DNA of 64,000 nt from an uncultured Sutterella sp. (GTDB lineage: Bacteria > Pseudomonadota > Gammaproteobacteria > Burkholderiales > Burkholderiaceae_F): assembly GCA_949282745.1 (NCBI GenBank), contig CASDQM010000047.1, positions 372,001 through 436,000 of the forward strand. The letters are read 5' to 3'. Shown here piece after piece: positions 1 to 64,000 of this stretch. Made by a program: the position numbers and the translations under genes. Position 1 is the stretch's first letter. Every line of letters begins with the position of its first letter. Under the pieces are notes generated by a model. That model made no database searches and was not told the origin of the DNA. It was given only the letters and a program-made list of their open reading frames with translations.

Positions 1-117
1 CGCCGCTTCCTCAGGGCCGCCCGTTTCGCGGATGAGGCGCAGAAAATCCCCCATCGGCAACCCCGAAACGGAGCCGAATGCGCACCAGGCCCGTATCCAA
101 GCGCCGTTCTCAGTCAT
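1..117 (-). CDS. DprA-like DNA-processing protein, N-terminal fragment (partial)
   Basis: Only the first 39 codons lie in the window; the gene continues beyond the left edge. The ATG at 117 follows a good ribosome site (GGAGG about ten bases upstream on the minus strand). The visible peptide (MTENGAWIRAWCAFGSVSG..., then GDFLRLIRETGGPEEAA) resembles the start of DprA/Smf, whose N-terminal helical domain begins with a W-x-R-L type stretch. DprA loads RecA on incoming single-stranded DNA in natural transformation. The position, divergent from def, is also where dprA lies in many Burkholderiales. The call rests on this short stretch and on context, so it is tentative. Confidence 0.5.
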   Translation of the reverse strand, partial: MTENGAWIRAWCAFGSVSGLPMGDFLRLIRETGGPEEAA

Positions 118-131
118 GTCGATGTCGTCCT

Positions 132-148
132 CCTCAAACCGTTTGAGG
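132..148 (-). promoter_or_regulatory. Small inverted repeat in the dprA-like leader
   Basis: CCTCAAA and TTTGAGG form a 7-bp perfect inverted repeat with a CCG loop. On the minus strand it would sit in the 5' leader, with its 3' arm (TTTGAGG) running into the ribosome site of the dprA-like gene, so it could hinder ribosome access. Function is inference. Confidence 0.3.
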
Positions 149-199
149 CCGTTATAGCAAATGCCCGGAAAACACGGCAGAGCCCTTTTCAAAAAAAGT

Positions 200-205
200 T
201 ATAAT
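200..205 (+). promoter_or_regulatory. Probable -10 element of the def promoter
   Basis: A perfect TATAAT lies about 50 bases before the def start. No convincing -35 hexamer is visible 16-18 bases upstream, so the promoter assignment rests on the -10 and its position between divergent genes. Confidence 0.5.
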
Positions 206-256
206 TTTCGACCGCTCAACGGTTAACAGTTTCCCTTTATCGAGAATCCGCACGCC

Positions 257-784
257 ATGGCTCTTCTCAACATTCTTCAGTATCCGCATCCCACGCTCGC
301 GGCCAAGGCCGCTCCCGTGACCGAATTCAACGACGACCTCAAGACCCTTGCCGCCGACATGCTCGAAACCATGTACGAGGCGCCCGGCGTCGGTCTCGCG
401 GCCAATCAGGTCAACGTACTGCGCCGCATCGTCGTCCTCGACGTGAGCGAAGACAAGAGCGGCCAGATGGTCCTCGTCAATCCGGAAATTCTGTCTTCGG
501 GCGAGGAGCTCGTCGACCACGAGGAAGGCTGTCTCTCGCTCAAGGGACTCTACGAACACGTCAAGCGCCCGTCCACCGTGAAGGTGCGCGCCCAGGATCT
601 CGACGGGAATCCCTTCGAATTCGATGCGGAGGGCCTTCTCGCCGTCTGCGTGCAGCACGAGCTCGATCACCTCGACGGCAAGGTCTTCATCGATCACCTG
701 AGCCGCATGAAGAAGGAGCGCGCCCGCATGAAGCTCCTCAAGATTCGCCGCAAGCGCGAACACGAACGCGAAGAGGAAGCTTGA
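257..784 (+). CDS. def: Peptide deformylase
   Basis: This enzyme removes the N-formyl group from the initiator methionine of nascent proteins in the cytoplasm, using a bound metal ion. The 175-residue product has all three family motifs in order: GVGLAANQ (44-51), EGCLS (90-94, metal ligand Cys92) and QHELDH (133-138, metal ligands His134 and His138, catalytic Glu135). The length fits type I bacterial deformylases. It carries a charged Arg/Glu/Lys-rich tail after the catalytic core. It is separated from fmt only by a convergent hydrolase gene, so the usual def-fmt pairing, which links adding and removing the formyl group, is nearly kept. Assignment is secure. Confidence 0.97.
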   Translation: MALLNILQYPHPTLAAKAAPVTEFNDDLKTLAADMLETMYEAPGVGLAANQVNVLRRIVVLDVSEDKSGQMVLVNPEILSSGEELVDHEEGCLSLKGLYEHVKRPSTVKVRAQDLDGNPFEFDAEGLLAVCVQHELDHLDGKVFIDHLSRMKKERARMKLLKIRRKREHEREEEA

Positions 785-787
785 TCC

Positions 788-1681
788 TTACGCGGGATGG
801 GCGAAGACGTGGGAGAGCACGGCTTCGCCGATCGTCCCGAAGAGCGCCTCGGGAATCTGATGTCCGAGGCCGTCGATGCCGATCAGCTTCGCCCCTTCGA
901 TCAACCGGGCCGTTTCTTCGCCCGCGGCGAAGGGCAAAAGCGGATCGTCCCGACCGTGCACGACAAGCGTCGGGACGGTGATTTGCCGCAGTTGATGACT
1001 GCGGTCGCCGCTCGCAAGAATCGCGAGCAGCTGCCGGTTCGTCGCGACGGGATCGAAGGGCATTTCGGAGGCGATCGAAACCTGCGCTTCGAGCTGCTCC
1101 TCCGAGGCGGAATACCCCTTTCCTTCGAGCGCGCGCAGCACCCTTCGGTAGTAGCTCCTTCTCTCTTCCGGACTTTCGCCCGGCGCCTTGAGGAGCGTAT
1201 AGATCGTCATGAACTTTCCGATCCCCGTCGAAGGATTGCCCACGGCCGACGAAAGGCTCGAGAGCGTCGCCACGCGGTTGGGGCTGTGCGTCGCAAGCAC
1301 CTGCGCAATCATGCCCCCCATGGAAAATCCCACCACGTGCGCGCGCCGCACGGCAAGGTGGTCCATCAGGCGCTCCACGTCGATCGCCATGTCTTCGAGC
1401 GCATAGGGCGCCGACACGGGCCGGCGCAGAACGGCCCGGCCGATGGCCGTCAGAACGTCGCGCTCCGTCACGGGCGACTCCGTGCAGTGCACGCTCTCGC
1501 CCGAGTCGCGGTTGTCAAAGACGATCACCCGCAGACCCGCGCGCAGAAACGGCACGAAAAAAGCTTCCGGCCACATGCTGCCCGCCATGCCGAGCCCCAT
1601 GAGGAGGATCAGGGACGGCGCGTCGTCGGATCCGTAGGTTTCGTAGTGAAAACGTTTTTCGTTGTATTCGAAGAAGGGCAC
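788..1681 (-). CDS. Alpha/beta-hydrolase fold protein
   Basis: The 297-residue product is a serine hydrolase of the alpha/beta fold; substrate unknown. The nucleophile elbow GFSMGG (118-123, Ser120), an acidic residue in VHGRDDPLLP (Asp245 or Asp246) and the histidine in GLGHQ (His274) give a complete catalytic triad. An oxyanion-hole-like stretch LMGLGM follows the first strands. I chose the GTG at 1681 because AAGGAG lies five bases before it and the homology starts there; an upstream ATG at 1777 would place about 32 unsupported residues ahead and almost reach fmt. It sits convergent to def and divergent from fmt, splitting a pair that is often adjacent. Such proteins include esterases and haloperoxidase-like hydrolases. 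Confidence 0.85.
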   Translation of the reverse strand: MPFFEYNEKRFHYETYGSDDAPSLILLMGLGMAGSMWPEAFFVPFLRAGLRVIVFDNRDSGESVHCTESPVTERDVLTAIGRAVLRRPVSAPYALEDMAIDVERLMDHLAVRRAHVVGFSMGGMIAQVLATHSPNRVATLSSLSSAVGNPSTGIGKFMTIYTLLKAPGESPEERRSYYRRVLRALEGKGYSASEEQLEAQVSIASEMPFDPVATNRQLLAILASGDRSHQLRQITVPTLVVHGRDDPLLPFAAGEETARLIEGAKLIGIDGLGHQIPEALFGTIGEAVLSHVFAHPA

Positions 1682-1788
1682 GGCGACTCCTTGGGAACGG
1701 GCCGTTGCGGATCGCAACACGGCATAATGGAATAATAATTTGTTGTCGGCTTTCGGAAAGCCGCGAAAAACCTTCATTTGGAATCACT

Positions 1789-2745
1789 ATGCGTCTGATT
1801 TTTGCCGGAACTCCGGACTTCGCCGCGGTGGCTCTCGAAGCCCTGATCCGCGCGGGTCACGAAATCGCCCTGGTGCTCTCGCAGCCCGATCGGCCGAGCG
1901 GCCGCGGGATGAAGCTCACGGCCTCGCCCGTGAAGACCCTGGCGCTTCAGCACGGTCTTCCCGTGCTGACGCCGCAAACGCTGAGCCTCAAGCGGGACCC
2001 CGAAGGAGCGGCCGCCGTGCACGAAACCCTGCGCAACGTCGAGGCGGACGTCCTCATCGTGGCGGCCTACGGGCTCATTCTTCCCACGCCCGTGCTCGAA
2101 TGCGCCAAGGGGATCGGGCGCGACGGCGACATCCGCGCGATCAACATTCACGGCAGCCTTCTGCCCCGCTGGCGCGGGGCTGCTCCGGTCGCCCGCGCCA
2201 TCGAGGCGGGCGACGCCGAGACGGGCGTCACCCTCATGAAGATGGAGCTCGGACTCGATACGGGCCCGATGATCTCCATGCGTTCGACCCCGATCACGAA
2301 GGAAGACACGAACGCGACGCTCATGGACCGGATCGCGCACATCGGCGCGGATCTTCTGGTCGAGGCGCTCGAACACCCCTACGACCTCACCTGGACGCCC
2401 CAACCCGAGGAAGGCGTCGTGTACGCGGAAAAGCTCCAGAAGAGCGAAGGCCGCATCGACTGGACGCAGAGCGCCGAAGTCATCGCCCGCCGAATCCGCG
2501 CCTTCACGCCCTTCCCGAGCGTCTACTTCGTGCACGGCGACCTCAACGTCAAGGTCTGGGAGGCCGAACCCGTGGCGGGCGAAGGCGCCCCGGGGACCGT
2601 TCTCTCCGTCAAGGACGGCCTCACCATCGCCTGCGGCGAAGGAGCCCTGCGCGCCACCGTCCTGCAGCGTCCGGGCAAGCCCCGCATGCCGGCCGACAGC
2701 TTTCTGCAGAGTCTTCCCATTGAGGTGAACGAGGTTCTCGCATGA
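1789..2745 (+). CDS. fmt: Methionyl-tRNA formyltransferase
   Basis: It transfers a formyl group from 10-formyl-tetrahydrofolate to Met-tRNA(fMet), making the initiator tRNA for translation. The 318-residue product begins MRLIFAGTPDFA, the typical family start, and has Asn119, His121 and the folate-binding motif SLLPRWRG (123-130), with Asp157 in LDTGPM. The His-to-Asp spacing of 36 residues equals that of the E. coli catalytic His108-Asp144 pair. The start at 1789 is set by this homology, not by the longer reading frame. The stop overlaps the rsmB start (ATGA), pointing to translational coupling in a fmt-rsmB-DUF4390-ntrY-ntrX transcription unit. Confidence 0.97.
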   Translation: MRLIFAGTPDFAAVALEALIRAGHEIALVLSQPDRPSGRGMKLTASPVKTLALQHGLPVLTPQTLSLKRDPEGAAAVHETLRNVEADVLIVAAYGLILPTPVLECAKGIGRDGDIRAINIHGSLLPRWRGAAPVARAIEAGDAETGVTLMKMELGLDTGPMISMRSTPITKEDTNATLMDRIAHIGADLLVEALEHPYDLTWTPQPEEGVVYAEKLQKSEGRIDWTQSAEVIARRIRAFTPFPSVYFVHGDLNVKVWEAEPVAGEGAPGTVLSVKDGLTIACGEGALRATVLQRPGKPRMPADSFLQSLPIEVNEVLA

Positions 2746-4043
2746 GTGAACAGCTCCCGCTTTCCCAGGTGGCCCGCTGGGTGGTCGAAGCCCAGTTGCG
2801 CCTCGGCGAGGGACGAAGCCTCGCGGGCGCCCTCGAGGGCGTTCCCTCCTCGCACCGTTCGGCCGTGCAGGCGCTTCTCTATCTAACGCTTCGTCACCGG
2901 GCGCTCTGCGACGCCGTGACGGAAGACCTGGTCGACCGTCCCCCGCAGCCGGCCCTTCGGGCGCTCCTCCATCTCGGGATCGCCGCCCTCTGCGAGAAGA
3001 CTTTCACGCCCTTCACGCTCGTCGATCAGCTGGTCACGGCCGCGAAGCGCCGCCCCGACACGCAAAAGGGCGCGGGCTTTCTCAACGCCGTCCTGCGCCG
3101 GCTCATCCGGGAGGAAAAGGAGCGTTTCGCACGGGCACTGCGCCTGGAAACCGTCCGCTTCAACGCGCCCGCCTGGTGGATCGAGCGCATGAAGCGCGCC
3201 ATGCCGGAGGACTGGGAACGAGTCCTCACGCTCGTGCAGCGCCATCCCCCTATGACGCTGCGCGTGAATCTTCGCAAAACGACGCCCGAAGCCTATCGGG
3301 CTTTGCTCGCCCGACAAAACCTCGCATCGGTACAAACCGGCGCGGAAGCGCTCACGCTCGCTTCGCCCGTACCCGTCACCGCACTGCCGGGATTTGCCGA
3401 GGGGCTCGTGTCCGTGCAGGACGCCGGCACGCAGCTCGCCGCCCACCTGCTCCCCGTCCGTCCGGGAGATCGGGTGCTCGACGCCTGCGCCGCGCCGGGT
3501 GGAAAGACGGCGCATCTGCTCGAGCGTTGCGACTGCGAAGTGACGGCCCTCGAAATCGATCCGAAGCGCGCGGAGAAAATCCGCGATACGCTCGATCGCC
3601 TCGGCCTCTCGGCCGAGCTCGTCACGACCGACGCGGCCCGCACGGAGAAGTGGTTTGACGGACGTCCCTTCGACGCCGTCCTGCTCGACGCGCCCTGCAC
3701 CGCAAGCGGGATCGTTCGCCGTCAACCCGATGTTCCCTGGATCCGCCGCCCCGAAGACATCGCGTCGCTCGCCCGTCAGCAGCGCCGCCTTCTGCGCGCG
3801 CTCTGGCCCGTCTTGAAGTCGGGCGGCCATCTCCTCTACTGCACCTGTTCGGTCTTTCCGGAAGAGGGTCCCGAGCAGATCCGGGCCTTCCTTGAGGCAA
3901 ACGAAGATGCCGAGCTCGTGCCACTCGGGGAGAAAAACGAGGGTATGATGCCCTTATTTCCCTGGGAAGAGCCCTGGACGGGGGACGAAAAGCGTCCGGG
4001 GATTCACGACGGGTTCTTTTACGCGCTGATTCGAAAGAAGTGA
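2742..4043 (+). CDS. rsmB: 16S rRNA (cytosine-967-C5)-methyltransferase RsmB
   Basis: This SAM-dependent enzyme methylates C967 of 16S rRNA. The 433-residue product has an N-terminal helical NusB-like RNA-binding domain (about 1-140) and a C-terminal Rossmann methyltransferase domain. The SAM motif DACAAPGGK starts at residue 247. The two family cysteines are both present: motif IV DAPC (Cys319) and motif VI TCS (Cys369), the latter expected to be the nucleophile. Length matches the Fmu/Sun family. It overlaps fmt by four bases and ends one base before the DUF4390 gene, so it lies inside a tight operon. Confidence 0.96.
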   Translation: MSEQLPLSQVARWVVEAQLRLGEGRSLAGALEGVPSSHRSAVQALLYLTLRHRALCDAVTEDLVDRPPQPALRALLHLGIAALCEKTFTPFTLVDQLVTAAKRRPDTQKGAGFLNAVLRRLIREEKERFARALRLETVRFNAPAWWIERMKRAMPEDWERVLTLVQRHPPMTLRVNLRKTTPEAYRALLARQNLASVQTGAEALTLASPVPVTALPGFAEGLVSVQDAGTQLAAHLLPVRPGDRVLDACAAPGGKTAHLLERCDCEVTALEIDPKRAEKIRDTLDRLGLSAELVTTDAARTEKWFDGRPFDAVLLDAPCTASGIVRRQPDVPWIRRPEDIASLARQQRRLLRALWPVLKSGGHLLYCTCSVFPEEGPEQIRAFLEANEDAELVPLGEKNEGMMPLFPWEEPWTGDEKRPGIHDGFFYALIRKK

Positions 4044-4044
4044 G

Positions 4045-4644
4045 ATGCTGATTCCCGAGCGAAAAAACGTTCGCCGATTCGTTCTCGCCGCCGCGGCGGC
4101 GGGAACGCTTCTGGTTTCGGCCGCCTATGCGGCCGAGGCCACGCTGATGCGCGCGCAGCTCACTCGGGACGAGCCCGGAGAAAGCCCGGGACTCTTTTTG
4201 GCGGCCTCCTACGAATTCGATCTTCCGCAGCCCCTGCGGGAAGCCCTGCAACGGGGCATCGCGCTCTATTTCCGACACGACTTCCAGCTGCGTCAGGAAC
4301 GCTGGTACTGGCTCGACCGCACGCTCGAAGAGCGCCACTTTTTCGTGCGTCTATCCTACGACCCGCTCACCCAGCGCTACCGCGTCTCCTACGGCGGCCT
4401 CTCGCAGAACTTCGACACCTACGAACAGGCCCTGCCGCTCGTCAAAAACATCCGCCGCTGGCGCGTGGGACCGTCCGACATCATCCGCGATCCCAACGAC
4501 TACACCGCCGAAGTCCGCTTCTCGCTCGACACGAGCAAACTTCCCAAACCCATGCAGGTGACGACCGCGGGAGCCGACGAGTGGACCCTCACCTCCGAGT
4601 GGACCCCCATCGAGATTCCTCCCGAAGTGGCCGAAACGGAGTGA
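4045..4644 (+). CDS. DUF4390 family secreted protein
   Basis: The 199-residue product has a Sec-type signal peptide: basic residues near the N-terminus, a hydrophobic Ala/Leu/Val run (about 12-27) and a likely AYA cleavage site near residue 29. The mature part is predicted beta-rich, with many aromatic residues and a conserved-looking W-Y-W-L stretch. It matches what I know of DUF4390 proteins, which in Burkholderiales lie between rsmB and the NtrY-type kinase. The function of the family is not established; the setting suggests a periplasmic partner of the membrane sensor downstream. Spacing is one base after rsmB and four before the kinase. Confidence 0.8.
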   Translation: MLIPERKNVRRFVLAAAAAGTLLVSAAYAAEATLMRAQLTRDEPGESPGLFLAASYEFDLPQPLREALQRGIALYFRHDFQLRQERWYWLDRTLEERHFFVRLSYDPLTQRYRVSYGGLSQNFDTYEQALPLVKNIRRWRVGPSDIIRDPNDYTAEVRFSLDTSKLPKPMQVTTAGADEWTLTSEWTPIEIPPEVAETE

Positions 4645-4648
4645 GGCG

Positions 4649-6907
4649 ATGCATCACAAGCTTCGTTTTGCCGTCGCCGCAGCGCTTGCCTTCGGGTGCA
4701 TCGCGCTCTTCGGCCTCGCCATCTCGAGCGCCGACCCGACTCTCTTTGACGGGTACTACCCCGTCCTTCTGATCCTCAACGTCTTCCTCGTCATCACGCT
4801 CTTCGGCATCGTGGTGGCGATGGGCTGGCAGCTGATGCGCCGCTACCGGGCGGGGATCTTCGGCTCCAAGCTTACGGTTCGCCTCACGCTCTCGACCATG
4901 GTCCTCGCGGTGGTGCCGACCATCGTGCTCTTCTTCATTTCGAGCGCCTTCATTGCGCGAAGCATCGAGGCGTGGTTCGACGTGCGCGTGGAGCGCGCGC
5001 TCGAGAGCGGCGTCACCATCACCCGAAGCATTCTGTCGCGGCAACAGGCCGACACGGAGGAAGAGGCCCGACGGATCGCCCAAACCCTGCGCAACGTCCC
5101 GCAGTCGCTTCTGATGGGAGAGCTTCTGCAGCAGGTCGAACACCTTCAGGGCGCCGACGCCCTCGTTCTGACGGGCAATCTCACCGCCGTCGCGGCCGCT
5201 TCGGGCTCGAAGCTCGACCTCATCCTTCCGAGCATGCCCGGGCACCTGCAGATTCAGGCCGCCAAAAATACCGGCATCTACTCGACGGTGGACGGCGACA
5301 TCTTTGAGGCGGGCGAGCAGAATCCCGACGCCGCCCTCTCAATCCGCGTCATCGTGCCGATTCCGAACGACGGCTATCTCTCGGACTCGTTCGGCGGCGG
5401 ACTGTTGGGAAATGCCCGCACGGAGCCGCTCTACCTGCAGCTCATCCGACCGGTCGAATCCTCCGTCACCGAAAACGCGGCCGAACTGTTGGCGGGCTAC
5501 CGCGACTATCAGGAGCTCCTCTTTTCCCGCGATTCGCTGCGCACGATTTACGGCACGACCCTGACGATCACGCTGCTTCTCACCGCCTTCGGCGCCATCG
5601 TCGCGGCCATCTCGTTCGCAAAGCGCGCCGCCCAGCCGCTCGCGCAGCTCGCGCGCGGCACGCGCCGCGTGGCCGAAGGCGTCTTCCAGCCCATCCGGGA
5701 ATTCTCCGGGAGCGACGAGATCAACACGCTCACCCAGTCCTTCAACACGATGATCGGACAGCTCTCCGAAGCGCATCAGTCGCTTGAGCGTCAGCGCCGG
5801 ACGGCCGAACAGGCGCAGGCCTACCTCGAGCGCGTCCTCGCCACGATTTCCTCGGGCGTGATCGTCTTTGACGCGGACCTCACGCTCGTGACGAGCAACG
5901 ACGCCGCCCACCGCATGCTCGGCGACCGCTGCTGCGCCGTCGGTTCGCAACTTCGGGAAACGGAACCGACGCTCGCCCAGTCGCTGTGCCGGGAGCGCGA
6001 CAAGCGCCGCGCGGACGAGCCCTTCTCGTTTGAGTTTGAACTGCAGCGAAAGCCGCGCAACATGCCGCTCTTCCTGCGCATCGCGCCCATGCCGCTCGGC
6101 GCGCAGACGGGGCTCGTCGTCGTGTTCGACGACATTTCGCCCATCGTGGAAGCGCAGCGCTCGGCCGCCTGGGGCGAAGTGGCCCGCCGTCTCGCGCACG
6201 AAATCAAAAATCCGCTCACGCCCATCCGGCTCTCCGCGGAACGCCTCGAGTGGAAGCTCGCAGACAAACTCACCGATCCCGCCGACCTTTCGCTTCTGCA
6301 GCGCACGACGGGCACCATCATCACGCAGGTCGACGCCCTCAAGACCATGGTGGACGACTTCCGGCAGTTCGCCCGAATTCCCGACGCCCGTCCGGAGGCG
6401 GTCGTCTTCGACGAGTTCCTCTTCGAGGTGGTGTCTCTCTACCACTCGGCGGGCATGCCCGTCATTTTCCGCCCGGGCGCCCTCGGTTGCCGCGTCATGA
6501 TCGACATCGGGCAGTGGAAGCAGATTCTTCACAATCTCGTGAGCAACAGCGTCGACGCCATGGCGGACGTGGAGAAGCCCCGCATCGTCATCACGACGGA
6601 GGCACTCTCCCGGGACAACGAACCCGCTCCCTACGCCATCCGTCTGCTCCTGAAGGACAACGGTTCCGGATTCAGCGAGACGATTCTCTCCCACGCCTTT
6701 GAACCCTACGTCACCACCAAGGAAACGGGTACGGGCCTGGGGCTGCCCATGGTCAAAAAGATTTTGGACAACCACGGCGCCTCCATCCATCTCTCGAACC
6801 GTACGGACGCCCCCGGCGGCGCCCAGGTGGAAATCATCGTCCAGGCCGTTCAGGACGACGCCGACGGCGAAACGGCCGAGCCCGAACCCGACCGCTCCAT
6901 ACGGTAA
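4649..6907 (+). CDS. ntrY: NtrY-type membrane sensor histidine kinase
   Basis: The 752-residue product is an inner-membrane sensor kinase. Three hydrophobic segments lie near the N-terminus (about 8-26, 40-62 and 84-106), followed by a large extracytoplasmic region and a fourth segment near 300-325. A HAMP linker, a PAS-like domain (about 390-490) and the kinase core follow. The phospho-acceptor is His517 in the H-box LAHEIKNPLTP. The N-box (NLVSNSVDAM) and the G boxes (DNGSGF, GTGLGLPM) are intact, so it should be active. The domain order is that of NtrY, which in other bacteria senses nitrogen or redox state. The partner regulator begins 20 bases downstream. The signal sensed here is unknown. 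Confidence 0.9.
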   Translation: MHHKLRFAVAAALAFGCIALFGLAISSADPTLFDGYYPVLLILNVFLVITLFGIVVAMGWQLMRRYRAGIFGSKLTVRLTLSTMVLAVVPTIVLFFISSAFIARSIEAWFDVRVERALESGVTITRSILSRQQADTEEEARRIAQTLRNVPQSLLMGELLQQVEHLQGADALVLTGNLTAVAAASGSKLDLILPSMPGHLQIQAAKNTGIYSTVDGDIFEAGEQNPDAALSIRVIVPIPNDGYLSDSFGGGLLGNARTEPLYLQLIRPVESSVTENAAELLAGYRDYQELLFSRDSLRTIYGTTLTITLLLTAFGAIVAAISFAKRAAQPLAQLARGTRRVAEGVFQPIREFSGSDEINTLTQSFNTMIGQLSEAHQSLERQRRTAEQAQAYLERVLATISSGVIVFDADLTLVTSNDAAHRMLGDRCCAVGSQLRETEPTLAQSLCRERDKRRADEPFSFEFELQRKPRNMPLFLRIAPMPLGAQTGLVVVFDDISPIVEAQRSAAWGEVARRLAHEIKNPLTPIRLSAERLEWKLADKLTDPADLSLLQRTTGTIITQVDALKTMVDDFRQFARIPDARPEAVVFDEFLFEVVSLYHSAGMPVIFRPGALGCRVMIDIGQWKQILHNLVSNSVDAMADVEKPRIVITTEALSRDNEPAPYAIRLLLKDNGSGFSETILSHAFEPYVTTKETGTGLGLPMVKKILDNHGASIHLSNRTDAPGGAQVEIIVQAVQDDADGETAEPEPDRSIR

Positions 6908-6927
6908 AATCGAATTCTTCGAGTTCC

Positions 6928-8550
6928 GTGACGACCATGATCAAGATTCTCATCGTTGACGACGAAAGCGGCATCCGCTCCCTGCTCTCGGAAATTCTTT
7001 CCGAAGAAGGGTTCCTCGTGTACGAGGCGCCCGACGCGGCGCATGCGCGGCAGATGCTCGCCAAGGAAACCTTCAACCTGATCCTTCTCGACATCTGGAT
7101 GCCCGACACCGACGGCATCACGCTGCTCAAGGAGTGGGTGGGACGCAATCTGCTGCGCACCACCTCCGTGGTCGTCATGTCGGGGCACGGCACCATTGAA
7201 ACGGCCATGGAGGCCGTCAAGCTCGGCGCCAAGGACTTCCTGGAAAAGCCGATTTCGATGAAGCGCCTCCTGGAAACGGTGCACGGCGTCATTCAGGAGT
7301 GGATCGCCACGCACGCCCAGCCCGCGCCCCACAAGCCGACGCCTGCGGCCGGTCCCGCGGTCAAGCCCCTGCGTTCCCCTGCGGGCGAGGCGAGCGTTCG
7401 GCCGGTTGCGGCCGCGCCCGCTCAGCCCCGGCATCCCGCCGTGCGCGACTTCACGATCAACGGCAAGAAGGTCCCCGCGCGCTCCGACAAAAAGCTGCGG
7501 CAACTCTTCAACAACTTCCGCCGCAGCCTCAACGAAGATCTGACGCGTTCGCGCTCCCCGGAAGACCTCTACGGCGAAATCACGGAGCGCCGCAAGGAAA
7601 CGCGCGGCGGTCCGAACTACATCCTCAAGATGCTCGCGGGACTCCTGCGGGACATCGTGTGCACGCACCCCGAGTACGAATCGGCCGACTGGATGCTCAG
7701 TTCCGCCAACCGGGCCCTCAAGCGCCGGTATTTCTCGCGCTTCCTCTCGATCATGAGGGGCCGCATGAAGTCCCGTCAGATCGGACTTCCGCACGGTCGC
7801 TACCACGACCAGGCGATCCGCACGAAGGCGGACGGCGCCCCGTCCGGTCTTCCGTCGGAGCCCGAACTCGCGCTGCAGCGGTCGCTCGAATTCCTCTCGA
7901 ACATCAACCGCCCCGACAGTCCCCTGCCCGGCGTCAAGGACATCACGGTTCTGCCCGAACCGGTGTACAACGCCGAGTCCGAACGTGACTACGCCGAAGT
8001 TCGGGACGTAAAGGACGACGACCGCAAGGACGACGAGCTCTTCGACACCAAGGATCAGTTCTGCGTCGATTTTTCGGAGCGATTCTGTCCCACGCCGCTC
8101 GCCTTCCCGGAACTCAACCCCAAGAGTCTGCACAGACAGCTGCGCGACGCCGTCGCCATGACGGTGCTCCCGAAGATGCCGCTCGTCTACGTGCGCGCCT
8201 ACAACCTCCTGCTCGACTACAACATGACCGCGCGGAAGGTGCGCGATCAGGTGGAGCGGAGTTATTTCCTCACGCACCTCCTGCAGGCGAACCTGCGCGT
8301 GGTCGAGGCGGCGCGCACCGTCGGCGTGGAGCGCACGCACCTCTACCGCAAGCTCAAGCGGCACGGCATCATCCCGAAGGAACTCAATCAGGAGGCCAAC
8401 GGACGAATCCGCGAACTCCGGGAAGAGCGCGCCAAAGCGGAAAAGGAAAGGCGCGAACAGAAACGGGCCGCCGCGCGAAACAATAAAAAATCCGGCGGCG
8501 CGGGCCGAAACGCTCGGTCGCGCAAAACCGCCGGAAACAAGAAGTCCTGA
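6928..8550 (+). CDS. NtrX-like response regulator lacking the sigma54 AAA+ domain
   Basis: The 540-residue product has an N-terminal receiver domain (about 4-125) with acidic pair Asp11-Asp12, phospho-acceptor Asp55 (LLDIWMPD) and the conserved Lys in FLEKP. Its C-terminus (about 440-485) matches NtrX: a V-E-R-S-Y-F-L-x-H-L lead-in and a Fis-type helix-turn-helix (VGVERTHLYRKLKRHGI), then a Lys/Arg-rich tail. In between, where NtrX proteins carry the sigma54-activating ATPase, I find no Walker A, no GAFTGA and no Walker B. Instead there is a Pro/Ala linker (about 130-170) and about 270 residues I do not recognise. It should bind DNA and be phosphorylated by the NtrY-type kinase but cannot work as an ordinary sigma54 activator. 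The start is GTG 6928; ATG 6937 is a fair alternative. Confidence 0.8.
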   Translation: MTTMIKILIVDDESGIRSLLSEILSEEGFLVYEAPDAAHARQMLAKETFNLILLDIWMPDTDGITLLKEWVGRNLLRTTSVVVMSGHGTIETAMEAVKLGAKDFLEKPISMKRLLETVHGVIQEWIATHAQPAPHKPTPAAGPAVKPLRSPAGEASVRPVAAAPAQPRHPAVRDFTINGKKVPARSDKKLRQLFNNFRRSLNEDLTRSRSPEDLYGEITERRKETRGGPNYILKMLAGLLRDIVCTHPEYESADWMLSSANRALKRRYFSRFLSIMRGRMKSRQIGLPHGRYHDQAIRTKADGAPSGLPSEPELALQRSLEFLSNINRPDSPLPGVKDITVLPEPVYNAESERDYAEVRDVKDDDRKDDELFDTKDQFCVDFSERFCPTPLAFPELNPKSLHRQLRDAVAMTVLPKMPLVYVRAYNLLLDYNMTARKVRDQVERSYFLTHLLQANLRVVEAARTVGVERTHLYRKLKRHGIIPKELNQEANGRIRELREERAKAEKERREQKRAAARNNKKSGGAGRNARSRKTAGNKKS

Positions 8551-8563
8551 GCCCGCGCTCTAC

Positions 8564-8588
8564 GGGGAGGCCTCAGTGAGGCTTCCCC
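8564..8588. terminator. Hairpin between convergent ntrX-like and DUF1840 genes
   Basis: GGGGAGGCCTCA and TGAGGCTTCCCC form a 12-bp stem with one G-T wobble around a single-base centre. It covers the 3' end of the DUF1840 gene and follows the ntrX-like stop by 13 bases. No U-tract follows on either strand, so it may be a 3'-end stabiliser or Rho-dependent end rather than a classical terminator. Confidence 0.45.
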
Positions 8589-8950
8589 CACATCACCGGC
8601 TCTTCGTGCCGGATGGCGCGCTCGATCATGCTGCGCAGAGGCTGCATGCGCTGAAAGAGCTGCACGATCTCCTTGCGGTGGTTCTGACGGTCCTCTTCGT
8701 CCATGCGCTCCTCCTCTTCAAAGCTCGCTGTGCGGCGCTCCGACTCGCGTTGCGCCTCGCTCTGACGAAAGAGCTCTCTGTCGCGCTCAAAAACTTCGTC
8801 AAGCCGACGCAGTACGTCGGGCAGCTCTTCGGCTGACCAGGCGCCTTCGTTTCGCCAGGGTTCCCCGATTTCCTTGAAGATCTTCCGGACCACGTCCTCG
8901 AAAATGATGAAGGGGCCCGTTGCGCGGCAACTGAACATGATCAATGCCAT
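8573..8950 (-). CDS. DUF1840 family protein
   Basis: The 125-residue product begins MALIMFSCRATGPFIIF, close to the start typical of DUF1840 proteins, a small cytoplasmic family found mainly in Burkholderiales. The second half is rich in Glu, Arg and Gln and is likely helical or coiled (ERDRELFRQ, SFEEEERMDEEDRQ), ending with ERAIRHEEPVMWG. The start at 8950 is supported by GGAGG five bases upstream; a longer in-frame extension to 9505 only runs antisense through the next gene. Function is not known. It diverges from the YecA-family gene 78 bases away and converges on the ntrX-like gene. Confidence 0.8.
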   Translation of the reverse strand: MALIMFSCRATGPFIIFEDVVRKIFKEIGEPWRNEGAWSAEELPDVLRRLDEVFERDRELFRQSEAQRESERRTASFEEEERMDEEDRQNHRKEIVQLFQRMQPLRSMIERAIRHEEPVMWGKPH

Positions 8951-9028
8951 ATCGCCTCCGTAAATTTCAGTACACTTGGCCTGTATTGTAGGCCCGACGG
9001 GCCTCTCCGAACGATTTTCGAGATCTTC

Positions 9029-9715
9029 ATGGCAAATCCCTTCGACAAGCCCCTCACCGACGACGAATTCGTGGAAATCGGCGAACTGCTCGCCTCGATT
9101 CCCGAACCCTTCGAACCCATGGAACCCGACCGCATGGACGGTTTTCTCACGGCTCTCCTGCTCCTGCCCGAGGAACCGAGCCCCCAGGCCTGGATGCCCT
9201 GGATCTTCGACGCCGAAGGCCGTCCCGAAGCGAAACTTGCGGACGAGCGCGATCAGGACCGTCTCGAAGAACTCGTCTACCGCCGCTACCGCTCGATCGA
9301 CCGAACGATCTGCCAGCGCCGCCCGCTCGATCCGATTCTCTACGAAATCGAAGACGAACGCGGACACCCCGTGCGCGGCTGGGAAGGCATCGCCGCGGTC
9401 GAACCCTTCGCCGTGGGCTTCTGGGAAGCGGCCGACCGTTGGCCAGGACTGCTCGACCATGAGGACCCCCTCGTGCAGAGCGCGCTTCTCGGCATCCTGC
9501 GTCATCTCCCCGACGATCTCGCGGGCGACCTTTTGGATGTGAAGCGCGACCTCGAACTTGAAAGTCCTCTGGAAAACCTCAATCAGACGGTCGAAGACAT
9601 CGCCGTGAGCGTGGCGGAAATCGCTTCGGTCACGCGCGGCATCTCACTTGACGCCCCCGAACGGACGCCGAAAAAGCCCGTCCGAAAGGGACCCGCGCGT
9701 CACGGCAGACGCTGA
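9029..9715 (+). CDS. YecA/UPF0149 family protein
   Basis: The 228-residue product matches the UPF0149 (YecA/YgfB) family, with the typical N-terminal stretch MEPDRMDGFLTALLLLPE and the later acidic, aromatic-rich segment VGFWEAADRWPGL. Unlike many YecA proteins it has no C-terminal Cys-rich SEC-C zinc motif. It ends in a basic Lys/Arg/Pro tail (KKPVRKGPARHGRR), which may bind nucleic acid or be disordered. The molecular role of the family is unclear. The 3' end overlaps the convergent ampG gene by 16 bases. Confidence 0.82.
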   Translation: MANPFDKPLTDDEFVEIGELLASIPEPFEPMEPDRMDGFLTALLLLPEEPSPQAWMPWIFDAEGRPEAKLADERDQDRLEELVYRRYRSIDRTICQRRPLDPILYEIEDERGHPVRGWEGIAAVEPFAVGFWEAADRWPGLLDHEDPLVQSALLGILRHLPDDLAGDLLDVKRDLELESPLENLNQTVEDIAVSVAEIASVTRGISLDAPERTPKKPVRKGPARHGRR

Positions 9716-11022
9716 GCGTCGAAGTCCGGAAGCGACTTGGCGAGCCGGGCGATCAGGAAGACGACGGGCAGGCCCAGCAACGCGGTGAAGAGAAAGAATC
9801 CCGAATACCCCAGGGCGTTGACGGCCACGCCCGCAAAGCCCGCCAGGAATTTCGGGATGAGCACCATGATGGAGCTCAAAAGTGCGTACTGCGTCGCCGA
9901 GTAGGCCCGGCTCGTGAGACCCGCCAGGAAGGCGAGGAAGGCGACGGTGGCGAGCCCCGCCGCCAGATTGTCCGCGCACACGACGGCGATGAGTCCGTAG
10001 CGGCTCGGCCCGATCGTAGCCAGAAACGAAAAGAGCAGGTTCGTGCAGGCCGCCAGAAGGCCGCCCAGCATGAGGCTTCGGAGGACGCCGAGGCGATAGG
10101 TCACCACGCCCCCCGCAAAGGCGCCCAGAAGCGTCATGAGGACGCCGAACACCTTGGAGATCGCCGCCACTTCTTCCTTTGTGTAGCCGAGGTCGGCGTA
10201 AAAGGGATTCGCCATCACCCCCATCACCACGTCGGCGATGCGGTAGAGCGCCACGACGGAGAGGACGAGTCCCGTGATTCTCCCGTAACGCTCGGCAAAG
10301 TCCTTGAGCGGCGCGACGAAGTCTTCGAGAAACTTCTCCCGCAGGCCTCGTGAGGGTGCCTCTACCGCCGGGGCGGGCGCTTCCTTCGAGAGAAGGGTCG
10401 CGACGATCCCCGCGACGGATGAAACCGCCATGACGGCGTAGCTCACCTGCCAGGCGGCCGGGTCATAGCCTTCGGCCGTCGACGCCCAGGCCGCAACCGC
10501 CAGGGCGCCCGCGCCCGACCAGATCATGGCGAGGCGATATCCCGCCTGATACATGGCGGCGAGCGCCGCCTGATTCTTCACTTCGGAAGATTCGATGCGG
10601 TAGGCGTCAAGCGCGATGTCCTGCGTGGCCGAAGCAAAGCCCGTGAAAAGGGCCCAAACGGCGGTCAGCGTCAGACTTTCGGCCGGGTCGCTCGCGGCCA
10701 GGGCGCAGAGTCCCGCGACGACTCCCGCCTGCGAGAGAAGCATCCACGCCCGGCGCCGCCCCAAACGCGCCGTGAGAAAAGGAATGCGCTTGTGGTCGAC
10801 CCAAGGGGCCCACATCCATTTGAGCGCGTACACCATCCCCACCCAGGAGAGAAAACCGATGGTGGCGAGATCGACGCTCGCTTCGCGCATCCAAAAGCTG
10901 AGGGTCCCGAAAATCAACAGGTTCGGCAGTCCCGTGCTGAAGCCGAGACAAAGCATCAGAATCGACGGTCGGTTTCCGTAGAGGCGCCACGTCGAGAGGC
11001 AATAGGCGGAGATTCGCTGCAC
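9700..11022 (-). CDS. ampG: AmpG-family muropeptide permease (MFS)
   Basis: The 440-residue product is a polytopic inner-membrane protein of the major facilitator superfamily. AmpG imports GlcNAc-anhydroMurNAc muropeptides released from peptidoglycan for recycling. Family signatures include GFSTGLPNLLIFGTLSFW near residue 30, KWMWAPWVDH near 70, the loop RLGRRRAW, and FTGFASATQDIALDAYRI near 155. About twelve hydrophobic helices can be traced. The start is a GTG one base after the rsuA stop, so the gene is probably translated by coupling. It ends an xthA-rsuA-ampG unit. Confidence is high for an AmpG-like transporter; the exact substrate is from family knowledge. Confidence 0.88.
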   Translation of the reverse strand: MQRISAYCLSTWRLYGNRPSILMLCLGFSTGLPNLLIFGTLSFWMREASVDLATIGFLSWVGMVYALKWMWAPWVDHKRIPFLTARLGRRRAWMLLSQAGVVAGLCALAASDPAESLTLTAVWALFTGFASATQDIALDAYRIESSEVKNQAALAAMYQAGYRLAMIWSGAGALAVAAWASTAEGYDPAAWQVSYAVMAVSSVAGIVATLLSKEAPAPAVEAPSRGLREKFLEDFVAPLKDFAERYGRITGLVLSVVALYRIADVVMGVMANPFYADLGYTKEEVAAISKVFGVLMTLLGAFAGGVVTYRLGVLRSLMLGGLLAACTNLLFSFLATIGPSRYGLIAVVCADNLAAGLATVAFLAFLAGLTSRAYSATQYALLSSIMVLIPKFLAGFAGVAVNALGYSGFFLFTALLGLPVVFLIARLAKSLPDFDAQRLP

Positions 11023-11023
11023 C

Positions 11024-11722
11024 TCAGCCCCCCAACACCGCCTCGGGCCCCGGGAGCCACACCCACTTTCCGGGCTCGAGATCCTCAGGCAGACGGTAGG
11101 CGCCGAAGGCCGAGCGGTGAAGCGCCTCCACTCGGTTCGAGGCCGCCGCCACCATGCGCTTGACCTGATGGTATTTCCCTTCGGTGAGGGTCATGCGGAT
11201 GTGGCGTTCGTCCACGAGCTCCACGTCCTTGGCGCACACGGGTTTGGGCGAGTCGTCGAGCACGACGCCCGTGCGGAGCTTTTCGCAAAAGACATCCGTC
11301 GCCGGGTGCTTGAGCGTCACCTCGTAGACCTTGGAGACATGGCGCTTCGGATGAATGAGCCGGTGCAGAAGACGACCGTCGTCGGTAAAGAGCAAAACGC
11401 CCGTCGTATCGACGTCCAGGCGTCCGACGGGCTGTACGCCGCGGCGACGCAGGGGCGCGGGAAGGAGCGTCATGACGGAGGGATGCGCCGAGGGCTTGAG
11501 CGAGCACTCGTAGCCCGCGGGCTTGTGAAGGGCCAGAATCGCCTTTTCGCAATAGGGCCAGGACTCTCCGCGCACGACGAAGACGAGGCCGTCGGTTTCG
11601 AAGTCCTCGTCGGGATCGTCGCGGACCTCGCCCCCGATCTCCACGAGACCGCTTCGGGCCAGGGCCCGACAGTCGTGCCGCGTACCGAAACCCTGGGTAA
11701 AAAGGATGTCTTCAAGGATCAT
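11024..11722 (-). CDS. rsuA: 16S rRNA pseudouridine-516 synthase
   Basis: The 232-residue product belongs to the RsuA group of pseudouridine synthases, which convert U516 of 16S rRNA. An N-terminal S4-like RNA-binding domain (about 1-60) is followed by the catalytic motif GRLDVDTTGVLLFTDDG near residue 100, with the nucleophilic Asp, and the conserved GKYHQVKRMVAA near 183-194. The length is that of RsuA and is too short for RluB or RluF types. It lies 15 bases after xthA on the same strand and is one base from ampG. Confidence 0.9.
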   Translation of the reverse strand: MILEDILFTQGFGTRHDCRALARSGLVEIGGEVRDDPDEDFETDGLVFVVRGESWPYCEKAILALHKPAGYECSLKPSAHPSVMTLLPAPLRRRGVQPVGRLDVDTTGVLLFTDDGRLLHRLIHPKRHVSKVYEVTLKHPATDVFCEKLRTGVVLDDSPKPVCAKDVELVDERHIRMTLTEGKYHQVKRMVAAASNRVEALHRSAFGAYRLPEDLEPGKWVWLPGPEAVLGG

Positions 11723-11737
11723 TGCGCATTCCTCGGC

Positions 11738-12514
11738 TCAGAGGGGCCAGTCGTAGCGGATCGTAAGCGGCGCGTGATCGGAAAACTTTTCCGACGCGTA
11801 AATGTCCGTCTCCCGGGCCTTTTCGGCGATACCGGGCGTACCGACCTGATAGTCGATGCGCCAGCCGACGTTCTTTTCCCGGGCGCGGCCGCGCTGACTC
11901 CACCAGGTGTAGCGGTCCGGATTCGGATCCAAACGGCGGAAAACGTCCACCCAGCCGCACTCGTCAAAGAGCTTCGTCATCCAGGCGCGCTCTTCGGGCA
12001 GGAAGCCCGAGTGATCGCGATTACTCTTCCAGTTCTTCAGGTCGATTTCCTTGTGGGCGATGTTGAAGTCGCCGCAGAGGAGAAACTCCCGCTTTTCTTC
12101 GCGGAGCCGATCGAGATGCGGCAGGAAGGCTTCGAGAAAACGGAATTTCGAGGCCTGACGATCATCGTTCATGGAGCCCGACGGAAAATAGACGGAAATG
12201 ATGCTGAGATTTTCCAAGTCCACCCGGACGTAGCGCCCCTCATTGTCGAATTCCGGAACGCCGAAGCCCGTCGCCACCGACACGACCGGAAGGCGCGTCC
12301 AGACGGCGCAGCCCGAATACCCCTTGCGCGCGGCGAAGTGGAAGAAAGGTTCGTAGCCGGCGGGACAGCGGACGTCGCCCGAGAGATCCGCGTCCTGAGC
12401 TTTGAGCTCCTGAAGGCAGAGCACGTCGACGTCGTGCGAGAGAAACCAGGGAAGGAAACCCTTGGTGACGGCGGATCGGATGCCGTTGGCGTTGAAGGAA
12501 GTTACGGTGAGCAT
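11738..12514 (-). CDS. xthA: Exodeoxyribonuclease III
   Basis: This Mg-dependent nuclease cuts at abasic sites and trims 3' ends during base-excision repair. The 258-residue product has the ordered motifs of the family: TSFNANGIRSA (metal Asn near 8), CLQELKAQ (catalytic Glu near 35), GDFNIAH (Asp and Asn near 150), and near the end DYQVGTP and SDHAPLTI with the catalytic Asp-His. The spacing is like E. coli XthA. It diverges from pyrE over about 90 bases; on the plus side a TAGAAT at 12534-12539 may be the pyrE -10 element. Confidence 0.95.
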   Translation of the reverse strand: MLTVTSFNANGIRSAVTKGFLPWFLSHDVDVLCLQELKAQDADLSGDVRCPAGYEPFFHFAARKGYSGCAVWTRLPVVSVATGFGVPEFDNEGRYVRVDLENLSIISVYFPSGSMNDDRQASKFRFLEAFLPHLDRLREEKREFLLCGDFNIAHKEIDLKNWKSNRDHSGFLPEERAWMTKLFDECGWVDVFRRLDPNPDRYTWWSQRGRAREKNVGWRIDYQVGTPGIAEKARETDIYASEKFSDHAPLTIRYDWPL

Positions 12515-12607
12515 GGATCAAATCAAAAAGCGCTAGAATAGACGGATTTTAATCGTTTCCCTCTCCGTCGGCCCTAGCGGGAAGACGGTTCTTGCAGACC
12601 TTTTGCC

Positions 12608-13282
12608 ATGACGATTCAGCAACAATTCATCGAATTTGCGCTTCAGTCCAACGTTCTCCGCTTCGGAGAATTCAAAACCAAGGCCGGGCGTCTTTCTCCG
12701 TACTTCTTCAACGCCGGCTTGTTCAACACCGGCTCCCTCCTGGACCGTCTCGGTGAGTTTTACGCGAAGACCCTCTTGGCCGCCAAGGAAGAGGGCCGCA
12801 TCGAATTCGACATGATCTTCGGGCCCGCCTACAAGGGCGTTCCGCTCGCCGCATCCGTCGCCATCAACCTCTCGCGCCTCGGCTGCGACGTGCCCTGGGC
12901 CTTCAACCGCAAGGAAGCCAAGGACCACGGCGAAGGCGGCGTCATCGTCGGCGCGCCCCTCAAGGGGAAGGTCGTCATCATCGACGACGTCATCAGCGCG
13001 GGCACGTCGATCCGCGAATCCGTCAAGATCATCCAGCAGTGCGGCGCCGAACCTTCGGGCGTTCTGATCGCGCTCGACCGTCAGGAACGCGGCGGCAACG
13101 CGGAAGTGCTCACGGAAACCTCCGCCGTGCAGGACGTCGAAAAGACCTTCGGCTTCCACGTCGCCTCCATCATCACGCTCTCGGACCTGCTCTCCTTCAT
13201 GAACGGCGACTCCGCCGCCGCGCAGGCCGTCGCGGAATTCCGTCCGGCCGTGCGCGCTTACCGCGACCGCTACGGCGCCTGA
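12608..13282 (+). CDS. pyrE: Orotate phosphoribosyltransferase
   Basis: It joins orotate to PRPP, giving orotidine 5'-phosphate in pyrimidine synthesis. The 224-residue product shows the family start ([24 protein letters not shown]), the conserved FNAGLFNTG loop and the PRPP-binding motif [13 protein letters not shown] near 120-132. The second flexible loop [12 protein letters not shown] carries catalytic Lys and His. It is a single gene, divergent from xthA and convergent with gatB, and is followed by a strong bidirectional terminator. Confidence 0.96.
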
Positions 13283-13294
13283 TTCCCGGACCAC

Positions 13295-13316
13295 GGGGTT
13301 CGCTCGGGCGAACCCC
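13295..13316. repeat. Perfect 9-bp hairpin after pyrE
   Basis: GGGGTTCGC and GCGAACCCC form a perfect stem with a TCGG loop. It has no following T-run and lies just before the separate intrinsic terminator, so it may act as a 3'-end barrier to RNases. Confidence 0.5.
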
Positions 13317-13330
13317 CTCCGCAGACGTTA

Positions 13331-13365
13331 AAAAACCCGCTCTCTCGCAAGAAAGCGGGTTTTTC
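13331..13365. terminator. Bidirectional intrinsic terminator between pyrE and gatB
   Basis: AAAAACCCGCT pairs with AGCGGGTTTTT, with one mismatch deeper in the stem, around a CTCGCAAG loop. A/T runs on both sides let it work for convergent pyrE (+) and gatB (-) transcripts. Confidence 0.85.
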
Positions 13366-13389
13366 GTTGGAGGGAAGCCTCCTTCAGGT

Positions 13390-14841
13390 TCAGCAGCCGA
13401 GCTTCGAGCGGAGCATGGCGTTGACCTGAGCGGGATTGGCCTTCCCCTTCGTCGCCTTCATGCACTGACCGACGAGGGCGTTGAAGGCCTTCTGCTTGCC
13501 GGCGCGGAATTCTTCGACCGACTTCGCGTTGTTGGCGAGCACTTCGTCGACGATCTTCTCGAGGGCGCCGGCGTCGGAAATCTGCTTGAGACCGAGTTTT
13601 TCGATCAGAGCGTCGACCTCGGCGCCTTCCTTGGCCCAGAGCGCCGCGAAGACGGCCTTGGCCCCCTTCTGATTGACGGTGCCGTCGGTGATGCGGGCGA
13701 GAATCTTGGCGAGAAGCGCCGGCGTCACGGGCGCCGTCGCGTAGGAGGCGTCTTCGCTCGCGTTGAGCGCGGCCGACACTTCACCCATCACCCAGTTGGC
13801 GGCCATCTTCGGTTCCGCACCGTCGGCCACGACGGCGAGGTAGTAGTCCGCCACGTCGCGGGAAGCGGTCAGAACCGAAGCGTCATACTCGGGCAGGCCG
13901 AATTCGGCGATCAGACGGGCGCGAAGCGAATCGGGAAGCTCGGGCATGTCCGCGGCGACCCGTTCGATCCATTCGTCCTCAATGACGAGCGGCAGCAGAT
14001 CGGGATCGGGGAAGTAGCGGTAGTCCATCGAATCTTCCTTGCTGCGCATCTGACGCGTTTCGCCCTTGTCGGGGTCGTAAAGGCGCGTCGCCTGCACGAC
14101 CTTGCCGCCTTCTTCGATCAGTTCGATCTGACGGCGAACTTCGTAGTCGATGGCTTCCTGCAGGAAGCGGAAGGAATTGAGGTTCTTGATTTCGCAACGG
14201 GTGCCGAACTTGGTCGAGCCGACGGGGCGCACCGAAACGTTCGCGTCGCAACGGAAGTTCCCTTCCTGCATGTTGCCGTCCGAAATGCCGAGCCACACGA
14301 CGAGCGCATGGAGCGCGCGGGCGTAGGCGACGGCTTCGGCCGAACTGCGAAGTTCCGGTTCCGTCACGATTTCCAGAAGGGGCGTCCCCGCACGGTTGAG
14401 GTCGATCCCCGAATGTCCGTGGATGATCCCGTGAATCGACTTGCCCGCGTCCTCTTCAAGGTGCGCGCGGGTAAGGTGAATCGTCTTCACGTAGGGATCG
14501 CCCTTCTTCGGGTGCACCGGGAACGTGAGTTCGCCGCCGATCACGATCGGCAGTTCGAACTGACTGATCTGATACCCCTTCGGAAGGTCGGGATAGAAGT
14601 AGTTTTTGCGGTCGAAGACCGAACGGTTGGCGACCTTCGCCTTGATCGCGAGACCGAAGCGGATCGCCTTTTCCACGGCGCCGCGGTTGAGGACCGGAAG
14701 CGTGCCCGGAAGGGCCAGGTCCACCACGCAGGCGTTCACGTTGGGCTCGTCGCCGAAGTGGCGGGCGGCGCCCGAAAAGATCTTAGAGTTCGTCGAGAGC
14801 TGGACATGCGTTTCCAAGCCGATGACAACTTCCCACTGCAT
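13390..14841 (-). CDS. gatB: Asp/Glu-tRNA amidotransferase subunit B
   Basis: GatB binds misacylated Glu-tRNA(Gln) or Asp-tRNA(Asn) and activates it for amidation within the GatCAB complex. The 483-residue product starts [15 protein letters not shown] and contains HLEEDAGKS, the [17 protein letters not shown] signature (about 140-155) and [10 protein letters not shown]. The C-terminal half holds the GatB/YqeY tRNA-binding tail, ending in the usual [16 protein letters not shown] stretch. It is the last gene of gatC-gatA-gatB on the minus strand, 15 bases after gatA. The presence of the complex means that at least one of Gln-tRNA or Asn-tRNA is made indirectly. Confidence 0.96.
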
Positions 14842-14856
14842 GAATCGTGCTCCTTA

Positions 14857-16314
14857 TCAGTAACCGGCGGGATGACGCAGATGCCAGTCCGTCACGGACT
14901 GCCACGCATGGGCGATGCCGAGCAAACGGGCTTCGGAGAAGTTTTCTCCGATCAACTGCACGCCGATCGGGCGGCCGTTGGAGTGCATGCCGCAGGGCAT
15001 GGCCACGCCCGGAAGACCGGCCAGCGACGCGGGAACCGTGTAGAGGTCGGAGAGATAGGCCGAGACCGGATCGGCGTTGGCGCCGAAATCGTAGGCGGTG
15101 CCCGTCGTCACCGGCGTGACGATCACGTCCACCTTGCGGAAGGTGTCGTGGAATTCCTTGGCGATCAGGCGGCGAACGCGCTGGGCCTTGAGGTAGTAGG
15201 CGTCGTAGTAGCCGTGCGAGAGAACGTAGGTGCCGATCATGATGCGGCGCTTCGGTTCGGGCCCGAAGCCCTCGTCGCGCGACTTCTTGATCATGTCGAG
15301 GATATCCTCGTACTCGGCCGCGCGGTGGCCGTAGCGAACGCCGTCAAAACGAGAGAGATTGGAGCTCGCTTCGGCGCAGGCGACGACGTAGTAGACGGGA
15401 ACGCCGAGTTCGGCCATCGGCAGTTCGATGTCCACCACGGTCGCGCCCATGGCGCGGTAGGTGTCGAGCACCTTGTCGATCGACGCGGCGACTTCCGCGT
15501 CGAGCCCCTTGCCCATCCAGGAGCGGGGCACTCCGATGCGGATCCCTTCCATCCCCTGCGTGAGGGAGCGGGAGAAGTCTTCCGCCGGACGGTCGACGCT
15601 CGTCGAGTCGGCCGGATCGAAGCCCACCATGCTGCCGAGCACGGCGGCGCAGTCTTCGGCGCTGTGCGCAAGAAGCCCGGCCGTGTCGAGCGACGAGGCG
15701 AACGCAATCATCCCGAAGCGGGAGGGACGACCGTAGGTGGGCTTCACGCCCGTCAAGCCCGTGAAGGACGCGGGTTCGCGAATCGAGCCGCCCGTGTCGG
15801 TCCCCGTGGCGATGGGGGCGAGACCCGCGGCCACGCAGGCGGAGGAGCCGCCCGAGGAACCGCCCGGAACGGCGTTGGGATCCCAGGGATTGTGCACGCG
15901 CCCGTAGGCGGAGTTTTCATTGCCCGAGCCCATGGCGAATTCGTCGCAGTTGAGCTTGCCCAGGCACACCATGCCGGCCTCGCGCAGCTTGCGCACGACC
16001 GTGGCGTCAAAGGGACTCATGTAGCCTTCGAGCATCTTGCTCGCGGCGGTCGAGGCCCAGTTCTTCGTCACGAAGATGTCCTTGTGGGCGATGGGAATGC
16101 CCGTGAGCGGGCCGGCGGAGCCCGCCGCGATGCGTTCGTCGGCCTCGCGGGCTTCGGCGAGCGTCGCCTCGGGGCGGACGTCAAGAAAGGCGTTCAGGTC
16201 GCGGTGCGCCTCGATGCGATCGAGGTAGTGACGGGCCAGTTCGACGGCCGACACTTCACGCGCCTGCAGTTTGCGGGAAAGCTCCGTAACGGAGCTGAAC
16301 GTAAGATCTTCCAT
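14857..16314 (-). CDS. gatA: Asp/Glu-tRNA amidotransferase subunit A
   Basis: GatA is the amidase that frees ammonia from glutamine for tRNA-dependent amidation. The 485-residue product carries the amidase-signature Ser-cisSer-Lys triad: Lys78 (IAHKD), Ser153 in GGSSGGSS and Ser177 in DTGGSIREP, each one residue off the S. aureus numbering (79, 154, 178). The typical [20 protein letters not shown] stretch precedes the glycine-serine loop. It lies between gatC (20 bases upstream) and gatB (15 bases downstream). Confidence 0.96.
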
Positions 16315-16334
16315 AGCGTTTTCCGAAACGGGGA

Positions 16335-16622
16335 TTACTCGATCACCTGCGGAACGAGGAAGCAGCCGCCTTCCTGTTCCGGCGCGTTTTTCATGTTCTC
16401 TTCGCGAGCGTTCGTTTCCGTAACCACGTCGTCGCGAAGACGCTGCACGCCGTCGTGGGGATTGGGCATGGGTTCGATCCCCGTCGTGTCCACGGAACGG
16501 ATCTGCTCGATCATGCGGAAAATGTCATTGAGTTCGCCCTGCATCACAACGGCCTGCTCGTCCGAAATTTCGATTCGGCCGAGATCGGCGATGCGGCGAA
16601 TGTCCTCAAGGGTCAGAGACAT
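16335..16622 (-). CDS. gatC: Asp/Glu-tRNA amidotransferase subunit C
   Basis: GatC is a small stabilising subunit that wraps around GatA and GatB. The 95-residue product has the usual pattern: [19 protein letters not shown] at the start, a helical [15 protein letters not shown] segment, the [12 protein letters not shown] turn and a late RDDVVTE segment before the C-terminus. It is the first gene of the minus-strand gatCAB operon and faces away from mreB across a 380-base regulatory gap. Confidence 0.93.
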
Positions 16623-18046
<1,424 letters not shown>

Positions 18047-18063
18047 TTTCGCCTCGACTCTCT

Positions 18064-18960
18064 ATGGAAGAATACGGGCCTCCACCGCTCTTTCGACAGG
18101 GCCTGCCGGCCCGTCTGAGGTTCATTCTCTTTTTGTTCGCCTCCGTCCTTCTCATTTTGATCGACGGACGCTTTCGTGCGCTCGACGATTTCCGAAGCGC
18201 CATCTCCGACGTGACGGCTCCGATGGTGCGCGCGCTCGAGTGGCCCGGAGAGGCCGTCTCCTCGGCGTCGGAATACTTCGTCTCCAAGGCGCGTCTGCGC
18301 GACGAAAACCAGCGCCTCACCGAAGAAAACCAGCGTCTCTCGCTCGCCGTGGCGCACCTTACGGAAATGCAGCGGGAAAACGAACGGCTGCGCCGGCTCG
18401 TCAACGCCGTTCCCCGCACCGCGAGCCAGGTCGTCACGGCCGAAGTGCTCGGCAACATGCCCGACCCCTTTACGCGTCGGCTGCGCATCAATCTCGGCAG
18501 CGACGACGGTCTCCTTGTCGGCATGCCCGTCATTGCCGCCGACGGCGTCGTGGGACAGGTGTCGCGCGTCGTGCGAAAGAGCGCCGAAGTGAATCTCCTC
18601 ACGGACCATCGCCAGCAGCTCTCCGTCTTCGTCGCCCGCACGGGCGAGCATTACGTGCTCGGCGGAAACGGGTCCGACCTGACGAATCTCCTTTTCGTGC
18701 TGCCCGGCGCCGACCTCAAGGAGGGCGACACGCTCCTCACCTCCGGGCTTGACCACGTTTTCCCGCGCAACATTCTCGCGGGCACCGTCCGTTCCGTCAG
18801 TCACCAGCCCGGCGAAACCTACGCCCGGGTGGAGGTCGCGATGCCCGACTATGAAGACGCTCAGTTCGTCACGGTGATTCTCGTGGATCCCAACCCTACG
18901 GCCGAACTCGACGCCTCCGACAAGAAGGACACGTCCCTGCGCAGAAGGAGGGAGCGATGA
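18064..18960 (+). CDS. mreC: Rod-shape-determining protein MreC
   Basis: MreC is a bitopic inner-membrane protein linking MreB filaments with the periplasmic cell-wall enzymes. The 298-residue product has a short cytoplasmic start (MEEYGPPPLFRQG, a typical betaproteobacterial form), one membrane helix (about 21-35), a coiled coil (about 75-115, rich in ENQRL repeats) and the paired beta-barrel domain with the RLRINLGSDDGL and GVVGQV signatures. The ATG at 18064 fits homology; a TTG at 18043 overlapping the mreB stop is the alternative. The stop overlaps the mreD start (ATGA). Confidence 0.94.
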   Translation: MEEYGPPPLFRQGLPARLRFILFLFASVLLILIDGRFRALDDFRSAISDVTAPMVRALEWPGEAVSSASEYFVSKARLRDENQRLTEENQRLSLAVAHLTEMQRENERLRRLVNAVPRTASQVVTAEVLGNMPDPFTRRLRINLGSDDGLLVGMPVIAADGVVGQVSRVVRKSAEVNLLTDHRQQLSVFVARTGEHYVLGGNGSDLTNLLFVLPGADLKEGDTLLTSGLDHVFPRNILAGTVRSVSHQPGETYARVEVAMPDYEDAQFVTVILVDPNPTAELDASDKKDTSLRRRRER

Positions 18961-19481
18961 AGAAGCTCGTCACCCCGATTCCGCAGAACACCACGGAGCT
19001 CGCCACGCCCGCGCCGGTCTCCTGGATCATTCTCACCTTCGTGTTGAGCTACCTCCTCAACCTGTCGCTTTCGCGCTACGCCTGGACGCCGGACTTCCTG
19101 GCGCTCAGCATGGTGTTCTGGGTCGTCCATCAGCCCCGTCGCGTGGGCATGACGGTCGCCTTCGTCTGCGGCATTCTGATGGACGTGCACAACGGAAGCG
19201 TTCTCGGGCAGCAGGCGCTCGTCTACGTCATCCTCACGTACTGCGCCTTCTCGCTGCACCGAAGACTGCCGTGGTTCAACCTCGTCGGGCAGGCGCTGCA
19301 CGTCCTCCCTCTTCTGCTTCTCGCGCAGGTGATCGTGCTTCTCTTCCGACTGTGGTTCGACGGTCTCTGGCCGGGCTTCGGATGGTTCCTGCAGAGCATT
19401 GCGGGAGCGATCCTCTGGCCGCTCTGGGTCGCCATTCTTTCGCGCTTTTTCCGCTACACGGCGGTGCAGCGCAATCATTGA
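18957..19481 (+). CDS. mreD: Rod-shape-determining membrane protein MreD
   Basis: The 174-residue product is a polytopic inner-membrane protein of the elongasome with about five hydrophobic helices. Conserved pieces include WTPDFLALSMVFWVVHQPRR and GFVCGILMD-like VAFVCGILMDVHNGSVLGQ near 60-80. It partners MreC and PBP2. It overlaps mreC by four bases and ends 15 bases before mrdA, so it is translated within the mre-mrd operon. Confidence 0.92.
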   Translation: MKKLVTPIPQNTTELATPAPVSWIILTFVLSYLLNLSLSRYAWTPDFLALSMVFWVVHQPRRVGMTVAFVCGILMDVHNGSVLGQQALVYVILTYCAFSLHRRLPWFNLVGQALHVLPLLLLAQVIVLLFRLWFDGLWPGFGWFLQSIAGAILWPLWVAILSRFFRYTAVQRNH

Positions 19482-19496
19482 TCGCTTGAGGTTTCG

Positions 19497-21407
19497 GTGC
19501 AGTTTGATTTTCAAGAAAAGGAAGAAGGCCTGACGCCCTTTCGCAAGAGACTTCTCTTTGCGTTCGGGGGCGTTCTCGTCCTTTTTCTCGTCTTGGTCGC
19601 GCGCTTTGCCTGGCTGCAGATCCTCAACCGAGACGCCTACGTCGAACGGGCCGAACGAAACCGCACGGTCACCGTCACGACGCAGGGCTCGCGCGGTCTG
19701 ATCTTCGACCGCAACGGTGAAGCCCTGGCAAAAAACGACCTCGGCTACTCCCTCGAAATCGTGCCGGACCAGGTGCAGAACCTTTCGCGCACGATCGACG
19801 AGCTTTCCCGCGTCATTCCGATCACGCAGAGCGACCGCAGACGTTTCCGCCGCCTTCGCGAAGACCTGAACCGCTACGATTCCATTCCGATCCGTCTCGA
19901 CCTCACCGACGAAGAGGTCGCCGTGTTCATCGCGCAGAAACACCGTTTTCCCGGCGTTTCGGTGAATCAGCACGAATACCGCCGTTATCCCGCGGGATCG
20001 ACGGGGAGCCACTTTCTCGGCTACATCGGCTCGATTTCTCAGGGGGACAAGCGTCGCCTCGAATCCGAAGGGACGCTGCCCCTGTACGAAGGGATCCGCC
20101 AGATCGGCAAGGTGGGGCTCGAGCGCAGTTACGAAAATCTTCTGCACAGCACGCCGGGCTTCGAGACGCTCGAAGTGACGGCGAGCGGCCGTTCGGTGCG
20201 CACGCTCGAAGCGAAAGCGCCCAAGCCCGGCAAGAATCTCGAACTCACGATCGACATGAATTTGCAGAGGCTCGTGGAGAAGTCGCTCGAAGGACGCGAG
20301 GGCGTCGTGATCGCCATCGATCCGCGAACGGGCGGCATTCTCTCGTTCGCCTCCCTGCCCACCTACGACCCGAACCTCTTTCCGGAGGGAATCGATCCGG
20401 AAAGCTGGAACGAACTGAGTTCGTCCGAGCGAAAGCCCCTCTTCAACCGCGCGGTGCGCGGGCTCTATCCGATCGGCTCGACCTACAAGCCCTTCATGGC
20501 GCTTGCGGGTCTCGCCATGAACGAGACGACCGTGGACTACGTCTTCAACGACACGGGCGTCTTCACCGTCGGCAAGCACCGCTTCCGCGACCTGACGGGC
20601 GCGGGCAAGGGGCGCGTGGACGTGCGAAAGTCCATTCAGGTGTCCTCCGACGTCTACTACTACTGGCTCTCCATGCAACTCGGCGTCGACCGCATTCACG
20701 ACTTCATGTCCCTCTGGGGATTCGGCCAGAAAACCGGCATCGACCTGGTGGGCGAGCAGGCGGGCGTTCTGCCGAGTCGGGAATGGAAGGAGCGGCGCTT
20801 CGGCGAACCGTGGTACCTTGGCGACACGCCTTCGATCGGCATCGGACAGGGCTACAACGCCTTCACCATCCTGCAGCTGGCGAGCGCCACGGCCACGCTT
20901 GCGAGCCGCGGCACCGTCATGACGCCGCATCTCGTGAACCGCATCGTGGATCCCGTGACGGGAGAAGCCACGCAGGTTGCCGCGTCGCCCGTTCGCAAGA
21001 TCGACCTGCCGCGCGCCTACTGGAACGCCGTGATCGGCGGCATGCGCGACGTCACGACGAAGGGAACGGCCCGCAGCGTCTTCAAGGACGTCCCCTACAG
21101 CGTCGCCGGGAAGACCGGCACGGCCCAGGTCATCACGATCGCGCAGGACGACAAATATTCCGAAGAAAAGCTTGAGCGTCGCTACCACGACCATTCGCTT
21201 TTCATCGCCTTCGCCCCGGTGGAGAATCCGAAGATCGCGCTCGCCGTGCTCGTGGAAAACAGCGGCTTCGGCGCGAAAACCGCGGCCCCCGTCGCCAGGG
21301 AGGTGCTGGACTACTGGCTGACGGGCAAGAACCGCTTCGGCCTGCCGTACCCGAAACATCTTCCGCCGCCGCGCACTGCCGCGCCCCAACCCCGTAAGAA
21401 ATCATGA
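19497..21407 (+). CDS. mrdA: Penicillin-binding protein 2 (elongasome transpeptidase)
   Basis: PBP2 cross-links peptidoglycan during elongation. The 636-residue product has one N-terminal membrane helix (about 24-44), a PBP dimerisation domain that begins RGLIFDRNGEALA, and an intact transpeptidase domain: Ser328 and Lys331 in GSTYKP, the SSD motif (VSSDVYYYW) and KTG at Lys539 (GKTGTAQ). The start is GTG at 19497, supported by a GAGG ribosome site; the N-terminus QFDFQEKEEGLTPFRKR is cytoplasmic. It overlaps mrdB by four bases, as expected for the PBP2-RodA polymerase pair. Confidence 0.96.
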   Translation: MQFDFQEKEEGLTPFRKRLLFAFGGVLVLFLVLVARFAWLQILNRDAYVERAERNRTVTVTTQGSRGLIFDRNGEALAKNDLGYSLEIVPDQVQNLSRTIDELSRVIPITQSDRRRFRRLREDLNRYDSIPIRLDLTDEEVAVFIAQKHRFPGVSVNQHEYRRYPAGSTGSHFLGYIGSISQGDKRRLESEGTLPLYEGIRQIGKVGLERSYENLLHSTPGFETLEVTASGRSVRTLEAKAPKPGKNLELTIDMNLQRLVEKSLEGREGVVIAIDPRTGGILSFASLPTYDPNLFPEGIDPESWNELSSSERKPLFNRAVRGLYPIGSTYKPFMALAGLAMNETTVDYVFNDTGVFTVGKHRFRDLTGAGKGRVDVRKSIQVSSDVYYYWLSMQLGVDRIHDFMSLWGFGQKTGIDLVGEQAGVLPSREWKERRFGEPWYLGDTPSIGIGQGYNAFTILQLASATATLASRGTVMTPHLVNRIVDPVTGEATQVAASPVRKIDLPRAYWNAVIGGMRDVTTKGTARSVFKDVPYSVAGKTGTAQVITIAQDDKYSEEKLERRYHDHSLFIAFAPVENPKIALAVLVENSGFGAKTAAPVAREVLDYWLTGKNRFGLPYPKHLPPPRTAAPQPRKKS

Positions 21408-22516
21408 GCAACAATCTACTGAACTCGGGATCGGGCCTTCTTCGCTACGTGCTCGGCCGACTGATCCGATGCGACCTGATGCTCGTGAGCCTCGTCATGA
21501 CGCTCTCGACGATCGGCTTCATCACGCTCTTCTCGGCGGGCTACAGCTTTCCGTGGCGCATCGAGGACCAGCTGCGCAACATCCTCGTGGCGGGAACCGT
21601 GATGCTCCTCTTCGCGATGATTCCGATCCGTCTCCTGAAGAAGGTCTCGCTGCCGATCTTCCTGGCGGGCTGTCTTCTCCTGCTTGCGACGCATTTCTTC
21701 GGCGTCACCGTCAAGGGCGCCACCCGCTGGCTCAACGTGGGGATCCGCATCCAGCCCTCCGAAATCATGAAGCTCGGCGTTCCGCTCATGCTGGCCTGGT
21801 ACTACCACGTGCGCGGAGAGCACGTCGCTTGGTGGGACCACATCGTGGCCTTTCTCTTCCTCGCCGTGCCGGTCGGATTCATTCTCAAGCAGCCCGACCT
21901 CGGGACGGCCGTGCTCGTCGCCATCGCGGGCTTTTCCGTCATTTTCTTCGCCGGCCTCAACTGGAAGGTCATCGCGCTCGGCGTCACGGGCGTGCTCGTG
22001 TCGCTTCCCGTCGTCTGGAATTTCCTCTACGACTACCAACGCGAGCGCATTCTGACCCTCATCGATCCCACGAACGATCCGCTCGGACGGGGCTTCCACA
22101 CCCTGCAGTCGCTCATCGCCATCGGCTCGGGCGGCGTCTTCGGCAAAGGATGGATGGAGGGGACGCAGGCGCATCTCGACTTCATTCCGGAACGCACGTC
22201 CGACTTTCTCTTCGCCGTCTTCAGCGAAGAGTTCGGCTTTGTCGGCAACATCGTGCTGCTCGTCCTCTACACGCTCCTGATCGGACGAAGTTTCTTCATC
22301 GCGGCGACGGCGTCGTCTCGCTTCGCACGACTGCTCTCGGCCTCGATCGGCGTGATTTTCTTTACCTACACCTTCGTGAACATGGGGATGGTGAGCGGCA
22401 TTCTGCCCGTCGTGGGCGTTCCGCTTCCCTTCATGAGTTACGGCGGCACGGCGCTCCTGATTCTCGGCATGTGCTCGGGCATCCTTCTCTCCGTGGGCAT
22501 CGATTCGGAAGCCTGA
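21404..22516 (+). CDS. mrdB: RodA peptidoglycan glycosyltransferase
   Basis: RodA is the SEDS-family polymerase that builds glycan strands from lipid II with PBP2. The 370-residue membrane protein has about ten hydrophobic helices, the GATRWLNVGIRIQPSE segment near 105-120, PDLGTAVLVAI near 163, and the conserved GIGSGGVFGKGW-like IAIGSGGVFGKGWMEG and HLDFIPERTSDFLFAV near 240-275. The C-terminal LPFMSYGGTALL motif is present. All point to RodA rather than FtsW. It ends the mre-mrd cluster. Confidence 0.95.
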   Translation: MSNNLLNSGSGLLRYVLGRLIRCDLMLVSLVMTLSTIGFITLFSAGYSFPWRIEDQLRNILVAGTVMLLFAMIPIRLLKKVSLPIFLAGCLLLLATHFFGVTVKGATRWLNVGIRIQPSEIMKLGVPLMLAWYYHVRGEHVAWWDHIVAFLFLAVPVGFILKQPDLGTAVLVAIAGFSVIFFAGLNWKVIALGVTGVLVSLPVVWNFLYDYQRERILTLIDPTNDPLGRGFHTLQSLIAIGSGGVFGKGWMEGTQAHLDFIPERTSDFLFAVFSEEFGFVGNIVLLVLYTLLIGRSFFIAATASSRFARLLSASIGVIFFTYTFVNMGMVSGILPVVGVPLPFMSYGGTALLILGMCSGILLSVGIDSEA

Positions 22517-22577
22517 GGGGTGCCCGCCGCTCTTCGATCGGTGTTATTTTGTCCTTACGCTGCGGACGATCCGCCGG

Positions 22578-22595
22578 GCGGCCCGGAAGGGCCGC
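22578..22595 (+). promoter_or_regulatory. GC-rich hairpin between mrdB and rlpA
   Basis: GCGGCCC and GGGCCGC form a perfect 7-bp stem with a GGAA loop, followed by only three T residues. It could be a weak terminator of the mre-mrd transcript or part of the rlpA leader. Confidence 0.35.
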
Positions 22596-22643
22596 TTTCG
22601 CGGATTTTCCGGGTCTTCTCACCCACTGAAACCGATTTTCTCC

Positions 22644-23486
22644 ATGCAGCTTCGCACACTTTCCCTGAGTCTCGCCGCCGCGGCCCTTCTGAGCGGCTGC
22701 GGCATCTTCGACAACTCCCCCTACTACGACCAGGACGGTCCTCCCACCTTCAGCTTCGGCACGGAAACGGAAAGCGCGACGCCGCGCGTGGAAAGCTTTC
22801 ATCAGGCGTCCCTGCGTCCCTACACGGTGATGGGCAAGCGCTACGTCCCGATGACGACCGATTCGCCGCTCGTGCAGACCGGCATCGCCTCCTGGTACGG
22901 AAAGCAATTTCACGGCAACAAGACGTCGATCGGCGAGACGTACGACATGTACGAGATGAGCGCCGCGCATCCGACGATGCCGCTTCCCTCGTACGCGAAG
23001 GTGACGAATCTGCAAAACGGCAAGACCGTCATCGTCCGCGTCAATGACCGCGGTCCCTTCCTCCACGACCGCATCATCGACCTCTCGTACGCGGCCGCCA
23101 AGGCCCTGGACTACGCCGACAAGGGGACGGCCCGGGTTCGGGTGGAACGCCTCACGGCCGCGGACATCGAGGGCGGACGCACCGCCTCGAGCGCTCCCGT
23201 GACGCCCGTCGCCGCTCCGGTCGCTCCCGCCACGTCTCCCGCCGCCACGGGCGGTTGGGGCATTCAGGTGGGAAGCTTCACCGAAGAGAGCAACGCCATG
23301 CGCTTTGCCGGCCACACGGAGGCGGTGCTGAGTTCGAACGGCAGAAACGAACCCGTGCGCGTGGTTCGCGACGGCTCCCTCTGGCGCGTCATCGTGTCGG
23401 GAAACCTTCCTGAAGCGCAGGCGCGGGCCCTGATGCGATCCGTCGTGCAGGTGCTCGGCGGTCAAGCCTTCATCATTCGCAAATGA
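22644..23486 (+). CDS. rlpA: Septal-ring lipoprotein RlpA
   Basis: RlpA is an outer-membrane lipoprotein and, in studied species, a lytic transglycosylase acting on denuded glycan. The 280-residue product has a lipoprotein signal with lipobox LLSGC (Cys19), a double-psi beta-barrel domain (about 72-170) with GIASWYGKQFHG, TYDMYEMSAAHPTMP and VNDRGPF, an Ala/Pro linker (about 187-205) and a C-terminal SPOR domain (about 207-280) that binds denuded glycans. The barrel residues SWYG, H and RVNDRGP expected for activity are present. It follows the mre-mrd operon, a common arrangement. Confidence 0.94.
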   Translation: MQLRTLSLSLAAAALLSGCGIFDNSPYYDQDGPPTFSFGTETESATPRVESFHQASLRPYTVMGKRYVPMTTDSPLVQTGIASWYGKQFHGNKTSIGETYDMYEMSAAHPTMPLPSYAKVTNLQNGKTVIVRVNDRGPFLHDRIIDLSYAAAKALDYADKGTARVRVERLTAADIEGGRTASSAPVTPVAAPVAPATSPAATGGWGIQVGSFTEESNAMRFAGHTEAVLSSNGRNEPVRVVRDGSLWRVIVSGNLPEAQARALMRSVVQVLGGQAFIIRK

Positions 23487-24895
23487 TTACGACGAAAGAA
23501 CTCTCCGAGGACCGGCGCTTTCTCAACGAGGAGGCGCTTCCCGCCCTCATGCAATTCATTCGGATCCCGTCCAAGAGCCGCTTTTGCGACCCCGATTGGG
23601 AACGAAACGGTCAGTTGATGCGTGCGCTCCGGGAAGGAGAGCAATGGGGAGAAAAGCTTTTCCCGGAAGGCGTCTTTGAAATTCTGACCCTGCCGGGAAA
23701 GACGCCCGCGCTCTTCTTTGACATTCCTGCCTCTGGTCATGACGGGCGTCCCGCCTTTTTCTACGGCCACTTCGACAAGCAGCCCGAAGCGACGGGCTGG
23801 TCCGAAGGTCTCGCTCCGTTCGAGCCCGTCGTGCGCGACGGAAAACTCTACGGCCGGGGCGGCGCGGACGACGGCTACAGCTTCTACACGGCCCTTTCGG
23901 CCGTCCGAATCCTTCGCGACCGCACGGGGCGGTCCCCGCGCATAACGGGGCTTATCGAGACGGACGAGGAAAGCGGCTCGCGGGACCTGCCGGACTACCT
24001 TCAAGCCGTAGCACCCCGCATCGGCTCTCCTGCCGTGCTCTGCATTCTCGACCTTGGGGTTCGCACCTGGGATCGTCTCTGGACCACGCGCAGTCTGCGC
24101 GGCGTCGCGCAGGTCACCGTAAAGGTTTCGGTTCTGCAGCACGGCGTTCATTCCGGTTCGGCAAGCGGCGCGGTGCCGAGCTCGTTTCGGATTCTGCGGC
24201 GCCTGCTTGAGCGCATGGAAAACTCGGAAACGGGCGAAATCCTCCTTCCCGAATGCCACGGCGTCATTCCCGAAGACGTGCGCCGGGAACTCGAAGGCGA
24301 AACGAAGCCCGCGGACTTTCCTTGGATCGGTCATACCCGTCCCATGGCCGAAACGCCCGCAAAGCAGCTTCTCGCGAGCACCTGGAAGCCCGCTCTCTCC
24401 GTCGTCGCGCAGGAGGGCCTGCCGCCGCTCTCGGCAGGAAGCGCGCAGTTGCGCCCCTACACGGCCCTGACGCTTTCCATGCGTCTTGCGCCCACGGCGG
24501 ACGCACAGAAGGCGCTCGACGCCATGATCCGGTCCCTTACGACCGACGTTCCCTACGACGCCGACGTGGAAATCGTCCATGCGAGCTACAGCCCTGGGTT
24601 TTACGCCGGCGAAACGCCCGAATGGCTCGAGCGCGTCTGGAGCGACGCGGGCGAACGACTCTTCGGCCAAAAGCCGGGCGTCTTCTTCGAAGGCGGCACG
24701 ATCGGCATTCTCGAGCACTTTCGCGAAGCCTTCCCCGACTCCGCCTTCCTGATGACGGGCATGCTCGGTCCCAACAGCAATGCGCACGGTCCGGACGAAT
24801 CGCTCGACCTCGCCTATTGGGAAAAGCTCACGCAGGCGCTCTCCGAAGTGCTCGCCGCCCTGCCCGAGGAAAACGAACGCAAGGAGGTGCCATGA
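23483..24895 (+). CDS. M20-family metallopeptidase
   Basis: The 470-residue product is a zinc peptidase of the M20 dipeptidase type, cytoplasmic by lack of a signal. The metal and catalytic motifs are in order: YGHFDKQP (His near 96), GRGGADDGYS (bridging Asp near 130), ETDEESGS (catalytic and metal Glu pair near 162) and, near the end, PNSNAHGPDESLDL (metal His). A dimerisation domain occupies about 210-360. Substrate is not predictable; relatives are dipeptidases and acetyl-ornithine-type deacylases. The start overlaps the rlpA stop by four bases, and its own stop overlaps the next small gene (ATGA). Confidence 0.88.
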   Translation: MITTKELSEDRRFLNEEALPALMQFIRIPSKSRFCDPDWERNGQLMRALREGEQWGEKLFPEGVFEILTLPGKTPALFFDIPASGHDGRPAFFYGHFDKQPEATGWSEGLAPFEPVVRDGKLYGRGGADDGYSFYTALSAVRILRDRTGRSPRITGLIETDEESGSRDLPDYLQAVAPRIGSPAVLCILDLGVRTWDRLWTTRSLRGVAQVTVKVSVLQHGVHSGSASGAVPSSFRILRRLLERMENSETGEILLPECHGVIPEDVRRELEGETKPADFPWIGHTRPMAETPAKQLLASTWKPALSVVAQEGLPPLSAGSAQLRPYTALTLSMRLAPTADAQKALDAMIRSLTTDVPYDADVEIVHASYSPGFYAGETPEWLERVWSDAGERLFGQKPGVFFEGGTIGILEHFREAFPDSAFLMTGMLGPNSNAHGPDESLDLAYWEKLTQALSEVLAALPEENERKEVP

Positions 24896-25107
24896 GAAGG
24901 GATTGCGTCACGCAGGTCATCGTTCGCTGGCCCGACGGGGAGTGGGAGAATTTCGCCACGCCCTTTGAGGCCGAACGCTACATCAACGCCATGATCGACG
25001 AGCTCGGCGAGCCCGAGGCCGCCTGGCTCGAAGACATGACGGGCAAAAAGAAGTGGGATTATCGAATCGAAGAGGACGAAAGCGGCGTCCTCCGACTCGT
25101 GGATTAA
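24892..25107 (+). CDS. Small unknown protein (71 aa)
   Basis: I do not recognise this 71-residue product. It starts MRRDCVTQVIVRWPDGEWENFA, is acidic overall and aromatic-rich (WPDGEW, AAWLEDM, KKWDYRI), and looks like a compact alpha/beta domain with no signal or membrane helix. An excellent ribosome site (AAGGAGG, four bases before ATG) and the ATGA overlap with the peptidase stop argue for a real, coupled gene. A HIT-family gene follows ten bases later. The setting gives no clear function. Confidence 0.65.
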   Translation: MRRDCVTQVIVRWPDGEWENFATPFEAERYINAMIDELGEPEAAWLEDMTGKKKWDYRIEEDESGVLRLVD

Positions 25108-25116
25108 GGAGAGAAC

Positions 25117-25554
25117 ATGCAGGACTGCGAACTCTGCCGTCCCGACAGCGATCGGGTCATTTGGAAAAACGAACGTTTCTACATCCTCGACGCGGCTTCC
25201 GAGCGTTTTCCGGCCTACATCCGGATCGTCAGCGTCGCGCACGTCGCCGAAATGACGGATTTGCCCAAGGCCGAGCGCGAAGAGCTGCGCGCCATCATGG
25301 ACGCCTCGGAAGAGCTTATGCGGGATCTTCTGCATCCCGACAAAGTGAACTGGGCGCAGTTCGGCAACATGGTGCCTCATCTGCACTGGCACCTGACCGC
25401 CCGTTGGCGCGACGACGAAGTCTTTCCGGACAACCCGTGGGGCAAGCCCGTTCGGGAAGTGCCCGAGGACGTTCGAAAGGAACGCGCGAAGGCGTCGAAG
25501 CTCTTCCTGGAACGTCTCCCTGACGCACTCGACCGACTGCTGAGGGCCCGATAA
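25117..25554 (+). CDS. HIT-family (histidine triad) protein
   Basis: The 145-residue product belongs to the histidine-triad superfamily of nucleotide hydrolases or transferases. The active motif is HLHWH (His88, His90, His92) in NMVPHLHWHLTARW. The N-terminal CELC pair may bind metal but could be incidental. The strand and helix pattern before the triad (FYILDA..., RIVSVAHVAEMTDL) is that of HIT domains. The substrate, likely an adenosine nucleotide derivative, is unknown. It is last in the run from rlpA and ends at a terminator. Confidence 0.88.
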   Translation: MQDCELCRPDSDRVIWKNERFYILDAASERFPAYIRIVSVAHVAEMTDLPKAEREELRAIMDASEELMRDLLHPDKVNWAQFGNMVPHLHWHLTARWRDDEVFPDNPWGKPVREVPEDVRKERAKASKLFLERLPDALDRLLRAR

Positions 25555-25559
25555 AAAAC

Positions 25560-25591
25560 GGCCGTGCGGTTCCAAGCCGCACGGCCATTTT
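25560..25591. terminator. Bidirectional intrinsic terminator between the HIT gene and menA
   Basis: GGCCGTGCGG (25560-25569) pairs perfectly with CCGCACGGCC (25577-25586) around a 7-base loop. A T-run follows on the plus strand and an A-run precedes it, so it serves both convergent genes. Confidence 0.88.
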
Positions 25592-25616
25592 TATGTGGGT
25601 CAACAGGATTGGGGGC

Positions 25617-26561
25617 TTAAAGGCCGAATCCGTGCGAAGTGCTCGAGAGGAAGGCCTGAATGAGCGCGCCCGTCGTAAAGAAAAGCGCGAACTTCACTTC
25701 CAGAAGAACCGTCGCAAACATGGTTCCGTTGAGTTCTTCGTGGCGCTTCTTCGTGAGCTGCGGCGGCAGATGCAGGGCGTCCGCCAGCGTGAAAATCACG
25801 AGGAGGTACGGCCAGTAGGAAAGGTCGCGCAGCACCATGACAAGCACGAGGAAATACGGCAAGAGGAGCATCGCCTCGTAGAGCATGACGAAGAGCTTCG
25901 GCGGGCACACCACGGCGAGGGTGCGGCGTCCCACGCTCGCGTCATGGACGTGGTCGCGCCAGTTGTTCACGGCCAGCACGGCGGCCGCCACCGATCCCAG
26001 GGCCACGCCGAGCAGCACGGAATTGAAGGAGAGCGCACCGGCCTGCAGATAGTAGGTCCCGCACACGGCCGTGAGGCCGAAGAAGATCAGGACGACCAGC
26101 TCCCCGAAGGGCGTGTAGGCGATGGGCTTGGGGCCGCCCATGTAGGCGTAGGCCGCAAGAACCGAAGCGACGCCGACCGCGAGGAACACGATCCCGCCGT
26201 ACCAGACGAGCACGGCGGTGTTGAGCAGAGCCAAAAGGACGGCTCCGATGAGCGCGTAGCGCGCAGCCTTCATCGAAATCCAACCGTTCGCCGTCGCGCG
26301 GGGAAGTCCCCGGCGGTTGCCCTTCTCGAGCTTGCGCTGCGTGTAGCCGCGGTCGTTCTGCATGTTCGTGATGATCTGCATCAGCACGGCGATGGTGAGC
26401 GTGAAGAAGGCGACGTCCCAGTGAAAGCTGTGGTGTTCGCTCACGTAGAGGGAGAGCGAAGCGAGAACGGGCGCCACGGCAACGCCCCAGGTTTTCGGAC
26501 GCACGTAGGCGAGCCACGAAGCGAGCCGCCCCGGCGCCTTTTCGGTGTTTTGCGTTTGCAT
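25617..26561 (-). CDS. menA: 1,4-dihydroxy-2-naphthoate polyprenyltransferase
   Basis: MenA attaches the polyprenyl chain to dihydroxynaphthoate in menaquinone synthesis, in the inner membrane. The 314-residue product is a UbiA-superfamily protein with about eight helices. It has a MenA-type first Asp-rich region (MQNDRGYTQRKLEKGNRRG near 75-93) and second motif NNWRDHVHDASVGRRTLA near 195-212, plus the characteristic GELVVLIFFGLTAVCGTYYLQ-like loop near 150-170. I chose ATG 26561 because earlier starts overlap ybeD. It is four bases after ybeD in a dacA-like/ybeD/menA unit. It marks the organism as a menaquinone user. Confidence 0.87.
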   Translation of the reverse strand: MQTQNTEKAPGRLASWLAYVRPKTWGVAVAPVLASLSLYVSEHHSFHWDVAFFTLTIAVLMQIITNMQNDRGYTQRKLEKGNRRGLPRATANGWISMKAARYALIGAVLLALLNTAVLVWYGGIVFLAVGVASVLAAYAYMGGPKPIAYTPFGELVVLIFFGLTAVCGTYYLQAGALSFNSVLLGVALGSVAAAVLAVNNWRDHVHDASVGRRTLAVVCPPKLFVMLYEAMLLLPYFLVLVMVLRDLSYWPYLLVIFTLADALHLPPQLTKKRHEELNGTMFATVLLEVKFALFFTTGALIQAFLSSTSHGFGL

Positions 26562-26565
26562 TCTG

Positions 26566-26838
26566 TTAGAGAGCCACTTTGACCAGGGGGTGCGCCACGA
26601 CGCGGCGATAGAAGTCATCGAGCTGTTCGCGCGAATCCGCGAGCACGACGAGCGTCACGGACATGTATTTGCCGGTCCGGGAAAGGTTCGTCGAGGTACG
26701 GGCCGCGTCGAACTCCCGGAAGTGCCCGCCCGCCAGGGCATTCATCTCCGCCAGCAGCGCCTCGTCGTTCACGCCCATCACCTTGATGGGAAACTCCATC
26801 GGAAATTCCATCACTTCCTGTTTTTCTTGCATTTTCAT
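26566..26838 (-). CDS. ybeD: DUF493 (YbeD) family protein
   Basis: The 90-residue product has the DUF493 pattern: FPMEFPIKVMGVNDEAL near the start, then a helix, and a later strand SRTGKYMSVTLVVLADSREQLDDFYR leading to HPLVKVAL. The fold is a small ferredoxin-like domain; E. coli YbeD lies between dacA and lipB, and no biochemical role is settled. Here too it follows a dacA-like gene, with its ATG overlapping that gene's stop (ATGA). Confidence 0.88.
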   Translation of the reverse strand: MKMQEKQEVMEFPMEFPIKVMGVNDEALLAEMNALAGGHFREFDAARTSTNLSRTGKYMSVTLVVLADSREQLDDFYRRVVAHPLVKVAL

Positions 26839-27998
26839 TCCTCAGTGAGGCCGCCATCGTCGGTAACGGCCAGTAGTACGGTATCGCGCAGTTTCTGCCA
26901 GAACGAACCCTTCTCGAGCGACTCGAGCGCCACGACGGGGATCTTCTTGAAAATCTCTCCGTTGTACGTGAGGGTGAGCGTTCCCAAGACGTCCCCTTCG
27001 CGAACGGGCGCCATCAGGGGCGTGGGATGTTCCAGACGCAGCGACAGGGCGGAGAGCCCGTTGTCCATCAACTCTTCGCGCGAGAGCGTAATGTGAATTT
27101 CGTCGCGCACGGTATAGGCGAGTTCGGGACGATCCCCGCCGTACGCATGAAGGGTTCCGATCGAATCGCCGGGACGGTAGAGGGTGACGGTTTCAAACTG
27201 CCGCAGTCCGGCCTGCAGAGATTCCCCCAACGTGGAAACCAGCATCTTCCTCGAAGCCTGCGCGACGGAAACCGAAAGCAAACGGCGCACGGAGCCGTCG
27301 GGAAGCGGATTTTCCAAAAGGGCCGCGCCGCTCCAGTTTTTCTCCTCCCCGCCGATCACGAGTCCGCGGACGGTGCGATCGTTCGGAAGGACGACGTTTC
27401 CGTTCTTAAAACTGCGCTCTCCCGCCTTCACGTCGGCTTGCGACCACCAGCGCCTTGCCTCGGGGTACCGATTCCAGAAGCCTTCGATAAAGACCACCAT
27501 GTCTTTGGGCGACACGTTCGGGACCGGAAAGAGCGAAGACTCCTTTTTCTCGAGTCCCGAATCCTTCACGCCGGCCCCGCCCAAACTGGCGGCGAGCGCG
27601 GCGGCAAAGACCGTCTCGTCGGGAAAGAGCGCTCGAACCGCTTCGCGCGCCGCCCTTTCATTGCCCTGCGCCGCATAAGCGACGAGCAGGGTTTCATAAT
27701 CCACCGATTCGCCCTTCTTCAGGGAGAGGGGCGCTGCATGCGTCTCCGTCACGGTCAACGTATCCGTGAGGGAGAGCTTTCGGCGCTCAAGCTCGGAGAA
27801 CAATGCGTCGAGCACGACCAGGCGGTTGAGCGCCCCCACCGATGCGCGTTCGTCGGCCCGATCCTCGAGGATGGCCTGTCCGCTCACCAAGTCCACGAGC
27901 ACGCCCGATTGGGCCCGCGCGCACCAGGGAGTCAGGGCGAGGCACAGAAGTCCCAGCAGGGACAAAAGACGGGGAATCAGAAGTCTCCGAAGAGGCAT
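26835..27998 (-). CDS. PBP5/DacA-like protein with all catalytic motifs lost
   Basis: The 387-residue product has a signal peptide (helix about 5-22, cleavage near ARA at 29) and the whole PBP5 architecture: transpeptidase-like domain (about 32-265) and C-terminal beta domain (about 268-370). Colinear comparison with E. coli PBP5 puts ALNR (56-59) where SLTK should be, QGN (111-113) for SGN and VIG (214-216) for KTG. Thus the nucleophile Ser, its Lys, the second Ser and the KTG Lys are all gone. It should not hydrolyse D-Ala-D-Ala and may be a binding or scaffolding protein. The frame is open and coupled to ybeD, so it is not a decayed gene. Start 27998 is chosen for its signal peptide; ATG 28076 is immediately preceded by a -10-like TACAAT and is less likely. 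Confidence 0.8.
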   Translation of the reverse strand: MPLRRLLIPRLLSLLGLLCLALTPWCARAQSGVLVDLVSGQAILEDRADERASVGALNRLVVLDALFSELERRKLSLTDTLTVTETHAAPLSLKKGESVDYETLLVAYAAQGNERAAREAVRALFPDETVFAAALAASLGGAGVKDSGLEKKESSLFPVPNVSPKDMVVFIEGFWNRYPEARRWWSQADVKAGERSFKNGNVVLPNDRTVRGLVIGGEEKNWSGAALLENPLPDGSVRRLLSVSVAQASRKMLVSTLGESLQAGLRQFETVTLYRPGDSIGTLHAYGGDRPELAYTVRDEIHITLSREELMDNGLSALSLRLEHPTPLMAPVREGDVLGTLTLTYNGEIFKKIPVVALESLEKGSFWQKLRDTVLLAVTDDGGLTEE

Positions 27999-28076
27999 CG
28001 TTGTGAAAAGCGGAAATATGACAAAATGGACGGACACTTCCGTAGTCCGCGCAATGCGGAAAATCGGAAACTTCAT

Positions 28077-28082
28077 ATTGTA
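28077..28082 (-). promoter_or_regulatory. Possible -10 element for the dacA-like operon
   Basis: TACAAT on the minus strand lies about 80 bases before the chosen start of the dacA-like gene, in the gap with divergent birA. No good -35 hexamer is visible, so support is limited. Confidence 0.35.
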
Positions 28083-28111
28083 CCCAACCCTTTTTCCCTC
28101 ATCCGATTTTT

Positions 28112-28897
28112 ATGCCGCAAACGACGGATTTTGCCGATGCGCTCCGACGGGCGTTGCTTCATGCCGAAATTTCGGTGGAATGCGTCGAAGAGACGGGCAG
28201 CACGAACGACGATCTGAAAGAGCGCATTCGAGAGCGTCCCCTTGCGCATCCGGTTCTGCGAACGAGCGAACGTCAGACCGCGGGACGGGGCACGAGAGGG
28301 AAATCCTGGAAAACGCCCCGCGAGTCCCTGCTTTTCACGCTGGCCCTTCCCTATGCGACGCAGGGTGACGAATGCGTCCGCCTGCCGATCGTCGTCGGCA
28401 TTTCCGTCGCGGAATCCCTGCAGCGCCTCGGCTATCCCGTGGCGCTGAAGTGGCCCAACGATCTGTGGCTCGCCGGCGGGAAAACGGGCGGCATTCTCTT
28501 TGAACAGCTCAACGGATGCGCCGTCATCGGCATCGGCATCAATCTCAACGCGGATCCGGGCGTCACGACGCAGGGCTGGCCGGTGCGTTCGCTTCGCGAT
28601 CGGGGGCCGCTGGTGCAGCGACGTTCCGCCGAAGCGGGCCGCATGCTCGGCGTCATCGTGCAGGATTTGCTCGACGCCCTCGGCGCCTTTCCCAAAACGC
28701 CCGTGCATTGTCTTCCGGCATTGTGGCGGGCGGTGGACGCCTTCTCCAACCGAAGCGTGCGTCTGTGCGCCCCCGACGGGCGCAACGCCGTGCAAGGCGT
28801 CGTCCGCGGCATTACGGAAGAGGGCGCCCTGTGCCTCGAAACCCAGGACGGGATGCGGATATTCCGAAACGGCAGTCTTTGCCCGACAGAACCATGA
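28112..28897 (+). CDS. birA: Biotin--[acetyl-CoA carboxylase] ligase
   Basis: It activates biotin as biotinyl-AMP and attaches it to the carrier protein of acetyl-CoA carboxylase. The 261-residue product has the ligase motifs TGSTNDDL near 30, GRGTRGKSW near 59-67 (the GRGRxGR loop), and KWPNDLWL near 113. There is no N-terminal helix-turn-helix, so it is a monofunctional ligase and not a repressor of biotin genes. It overlaps coaX by four bases (ATGA), the usual birA-coaX pairing in this group. Confidence 0.94.
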   Translation: MPQTTDFADALRRALLHAEISVECVEETGSTNDDLKERIRERPLAHPVLRTSERQTAGRGTRGKSWKTPRESLLFTLALPYATQGDECVRLPIVVGISVAESLQRLGYPVALKWPNDLWLAGGKTGGILFEQLNGCAVIGIGINLNADPGVTTQGWPVRSLRDRGPLVQRRSAEAGRMLGVIVQDLLDALGAFPKTPVHCLPALWRAVDAFSNRSVRLCAPDGRNAVQGVVRGITEEGALCLETQDGMRIFRNGSLCPTEP

Positions 28898-29664
28898 CGA
28901 CTCTTTTGATTGATCTCGGCAACACGGCCCTCAAGTGGACGACGCCCGAAGAGGCGGACACGCCGCACACCGTCGTTCACTACGGAAGCACCCAAGGGAA
29001 GGACGAGCTCTACCGAAACTGGCTTGCCCTGCGGCCGAGCCGCGTCATCGGCTGCACCGTCGCTTCGCCGACGCTCGCGTTTTCCGCGACGAAGTTCTTC
29101 AACGACCACGGCATTCCCTGGGAATGGGTTCGATCCGAGTCCGCGCACGAGGCCGAGGGTTTTACGCTCACCAACGCGTACGAAAGAACGGGTCAGCTCG
29201 GTCCCGACCGCTGGTACGCCGCCATCGGCGCTCTCTCCCTTTTTCGAGGAACACCGCTTCTGGTCGTGCACGCCGGCACCGCCACGACGGTGGACAGCGT
29301 CTTTCAAACGGGCGACGGGGAATACCGCTTCATGGGCGGGCGCATCGCTCCCGGCCCCGCTTTGATGCACAAGGCGCTTCTTTCGGCGATCCCCACGCTC
29401 GACAGCGCCCTGACGGAACACAAGGACTTTCCGCTTTGTTCGTCCGACGCCATTACGACGGGTATCATTGACGCTCAGGTCGGTCTCATCACGCAGGCCT
29501 ATGAAAGCATGTGCGAAGCGGGACAGCGCCCGAAAATCATCCTGGCGGGCGGCTCCTCCCGCTTTCTGGCGCCCCGTCTGAGGGCTCTGCATCCGACGCT
29601 CATCGTTCGGCACAATCTCGTGCTCGGCGGTCTGGCACAAAAGGCTCGGGAATCGAAGAGGTAA
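28894..29664 (+). CDS. coaX: Type III pantothenate kinase
   Basis: CoaX phosphorylates pantothenate in the first step of coenzyme A synthesis and belongs to the ASKHA fold. The 256-residue product has the phosphate-binding LLIDLGNTALKW at the start, GQLGPDRWYAAIGA near 102-115 (the GxDR motif), the second phosphate motif HAGTATTVDSV near 128, and GGRIAPGPALM near 150. The strand-leading Asp of the usual DAGT motif is His here. The start overlaps birA. A SPOR-domain gene follows after five bases. Confidence 0.93.
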   Translation: MTTLLIDLGNTALKWTTPEEADTPHTVVHYGSTQGKDELYRNWLALRPSRVIGCTVASPTLAFSATKFFNDHGIPWEWVRSESAHEAEGFTLTNAYERTGQLGPDRWYAAIGALSLFRGTPLLVVHAGTATTVDSVFQTGDGEYRFMGGRIAPGPALMHKALLSAIPTLDSALTEHKDFPLCSSDAITTGIIDAQVGLITQAYESMCEAGQRPKIILAGGSSRFLAPRLRALHPTLIVRHNLVLGGLAQKARESKR

Positions 29665-29669
29665 GGAAA

Positions 29670-30422
29670 ATGAAGGGTTTTGCTCTGGTTTCGTGGCTCG
29701 CGCTCGCCGGTCTCACCGCCGCGCTGTACCTTTCCCCCGACGAACCGCTTCGCGCCGTCGAGTCCGAAGAGGTCGCCGTGACCCTGCGGAACTTCTCCCT
29801 TCAGCGCCCCGAACTCGTGCAGATGTCGCACGTCACCCCGCAGGCGCCGGCCGTCACGGAAGATGAGCCCGTACCCGCGAACGAAAACGCCGAGAATGCG
29901 GAGGCTCCCCTGCCGCCACAGGCGCAGGCCGCGGCTCTCGAAGAAGCCGCTCCGGAGGAAAGTTGCCGTGTCTGGGGCCCCTGGAGCGAACGGGACCTTC
30001 CGCACCTGCACACGCTGCTCGGTCCGAGGGGACTGGAAAATCACATGCAGATGGTCCGCACTTCGCTTGCGAGCGAATTCGGCGTCTACACGATCGTGGG
30101 ACAGACGCGCGGCGCCGCGGAGCGCCGCTGGAAGGCGCTCGAAAAGAAAGGCGTCACAGGACACGTCGTCACGCACTTTCAGGACGAAGGATGGGGCATT
30201 CTCTTCGGTCGCTTCGGCAACGAAGGAGACGCACAGAAAACCGCCCAGTCGCTCGCCTCGGAGCACGGCGTAAAGCGGCTCAGCATCCTGCAGTTCGGCA
30301 ACCGAAACGAAACGCTCGTCGATCTTCTTTTCCGCAAACTCGACGAGAAAGACATCCGTTGGTTGGAAAAGGAGGCGGCGCGCCACACTGGGACGACCCT
30401 CAGAGCCTGTCCACGCGAATGA
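29670..30422 (+). CDS. SPOR-domain membrane-anchored protein
   Basis: The 250-residue product has an N-terminal hydrophobic helix (about 3-20) that may anchor it in the inner membrane, a long Ala/Glu/Pro-rich linker (about 45-95) and a C-terminal domain (about 96-212) that looks like SPOR, beginning CRVWGPWSERDL and ending RLSILQFG. SPOR domains bind denuded peptidoglycan at the division site. An AAGGA ribosome site precedes ATG 29670. It follows coaX by five bases and is the last gene of birA-coaX-SPOR, an arrangement also seen in other Burkholderiales. Its exact role is unknown. Confidence 0.78.
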   Translation: MKGFALVSWLALAGLTAALYLSPDEPLRAVESEEVAVTLRNFSLQRPELVQMSHVTPQAPAVTEDEPVPANENAENAEAPLPPQAQAAALEEAAPEESCRVWGPWSERDLPHLHTLLGPRGLENHMQMVRTSLASEFGVYTIVGQTRGAAERRWKALEKKGVTGHVVTHFQDEGWGILFGRFGNEGDAQKTAQSLASEHGVKRLSILQFGNRNETLVDLLFRKLDEKDIRWLEKEAARHTGTTLRACPRE

Positions 30423-30441
30423 CGCCTCCGCCTCATACCCT

Positions 30442-30475
30442 GGTCCGCCGGCACGAAACCGACGGACCTTTCCTT
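30442..30475 (+). terminator. Putative terminator after the SPOR gene
   Basis: GGTCCGCCGG and CCGACGGACC pair with one mismatch around CACGAAA, followed by TTTCCTT. It lies between two convergent genes. Confidence 0.55.
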
Positions 30476-30483
30476 ATCGGACG

Positions 30484-31164
30484 TCAGTTGGCGTCCGTTT
30501 TCGTTTGAGCGTTGTTGAGATTCTTCAGACGCTCGCGAATGTACTCTTCGGATTCGATGTTGAAGACGGTCACCACCATCTGAACGCCGGAAACGCCCGC
30601 CGCCACGTTGGCCGCACGCCGGGCTTCCTCACGGGTGACGATCCCCATCAGGTAGACGATGCCGCGGTCCACGGTGACCTTCATCTGATTGAGCTGGACC
30701 TCTTCCGTCCCGAAGAGCGCGGTGCGCACCTTGGTGGCGAGCATCGAGTCGGAGAGTCTCGTGGAAAGGGAGGTCGGATCCATCACGGCGAGCTCGTTGA
30801 CCACGGCCGTCACGTCCTGGCTGCGGCTCGCAATCTGCTCGGCCGTCTTGCGGGCTTCTTCCGTCTTCACCTCCCCGGTGAGAAGGACCTTCCCCTCGTA
30901 ACTCGTCGCCGTAATGTGGTGGTTCTTTTCGCCGAGGACGCGGTTGATTTCATACACCACTCGGGACTCGAGCACCTGGTCGTTCACGATCGTCCCGGCC
31001 GAACGGCGGTCGGTCATGACGGAGGCCGTCCCGATGGCGGCACCGCCCACGACGATCGGCGCCAACACGCACCCCTGGAGCAAAGCTGCGGAGCCGAGCA
31101 CGACCGCCATCAAAGAGAGACGCCCCTTTAAAAGAGAACAAAAATGTTGTTTATTTTGGTGCAT
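30484..31164 (-). CDS. dolP: BON-domain lipoprotein (DolP-like)
   Basis: The 226-residue product has a lipoprotein signal (basic start, hydrophobic run and lipobox LLQGC, Cys32) and two BON domains (about 62-125 and 140-208), as in DolP/YraP, an outer-membrane lipoprotein that supports envelope integrity. The GGAAIGTASVMTDRRSAGTIVNDQ segment after the lipid Cys is typical of the family. I kept ATG 31164 because the shorter start at 31110 would lack the basic n-region. It reads away from the origin-like region, whose first DnaA box is some 35 bases upstream. Confidence 0.88.
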   Translation of the reverse strand: MHQNKQHFCSLLKGRLSLMAVVLGSAALLQGCVLAPIVVGGAAIGTASVMTDRRSAGTIVNDQVLESRVVYEINRVLGEKNHHITATSYEGKVLLTGEVKTEEARKTAEQIASRSQDVTAVVNELAVMDPTSLSTRLSDSMLATKVRTALFGTEEVQLNQMKVTVDRGIVYLMGIVTREEARRAANVAAGVSGVQMVVTVFNIESEEYIRERLKNLNNAQTKTDAN

Positions 31165-31610
31165 AACTGTGTTGAAATTTCAAAAGCAAACTTTCTTGTT
31201 TGTGGATAACTGCGGCGCGAACGCATTTCGAGCAAAAGTTGTTCTTTGTGCTCAACAAGCAATCCACCCTCTTTCCTCAGGCTTGTCCACGTGCTTTTCC
31301 CAACCCGAAAGAGTTTTGAAAACATAGGGTTGAGCGGGTTTTCCACAAAAACACGTCCGCCTGTCTACTACTTACTACTATTATTAAAAAATCAATAATA
31401 GTATCTATTGTATGGATAAGTGGAGGATGGAAGGGAAGGAAAGCGCCCGGAGTGGATAACGAAGAGCAAGAAACGAAAAATTTGGGAAGCAAAGAGAGAA
31501 TTTCCGGAGGAAAACGGTCGGTGCACAACCTGTTGACAGACTGTTGGCAAGTTTATGCGCGGGAAAATTTCTCGTCGCATAATAGCTGTACTATCAACAG
31601 GTTATGTTGT
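31165..31610. other. Candidate oriC (DnaA boxes, DnaA-trio-like repeats, AT-rich element)
   Basis: This 446-base gap has no gene and is far more AT-rich than its surroundings. DnaA boxes are TGTGGATAA at 31201 (perfect), TTTTCCACA at 31339, TATGGATAA at 31411 and AGTGGATAA at 31451 (one mismatch each). After the 31339 box come a GC-rich spacer and a CTA/TTA triplet series at 31365-31385, like the DnaA-trio of B. subtilis oriC. That series runs into a perfect 10-bp inverted repeat, TACTATTATT (31376-31385) with AATAATAGTA (31394-31403). The order box, GC-rich, trios, AT-rich is the known basal unwinding arrangement. It lies downstream of the dnaA-dnaN-gyrB-nucleotidase unit rather than next to dnaA. 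Confidence 0.7.
31376..31403. repeat. Perfect AT-rich inverted repeat in the candidate oriC
   Basis: Ten-base arms TACTATTATT and AATAATAGTA flank an AAAAAATC centre. The left arm overlaps the triplet series, so it is a plausible melting site. Confidence 0.75.
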
Positions 31611-32561
31611 TTATTCCGCTTTAACCTCGTTGTGAATGCCGAAGGGAATCAACACGCTCGGAACCACCGACGCCGTATCTTCGAGATGGCGCAGCTGATC
31701 GTCAAAGAAGATGTGCGGCCGTATGGCTTCGAGCACGGGACGCTTGTTCAGACCGTCGAGCAAAACGAGTTCGGCCGCGCTCATGCCGAAGGTCTTGAGC
31801 GTCTTGATGAGGCGCTCTTCGCTCGGCGCGCCGCGCGACGTGACGATTGAAATCCGCAGGGCCGGATGGAAGTAAGGGTCGTCTCGTCCGTGCAGATCGT
31901 AGTCAAGCCGCTGCAGGGAGGAAAGTTTCTCGAAGAGGCCGCGCAGCGGACCCGCCTGGTGGGGGCGTTCGGCGTTGTGCTCCTCCCATTCGTGAAACGC
32001 GGCGAGGCCTCCCTGTTGGAAGGCGCGCTCGCTTTCGTCGCCGGCGATCACGCCGTCGAAGTCAAAGGCGATGCGAAGCGAAGAGTCGGTGTCGTCTTCG
32101 ATCTCCTTGTGTCCGGGCAAAACCAGACCTGCGGGCAGTCCCGCCTCGATCGCCCTTTTCACGTTCTCGCGGTTTGCGCTCAGAAAGAGCGACACATTGA
32201 AGGGACGGATGTAGGGGAAGGTGGAGTGTCCCGAAGTGAAGGCGCCCGCCAGGATGGGAAGTTCGTAGTGTCGGCAGGAGTAAAAGAAGCGCTGCGCCGT
32301 TTCCGGGGAATTCCGTGAAAGAACGACGACGCGCAGGGGACGGTACGGAGCGAAGCGCTCGTTGAGGGAGAGAAGGCGGCGCACGAAGGGAAAGGCGACG
32401 CCGGGCTTGAGCACGTCCTTCTTGTGCGCGAGCTGAAAGTCGCGGAAGGCGCTGTAGCCCTTTTCTTCAAAGAGACGGTGCTCTTCCTCGAGGTCGAACA
32501 AGGCCCGGGAGGAAATCGCCACGACGAGTTCGTCCGGAGTTTTTTCAACGCCTTCCTGCAT
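31611..32561 (-). CDS. 5'-nucleotidase (PF06189-type)
   Basis: The 316-residue product matches the cytosolic 5'-nucleotidase family that includes vertebrate NT5C1-like enzymes, which dephosphorylate nucleoside monophosphates. It starts PDELVVAISSRALFDLEEE, has LRVVVLSRNSPETAQR near 75-90, the HAD-like IAFDFDGVIAGDESE near 160-175 with nucleophile Asp, and the late PHIFFDDQLRHLE segment. It is the fourth gene of the dnaA-dnaN-gyrB unit, 57 bases after gyrB, and ends at the candidate oriC. Its ribosome site lies inside a hairpin, so translation may be regulated. Confidence 0.85.
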   Translation of the reverse strand: MQEGVEKTPDELVVAISSRALFDLEEEHRLFEEKGYSAFRDFQLAHKKDVLKPGVAFPFVRRLLSLNERFAPYRPLRVVVLSRNSPETAQRFFYSCRHYELPILAGAFTSGHSTFPYIRPFNVSLFLSANRENVKRAIEAGLPAGLVLPGHKEIEDDTDSSLRIAFDFDGVIAGDESERAFQQGGLAAFHEWEEHNAERPHQAGPLRGLFEKLSSLQRLDYDLHGRDDPYFHPALRISIVTSRGAPSEERLIKTLKTFGMSAAELVLLDGLNKRPVLEAIRPHIFFDDQLRHLEDTASVVPSVLIPFGIHNEVKAE

Positions 32562-32568
32562 ACGGTTG

Positions 32569-32603
32569 CCCTCTTTGAAAAGAGGGAACGGTCGACCGAC
32601 CGT
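32569..32603 (-). promoter_or_regulatory. Tandem hairpins in the gyrB-nucleotidase gap, hiding a ribosome site
   Basis: On the minus strand one hairpin pairs ACGGTCG with CGACCGT (32603-32588). The next pairs CCCTCTT with AAGAGGG (32586-32569). The 3' arm AGAGGG is the likely ribosome site, seven bases before the nucleotidase ATG, so it would be sequestered. Confidence 0.5.
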
Positions 32604-32618
32604 CCCCTCCTTTTTTCC

Positions 32619-36304
<3,686 letters not shown>

Positions 36305-36340
36305 GGCAAATTTTCCAGTGAATACCGTGAGGACGGTCCG

Positions 36341-37696
36341 TTAACCGATGATGATTTGTTTGAGAACGTGAAGCTCGTGATTGAGATCGGCGTCCGTTTT
36401 GCGTTCCTGAGCGATCTTGCGCACGGCGTGCATGACGGTCGTGTGGTCGCGGCCGCCGAAGTTCGCGCCGATTTCCGGGAGACTGTGCTGCGTCAATTCC
36501 TTGGCGAGGTACATGGCGATCTGACGGGGCAGAGCGATGTTCCTCGGACGACGCTTGGAAAACATATCGGCAACCTTGATCTTGTAGTAGTCGGCGACGG
36601 TCTTTTGAATGTTTTCGATCGTAACGGAATTGTTGTTGACGCTGAACTGATCGCGCAGCACGCGCTTGGCCACGTCGATCGTGATGACCTTGCCGAGCGA
36701 CGGCTGGAACTGCTGGAAGGCGATGACCTGCTGCAGGGCGCCTTCGAGTTCACGAACGTTGGACTTCAGGCGCTTGGCGATGAAGGTCGCCACCTCCTCG
36801 GGAAGGTCGATGTTGAAGGCCTTGGCCTTGTTGAGGAGAATGGCGATGCGCATCTCGAATTCCGGCGGTTCGATCGCCACCGTGAGGCCTTGCGTCAGAC
36901 GGGAAATGAGTCGCGGCGCAATGTCCTTGAGCCCCTTCGTGTACGTATCTGACGTGAGGACGAGCTGCTTGCTGTGCGGCACGAGCGCTTCGAAGGTGCG
37001 GAAAAACTGCGCCTGCGAGCCCTTGGCGCCCGAGAAGGACTGCACGTCGTCGATCAGGAGAAGGTCGAGCGTGCGGTAGCGTTCGTCGAACTGCTGCAGG
37101 GCCTTCTGACTGTTGGTCGCGCCCGATTCGCGCGTCGCGGCCGCAAATTCGTTGATGAAGTCCTGCGCGGAAACGCAGCGGACCTTGGCCTTTGGGTGAA
37201 GGTCGAGATAGCGGTGCCCGATGGCCTGCATGAGGTGGGTCTTCCCCAGACCGACGCCCCCGTAGATGTAGAGGGGGTTGTATTGTCCGCCCGCGGAGGT
37301 GGCGACGTGTTCCGCCGCGGCGACGGCCAGCTGATTGGCGTTGCCGTGAACGTAATTCTCAAAGGTGAGGCCGGGCAGAAGACCGGTCTTCTCGAGGCGC
37401 TCTTCATCCGACGAACGCTTGTCGCTCGCCGCGGCTTCGGGTTCCGCCGCGGAGGCGCCGTTGGAGATGATCTCCACGGAGAAGGGTTTGATGCCAAGCT
37501 GTCCCCGCCCGAGCTGCTCGATGACGGTGCGGTAGGTTTGGCGAAGCGTATTGACCTTGGCCGAAGGGGCGGCCAGGGTCAGTTCCCCCGTTTTTTCGTT
37601 CCACTGAACGGGCTTGATCGGCTGGAACCAAATCTCAAAGGCCTGCGGAAATAGGGTGTTGAGTTCCTGAAGCAGCTTTTGCCAAAGTTCGAGCAT
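36341..37696 (-). CDS. dnaA: Chromosomal replication initiator DnaA
   Basis: DnaA binds the boxes at oriC and opens the duplex. The 451-residue product has the N-terminal DnaB-interaction domain I (about 1-85), a variable linker with Glu/Ala (about 90-115), the AAA+ domain with Walker A GGVGLGKTHLMQ near 145 and Walker B LLLIDDVQS, and domain IV with the DNA-binding signature GGRDHTTVMHAVRKI near 420. It leads the dnaA-dnaN-gyrB-nucleotidase unit. Its promoter -35 is covered by a perfect DnaA box, so self-repression is likely. Confidence 0.98.
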   Translation of the reverse strand: MLELWQKLLQELNTLFPQAFEIWFQPIKPVQWNEKTGELTLAAPSAKVNTLRQTYRTVIEQLGRGQLGIKPFSVEIISNGASAAEPEAAASDKRSSDEERLEKTGLLPGLTFENYVHGNANQLAVAAAEHVATSAGGQYNPLYIYGGVGLGKTHLMQAIGHRYLDLHPKAKVRCVSAQDFINEFAAATRESGATNSQKALQQFDERYRTLDLLLIDDVQSFSGAKGSQAQFFRTFEALVPHSKQLVLTSDTYTKGLKDIAPRLISRLTQGLTVAIEPPEFEMRIAILLNKAKAFNIDLPEEVATFIAKRLKSNVRELEGALQQVIAFQQFQPSLGKVITIDVAKRVLRDQFSVNNNSVTIENIQKTVADYYKIKVADMFSKRRPRNIALPRQIAMYLAKELTQHSLPEIGANFGGRDHTTVMHAVRKIAQERKTDADLNHELHVLKQIIIG

Positions 37697-37795
37697 GATA
37701 GAGGTGTTGAGGGTAAGGGGGCTTGAATAGAGCTCTGGGAACCGATCCGCCGCGTCATGCGGGGGAGGTTCTGATTAACGGAAAGAGAACTTCCT

Positions 37796-37826
37796 ATTGT
37801 ACATGAACTGCACAGATTTATCCACA
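37796..37826 (-). promoter_or_regulatory. dnaA promoter overlapped by a DnaA box
   Basis: On the minus strand a -35 TGGATA (37824-37819), a 17-base spacer and a -10 TACAAT (37801-37796) point at dnaA, about 100 bases away. The perfect DnaA box at 37818-37826 covers the -35, which suits autorepression. Confidence 0.6.
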
Positions 37827-38013
37827 AGTGCTGTCTGGCAACTTTAATTCTTGAAATAGGCGTTAAAACCGAAGTAAGTATTAACAAACTTTTTGTTATG
37901 CACAAGAAAACACAAAATCATGAAGGACTGAAAAAGGTCTTTACTACATCTAGTGTCGAGGAGGCGGGCGGAACGACATCCTGTGTGTACGCAAAGAAAA
38001 GTGTCGAAGGAGA

Positions 38014-38043
38014 TTGACAAATGCCTTGTTTTTAGGTTCTAAT
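38014..38043 (+). promoter_or_regulatory. rpmH promoter
   Basis: A consensus -35 TTGACA (38014-38019), an 18-base spacer and a -10-like TCTAAT (38038-38043) lie about 190 bases before rpmH. This should be a strong sigma70 promoter. Confidence 0.65.
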
Positions 38044-38129
38044 AACAAGCTTTTCGCGGGATCTGCGTTGTCGACGCTTGATCCTTTTGACGAAACCGCA
38101 CAAGAATGTGATTTCGGGGAGCATTTCCC

Positions 38130-38201
38130 GGTGCGACGAACGCACCAGAAGGAGACCCCGTCCATGAACAACGTCTCTCTCGGATAACGCTGCCTCGGCA
38201 G
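38130..38201 (+). other. rpmH leader with hairpins and a 7-codon reading frame
   Basis: A 6-bp hairpin (GGTGCG, loop ACGAA, CGCACC; 38130-38146) is followed by AAGGAG and, nine bases later, ATG starting a short frame MNNVSLG ending TAA (38164-38187). A CTGCC/GGCAG hairpin (38190-38201) comes next. The ribosome site suggests a leader peptide, but its size makes this uncertain. Confidence 0.35.
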
Positions 38202-38234
38202 GTTCTCCGAACTCTGCTAATTGAGGTTACTAGA

Positions 38235-38375
38235 ATGGCTACGAAACGTACTTACCAGCCCTCCAAGGTCAAGCGTGCCCGTACGCACGGCTTCCTTGTC
38301 CGCAGCCGCACGAAGGGCGGCCGCCGCGTCCTTGCCCGCCGTCGCGCCAAGGGCCGTCACACGCTCGCTCTCTGA
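38235..38375 (+). CDS. rpmH: 50S ribosomal protein L34
   Basis: The 46-residue product is the small basic L34 protein of the large ribosomal subunit. It starts [20 protein letters not shown] and continues with the usual [17 protein letters not shown]; about a third of residues are Arg or Lys. A GAGG site precedes the ATG. It heads the conserved rpmH-rnpA-yidD-yidC cluster and is divergent from dnaA across the regulatory region, the classical bacterial origin neighbourhood. Confidence 0.97.
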
Positions 38376-38427
38376 TTCTCGTCCGAGACGCCGTGCACGG
38401 CGTTGAACGGCCGTGTAGAGACGAACC

Positions 38428-38871
38428 GTGGCAACGTATGGCTTTTCCCGAAACCTCCGTTTGATTCGAACGGAGGATTTTGGCGTTTTGCTGAAAACGA
38501 GAAACGAACGGACGTTTTTCGCGCGGAGCCGCTATTTTTCTCTCCAGGCCATGTGCACGGAGGTGCCCGAGCGCTTGCGTTTCGGCATCACCGTGGGCAA
38601 AAGGAACGCTCCCCGTTCCGTCGACCGTGCACTGATCAAGCGAATTTTGCGGGAAGCCGCAAGACACCAAGCTCCGAACCTGCTTCCGTTGTTGCGTGAA
38701 GCGGGGTCGGGGCTTGACGTATCTTTACGACTAAAGGAACCGCTCCACCGAATCGCCGGCTTCGACGCGGGCGTGACGGCTCTGAAAAAGGCTCTCCACG
38801 AGGACGCGAACCTCCTGATGAAGGATTTGTCGCGTCGTTCGGCCGGAAAGCTGAGGAGCCTTCAGCCGTGA
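38428..38871 (+). CDS. rnpA: Ribonuclease P protein component (altered RNR motif)
   Basis: RnpA is the protein subunit of RNase P, which matures tRNA 5' ends. The 147-residue product starts at GTG 38428 ([18 protein letters not shown]). The central helix is [17 protein letters not shown]. Aligned with E. coli, the RNR signature (Arg-Asn-Arg before I-K-R) is Arg-Ala-Leu here, while the following IKR and RE are kept. The rest, including [10 protein letters not shown], is well conserved. It lies 52 bases after rpmH and its stop overlaps the yidD GTG start. Confidence 0.9.
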
Positions 38872-39149
38872 AACGGGTGCTTCTGGCCTTGATCCGCCTC
38901 TATCAGCTGACGCTTTCTCCCTGGTTCGGGAGAAGCTGCCGTTTCGTGCCGACCTGTTCGGCCTACGGCATGGAGGCGATCGAGCGCCACGGCGCATTGC
39001 GCGGCGGATACATGACGTTCGTGCGCATTTGCCGATGCCACCCCTTCGGCGGGAGCGGATACGATCCGGTTCCGACTCGCTTTTCTTGGTGCTGCTGGCG
39101 TCATACGGACCAAGACGTCGGCACGAACGAATTCAACCACAAAGCGTAA
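38868..39149 (+). CDS. yidD: Membrane protein insertion efficiency factor YidD
   Basis: YidD is a small membrane-associated protein that helps YidC-dependent insertion. The 93-residue product has an amphipathic start ([18 protein letters not shown]) and the family Cys pattern: [19 protein letters not shown], then [17 protein letters not shown]. The GTG start overlaps the rnpA stop. A short Cys/Trp-rich and polar tail follows the core. Position between rnpA and yidC is diagnostic. Confidence 0.93.
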
Positions 39150-39157
39150 CGAGTTCT

Positions 39158-40846
39158 ATGGGAAAAGATCTGCAACGAGCCCTTCTGTGGGTCATTCTGT
39201 TTACCTCCTGCTTCCTCCTTTGGGACAACTATCAGGTTTACCAGGGCAAGCCTTCCTTCTTCCACACCGAAGAGGTGCATCAGGAAGCCGCCGCGGAGCA
39301 GGCCGTCCCCGCTGAGACCGCGCCTGCGGCCGAAGACGTGGTGGCGCCCGTTCCCGGAGTGAAGGATCCCGTCACGGTGACGACCGATCTGCAGAAGGTC
39401 ACCTTCGACCGCGAGGGCGGCGTGATCGTCGGCACGGAATTGATCCGCGTGCCCAACCTGTCCGACTGGAAGGACATCGGCCTGGCCGGCTTGATTCTCG
39501 GCAACGAGGAAAAGTCGAAGGAAGAGCTGGGCAACGTGGTGCTGCTGCAGGCCGACGGCCGCCGCACCTACACCTCGCAGACGGGCCTGGCCGGCGGCGA
39601 CTTCCCCAACCACAAGGACCGTTTCGAACTCGTCAGCCAGAAGCTTGACATGGGTTCGGACAACAACCTTGAAGTGGTCTTCCGCGCCGAAAAGAACGGC
39701 GTCGTCCTGACCCGCACCTATACGTTCACCCGCGGCGAATACGCGGTGAAGGTCCGCACCGACGTGGAAAACACGACGGCCGCCGCGATCAAGCCTACGG
39801 TTTACTACCAGCTCACGCGTGACGCGAGCAAGCCCGACGGCGAAAGTTCCGTGTACGCGACCTACACCGGCATGGCCTTCTACACGGATGAGGACAAGTT
39901 CCAGAAGGTTCCGTTCGAAGACATCGCCGACGAGAGCGCCTCGCTGGAAAACAAGACCGACAACGGCTGGTTCGCCGTTGTGCAGCACCACTTCGTGAGC
40001 GCCTGGCTTCCGAAGGAAGGCGAAGCCCGCGACAACTATGTTCGTCCCCTTGCGAACGGGCTCTATGCCGCCGGCACGCTGATTGCGCTTCCTGAAGTCG
40101 CCCCGGGCGCCAAGGTGAGCGACGAAGCCCGCTTCTATTCGGGTCCGCAGACGCAGACGCGTCTGGAAGCGCTCGCCCCCGGCCTTGAGCTCGTGGTGGA
40201 CTACGGCTGGCTCACCTTCCTCGCCAAGCCCATTTACTGGCTGCTTTCGTTCCTCCACGGCATCGTCGGCAACTGGGGTTGGGCGATCGTGCTTCTCACC
40301 TGCATCGTGAAGGCGATTCTCTATCCGATCTCCGCGGCCGGCTATCGCTCCATGGCCCGCATGAAGGAAGTGACGCCCCGCATGAAGGCGATTCAGGAAA
40401 AGTACAAGGACGACAAGCAGCGTCTGAATCAGGCGATGATGGAACTCTACCGCTCCGAAAAGATCAATCCGGTCGGCGGTTGCCTCCCGATCATGCTGCA
40501 GATTCCGGTCTTCCTCGCCCTCTACTGGGTGCTTCAGGGCAGCGTGGAACTGCGCGGCTCCTCCTGGATCTTCTGGGTGCAGGATCTTGCCCTGCCTGAT
40601 CCCTGGTTCGTGCTGCCGGCTCTGATGGCCGCCACCATGTTCCTGCAGATCCTCCTGAATCCGAAGCCCACGGATCCGGTTCAGGCGAAGGTCATGTACA
40701 TCATGCCGCTCGTCTTCTCGGTGATGTTCTTCATCTTCGCTTCGGGTCTGGTGCTCTATTGGTTGACGAACAACGTCCTGTCGATCATCCAGCAGTGGTG
40801 GATCAACAAGACGATCGCGGCCGAGCGTCAGAAACGGATGAAGTAA
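39158..40846 (+). CDS. yidC: Membrane protein insertase YidC
   Basis: YidC inserts and folds inner-membrane proteins alone or with Sec. The 562-residue product has an N-terminal membrane helix (about 7-25), a large periplasmic beta-sandwich domain (about 60-330) of the Gram-negative type, and a conserved C-terminal Oxa1 core with five helices (about 345-550), including AGYRSMARMKEVTPRMK and NPVGGCLPIMLQIPVFLALYW. The start at 39158 follows homology (MGKDLQRALLWVILFT); upstream frame is not supported. It ends the rpmH operon before a hairpin. Confidence 0.95.
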   Translation: MGKDLQRALLWVILFTSCFLLWDNYQVYQGKPSFFHTEEVHQEAAAEQAVPAETAPAAEDVVAPVPGVKDPVTVTTDLQKVTFDREGGVIVGTELIRVPNLSDWKDIGLAGLILGNEEKSKEELGNVVLLQADGRRTYTSQTGLAGGDFPNHKDRFELVSQKLDMGSDNNLEVVFRAEKNGVVLTRTYTFTRGEYAVKVRTDVENTTAAAIKPTVYYQLTRDASKPDGESSVYATYTGMAFYTDEDKFQKVPFEDIADESASLENKTDNGWFAVVQHHFVSAWLPKEGEARDNYVRPLANGLYAAGTLIALPEVAPGAKVSDEARFYSGPQTQTRLEALAPGLELVVDYGWLTFLAKPIYWLLSFLHGIVGNWGWAIVLLTCIVKAILYPISAAGYRSMARMKEVTPRMKAIQEKYKDDKQRLNQAMMELYRSEKINPVGGCLPIMLQIPVFLALYWVLQGSVELRGSSWIFWVQDLALPDPWFVLPALMAATMFLQILLNPKPTDPVQAKVMYIMPLVFSVMFFIFASGLVLYWLTNNVLSIIQQWWINKTIAAERQKRMK

Positions 40847-40872
40847 CCTCCCCAACGGGAACGGTTCAGCGA

Positions 40873-40902
40873 AACGGGATGCTCCGAAAGGGGCGTCCCG
40901 TT
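40873..40902 (+). terminator. Strong GNRA-loop hairpin after yidC
   Basis: A 13-bp stem (AACGGGATGCTCC with GGGGCGTCCCGTT, four G-T wobbles) closes on a GAAA tetraloop. Only a short T-rich stretch follows (CGTTTC), so termination may be partial or use Rho. Confidence 0.6.
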
Positions 40903-40923
40903 CGTTTCAGTGCCCTGCGGGAT

Positions 40924-41238
40924 TCATTCCCGCCCTTGCTTTCGGCGGGCCGCCGCGGCCGCCGCCATCAGCGGCCACAGCCAGCTCGAAACCGTCCACA
41001 GAAGGATTCTCTTCAGGGTCGGACGGCTCGTCGAGCGGTGCGTGAGGTAGAGAAGCACGCCCGCGCCCACGACGCTCCAAAGAAGCAGCGACACGTAGAC
41101 GAGCGCTCTGGTCTGATAGTCGTCTCCGACGCGCGAGCCGATCAAAGCCGCGACGATCAGGGAAAGCAAAACGCTCAGGACGGCGCTCAGGAGCGCGCCG
41201 AGACTCGGACCGGACGGATTGGGTCTTTGCAGGGACAT
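40924..41238 (-). CDS. Small unknown membrane protein (three helices)
   Basis: I do not recognise this 104-residue product. It starts MSLQRPNPSGPSLG and has three hydrophobic helices (about 15-36, 47-68 and 80-97), with a basic C-terminus (RRKQGRE). Coding is plausible from the open frame and amphipathic layout, but I see no clear ribosome site. It is on the minus strand inside a long block of plus-strand genes, between yidC and mnmE, and shares its upstream region with mnmE. Treat as probable. Confidence 0.5.
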   Translation of the reverse strand: MSLQRPNPSGPSLGALLSAVLSVLLSLIVAALIGSRVGDDYQTRALVYVSLLLWSVVGAGVLLYLTHRSTSRPTLKRILLWTVSSWLWPLMAAAAAARRKQGRE

Positions 41239-41323
41239 GGAAAGAGACGGAAAAACAGGGGAAGATTTTCGATTCCGCATTAGAATGCACGCGAACCGAG
41301 ACACATCAACAGAGTACGCGAAC

Positions 41324-42694
41324 ATGCACAGCGATAAGGATCCGATTGTAGCCACTGCCACGGCCGCCGGTCGCGGAGCGATCGGCATCGTGCGCCTTTC
41401 GTTTCACGAACGCTGGAACGAAGCCGTTTTGCACGCCCTTTTCGGCGACCGGGTCGTTCGGGCCCGCCATGCCCATCTCTATCCCGTTCGGGATGAGAAC
41501 GACCGCGTGCTCGACCATGCGATCGTTTTGTTCTTCCCCGCTCCCGCGAGCTACACGGGAGAGAGCGTGCTCGAACTGCAGGTTCACGGCGGTCCGGTGC
41601 TTCTGCGCATGGTTTTGCGCTCGGTGCTCAAGAAGTGCGCCTTCTGCGGCATGCGGCTCGCCCGCGCCGGCGAATTTACGGAACGCGCCTTCCTGAACGG
41701 ACGCATCGACCTCGCTCAGGCCGAAGCAGTGACGGACCTGATCGACGCGGCAAGCGAAACCGCGGCTCAGGCCGCGCAGCGCTCGCTTTCCGGGGACTTC
41801 TCCCGGGCCGTCCACGAGGTCGGAGGCGAACTCGACGACGTGCGCGCCTACATCGAAGCCATTCTGGACTTTCCCGAGGAGGAACTCGATCCCTCCTTCT
41901 TTGCGGATCTCGCCGAGAGACTCGAGGGCGTTCGGGACGGCTTGGCGACGCTTTTGAAGAACGCCGGACGCGGCAAGGTGCTGCGGGAAGGCATCACGGT
42001 GGCCCTCGTCGGAAGCCCCAACGTCGGGAAGTCGAGTCTTCTCAACGCGCTCGCTCAGGAAGACGTCGCCATCGTCACCGACATCGCCGGGACGACGCGC
42101 GACCGCGTGGAGCACTGGGTGAATCTCGGCGGCGTTCCCATCCGCATGGTGGATACGGCGGGTCTTCGCGAAACGGAGGACCTTGTCGAACAAAAGGGGA
42201 TCGAGCGTACGCTCGACGCCATCGCCAAGGCCGAAATCATTCTTCACCTCACCGACGCAACGGGGAGCGTGGAGGACAACCGCGAGGTTCTCGAACTCGT
42301 TCGCTCGCGGGCGCGGCGCGACGCCGTGCTCGTGCACGTCGCGAACAAGACCGATCTCTTGCCCGAAGGCGCGTCCCTGCCGGCCGACGGCATCGCTCTC
42401 TCCGTCAAGACCGGAAAGGGCCTCGAGGAACTTCGGGAAACCCTGTTGAGGCACGCCGGCATGAACGCCAACACGGAAGGTCTCTTCATCGCCAGAGAAC
42501 GTCATTTGGCCGCGCTAACCCGAGCTCGGGAGCATGCGGACTGGGCGCTTGAGCGCCTCCGCCACAACGAGGGTTGGGAGCTTGTGGCCGAAGAGTTGCG
42601 TCTGGCGGGCGAAGCGCTCGGCGAATTGCTCGGGCGCACGTTGCCGGATGATCTTTTGGGCAAAATTTTCAGTCAATTCTGCATCGGCAAGTGA
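41324..42694 (+). CDS. mnmE: tRNA-modification GTPase MnmE
   Basis: With MnmG it puts the carboxymethylaminomethyl group on U34 of certain tRNAs. The 456-residue product has a tetrahydrofolate-binding N-terminal domain (about 1-120), helical segments, and a GTPase (G domain about 220-370) with G1 GSPNVGKSS, G2 in the IAGTTRD loop, G3 DTAGLRE and G4 NKTD. It ends in the catalytic CIGK motif (453-456). Start 41324 is chosen by similarity (HSDKDPIVATATAAGRGAIG); ATG 41285 is an alternative. Confidence 0.96.
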   Translation: MHSDKDPIVATATAAGRGAIGIVRLSFHERWNEAVLHALFGDRVVRARHAHLYPVRDENDRVLDHAIVLFFPAPASYTGESVLELQVHGGPVLLRMVLRSVLKKCAFCGMRLARAGEFTERAFLNGRIDLAQAEAVTDLIDAASETAAQAAQRSLSGDFSRAVHEVGGELDDVRAYIEAILDFPEEELDPSFFADLAERLEGVRDGLATLLKNAGRGKVLREGITVALVGSPNVGKSSLLNALAQEDVAIVTDIAGTTRDRVEHWVNLGGVPIRMVDTAGLRETEDLVEQKGIERTLDAIAKAEIILHLTDATGSVEDNREVLELVRSRARRDAVLVHVANKTDLLPEGASLPADGIALSVKTGKGLEELRETLLRHAGMNANTEGLFIARERHLAALTRAREHADWALERLRHNEGWELVAEELRLAGEALGELLGRTLPDDLLGKIFSQFCIGK

Positions 42695-42730
42695 TGCAAA
42701 CGAAGTCTCTCGGACGGAGTCGATTTTTCT

Positions 42731-44674
42731 ATGCTTTTCCCCGAATCCTTTGAAGTCATCGTGGTCGGTTGCGGTCACGCCGGCGCGGAAGCCGCGCTCG
42801 CGAGCGCCCGCATGGGGAGAAAAACCCTTCTCATCACGCACAATCTCGATACGATCGGGCAGCTCTCCTGCAATCCCTCCATCGGCGGCATCGGCAAGGG
42901 ACATCTCGTCAAGGAATTGGACGCCATGGGCGGCGCCATGGGCGTCGTTACGGACGAAGCGGGCATTCAGTTCCGCATTCTGAACCGCTCCAAGGGCCCG
43001 GCCGTGCGCGCGACGCGCGCTCAGATCGATCGTCAGCTCTACCGAACCGCCATGCGGCGTCTGGTGGAGTCGCAGCCGAACCTCTGGCTCTTCCAGCAGG
43101 CGGTCGACGATCTCGTCGTCGAAAACGGACGCGCCGCTGGCGTCGTGACGCAGACGGGCATCCGCTTTGACGCGCGGGCCGTGGTGCTGTGCGCCGGTAC
43201 CTTCCTGAACGGCTTGGTGCACATCGGCCTGGAACACTATTCGGCCGGCCGCGTGGGCGATCCCGCGAGCATTCGTCTTGCCGAACGCCTCAAGGACCTC
43301 GGCATGCCGCAGGGGCGCCTGAAGACGGGAACGCCTCCCCGCATCGACGGGCGCTCCATCGACTACAGCCGCTGCGAAGTGCAGTGGGGCGAACTTGATC
43401 CCGTGCCCGGATTCTCCCTCTTTTTGCCGCAGCGCCCCCACCCCGAGCAGGTTCCCTGCTGGATTACGCGCACCAACCGGGAAATGCACGACCTGATCCT
43501 CGCCAATCTGGACCGCTCCCCCATGTACACGGGCGTGATTCAGGGGATCGGACCGCGCTACTGCCCCTCCATCGAGGACAAGGTCAAGCGCTTCGCCGAC
43601 AAGGACAGCCATCAGGTGTTCCTCGAGCCCGAAGGGCTCGCCGTGAACGAGATCTATCCCAACGGCGTGTCGACGAGCCTTCCCTTTGACGTGCAGATCA
43701 AGATGGTTCGGATGATGCCGGGTCTCGAACACGCGCATCTCCTGCGTCCGGGCTACGCGATCGAGTACGACTACTACGATCCGCGCGGCCTCAAGAAGAG
43801 CCTCGAAACGAAGGCCATGCCCGGTCTCTTCTTTGCCGGGCAGATCAACGGAACGACGGGGTACGAGGAGGCGGCCGCCCAAGGGCTTTTGGCCGGCCTC
43901 AACGCCGCGCGCTTCGTGCGTGACGAGGAAGCCTGGGTGCCCCGCCGCGACGAGGCCTACCTCGGCGTGATGGTCGACGACCTCACGACGCGGGGCGTGA
44001 CGGAGCCCTACCGCATGTTTACGAGCCGTGCGGAATACCGTCTGAGCCTGCGCGAAGACAACGCCGACGAACGTCTCACCGAGATCGGGCGCTCGCTCGG
44101 CCTCGTGAGCGACGAGCGCTACGCCTACTTCGAAGCTAAAAAGAAGGCGGTGGAGTCGACGCTCGAGCGCCTGGGGTCCGTGTGGGTTCATCCCAAGAAA
44201 CTGCAGGACGGCGAGGACGAGCGCGTTCTTTCCGTGAAGCTCGATCACGAGTACAACCTCCGTACGCTCCTCGCGCGTCCGGGCATGGATCTTCGAACGC
44301 TCGCCTCGATGAAGCTCGAAGAGGGAGATACGGTTCTCGACGTGTCCGAACTTGCCGACGACGTGGTGGAACAGATCGAAATCGCGGTGAAGTATTCGGG
44401 TTACATCGACCGTCAGCGCGCCGAAATCGCCAAGACGCTCGCCAACGAAACCCTGCGCATTCCCGCGGATCTGAATTTCGACGACGTTCCGGGCCTTTCC
44501 TTTGAGGTTCGGCAGAAGCTTCGCGCCGTGCAGCCGGAAACGATCGGCCAGGCCTCCCGCATTTCGGGCGTGACGCCCGCCGCCGTGTCGCTTCTCCTCG
44601 TGTACCTGAAGCGCAAGTACTACTACAACCGCCAGAAGGGAACCAAGGATCCCTTCAAGGAGACAAAGGAATGA
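42731..44674 (+). CDS. mnmG: tRNA uridine-34 modification enzyme MnmG (GidA)
   Basis: This FAD protein works with MnmE on wobble uridines. The 647-residue product has the FAD Rossmann motif [12 protein letters not shown] near residue 11, [15 protein letters not shown] near 50, and later [19 protein letters not shown] near 375, all signatures of the family. A C-terminal helical domain follows. Length is typical (about 630-650). It is 36 bases after mnmE and its stop overlaps rsmG (ATGA). Confidence 0.97.
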
Positions 44675-45327
44675 CCGCTCGGGAAGAAATGCTCGCCCGC
44701 GGACTCGAAGGACTCGGACTGCCTTCGGACGAACGGACGGTGACGCTACTCGGACGCTTCGCGGACCTTCTTTTGCGTTGGAACCGCACTTACAATCTGA
44801 CGGCCATTCGGGAAGAGTCCGAGGTGGTGACGCACCATCTTCTCGATTCGGCTGCGCTCGTGCCGATGATCGCGAAGATTGCGCCCGAGGCCGAGACGCT
44901 TCTCGACGTAGGCAGCGGCGGGGGACTTCCCGCCGTTCCGACGGCGCTCCTGCGCCCGGATCTGTCCGTTCACGCGGTCGACACGGTAAAGAAAAAGGTC
45001 ACCTTTTTGCAGCAGGCGCAGATTGAGCTGGGCCTCAAGAACTTTCGCGCGCATCACGCACGGGTGGAGAATCTGCGTCTTTCCCCGTTTGACGTGATCA
45101 CTTCGCGCGCCTTCGCTTCCTTGGCGGACTTCACAAGTCTTACGGAGCACCTTCTGAAGCCTTCCGGACTGTGGCTTGCCATGAAGGGCGTCGTCCCCGA
45201 AGAGGAAATCGCCGCTCTTCCCGATTTCGTGCGGGTTCGGGAAATTCTTCCGCTGACGGTGCCCGGACTGAACGAATCCAGACATTTGATCGTTATGGAG
45301 CACAACGCCGGTTGCGGACTGTCATGA
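44671..45327 (+). CDS. rsmG: 16S rRNA (guanine-527-N7)-methyltransferase RsmG (GidB)
   Basis: It methylates G527 of 16S rRNA with SAM. The 218-residue product has the Rossmann SAM motif [14 protein letters not shown] near 76-90 and the conserved [19 protein letters not shown] near 37-55, both typical of GidB, and the later [10 protein letters not shown] near 146. It is coupled to mnmG upstream and to the MarC gene downstream by short overlaps. Confidence 0.95.
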
Positions 45328-45971
45328 TTTCAGCCTTCCTCAGTGCATTTGTTTTCGCGTACTCGACGCTGGTGCCGGTGATCAACCCCTTCAGCGGGGC
45401 GATGTTCTTCACCACGATGACGCGTGACGTTCCGGATCGGGACAAAGGGTACGTGGTGGGGCAGATTGCGATTTTCTGTCTGATCATCATGCTCGTGTGT
45501 CTCTTTGCCGGACACTTCATTCTGAGTTTCTTCGGCATCTCCGTGGGCGCCCTGCGCGTTGCGGGCGGCTGCGTGCTCTTTGCCGCGGGATGGAATGCGA
45601 TGAATGCCCCCGCTCACGACGGTTCGGAAGAAAGCGGCCGGCCGCAGCGTTCGTACTCCCGTACGCAGTTGAAGTCGATGGCCTTTTACCCCTTCACGCT
45701 TCCGTTGACCACGGGTCCGGGGTGCATCGCCGTGACGGTCGCGCTCGGCACGAGTCTGCCGTACGACATTCCGAACATTGCCGGAACCGTCGCCGCGATC
45801 ATCGCGACGATGGCCACGATTTGGGTTTGTTATCGTTATAGCGACCGAATCAGCAAGGCGGTGGGCACGGCGGGTGCCGACGCGTTGGCAAGAATCATGG
45901 CCTTCATCCTGATCTGCTTGGGCGTGTCCGTTTTCTGGCAGGGCTTCTCGGAACTTTGGAAGACCTTGTAA
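45324..45971 (+). CDS. MarC-family integral membrane protein
   Basis: The 215-residue product has about six hydrophobic helices in the UPF0056/MarC pattern, including the first-helix motif [13 protein letters not shown] near 16-28 and [21 protein letters not shown] near 118-138. Despite the name, a role in antibiotic resistance is not supported for the family and the transported or sensed substrate is unknown. ATG 45324 overlaps the rsmG stop, linking it to mnmG-rsmG. parA follows 34 bases later. Confidence 0.85.
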
Positions 45972-46005
45972 AACCACGGGAATTGAATCAATTTCGGATG
46001 TTCTG

Positions 46006-46779
46006 ATGGCGAAGATTTTTTGCATTGCGAATCAAAAGGGAGGCGTGGGGAAGACCACCACGGCGCTGAATCTGGCTGCGGCCTTGGCGCAAAAGAAGCG
46101 CCGCGTTCTGTTCGTGGACCTCGATCCGCAGGGAAACGGTACGACGGGTGCGGGATTTGACAAGGGGGATCTGCCGGCCTCGGTCTACGAACTCCTCATC
46201 GGCGCGAAGTTTTTTGACGAGGTCGTTCAGAAGGCGGAAGCCGGTTTCGACGTTCTTCCCTCCAATCGGGAACTCGCCGGGGCGGAGGTCGAGCTCGTCG
46301 GCATGAAGGATCGCGACGCGCGTCTGCGCGTGGTGCTCGACGCCGTGCGCGACCGCTACGACTACATCCTGATCGACTGCCCGCCGAGCCTCTCGATGAT
46401 GACGATGAACGCCCTCTGCGCGGCCGACGGCGTCGTGATTCCCATGCAGTGCGAATACTTTGCGCTCGAAGGTCTCACCGACCTTGTGGGGAGCGTGCGC
46501 CGCGTGCACGCGGAGAAGAACAAGTCGCTTCGCATCATCACGCTCCTGCGCGTGATGTTCGATCCGCGCATCACCCTGCAGCAACAGGTGAGCGAACAGC
46601 TCATCAAGCATTTCGGCGACAAGGTCTTCGAAACCATCATTCCCCGCAACGTCCGTCTCGCCGAGGCGCCGAGCTACGGCAAGCCCGGCGTCGTCTACGA
46701 CCGCTCGAGCAAGGGGGCGAAGGCGTATCTCGCCTGCGCGGACGAATTGATTTCGAGAATGGAAGGCAAACGCGCGTGA
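46006..46779 (+). CDS. parA: Chromosome-partitioning ATPase ParA (Soj)
   Basis: ParA is a Walker-type ATPase that moves ParB-bound origins. The 257-residue product has the deviant Walker [10 protein letters not shown] (11-19) with signature Lys11 and Lys16, the Walker A' VDLDPQGN near 38-45, and Walker [10 protein letters not shown] near 117-125. No N-terminal DNA-binding extension is present, so it is the chromosomal type. It starts 34 bases after the MarC gene and is ten bases before parB. Confidence 0.96.
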
Positions 46780-46789
46780 GGGCTGAGCG

Positions 46790-47671
46790 ATGAACAGAAA
46801 GGAAAAGAACAAGGGATTGGGACGCGGTCTCGACGCGGTTTTCGGCGCTCCGCTCTCCGAAGACTGGATGGACGACGACAAGGACGGTCTCGCCGTCGAG
46901 GAGCTTCCTCTCTCCGAGGTCGCCCCGGGACGCATGCAACCGCGTTCGCACATGGAGCCCGAAGCGCTCGAGGCGCTCGCCGCCTCCATTCGTGAAGAGG
47001 GTATCCTGAGTCCGCTCATCGTGCGCAAGACGGAAATGGGCTACGAGATTGTGGCTGGGGAGCGTCGCTATCAGGCCGCAAAGATGGTCGGGCTCGAAAC
47101 CGTTCCCGCCATCGTCCGGGAGCTGGACGACCGTCACGCACTCGCCGTGGGGCTCATCGAAAACATCCAGCGCGAGAACCTCAATCCCATCGAAGAGGCG
47201 CTCGGCGTTCGCCGCCTGCAGGAAGAGTTCGGACTGACGCATGAGGAATGCGCCAAGGCGATCGGTCGGTCGCGCTCGGCCACCACGAACCTTCTGCGCC
47301 TTCTCGGGCTCAATGAAGAGGTTCAGGCGATGCTCGCGCGCGGCGAACTCGAAATGGGACACGCCCGGGCGCTTCTCGCCCTTGAGGGGGCGATGCAGGT
47401 GGTCGCCGCCAAGCGCGTCGCGCTCGAGGCGCTCTCGGTGCGGCAGACCGAAAACCTCGTCAAGAAAATGAAGGAGGGCGGCGCACGCAAGGAACCCAAG
47501 AGCCGCGTCGTCATCAAGACGCGCGACGACGAGCGTCTCGAAGAGGCCCTGGCCCACACCCTCGGCACCGTCGTGAAGTTGAGCGCCTCTCCGAAAGGCA
47601 AGGGGAAGATCGTCATCGAGTTTTCCAATCTGGAGCAGCTTCAGGGCATCGTCGATCGGATTCAACGTTAA
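46790..47671 (+). CDS. parB: Chromosome-partitioning protein ParB (Spo0J)
   Basis: ParB is a CTP-dependent clamp that binds parS and spreads on DNA. The 293-residue product has the N-terminal CTP-binding domain (LPLSEVAPGRMQPR..., GYEIVAGERRYQAAKM near 84-98, and ENIQRENLNPIEEA near 121-134), a helix-turn-helix (TGLTHEECAKAIGRSRSATTNLLR-type region, about 144-170) and a C-terminal dimer domain. Its reading frame begins 10 bases after parA. A canonical TGTTTCACGTGAAACA parS is not seen in this window. Confidence 0.95.
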   Translation: MNRKEKNKGLGRGLDAVFGAPLSEDWMDDDKDGLAVEELPLSEVAPGRMQPRSHMEPEALEALAASIREEGILSPLIVRKTEMGYEIVAGERRYQAAKMVGLETVPAIVRELDDRHALAVGLIENIQRENLNPIEEALGVRRLQEEFGLTHEECAKAIGRSRSATTNLLRLLGLNEEVQAMLARGELEMGHARALLALEGAMQVVAAKRVALEALSVRQTENLVKKMKEGGARKEPKSRVVIKTRDDERLEEALAHTLGTVVKLSASPKGKGKIVIEFSNLEQLQGIVDRIQR

Positions 47672-47743
47672 ATAACTCTTTAGGTGTAGTTATAACGGCG
47701 TAGTTTCGTAAGGGAAACCCCCTCTTCTCCTCTTTTTGACTAA

Positions 47744-47773
47744 TTGTGAATGGATGCAACAGAACTTTATACT
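47744..47773 (+). promoter_or_regulatory. Putative promoter of the atp operon
   Basis: TTGTGA (47744-47749), an 18-base spacer and TATACT (47768-47773) make a plausible sigma70 promoter in the AT-rich 137-base gap between parB and atpI. The gap also has a loose inverted repeat (ATAACT...AGTTAT, 47672-47693) at the end of parB. Confidence 0.45.
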
Positions 47774-47808
47774 CCATCCGTTTCAAATTCCCCTAGTCTG
47801 TGCAAGCC

Positions 47809-48171
47809 ATGTACGCCATTTCTGATATGATGCGCGTTTCTCTTGCGCAGATCGTTCTGACCTTTTTGGTGGCCGCGCTTTTTGCTGTTTTCGTAGGGCA
47901 GGAAGCAGGGCTTTCGGCACTGATCGGAGGAGGTGCTTACGCATTTCCGACGGCGCTCTTCGCGCTTTATTTGGTGCTAGCGGGACGAAGGACTCCGGGA
48001 CGGTTCAATCCTTACCGGGTACTCGTAGGAGAATTTGTAAAGATCCTGGCGGTCCTGCTTATCTTGGGCTTGAGCGTCAGGTACTACGAAAACTTGCATT
48101 GGCCCGGTCTGATTCTTGGAATCGTGGTCGTCGTCAATGCGAACTTTATCGTGCTGTTCAAGAGAAACTAA
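47809..48171 (+). CDS. atpI: ATP synthase accessory protein I (AtpI)
   Basis: AtpI is a small membrane protein thought to help assemble the c-ring; it is not part of the final enzyme. The 120-residue product has four hydrophobic helices and matches AtpI of betaproteobacteria (GLSALIGGGAYAFPTALFALYL near 34-55, and the RYYENLHWPGLILG late segment). Start codon is not certain: GTG 47800, ATG 47809 or ATG 47827 are in frame. It leads the atpIBEFHAGDC order. Confidence 0.8.
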   Translation: MYAISDMMRVSLAQIVLTFLVAALFAVFVGQEAGLSALIGGGAYAFPTALFALYLVLAGRRTPGRFNPYRVLVGEFVKILAVLLILGLSVRYYENLHWPGLILGIVVVVNANFIVLFKRN

Positions 48172-48183
48172 GGATCGGTATCC

Positions 48184-49319
<1,136 letters not shown>

Positions 49320-49417
49320 TTCTTCCGACGCGAAAGTTACAACGTCTTTTTTTCAATGACGACGAGGCTGCGTCGACCTCCATTCGTTTCGCCGCGGCCT
49401 CGTAACGGGGTTCAATA

Positions 49418-49888
49418 ATGAATATCAATGCCTCTCTGTTTGTACAGATGGTCGTGTTCTTCCTTGGTGCCTGGATCACCATGAAGTACATCTGGCCGCC
49501 GTTGATCCGCGCGATCGAAGAGCGGCAGAAGCAAATTGCAGACGGGCTCGCCGCCGCCAACAAGGGCGAACGTGCGCTGGCCGTCGCCACGGAGCAGGGT
49601 AAGGCGATTGAAGCCGATGCCCGTGCCCGTGCTTCCAATCTTGTGGCCGACGGCGAAAAGCTGGGTCAGAAGATTGTCGAGGACGCCAAGGCTCAGGCTC
49701 AGATTGAAGCCGATCGCATTCTCGAAGCTGCTCGTGCGGAAGCCGCCCAGGAAATGGAACGCGTCCGCGAACAGCTCCGCAATCAGGTTGCGGTGCTCGC
49801 CGTCGCCGGTGCCGAGCAGATTCTGGCCCGCGAAGTGGACAAAACGGTTCATGCACAATTGCTTGAACAATTGAAGGCGAAGCTCTGA
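49418..49888 (+). CDS. atpF: ATP synthase F0 subunit b
   Basis: Subunit b is the peripheral stalk. The 156-residue product starts MNINASLFVQMVVFFLGAWITMKYIWPPL, giving one membrane helix, and continues as a long Ala/Glu/Arg-rich helix (about 30-140) that dimerises. The end (QILAREVDKTVHAQLLEQLKAKL) fits the delta-binding part. It is followed after two bases by atpH. Confidence 0.95.
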   Translation: MNINASLFVQMVVFFLGAWITMKYIWPPLIRAIEERQKQIADGLAAANKGERALAVATEQGKAIEADARARASNLVADGEKLGQKIVEDAKAQAQIEADRILEAARAEAAQEMERVREQLRNQVAVLAVAGAEQILAREVDKTVHAQLLEQLKAKL

Positions 49889-49890
49889 TT

Positions 49891-50442
49891 ATGGCTGAAC
49901 TTTCGACGATTGCGCGCCCCTACGCTTCGGGTCTCATGAAGGCCCTTCAGGAACGTAAGGCCGGCGCTGATGAAGTGGCGGAGGTGCTCCAGGCGCTCAA
50001 GGCGATTTGCGCCGTCGCGCAGGACCCTCAGGTCGCCACGTTGGTGGGCGATCCGAAACTGACTGACGATCAACTTTTCAATCTGATCGAGGATGCTTGT
50101 GGCGGCTCCCTTCCCAAGGACGCCGCGAATCTTCTTCGAGTGGTGGTGGAAAACGATCGTCTGGAAGTGATGCCGGAAATCGCTCGTCAGTTCCATGAAC
50201 TGAAGAATTTGTCCGAGGGTGTCGCAGACGCCTATATCGAGACGGCCTTCGAGCTCAGCGATGACGAGCTCAAGGGACTTTTGGACAAGCTTGCATCGAA
50301 GTTCCCGGGAGTGAAACTCACGCCCATCGTTCGTGTCAATCCCGAACTGATCGGCGGTGTGGCGGTAACGGTCGGCGACCAAGTGATCGATGCAACGGTT
50401 CGCACCCGTCTCGAGCAGATGAAAACGATGCTCACCGCTTAA
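49891..50442 (+). CDS. atpH: ATP synthase F1 subunit delta
   Basis: Subunit delta joins the F1 head to subunit b. The 183-residue product begins with the family helical domain (AELSTIARPYASGLMKAL) and ends with the C-terminal stretch KLTPIVRVNPELIGGVAVTVGD, the well-known delta signature near 148-169. Length and position between atpF and atpA agree. Confidence 0.95.
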   Translation: MAELSTIARPYASGLMKALQERKAGADEVAEVLQALKAICAVAQDPQVATLVGDPKLTDDQLFNLIEDACGGSLPKDAANLLRVVVENDRLEVMPEIARQFHELKNLSEGVADAYIETAFELSDDELKGLLDKLASKFPGVKLTPIVRVNPELIGGVAVTVGDQVIDATVRTRLEQMKTMLTA

Positions 50443-50460
50443 AAAATTCGGAGCTGTAAG

Positions 50461-52002
50461 ATGCAACTCAATCCTAGTGAAATCAGCGATCTGCTGAAGA
50501 AGCGTATCGAAGGCCTCGGCGTTTCCGCTGATCTTCGCACCCAAGGCACCGTAGTTTCGGTGACCGACGGTATCTGCCGTGTTCACGGTCTCAGCGACGT
50601 GATGCAGGGCGAAATGTTGGAATTCCCCAACAACACCTACGGCCTGGCCCTCAACCTCGAGCGCGACTCCGTCGGTGCCGTGATTCTCGGTAATTACGAA
50701 CACATTTCCGAAGGCGACGTGGTCAAGACCACCAAGCGCATTCTTTCCGTTCCCGTCGGCCGCGCTCTGATCGGCCGCGTGGTCAACGCCCTCGGTCAGC
50801 CGATCGACGGCAAGGGCCCGATCCAGACGGAAGAATACGACGTCGTGGAAAAGGTCGCCCCGGGCGTTATTGATCGTCAGTCGGTGTCGCAGCCGGTTCA
50901 GACGGGTCTGAAGTCCATCGACGCCATGGTGCCGATCGGACGCGGCCAGCGCGAACTGATCATTGGCGACCGTCAGACGGGCAAGACCGCCGTGGCCATC
51001 GACACGATCATCAACCAGAAGGGCAAGGACCTCATCTGCGTTTACGTCGCCATCGGCCAGAAGGCTTCGACGATTGCGAACGTCGTTCGCAAGCTCGAAG
51101 AATCCGGCGCCATGGACTACACGATCGTCGTGGCCGCCACGGCTTCCGAATCGGCCGCCATGCAGTACATCGCTCCGTACGCCGGCGCCACGATGGGCGA
51201 ATACTTCCGCGACCGCGGTGAAGACTCCCTCATCGTTTACGACGACTTGACCAAGCAGGCCTGGGCCTATCGCCAGATCTCCCTGCTGCTTCGTCGTCCG
51301 CCGGGACGTGAAGCCTATCCTGGCGACGTCTTCTACCTGCACAGCCGTCTGCTCGAACGTGCCGCCCGCGTGAACCCCGACTACGTCGAACGCTTCACCA
51401 AGGGTGCCGTCAAGGGCAAGACCGGTTCGATGACGGCCCTGCCGATCATTGAAACGCAGGCCGGTGACGTGACCGCCTTCGTTCCGACCAACGTGATTTC
51501 GATTACGGACGGTCAGATCTTCTTGGAAACCGACCTCTTCAACGCCGGTATCCGCCCCGCTATCAACCCGGGTATTTCCGTGTCCCGCGTCGGTGGCGCC
51601 GCTCAGACGAAGATCATCAAGAAGCTCGGCGGTGGCGTTCGTCTCGCCCTGGCTCAGTACCGTGAACTCGCTGCCTTCGCGCAGTTCGCTTCCGACCTCG
51701 ACGAAGCGACCCGCAAGCAGCTCGAACGCGGCCGTGTCGTGACGGAACTCATGAAGCAGCCTCAGTACCAGCCTCTGCAGGTTTGGGAAGAAGCGCTCGT
51801 GCTCTACTCCGTGAACATCGGCGCTTACGACGATGTGGCGGTGGCCGACGCGCTGCGTGTTGAACGCGGCATGCGTGAATACCTGAAGACGCACTATCCC
51901 CAGCTCGTCGAATCGATCGAAACCAAGAAGGAACTCGTCAAGGAAGACGAAGCCGTTCTGAAGACTGCGATCGAAGAGTTCAAGAAGTCTGGCGCTTACT
52001 AA
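50461..52002 (+). CDS. atpA: ATP synthase F1 subunit alpha
   Basis: Alpha carries the non-catalytic nucleotide sites of F1. The 513-residue product starts [17 protein letters not shown], has Walker [10 protein letters not shown] near 169-177, the [29 protein letters not shown]-like region near 265-290, and the [17 protein letters not shown] signature near 362-378. Length and sequence are standard for the family. It follows atpH after 18 bases and uses the highly biased codons typical of strongly expressed genes. Confidence 0.98.
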
Positions 52003-52034
52003 GCGTTTAACCGATCTTAGAGGACCAAAAATCC

Positions 52035-52916
52035 ATGCCTAGTACTAAGGAAATTCGCGGAAAGATCAAGAGCGTACAAAATACGCGCAAGATCACCAAA
52101 GCGATGGAAATGGTTGCGGCCTCGAAGATGCGCAAGGCGCAGGACCGGATGCATGAAGCTCGTCCCTACGGCGACAAGATTCGCCTGATCTGCTCGCATC
52201 TGGCTCAGTCCCGTACGGAATATCAGCATCCGTTCCTCGCCGAAGATAAGGGCGCCAACAAGAAAGTCGGTCTGATCCTCGTGACGACCGACAAGGGGTT
52301 GGCCGGTCCTTTGAATACCAACATCCAGCGTATGGTCCTTCAGCAGATCAAGACCTGGACCGCCGAAGGCAAGAAGATCGAAGCCACGGCGATCGGTAAC
52401 AAGGGACTCGGCTTTCTTCAGCGCCTGAACATGCCCGTGGTCAGCCAAGTCATTCAGCTTGGCGACCACCCCAACCTCGATCGTCTGATCGGCGCCATTA
52501 CGGTGCAGATCCAGGCGTACATGGAAGGAAAGGTTGATTCTGTGCATCTGGCCTACTCGCGTTTCATCAATGCCATGAAGCAGGAACCGGTCATTGAACA
52601 GTTGCTGCCCATCACGGACCGGATGCTCGACGCTCCGGACGAAAAACGCGATTACTCGTGGGACTATCTCTACGAGCCCGACGCCCAATCTGTTCTCGAC
52701 GACCTTCTCAAGCGTTACGTTGAGGCTTTGATTTATCAGGCGGTTGCCGAAAATATGGCTTCGGAACAGAGCGCCCGTATGGTGGCCATGAAGGCCGCTT
52801 CGGACAATGCTAAGAAGCTCATTGACGAACTGCAACTCGTCTACAACAAGACCCGTCAGGCCGGCATTACCAAGGAAATCACCGAAATCGTCGGTGGTGC
52901 CGCCGCCGTGTCTTAA
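52035..52916 (+). CDS. atpG: ATP synthase F1 subunit gamma
   Basis: Gamma is the central rotating shaft. The 293-residue product has the expected coiled-coil ends: [27 protein letters not shown] at the N-terminus and a C-terminal long helix with [21 protein letters not shown], then [22 protein letters not shown]. The middle Rossmann-like domain includes [14 protein letters not shown]. Order between atpA and atpD is canonical. Confidence 0.97.
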
Positions 52917-52938
52917 CGAAACAAGTATCGATAACTGA

Positions 52939-54351
<1,413 letters not shown>

Positions 54352-54354
54352 TGC

Positions 54355-54394
54355 TTGTCGGGCCGAGCAATCGGCCCGCATAAGCGCCCGACAA
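54355..54394 (+). promoter_or_regulatory. Alternative hairpins in the atpD-atpC gap
   Basis: Two perfect but mutually exclusive stems overlap: CGGGCCGA/TCGGCCCG with a GCAA loop (54359-54366 and 54371-54378), and TTGTCGGGC/GCCCGACAA (54355-54363 and 54386-54394). The longer stem ends three bases before the atpC ribosome site GGAG (54397-54400). A role in lowering or timing atpC translation is inference. Confidence 0.55.
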
Positions 54395-54408
54395 ACGGAG
54401 CAACATGT

Positions 54409-54828
54409 ATGGCTACTCTTAAAGTCGACGTCGTCAGCGCCGAAGAAAGCATTTTCTCCGGTGAAGCTGAGTTCGTCTCGCTGCCCGGTAAGTCTGGCGA
54501 ATTGGGGATTCTGCCCGGACACCTTCCGCTCATTACGCTTGTGAAGCCCGGTTTCGTCCGTATCCGTACGGGCAAAGAGGTTGAAGAAGTGTTTGTTGCG
54601 GGCGGTGTTCTGGAAGTGCAACCGCATCACGTGACGGTGTTGGCCGATACGGCGATTCGTACCAAGGACCTCGACGAGGCCAAGGCTACGAAGGCGCTCG
54701 AAGAAGCCCGCGCGCAACGTGCTCAGGTTACCGGTGAACTCGCGATTGCCAAACTCGAAGCCGAAATGTCCGCCATGGCGGCTCAGTTGGCGGCGATCAA
54801 GAAGATTCGTCAGCGCCAGCATCATTGA
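54409..54828 (+). CDS. atpC: ATP synthase F1 subunit epsilon
   Basis: Epsilon links the gamma shaft to the c-ring and can inhibit ATP hydrolysis. The 139-residue product has an N-terminal beta-barrel domain (about 1-85, with [30 protein letters not shown]) and a C-terminal helical hairpin (about 90-135), Ala/Glu-rich. ATG 54409 is set by homology and by GGAG eight bases before; an earlier frame from 54355 is not supported. It closes the atp operon. Confidence 0.95.
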
Positions 54829-54846
54829 TCGAGGGCGCTCGATCGG

Positions 54847-54889
54847 AAAAACGGAGTTCTCCCGAAAGGGACGGACTCCGTTTTTTTTT
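54847..54889 (+). terminator. Intrinsic terminator of the atp operon
   Basis: AAAAACGGAGT pairs with ACTCCGTTTTT (54847-54857 and 54875-54885), with an inner CCC-GAAA-GGG stem-loop, and runs into nine T residues. This is a strong terminator 19 bases after atpC. Confidence 0.92.
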
Positions 54890-54965
54890 CGGACGCACGG
54901 TCGATTTGCGGTAGGATTACGGATATGACGTGCGGGTTTCCGCAACACTGAACAGAGAGGCAAAA

Positions 54966-55370
54966 ATGAGCGATGTTAAGGTATTGGTAACGACGGACGG
55001 TTCTAATTTGAGTGAGCAGGCCGTCGATACGGCCGTCAAACTTGCCAAGGCGTTGGGCGGATCCGTCGTCGGCGTGACCGTCGTGATCGCTCCTCCTCCC
55101 GCCGGCGGCTTCGAATGTGAAGATCCCGCGGTTCGCGAGCGTCTGACGAAGATCTCCGAAAAGGCCCGCGAGGGCGGCGTGGAATGCGAAATCGTGGCGG
55201 AACACGCCGGTACGGTTTGGGAAGGCATTCTCGAGTGCGCGCATCGCCTCGATGTGGACTACATCGTCATGGCGAGCCGCGGCTTGGGTTCCTTCGGTTC
55301 GCTTCTTCTCGGCAGCGAAACGCAGAAGGTTCTTCATCAGGCGGACCGCCCGGTTCTGGTCGTTCGCTGA
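54966..55370 (+). CDS. Universal stress protein (UspA family)
   Basis: The 134-residue product is a single Usp domain, a small cytoplasmic nucleotide-binding fold induced under stress in many bacteria. It begins VKVLVTTDGSNLSEQAVDTA and has the ATP-binding SRGLGSFGSLLLGSETQKVL near 106-125 (G-x2-G-x9-G-S pattern). An AGAGAGG ribosome site precedes ATG 54966. It lies alone between the atp terminator and its own terminator. Client and trigger are unknown. Confidence 0.9.
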   Translation: MSDVKVLVTTDGSNLSEQAVDTAVKLAKALGGSVVGVTVVIAPPPAGGFECEDPAVRERLTKISEKAREGGVECEIVAEHAGTVWEGILECAHRLDVDYIVMASRGLGSFGSLLLGSETQKVLHQADRPVLVVR

Positions 55371-55396
55371 GCCGCAACGGATTTCGATTGACTGCG

Positions 55397-55430
55397 GAGG
55401 CTTCTTCCCCTCGGGGCGGAAGCCTCTTTT
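55397..55430. terminator. Intrinsic terminator after the usp gene
   Basis: GAGGCTTC pairs with GAAGCCTC (55397-55404 and 55419-55426), with an inner CCCC-TC-GGGG, followed by TTTT. It serves usp and lies at the 3' end of convergent yggU. Confidence 0.82.
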
Positions 55431-55433
55431 CTG

Positions 55434-55760
55434 TCACTTGGCTTGGACGGCGAGGGCGGCCAAGGCGTCTTCGCCGCAGCGCACCGCGACGCGCTTCTCC
55501 CGGCTGGTTTCGCCCGCGATCAGGGTGACGCCGGACTTGGCGATGCCGAGGGACTTGGCGAGAAACTGCACGAGCACCTGATTGGCCTTTCCGTCCACGG
55601 GCGGCGCCGCCAGTGCGATTTTGAGCTTTTCGCCGTACAGACCGACCAACGCGGTGCGTTTCGCGCCGGGTTGCACGTGAAGCGACAAAACGAAGGTTTG
55701 CGCGTCTTTTCGTTGCACCCAGGGGGCGTTGCCGGCCGGCGTATCGAGGTTTTCCTTCAT
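55434..55760 (-). CDS. yggU: DUF167 (YggU) family protein
   Basis: The 108-residue product has the DUF167/YggU pattern: [35 protein letters not shown] near 27-61 followed by [12 protein letters not shown] and ending in a strand [11 protein letters not shown]. The fold is a small alpha/beta domain of unknown function. A much longer minus-strand frame extends upstream, but it runs antisense through hemE; the ATG at 55760 is 27 bases from the hemE start, so the two are divergent. Confidence 0.86.
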
Positions 55761-55787
55761 TTTTCTATCCTTCTTCCTAATTTCATC

Positions 55788-56855
55788 ATGCAACCGATCA
55801 ACGACTGCTTCCTGCGTGCGCTTCGTCGCGAAAAGACCGATTTTACGCCCCTTTGGCTCATGCGCCAGGCGGGCCGTTATCTGCCCGAATACTGCGAAAC
55901 CCGTGCGCGTGCGGGCAGCTTCATGGGACTCGCCAAGAACCCCGACTACGCGACGGAAGTCACGCTGCAGCCGATTGATCGCTATGGTCTCGACGCGGCC
56001 ATCCTCTTTTCCGACATTCTGACGATTCCCGACGCCATGGGACTCGGCCTCTCCTTCCGTCAGGGGGAAGGCCCCGTCTTCGAGCGTCCGGTTCAGACGG
56101 AAGAGGCCGTGCGCAACCTTTACGTGCCCGATCCCGCCGGGGAACTGCGCTACGTCACCGACGCCGTGACGAGCATTCGCCGCGCCCTCAACAACCGCGT
56201 GCCGCTCATCGGTTTCTCCGGCTCTCCCTTCACCCTCGCCTGCTACATGGTGGAAGGCCGCGGCAGCCGAGACTTCCGCACGGTGAAGACGATGATGTAC
56301 CGCTGTCCCGATCTCTTTGAGAAGATCCTCGAAGTGAACGCCGAGGCGGTGGCCGTCTACCTCAACGCCCAGATCAAGGCCGGGGCGCAGGCCGTTCAGA
56401 TTTTCGACACCTGGGGCGGCATGCTCGCCGACGGTGACTTCCAACGCTTCTCGCTTTGCTACACGAAGAAGGTCGTGGACGCGCTCATCAAGGAAAACGA
56501 CGGCGCCCGCGTGCCGAGCATCGTCTTTACGAAGGGCGGCGGGGAATGGCTCGAAGACATCGCTTCGATCGGCTGCGACGCCGTCGGCCTCGATTGGACG
56601 ACCAACATTTCGCGTGCCCGCCGCGTCGTCGGGGACCGCGTCGCCCTGCAGGGCAATCTCGATCCCTTCGTGCTCTTCGGCAGCGAAGAGGCCATCCGCC
56701 GCGAAGTGCGCCGCGTGCTCGACGGCTACGGCGAAGTGGGCGCGGGCGGCCACGTCTTCAACCTCGGTCACGGCATCAACCAGTTCACCCCGGTCGAGAG
56801 CGTGCAGATCGTGGCGGACGAAGTGCATGAATACAGCCGCCGTTATCACGGATAA
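55788..56855 (+). CDS. hemE: Uroporphyrinogen decarboxylase
   Basis: It removes four carboxyls from uroporphyrinogen III in haem and related tetrapyrrole synthesis. The 355-residue product starts with [31 protein letters not shown], the family N-terminal signature containing the substrate-binding Arg, and has [15 protein letters not shown]-like [20 protein letters not shown] near 139-158. It ends with the active-site His in [10 protein letters not shown] near 330-339. It starts 27 bases from divergent yggU. Confidence 0.96.
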
Positions 56856-56930
56856 TATCCGTCGATTCTTTTGCCGCGAACCTCGAGGAACGGAGTTTTG
56901 CACAGGGTTCGAAAAGAGTTGACAAATGAA

Positions 56931-56967
56931 GAAAAAAGGGCGGGAGTCATCTTCTCGTCCTTTTTTC
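56931..56967 (+). terminator. Putative terminator after hemE
   Basis: GAAAAAAGG (56931-56939) can pair with CCTTTTTTC (56959-56967) around an imperfect GC-rich inner stem. A TTGACA at 56919-56924 just upstream has no matching -10. Confidence 0.5.
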
Positions 56968-57014
56968 ATCTTTCTTTATTCGTTGCGGCAGAAGTCAAGG
57001 GATTGGGTGCGACT

Positions 57015-57040
57015 CTGTGAAACACCCGGGTGTTTCACAG
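57015..57040. repeat. 26-bp perfect palindrome upstream of priA
   Basis: The arms CTGTGAAACACCC and GGGTGTTTCACAG are perfect inverse complements with no loop, centred on CCCGGG. There is no T-run on either side, so a terminator is unlikely. Each arm contains a full parS half-site (GTGAAACA or TGTTTCAC) but in the reverse order to a normal parS. An operator or a protein-binding site is the best guess. Confidence 0.7.
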
Positions 57041-57076
57041 GTTCGGCCGGAAAAAGGAAGTCCGCCGAAACCCTCT

Positions 57077-57097
57077 TAATCCACAAAGTTATCCACA
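57077..57097 (+). promoter_or_regulatory. Two DnaA boxes directly upstream of priA
   Basis: TAATCCACA (57077-57085, one mismatch) and TTATCCACA (57089-57097, perfect) lie in tandem 12 bases apart, 14 bases before the priA ATG and next to its GAGGAG ribosome site. Confidence 0.6.
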
Positions 57098-57111
57098 ACC
57101 AGCGAGGAGCC

Positions 57112-59121
57112 ATGAAAAGCAACGACCTGATCGCCAAGGTGATCGTCGACGTGCCCACCCTCGGGGAACTTGACTACAAGGTTCCCGAGGACATGCTCGT
57201 CGCGCTCGGAGACCGAGTGCTCGTCACGCTCGGCAGACGCCGCGTGGTCGGGATCGTCGTGAACCTCGTGCGGGGGTCGGAGATTGCCGAGAACCGTCTG
57301 CGCAGCGTCACGGCCGTCCTGAACGACATTCCTCCCCTGCCCGGCGAATGGCTTCGCCTCACGCGCTTTGCGGCGGGCTACTATCAGCGCTCCTGGGGGG
57401 AGGCCGCGCTCTCGGCGCTGCCCCTTTTCCTGAAGCGTGCGCCGGGGAAGCGTCAGGCCGCCGTGATGGAACGGATGAGAAAGCCCCTCGAGAGCGGCGG
57501 CCGGCCGGTGGAAGTGCCCGAATTGAACGACGAGCAGAAAACGGTGCTCGACGCTCTGAATCGGGCCGAGCACTTTGAAACCTTCCTCCTCTTCGGCGTG
57601 ACGGGCTCGGGCAAAACCGAGGTGTATCTGCGGTGGATGGAGGAGACGCTTCGCCGCAAAGAGGACGGACAGATTCTCTTTCTCGTCCCCGAAATCAATT
57701 TGACACCGCAGTCGGTGAGCCGGATTCGGAGCCGTTTTCCCGAGAAAACCGTGGCCGTGCTGCATTCCGAACTCTCCGACGGCGAGCGGGCGCGCAACTG
57801 GCTCGCCGTCCACGAAGGGCGCGCCGACATTCTCGTGGGCACCCGCACCGCCGTCTTTGCGAGCTTTAAACACCTCGCCCTCGTGATCGTGGACGAGGAG
57901 CACGACGGCTCCTACAAGGCGGGGGACGGACTGCGCTTTTCGGCGCGAGATCTCGCCGTCTGGCGGGGAAAGGCCAACGACGTCCCCGTACTGCTCGGCT
58001 CCGCCACGCCGTCGCTGGAGTCGTGGATGAAGGCTTCGGCGGGACAGTACAGACTTCTCACCATGGCGCACCGCGCGTCGGGCCGCGCCGTCTTGCCCGA
58101 GGTTACGCTCACGGATCCGCCGGAGAAGGGCTCCCGCCGCTCGCTCACCGACTTCACCGTCTCCGCCATGACGAAGGTGCTGGAGGCGGGGCGGCAGGTG
58201 CTCGTCTTCATCAACCGCCGCGGCTACGCGCAGGTTCTGAGCTGTCCGAGCTGCAACTGGGTGAGTTCGTGCCGGCACTGCTCCACCTTCACGGTTTTCC
58301 ATAAGAGCGACCGTTCGCTTGTCTGTCATCACTGCGGTTGGCGTAGCAAGGTTCCCGAGGCCTGTCCCGTCTGCGGAAACGTCGACATCCTGCCCCGTGG
58401 CAGCGGGACGGAGAGAATCTTCGAGGAGCTCGAGATCCGCTTTCCCGGTAAGCGCGTCCTGCGCATCGACCGCGACAGCGTTTCGCGAAAGCACGAGGCC
58501 GAGGAGGCCTTCGCCAAGGTGCACGCGGGCGAGGTGGACATTCTCGTCGGAACGCAGATGATTGCCAAGGGGCACGACTTTCGCAACGTGGGGCTCGTCG
58601 TGATCCTTAATGCCGACGCCCAGCTTCTGAGTCCCGCGACGCGCGCGAGGGAAATGCTCTTTGCGACCCTCATGCAGGTGGCCGGCCGCGCCGGCCGTCA
58701 CGGCGAAGCCGGCCGCGTGGTGATTCAGACGCGCTTTGCGACGGATCCCTTCTTCGAGGCGCTCGCCAAACAGGACTACCGATTGTTTGCCGATGCGCTC
58801 CTCGACGTGCGGCGGGAGAACTTTCTCGTCCCCTTCACGCACCAGGCGCTCCTTACGGCGCAGGCGCCCACGCTCGCGCAGTCGCTTCGGTTCCTCGAGG
58901 ACGCGGCCGAGGCGGGCCACGCTCTCGAGGGGGACGCCGTGCGCATCTACGACCCGGTTCCCATGAACATCGTGCGCCTCAAAGAATTGGAGCGCGCGCA
59001 GCTTCTCGTCGAGTGCGACGACCGTCCGGCCCTCAACCGTTTCCTTCGCGCCTGGCAGTCGACCTTCCGCGTGCCCGCGGGCGTGCAGTGGACGCTCGAA
59101 GTGGATCCCGCGGAGGTCTGA
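57112..59121 (+). CDS. priA: Primosomal replication-restart helicase PriA
   Basis: PriA recognises stalled forks and reloads the replicative helicase. The 669-residue product has an N-terminal 3'-DNA-binding domain (about 1-115), helicase motif I GVTGSGKTE near 163-171, motif II DEEH (261-264), and motifs in GTQMIAKGHDF and VAGRAGRHGE later. A zinc domain with eight Cys (CPSC, CRHC, CHHC, CPVC) lies near 377-425. Start 57112 has a GAGGAG ribosome site and begins MKSNDLIAKVIVDVP, fitting homology; a longer upstream frame to 56926 covers the regulatory sites and is not supported. Confidence 0.94.
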   Translation: MKSNDLIAKVIVDVPTLGELDYKVPEDMLVALGDRVLVTLGRRRVVGIVVNLVRGSEIAENRLRSVTAVLNDIPPLPGEWLRLTRFAAGYYQRSWGEAALSALPLFLKRAPGKRQAAVMERMRKPLESGGRPVEVPELNDEQKTVLDALNRAEHFETFLLFGVTGSGKTEVYLRWMEETLRRKEDGQILFLVPEINLTPQSVSRIRSRFPEKTVAVLHSELSDGERARNWLAVHEGRADILVGTRTAVFASFKHLALVIVDEEHDGSYKAGDGLRFSARDLAVWRGKANDVPVLLGSATPSLESWMKASAGQYRLLTMAHRASGRAVLPEVTLTDPPEKGSRRSLTDFTVSAMTKVLEAGRQVLVFINRRGYAQVLSCPSCNWVSSCRHCSTFTVFHKSDRSLVCHHCGWRSKVPEACPVCGNVDILPRGSGTERIFEELEIRFPGKRVLRIDRDSVSRKHEAEEAFAKVHAGEVDILVGTQMIAKGHDFRNVGLVVILNADAQLLSPATRAREMLFATLMQVAGRAGRHGEAGRVVIQTRFATDPFFEALAKQDYRLFADALLDVRRENFLVPFTHQALLTAQAPTLAQSLRFLEDAAEAGHALEGDAVRIYDPVPMNIVRLKELERAQLLVECDDRPALNRFLRAWQSTFRVPAGVQWTLEVDPAEV

Positions 59122-59135
59122 TCAGCCGAAAGAAG

Positions 59136-59190
59136 TCGAAGGCCGCGTTGCGGGTTCCGCGTCACGGGTTCGATCCCTGTCGTGGGAACA
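59136..59190 (+). pseudogene. Decayed 3' half of a tRNA-Arg
   Basis: Just after priA, the bases from GAAGGCCGCGTT through GTTCGATCCCTGTCGTGGG match the anticodon-stem 3' side, T-arm and acceptor 3' strand of the intact tRNA-Arg 100 bases downstream, with substitutions. No 5' half exists. It also has a 14-base imperfect tandem duplication (CGCGTTGCGGGTTC at 59144 and CGCGTCACGGGTTC at 59158, two mismatches). The CCA end is altered. It cannot fold as a tRNA. Confidence 0.7.
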
Positions 59191-59204
59191 AAGGTCGGAA
59201 AACT

Positions 59205-59234
59205 TTGCGACGAAAGAGGACTTTTCGCTATAAT
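59205..59234 (+). promoter_or_regulatory. Promoter of tRNA-Arg(CCG)
   Basis: TTGCGA (59205-59210), an 18-base spacer and a perfect TATAAT (59229-59234) lie ten bases before the tRNA. Confidence 0.75.
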
Positions 59235-59243
59235 TCACCTCCT

Positions 59244-59318
59244 CTCCACGTGGTGAAATGGATATCATGCGGCCCTCCGAAGGCCGCGTTACAGGTTCGA
59301 TTCCTGTCGTGGGGACCA
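59244..59318 (+). tRNA. tRNA-Arg with anticodon CCG
   Basis: The 75-base gene folds as a cloverleaf: acceptor CTCCACG with CGTGGGG (one G-T), anticodon stem CGGCC/GGCCG with loop CTCCGAA, so the anticodon is CCG (reads CGG codons), and T-stem ACAGG/CCTGT with TTCGATT loop. CCA is encoded. The D-arm is GTGA...TCAT. It has its own promoter and a terminator, so it is a single-gene unit. Confidence 0.93.
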
Positions 59319-59355
59319 TTTCGATCCGTCTCGAGTTCTGATTCGGAGAAGCTTT

Positions 59356-59392
59356 CCCGGCGCCGAGTGCGGTGTCGGGTTTTTGTTTTTTA
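59356..59392 (+). terminator. Intrinsic terminator of tRNA-Arg
   Basis: CCCGGCGCCG pairs with CGGTGTCGGG (two G-T) around AGTG, followed by TTTTTGTTTTTT. Confidence 0.9.
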
Positions 59393-59405
59393 GCGGGGTG
59401 AAAGC

Positions 59406-59816
59406 ATGCTGGTTCCCGAATCCGTAACGGTCTCCCAGAACGGGACCCGGATGGAGTTGACCTATTCCGGCGAAGCGCCGGTCGTACTGAGCGCTGAATT
59501 TCTTCGTGTCCATTCCCCTTCGGCCGAGGTGCAGGGGCATACGCCCGACGAGGCCGTGCTTCAGGTCGGCAAGGCCGACGTCCGCATCGAAGGGGTCGAA
59601 CCGGTGGGACTCTACGCCCTGAAGCTCGTTTTCTCCGACGGTCACGACAGCGGTCTCTACAGCTGGGACTACCTGCGCCATCTCGCGACGGAACACGACC
59701 GTCTTTGGGAGGAGTACCTCCGGGCCCTGAAGGAAAAGGGCGCTTCGCGCGACCCGAACGACCCCGCCAACGCGCCTTTCCAGCCCAAGCCCCGTCCCAC
59801 CTGTTCGCACGCCTGA
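59406..59816 (+). CDS. DUF971 family protein
   Basis: The 136-residue product matches the DUF971 domain (related to the N-terminal part of gamma-butyrobetaine hydroxylase): LTYSGEAPVVLSAEFLRVHSPSAEVQG near 19-45, VRIEGVEPVGLYALKLVFSDGHDSGLYSW near 60-88. The conserved DGH-x-SGLYSWDYL near the end of the domain is present. It precedes ubiE as in many Burkholderiales. Function is unknown; a link to quinone or iron metabolism is only suggested by this position. Confidence 0.85.
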   Translation: MLVPESVTVSQNGTRMELTYSGEAPVVLSAEFLRVHSPSAEVQGHTPDEAVLQVGKADVRIEGVEPVGLYALKLVFSDGHDSGLYSWDYLRHLATEHDRLWEEYLRALKEKGASRDPNDPANAPFQPKPRPTCSHA

Positions 59817-59828
59817 GAGCCAGTGAAG

Positions 59829-60611
59829 ATGTCCAACGAAAAAATTTCGGAAAAACCGCAAGAGGAAAACGCCTCCCACAAGATTGACTTCGGTTATCAA
59901 CTCGTGGAGGAGGACCGCAAGGCCGAACAGGTGCGCGAGGTGTTCGACAGCGTCGCCGCCAAGTACGACGTCATGAACGACGTGCTCAGCTGGGGCTTTC
60001 ACCGCTGGTGGAAGTTCGTCTGCGTGCGCCGCGCCGCCGTGCAGCCGGGCATGAAGGTGCTCGACATTGCGAGCGGCACGGGAGACCTCGCCCTGAAGTT
60101 TGCCAAGAGCGCCGGCGCGGGCAATGTGACGGCAAGCGACATCAACCATGAAATGCTCGCCATCGGCGCCAAGCGCCTGCGCGAAGCGGGTCTGCCTTCG
60201 CCCGTCGTGGAAGCCGACGCCGAAGCGCTTCCCTTCGCCGACAACACCTTCGACGTGGTGACGGTGTCCTTTGGCGTTCGCAACATGACGCACAAGGATC
60301 GGGCTCTTGCGGAAATGCACCGCGTCCTCAAGCCGGGCGGCCGTCTTCTCGTGCTCGAATTCTCCCGCTGCTGGAGAATCATCCGTCCCTTCTACGACTT
60401 CTACTCCTTCTGCGTCATGCCGCGCCTCGGCAAAATGATTGCGGGGGACGCCGATTCCTACCGTTATCTCGCCGAATCCATCCGCATGCATCCCGATCAG
60501 GAAACCTTCGCGGGCATGATGCGCACGGCGGGTTTTGCCAAGGTGACCTACGAGAACTTCACCTTCGGCATCTGCGCTTTGCATATTGGTACGAAATCTT
60601 CGGCCTCGTGA
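59829..60611 (+). CDS. ubiE: Demethylmenaquinone/ubiquinone methyltransferase (UbiE/MenG)
   Basis: The enzyme C-methylates the ring of demethylmenaquinone and, where present, a ubiquinone precursor. The 260-residue product has the family motif [25 protein letters not shown] near 39-63, SAM-binding [15 protein letters not shown] near 80-94, and the UbiE C-terminal [17 protein letters not shown] near 217-233. ATG 59829 is preferred to GTG 59823. With menA in this window and no ubiJ-ubiB nearby, a menaquinone role is likely. Confidence 0.9.
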
Positions 60612-60693
60612 TCGGGAGACGCGGTCGCTTTCGTTTACCATCATCATTTTCGGACTGCTTGGGGCAGTCCCTTTTCTTCACCGTTACTGATAC

Positions 60694-61698
60694 GTGAACC
60701 GAACCGTGAAAAACTTTCTGGCCGCTTTCGTTCTTTGTCTCGGTCTGATGACCGCCTCCGTGGATGCCGATGCCGCCCGCCGTTTCGGCGGTGGCGGCAG
60801 TTTCGGACGTTCCGCTCCGACCTTCTCGCAAAAGGCCGCTCCCTCGACGCCGGGGGTGCAGCAGCGCGCGAATCAGGCCCGTCAGCAACAGCAGCAACAG
60901 CAGACGCGTCCGCAGCAGGCTCCGCAACAGCGTCCCTCCATGATGCGCAGCGTCCTCACCGGCCTTGCCGCCGCGCTGGGGATTTCTGCCCTGCTCTCCA
61001 TGCTCGGCCTCGGCGGCGCCGAAATGGCGAGCCTTGTGATGGGTGCGATTCTCGCCGTGGTGGCGTTCTTCGCCATCCGCTTCCTGCTCGGCGCCTTCCT
61101 CGGCCGCAAGACGGCTGCCGTGCGCGGGGCTTCGGTGGAAATGCCGCGCGAACCCGTGCGTCCCGCCGAACCCGAACGCGCGCCCGAACCGATGCGCGCT
61201 TCGCCCGTCGAACCGATGCGTGAAGAGCCCGTTCGCCGCGGCAGCGTGATGGATGAATTCCGCTCGGGCCGCTTCGGTGCGGCGCCCGAAGAGGCGGCCG
61301 CCGTTGCGGACGCCGGCACGGCCGACATCACGCCCGACGACTTTGACCGCGAAGCCTTCCTGCGCGTGGCGAAGGAAAACTTCGTGAAGTTCCAGAAGGC
61401 CTGGGACACGGGCAACGTGATCGAACTCTCCGACTTCACGACGCAGGATCTCTTCATCGAGATCACGCACGCCCTGCGCGAGCGCGGCGCCCAGAACTAC
61501 GAAACGACCGTCCTGCAGCTCGACAATCAGCTCGTGGGCATCGCCCAGCAGGGCGAAGAGTACGTGGCCGTCGTGCACTTCACCGGGAAGCTCTCCGTGA
61601 GCGGCGAGGAAGAAATCGTCGACGACGACTGGATCCTCACGAAGCCCGTGAACAAGGAAGGCGGCTGGCTGCTCGCCGGCGTTTCCGGCAAGGCCTGA
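60694..61698 (+). CDS. Tim44-like domain membrane protein
   Basis: The 334-residue product has an N-terminal signal-like helix (about 8-27), a low-complexity Gln/Pro/Arg stretch (about 54-80), one or two membrane helices (about 88-130), a Pro/Glu/Arg linker (about 140-190) and a C-terminal Tim44-like domain (about 208-334, LRVAKENFVKFQKAWDTGNVIELSDFT then YVAVVHFTGKLSV). Such proteins (also TimA) are membrane-bound in Burkholderiales and follow ubiE. Role is unknown. Start is GTG 60694; GTG 60706 is close by. Confidence 0.82.
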   Translation: MNRTVKNFLAAFVLCLGLMTASVDADAARRFGGGGSFGRSAPTFSQKAAPSTPGVQQRANQARQQQQQQQTRPQQAPQQRPSMMRSVLTGLAAALGISALLSMLGLGGAEMASLVMGAILAVVAFFAIRFLLGAFLGRKTAAVRGASVEMPREPVRPAEPERAPEPMRASPVEPMREEPVRRGSVMDEFRSGRFGAAPEEAAAVADAGTADITPDDFDREAFLRVAKENFVKFQKAWDTGNVIELSDFTTQDLFIEITHALRERGAQNYETTVLQLDNQLVGIAQQGEEYVAVVHFTGKLSVSGEEEIVDDDWILTKPVNKEGGWLLAGVSGKA

Positions 61699-61723
61699 GC
61701 CTGAAGCCTTATTCCTAGGAAAG

Positions 61724-61764
61724 GACCCGGGACCGAATCCTTCGGTGCCGGGTCTCTTCATTTC
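61724..61764 (+). terminator. Putative terminator after the Tim44-like gene
   Basis: GACCCGG-G-ACCGAA pairs with TTCGGT-G-CCGGGTC, closing on TCC, with a TCTTCATTT stretch after it. Confidence 0.65.
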
Positions 61765-61909
61765 CGGCTACCCTTTGTAACAAGGGATGACCCCGCGGAA
61801 AGCCCCGAAGGGTGCGGGGGCGCCCTCTGATAAAATGCCCTTCCGATACAAGAACGGATCCCCCCGTCGGCCGATCGGCGCGTCGGGAGGGTGTATTCGG
61901 AGCTATTTG

Positions 61910-63274
61910 ATGAACATCGTGATTCTCGCCGCCGGCATGGGAAAGCGCATGCATTCCGTGTTGCCGAAGGTGCTGCAGCCCCTTGCGGGCCGTCCCATGC
62001 TCGAGCACGTGCTTGAAGCGACGTCCGGTTTTTCCTCGTCTCCCCGCGTCGTGGTCGTCGGGCATCGCGCCGAAGACGTCCGGGCCCGTTTCGGCGGACG
62101 CGACGACGTGACCTTCGCCCTGCAGGAACCGCAGCTCGGCACCGGGCACGCCCTCAAGGTGGCCTTCGGTCACCTGGATCCGTCGGACCCGAAGACGCTG
62201 GTGTGCCTCGGCGACGTGCCGCTTCTCTCGCGCGAAACGATCGCCGCGATGCAGGAGGAGGCTTCCGGACAGGACCTGGTTCTCTTGACGGTGGAGCTTC
62301 CCGATCCTACGGGTTACGGCCGCATCGTGCGCGACGAATTCGGGCGCGTCACGGCCATCGTGGAGGAAAAGGACGCCACGGTTCAGGAAAAGGCCATCCG
62401 CGAAGTGAACACGGGCATCATGGTTCTGCCCACCGACCGGCTCGAGCGCTGGCTCTCGAATCTTTCTAACAACAACGCTCAGGGCGAATACTATCTGACG
62501 GACGTGATCGGTCTCGCCGCGGCGGAAAACGCCACGATCTCCACCGTTCATCCGCGCCACGTCTATGAAGTGGAGGGCGTGAACTCCAAGGTGCAGCTCG
62601 CCCGACTCGAGCGCATGTGGCAGCGCGCGCAGGCGCAGCAGCTCCTCGAAGACGGGGTGACGCTGCTCGACCCCGAACGCATCGACATCCGCGGGCGCCT
62701 CACCTGCGGCCGCGACGTGGAAATCGACGTCGGCTGCGTTTTCGAGGGCGACGTCGTGCTCGAAGACAAGGTTCGCGTGGGCGCCTACTGCGTCCTCAAG
62801 GACACGGTCGTGCGCCGCGGGACCGAGATTCTTCCCTTCACGCACAGCGACGGAGCGGAAGTGGGCGAAAACTCCCGCGTGGGTCCCTACAGCCGGCTTC
62901 GCCCGGGTGCGCGGCTTGCCGGAGAAAATCACATCGGCAACTTCGTGGAAATCAAGAAGTCTTCCGTCGGTTTGCAAAGCAAGATCAATCACCTCTCCTA
63001 CGTGGGGGACGCCGAAGTGGGCGCGCGCGTCAACATCGGCGCGGGGACGATCACCTGCAATTACGACGGGGTCAACAAATTCAAAACCGTGATCGGCGAC
63101 GACGCCTTCATCGGCTCGGACACGCAGCTGGTGGCGCCCGTCACGGTGGGCGCCGGCGCGACGCTCGGGGCCGGGACGACGCTCACGCGCAATGCGCCGG
63201 AAGGCAAACTCACGCTTTCGCGCGCGAAACAGATGACGGTGGAGCACTGGGTGCGCCCGACGAAAAAACACTAA
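61910..63274 (+). CDS. glmU: Bifunctional GlmU (GlcN-1-P acetyltransferase / UDP-GlcNAc pyrophosphorylase)
   Basis: GlmU makes UDP-GlcNAc, the first peptidoglycan and LPS sugar nucleotide. The 454-residue product has the N-terminal pyrophosphorylase with [11 protein letters not shown] near 6-16 and QLGTGHALK near 76-84, and a C-terminal left-handed beta-helix acetyltransferase (about 250-454) with [11 protein letters not shown] and the CoA-site [17 protein letters not shown]. Start 61910 is fixed by homology and a GGAG site. glmS follows after 11 bases, so both hexosamine steps are in one operon. Confidence 0.96.
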
Positions 63275-63285
63275 GGAGAAGAATT

Positions 63286-64000
63286 ATGTGCGGCATTGTG
63301 GCAGCGGCGAGTCGCCGAGACATCGTTCCCACGCTCGTGGAGGGACTGCGCCGTTTGGAATACCGCGGCTATGACTCCTGCGGCGTGGCCGTTCTCTACG
63401 AAGGCGGTCTGCGGCGCGCCCGCAGCGTGGCCCGCGTGAAGGAACTCACCGAACAGATCCGCAAGGAGGCGCTCACGGGCACCACGGGGATCGCGCACAC
63501 GCGCTGGGCGACGCACGGAGCGCCCGCCGTCTGCAACGCGCATCCGCACTTTTCCGGAAACCGCATCGCGCTCGTTCACAACGGCATCATCGAGAACTAC
63601 GAGGAACTGCGCGCGGAACTTCTCGAGAAGGGTTACGAATTCCAGAGTCAGACCGATACCGAGGTCCTGACGCACTACATTCACGAGAAGGTGAAGTCGG
63701 CTTCCTCGCTTCTCGACGGCGTGATGGCCGCCCTGCCGCAGCTGCGCGGCAGCTACGCCATCGCCGTGATCGACGCCAAGGAACCCGGTCACGTCGTCGT
63801 GGCCCGTCAGGGTTCGCCCCTGGTGCTCGGGCTCGGCGAAGGGGAAAACTTCGCCGCCTCGGACGCCATGGCCGTCGCCGGCATCACGGACCGCTTCGTC
63901 TACCTCGAGGAGGGCGACGTGGGCGAAATCACGATCGACGACTGGAAGGTCTTCCGCCGTACGGAAGAGGGTGGCTACGCGCCCGCCGACCGTCCGGTCA
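63286..64000 (+). CDS. glmS: Glutamine--fructose-6-phosphate aminotransferase (partial)
   Basis: It makes glucosamine-6-phosphate from fructose-6-phosphate and glutamine. Only the first 238 codons are in the window; the gene runs off the right edge. The start [20 protein letters not shown] has the nucleophilic Cys that is exposed on removal of Met, and the glutaminase motifs [23 protein letters not shown]-like [13 protein letters not shown] near 67-79 and [10 protein letters not shown] near 99-108 are intact. A clear AAGGAG site precedes the ATG. It is coupled to glmU. Confidence 0.96.

Follow-up and report, generated by a model that had tools for sequence, protein, structure and literature searches.

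Background

To our knowledge, the role of the C-terminal domain of PBP5 (DacA) apart from catalysis is an open question. A clade in which this domain, PBP5_C, is kept and catalysis is dropped, with graded intermediates and shortened variants, amounts to a natural domain-separation experiment.

Several studies in E. coli bear on what penicillin-binding proteins of this type do besides cutting peptides. An excerpt of PMC2909392 reports that the dead PBP5 variant S44G is no longer localised at midcell and fails to restore cell shape, and according to an excerpt of PMC4916385 the same variant worsens cell shape. For PBP7, the excerpted part of PMC11586513 states that midcell localisation requires the C-terminal helix and not activity. 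PBP6a (DacC) is described in excerpts of PMC4916385 and PMC5596342, both of which mutated its active-site serine S66, as a seemingly near-inactive DD-CPase in vivo that may protect pentapeptides. In addition, the structure entry 9a4z is titled as a YxkC-DacA model, which hints that DacA-type proteins have protein partners; no paper on this pairing was found in the openly licensed literature.

Inactive homologues are counted in a 2008 survey of serine proteases, which in its excerpted part covers PF00144/S12 and not S11 (PMC2605481), and a review of pseudoenzymes makes no mention of peptidoglycan (PMC10211241). In the openly licensed literature we found no description of a dead PBP5 orthologue in the titles and abstract openings among the matches listed. 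A search there for pseudoenzymes together with PBP5 or penicillin-binding proteins found nothing, and one for Sutterella peptidoglycan carboxypeptidases gave off-topic matches only.

Here we describe a PBP5-type gene in a 64,000 nucleotide stretch of DNA (the window) from an uncultured Sutterella sp. An earlier note, made from the letters of the window, had proposed that the encoded protein is PBP5-like and has lost all three catalytic motifs. We compared it with its orthologues in the family (67 sampled genomes) and with PBP5_C proteins from elsewhere in the Burkholderiales. Genera and families are given by our own labels (g1, which is Sutterella, g2 and so on; f17 and so on).

The PBP5 gene and its neighbourhood

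The features of the locus are listed in Table 1. The gene is an intact open frame, as proposed, and lies on the minus strand, which the earlier note had not given; a second, longer in-frame ATG is present at 28076. The proposed signal peptide corresponds to a signal-peptide-like N-terminus, predicted from hydropathy (maximum over 12 residues 2.79) and a cleavage site placed by eye. The C-terminal beta domain is retained, with PBP5_C at 42.8 bits (Pfam cut-off 21.2), and Peptidase_S11 scores 12.2 bits, below its cut-off of 27.6. An HMM was built from 129 motif-intact PBP5s (125 of the order, four of genera g6 and g14); it covers residues 28-378, with E 1.7e-34 in a search of 36 sequences. The closest solved relative by sequence is P. 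aeruginosa PBP5 (4k91, E 7e-19).

Table 1. Coordinates of the PBP5/DacA locus in the window
Feature	Position	Strand	Basis or remark
menA-like UbiA prenyltransferase	25617..26618	minus	Pfam; overlaps ybeD
ybeD (DUF493)	26566..26838	minus	Pfam; 4-bp overlap with end of PBP5 gene
PBP5/DacA orthologue CDS, predicted dead, 387 aa	26835..27998	minus	intact open frame
C-terminal helix 366-379, possible membrane anchor	26862..26903	minus	model; amphipathicity not significant for the window protein alone
PBP5_C beta domain (PF07943), residues 268-363	26910..27197	minus	Pfam
Transpeptidase-fold domain, approximately residues 31-265, predicted catalytically dead	27204..27908	minus	HMM alignment and model
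Former KTG = V214-I215-G216	27351..27359	minus	HMM alignment
Former SGN = G112-N113-E114	27657..27665	minus	HMM alignment
Former SLTK = A56-L57-N58-R59	27822..27833	minus	HMM alignment
Signal-peptide-like N-terminus, residues 1-29	27912..27998	minus	hydrophobic core, then ARA-Q; cleavage site by eye
birA-like biotin ligase, divergent neighbour upstream	28112..28897	plus	Pfam

The company of ybeD and menA, also pointed out before, is confirmed by the two overlaps in Table 1. The dead gene adjoins ybeD in 31 of the 32 loci described below, and in the remaining one (G014) the contig ends within the gene. Upstream of the PBP5 gene, birA and/or coaX are found in most loci; for the four g4 loci G012-G015 these genes either lie downstream, were not found, or fall beyond the contig. 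In the three genomes of the sister genus g6, which have an active PBP5, the gene is likewise located upstream of ybeD, with one gene between them and birA and coaX further upstream. The window gene therefore occupies the same locus as the active DacA of g6. The contig carrying the g14 gene stops before ybeD.

The intervening gene was tested in one g6 locus (G028), where it is an Aminotran_4 gene (L098:2188-3261, minus strand); the 31 dead-gene loci that reach ybeD have no room for such a gene. On the other side, ybeD runs directly into menA in the window (25617-26838), as it does in the remaining loci of g1 and g2 and in four of g4. Five g4 loci, and those of g8, g16 and g17, have a gap of approximately 600-660 bases between the two genes, and the g8 gap (L120) contains a lipB-like LplA-B_cat gene.

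Catalytic motifs and predicted structure

All three motifs that define the active site are absent from the window protein in the HMM alignment, in line with the proposal. The SxxK nucleophile motif has lost both its serine (A56) and its lysine (R59), and KTG is replaced by VIG; here the alignment agrees with the earlier readings of ALNR and VIG. The loss of SGN also stands, whereas its reading as QGN is one residue off: the conserved Asp-Ala that follows SGN fixes the register (R115-A116), so the true counterpart is GNE at 112-114. The changes recur in relatives, since the three motifs are absent from 32 of 32 orthologues in six genera, and the loss is thus not a sequencing accident. What replaces SLTK varies by genus (ALNR, NTVL, DLVQ, PMLP).

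The only SxxK strings in the window protein are SLKK (92-95) and SLEK (360-363). Neither falls within the modelled helix 55-72, the expected place of the nucleophile, and no intact Ser-Lys pair was found in that helix. On sequence criteria the protein is a PBP5 orthologue outside the S11 enzyme definition. The label of S11 peptidase was dropped, as the motifs and the Pfam score both fail.

An AlphaFold2 model based on a 15-sequence alignment (pLDDT 83, pTM 0.77) matches PBP5 over both domains. PBP5 and PBP6 structures rank first, at 18-23% identity, and the best match is 4k91 (E 5.3e-28, TM 0.70/0.79). The predicted structure is consistent with the transpeptidase-like two-domain fold that had been proposed. 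It should be noted that 13 of the 15 alignment rows come from viral contigs and are distant, motif-intact relatives, so the model shows compatibility with the fold and not independent active-site geometry. A previous model from two sequences, the window protein and its relative on L032, reached a pLDDT of 42 and was set aside.

Distribution and ancestry within the family

A single PBP5_C gene was found in 36 of the 67 family genomes; the other 31, including all five of g15, gave no PBP5_C match. Among the more complete genomes, 24 of 39 encode a PBP5_C protein and 15 of 39 do not. All 36 matches score above the PBP5_C cut-off and none has an internal stop. The active site is kept in four of them, three from g6 and one from g14, which retain SxxK and KTG. 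In two g6 copies SAS replaces SxN; the motif rule used for the whole order required the N of SxN and scores these two as changed, whereas the rule used for states on the protein tree did not require it. In the remaining 32 all three motifs are gone: 11 in g1, six in g2, ten in g4, one in g8 and two each in g16 and g17. A scan of named genome contigs gave one relative, from an uncultured Sutterella sp. (L032), which is the closest named one (92% identity over the matched part).

A profile search of the 40 genomes without PBP5_C (31 from the family and nine from elsewhere in the order) gave matches in 33. No hidden dead copy was recognised among them, because none of the matches listed extends beyond position 270 of 391 and so none reaches PBP5_C.

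A gyrB tree was made by a quick method from 56 of the 67 family genomes and 12 outgroups, one outgroup row falling on the wrong side. Ten genomes without a match at the threshold were left off, as was G036, and the dead-gene genomes G012 and G059 are thus missing. On this tree 30 dead-gene genomes and seven without the gene form one branch of 37 rows (SH-aLRT 100), and g6 and g14 belong to the family's second main branch. The simplest account is a single ancient loss of the motifs in this clade followed by long retention. Its members without the gene are G044-G048 (g15), G051 and G035; as the PBP5_C match is missing in these, the protein is dispensable in some relatives. In the two g17 genomes (G063 and G064) the GyrB match covers residues 17-577 of an open frame of approximately 875 aa, which points to an insertion or to divergence of the C-terminal part.

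Motif loss across the Burkholderiales

Outside the family, 136 Burkholderiales genomes encode 141 PBP5_C proteins; 125 of these are motif-intact and 16 are missing one motif or more. All three are absent from four of the 16, and nine still have SxxK; for this reason, and because single losses may leave activity, we do not call all 16 dead. They are spread over seven families. In five of these, motif-intact proteins were sampled as well; in f17 and f23 none of the four members sampled is intact. On a protein tree with the motif columns masked, parsimony gives seven changes of state (six if at least two motifs must be lost), a count made unsure by long branches. Two of the genomes with a motif-loss copy (G144 and G182) have a second, intact PBP5_C copy. 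Genomes with a motif-loss copy are smaller, with a median of 2.25 Mb (n=16) vs 3.7 Mb (n=120; MWU p 2e-6, uncorrected for relatedness). In family f43 the protein of G108 has ALTQ, SAN and KAG and that of G187, from the same genus, is motif-intact; this within-genus loss is suited to comparison.

Selection and domain retention

Between the window gene and its orthologue in G060 omega is 0.221 (bootstrap 0.129-0.342), compared with 0.037-0.145 for seven neighbouring genes. By domain, the transpeptidase part has a value of 0.240 and the C-terminal part one of 0.151; their intervals overlap and there is no clear difference. Two other pairs gave 0.161 (G055/G052, dS 0.50) and 0.055 (G016/G018, dS 1.59 and near saturation), and motif-intact g6 pairs gave 0.095 and 0.136. 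NG86 was run on 12 pairs, six of which have no whole-gene omega (infinite dS) and one more a dS of 3.3. These values indicate purifying selection on the coding sequence, looser than on the neighbours. The label of pseudogene was dropped, as omega and the open frames speak against it. That the window protein is both dead and under selection is, in our judgement, very probable.

Similarity is higher in PBP5_C than in the transpeptidase domain for 51 of the 55 pairs within g1, for all 15 pairs within g2 and for all ten among g8, g16 and g17. Among motif-intact proteins of the order this holds for 68 of 7750 pairs, and for none of the six pairs within g6 and g14. The inversion is absent from g4, where the pairs divide evenly (22 of 45), and from the 16 motif-loss proteins of the order (7 of 120).

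We also asked how often the 32 dead proteins retain the ancestral residue. The rate is 8% at seven catalytic positions, 41% at 47 other transpeptidase columns with a conservation of 95% or more among active proteins and 76% at five PBP5_C columns of this kind, and retention is lower at the catalytic positions than at the other transpeptidase columns (p 0.0014). This comparison is drawn from the whole-genus family set only; the 16 order proteins had been selected for missing motifs, which makes their low catalytic retention partly a matter of definition.

The transpeptidase part is 28-42% shorter in three Sutterella genomes, with 149 (G058), 169 (G059) and 137 (G062) residues vs approximately 235. 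Their PBP5_C keeps 94-98 residues and alone passes its Pfam cut-off. The gyrB tree joins G058 and G062 as sisters (support 99), and a shared, retained reduction is therefore likely in these two.

The C-terminal tail of the window protein is not significantly amphipathic (moment p 0.32), and three of 33 tails reach p<0.05 singly. Combined over 33 of the 36 orthologues, which are mutually related sequences, the p value is 1e-5. The tails of G012 and G013 are just 13-14 residues long, and that of G014 is cut by the contig end.

Other wall enzymes of the window genome

Intact relatives elsewhere in the genome, which the earlier note had allowed for, were found. The single S11 match, which is above the cut-off, is PBP7-like and motif-intact (SITK/SDN/KTG); among NCBIfam models it scores best with the D-alanyl-D-alanine endopeptidase, at 221 bits against a cut-off of 294. 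The only S13 match passes the NCBIfam PBP4 cut-off and is also motif-intact (SSAK/SNN/KTG). An S13 match is present in 57 of the 67 family genomes.

Proposed role

We suggest, with moderate confidence, that the window protein is a non-catalytic envelope scaffold that works via its PBP5_C stalk. In brief, a syntenic DacA/PBP5 orthologue would have turned into a non-catalytic envelope protein, exported to the periplasm and presumably tethered by the C-terminal helix in most lineages. There it may make protein-protein contacts through the stalk and probably serves the remaining wall enzymes at the inner membrane as adaptor or spacer, while peptide trimming would be left to the PBP4-type and PBP7-like enzymes. 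The transpeptidase domain would be a passive body, partly shed by some Sutterella. We infer that the common selected core is export and the PBP5_C stalk, plus the C-terminal helix in most lineages. In favour of this reading are the purifying selection, the better retention of PBP5_C, the shortened Sutterella variants and the localisation of E. coli PBP7 by its helix. Counting against it are the absence of PBP5_C from 31 of 67 family genomes, the lack of inversion in g4 and in the 16 order proteins, an omega above that of the neighbours, the non-significant amphipathicity of the window protein's helix, and the failure of dead S44G to rescue shape in E. coli. The earlier note had offered a peptidoglycan sensor or a scaffold. 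Of these the scaffold fits better, and the sensor is weakened by the shortened transpeptidase domains: with this part reduced and below its Pfam cut-off in three Sutterella, pentapeptide sensing is unlikely as the shared function.

The dead domain could instead be a substrate decoy that binds pentapeptide stems uncut and shields them from active carboxypeptidases, as proposed for E. coli PBP6a, which is apparently inactive as a DD-CPase in vivo and may protect pentapeptides (excerpts of PMC4916385 and PMC5596342). Also in favour of a decoy, conserved non-catalytic transpeptidase columns are kept at 52% in g2 and 54% in g4. PBP6a, however, retains its serine, whereas S, K, SxN and KTG are all lost here in 32 of 32 proteins, and the truncated Sutterella domains also speak against shielding. 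We consider a decoy unlikely.

Slightly less credit still is due to slow decay, in which a redundant enzyme under relaxed selection is heading for loss and has no present function. Absence from 31 of 67 family genomes fits such a course, as do evolution faster than that of the neighbours (omega 0.22 vs 0.04-0.15) and the smaller genomes of motif-loss carriers in the order (median 2.25 vs 3.7 Mb, relatedness uncorrected), but omega is far below 1, all 36 genes are free of internal stops with PBP5_C above the cut-off, and for three out of four dead groups that were compared, decay is faster in the catalytic half than in PBP5_C.

That the protein is still an enzyme, with catalysis moved to other residues or beta-lactams bound in another way, is compatible with the modelled fold and yet very improbable: the modelled helix 55-72 has no SxxK, and no new shared catalytic site is seen because the SLTK replacements differ between genera. 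We give hardly any weight to a separate PBP5_C-bearing family placed at this locus by chance, for in spite of the 18-23% identity to the top PBP5/PBP6 structures the ybeD synteny is shared, birA/coaX lie upstream in most loci, and scores of the active-PBP5 HMM step down from 286-257 bits in g2 through 246-153 in g4 to 153-74 in g1 (525-491 bits in g6 and g14, whose proteins are part of the HMM).

Returning to the scaffold, a broader and more tentative reading, which we hold to be possible but rather doubtful, is that the PBP5_C stalk has an ancient, activity-independent PBP5 function that outlives catalysis. Motifs would then have eroded repeatedly in Burkholderiales and completely in the Sutterella clade, some species trimming the protein toward a stalk-only adaptor. 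Motif erosion is seen in the Sutterella family and, in one or more members each, in seven other families (seven parsimony changes on the protein tree); our estimate is lowered because nine of the 16 order proteins keep SxxK and the 16 show no inversion of constraint. In these gut bacteria, annotation as PBP5_C or 'DacA' need not mean a carboxypeptidase or a penicillin target.

Comparison with known systems

Dead cell-wall hydrolase folds that regulate active enzymes are known from the degenerate LytM proteins EnvC and NlpD. Their fold is unrelated to the PBP5-type fold, and the likeness to the window protein is one of analogy.

PBP7 (PbpG) is an S11 relative of the window protein; the PBP7-like S11 protein of the window genome is encoded by a separate, motif-intact gene without a PBP5_C match. 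E. coli PBP6a (DacC, 3it9) belongs to the same family as the window protein, but has an active-site serine and forms an ampicillin acyl-enzyme (title of entry 3ita), whereas the window protein is without all three motifs.

The closest likeness is to PBP5/DacA of E. coli and P. aeruginosa (1nzo and 4k91). The window protein differs from these in being without SxxK, SxN and KTG, in its 18-23% identity and in an S11 Pfam score below the cut-off. It resembles them in the predicted two-domain fold, which aligns over approximately 340-370 columns, in the signal-like N-terminus, PBP5_C and the modelled C-terminal helix, and it shares its ybeD locus with the DacA of g6.
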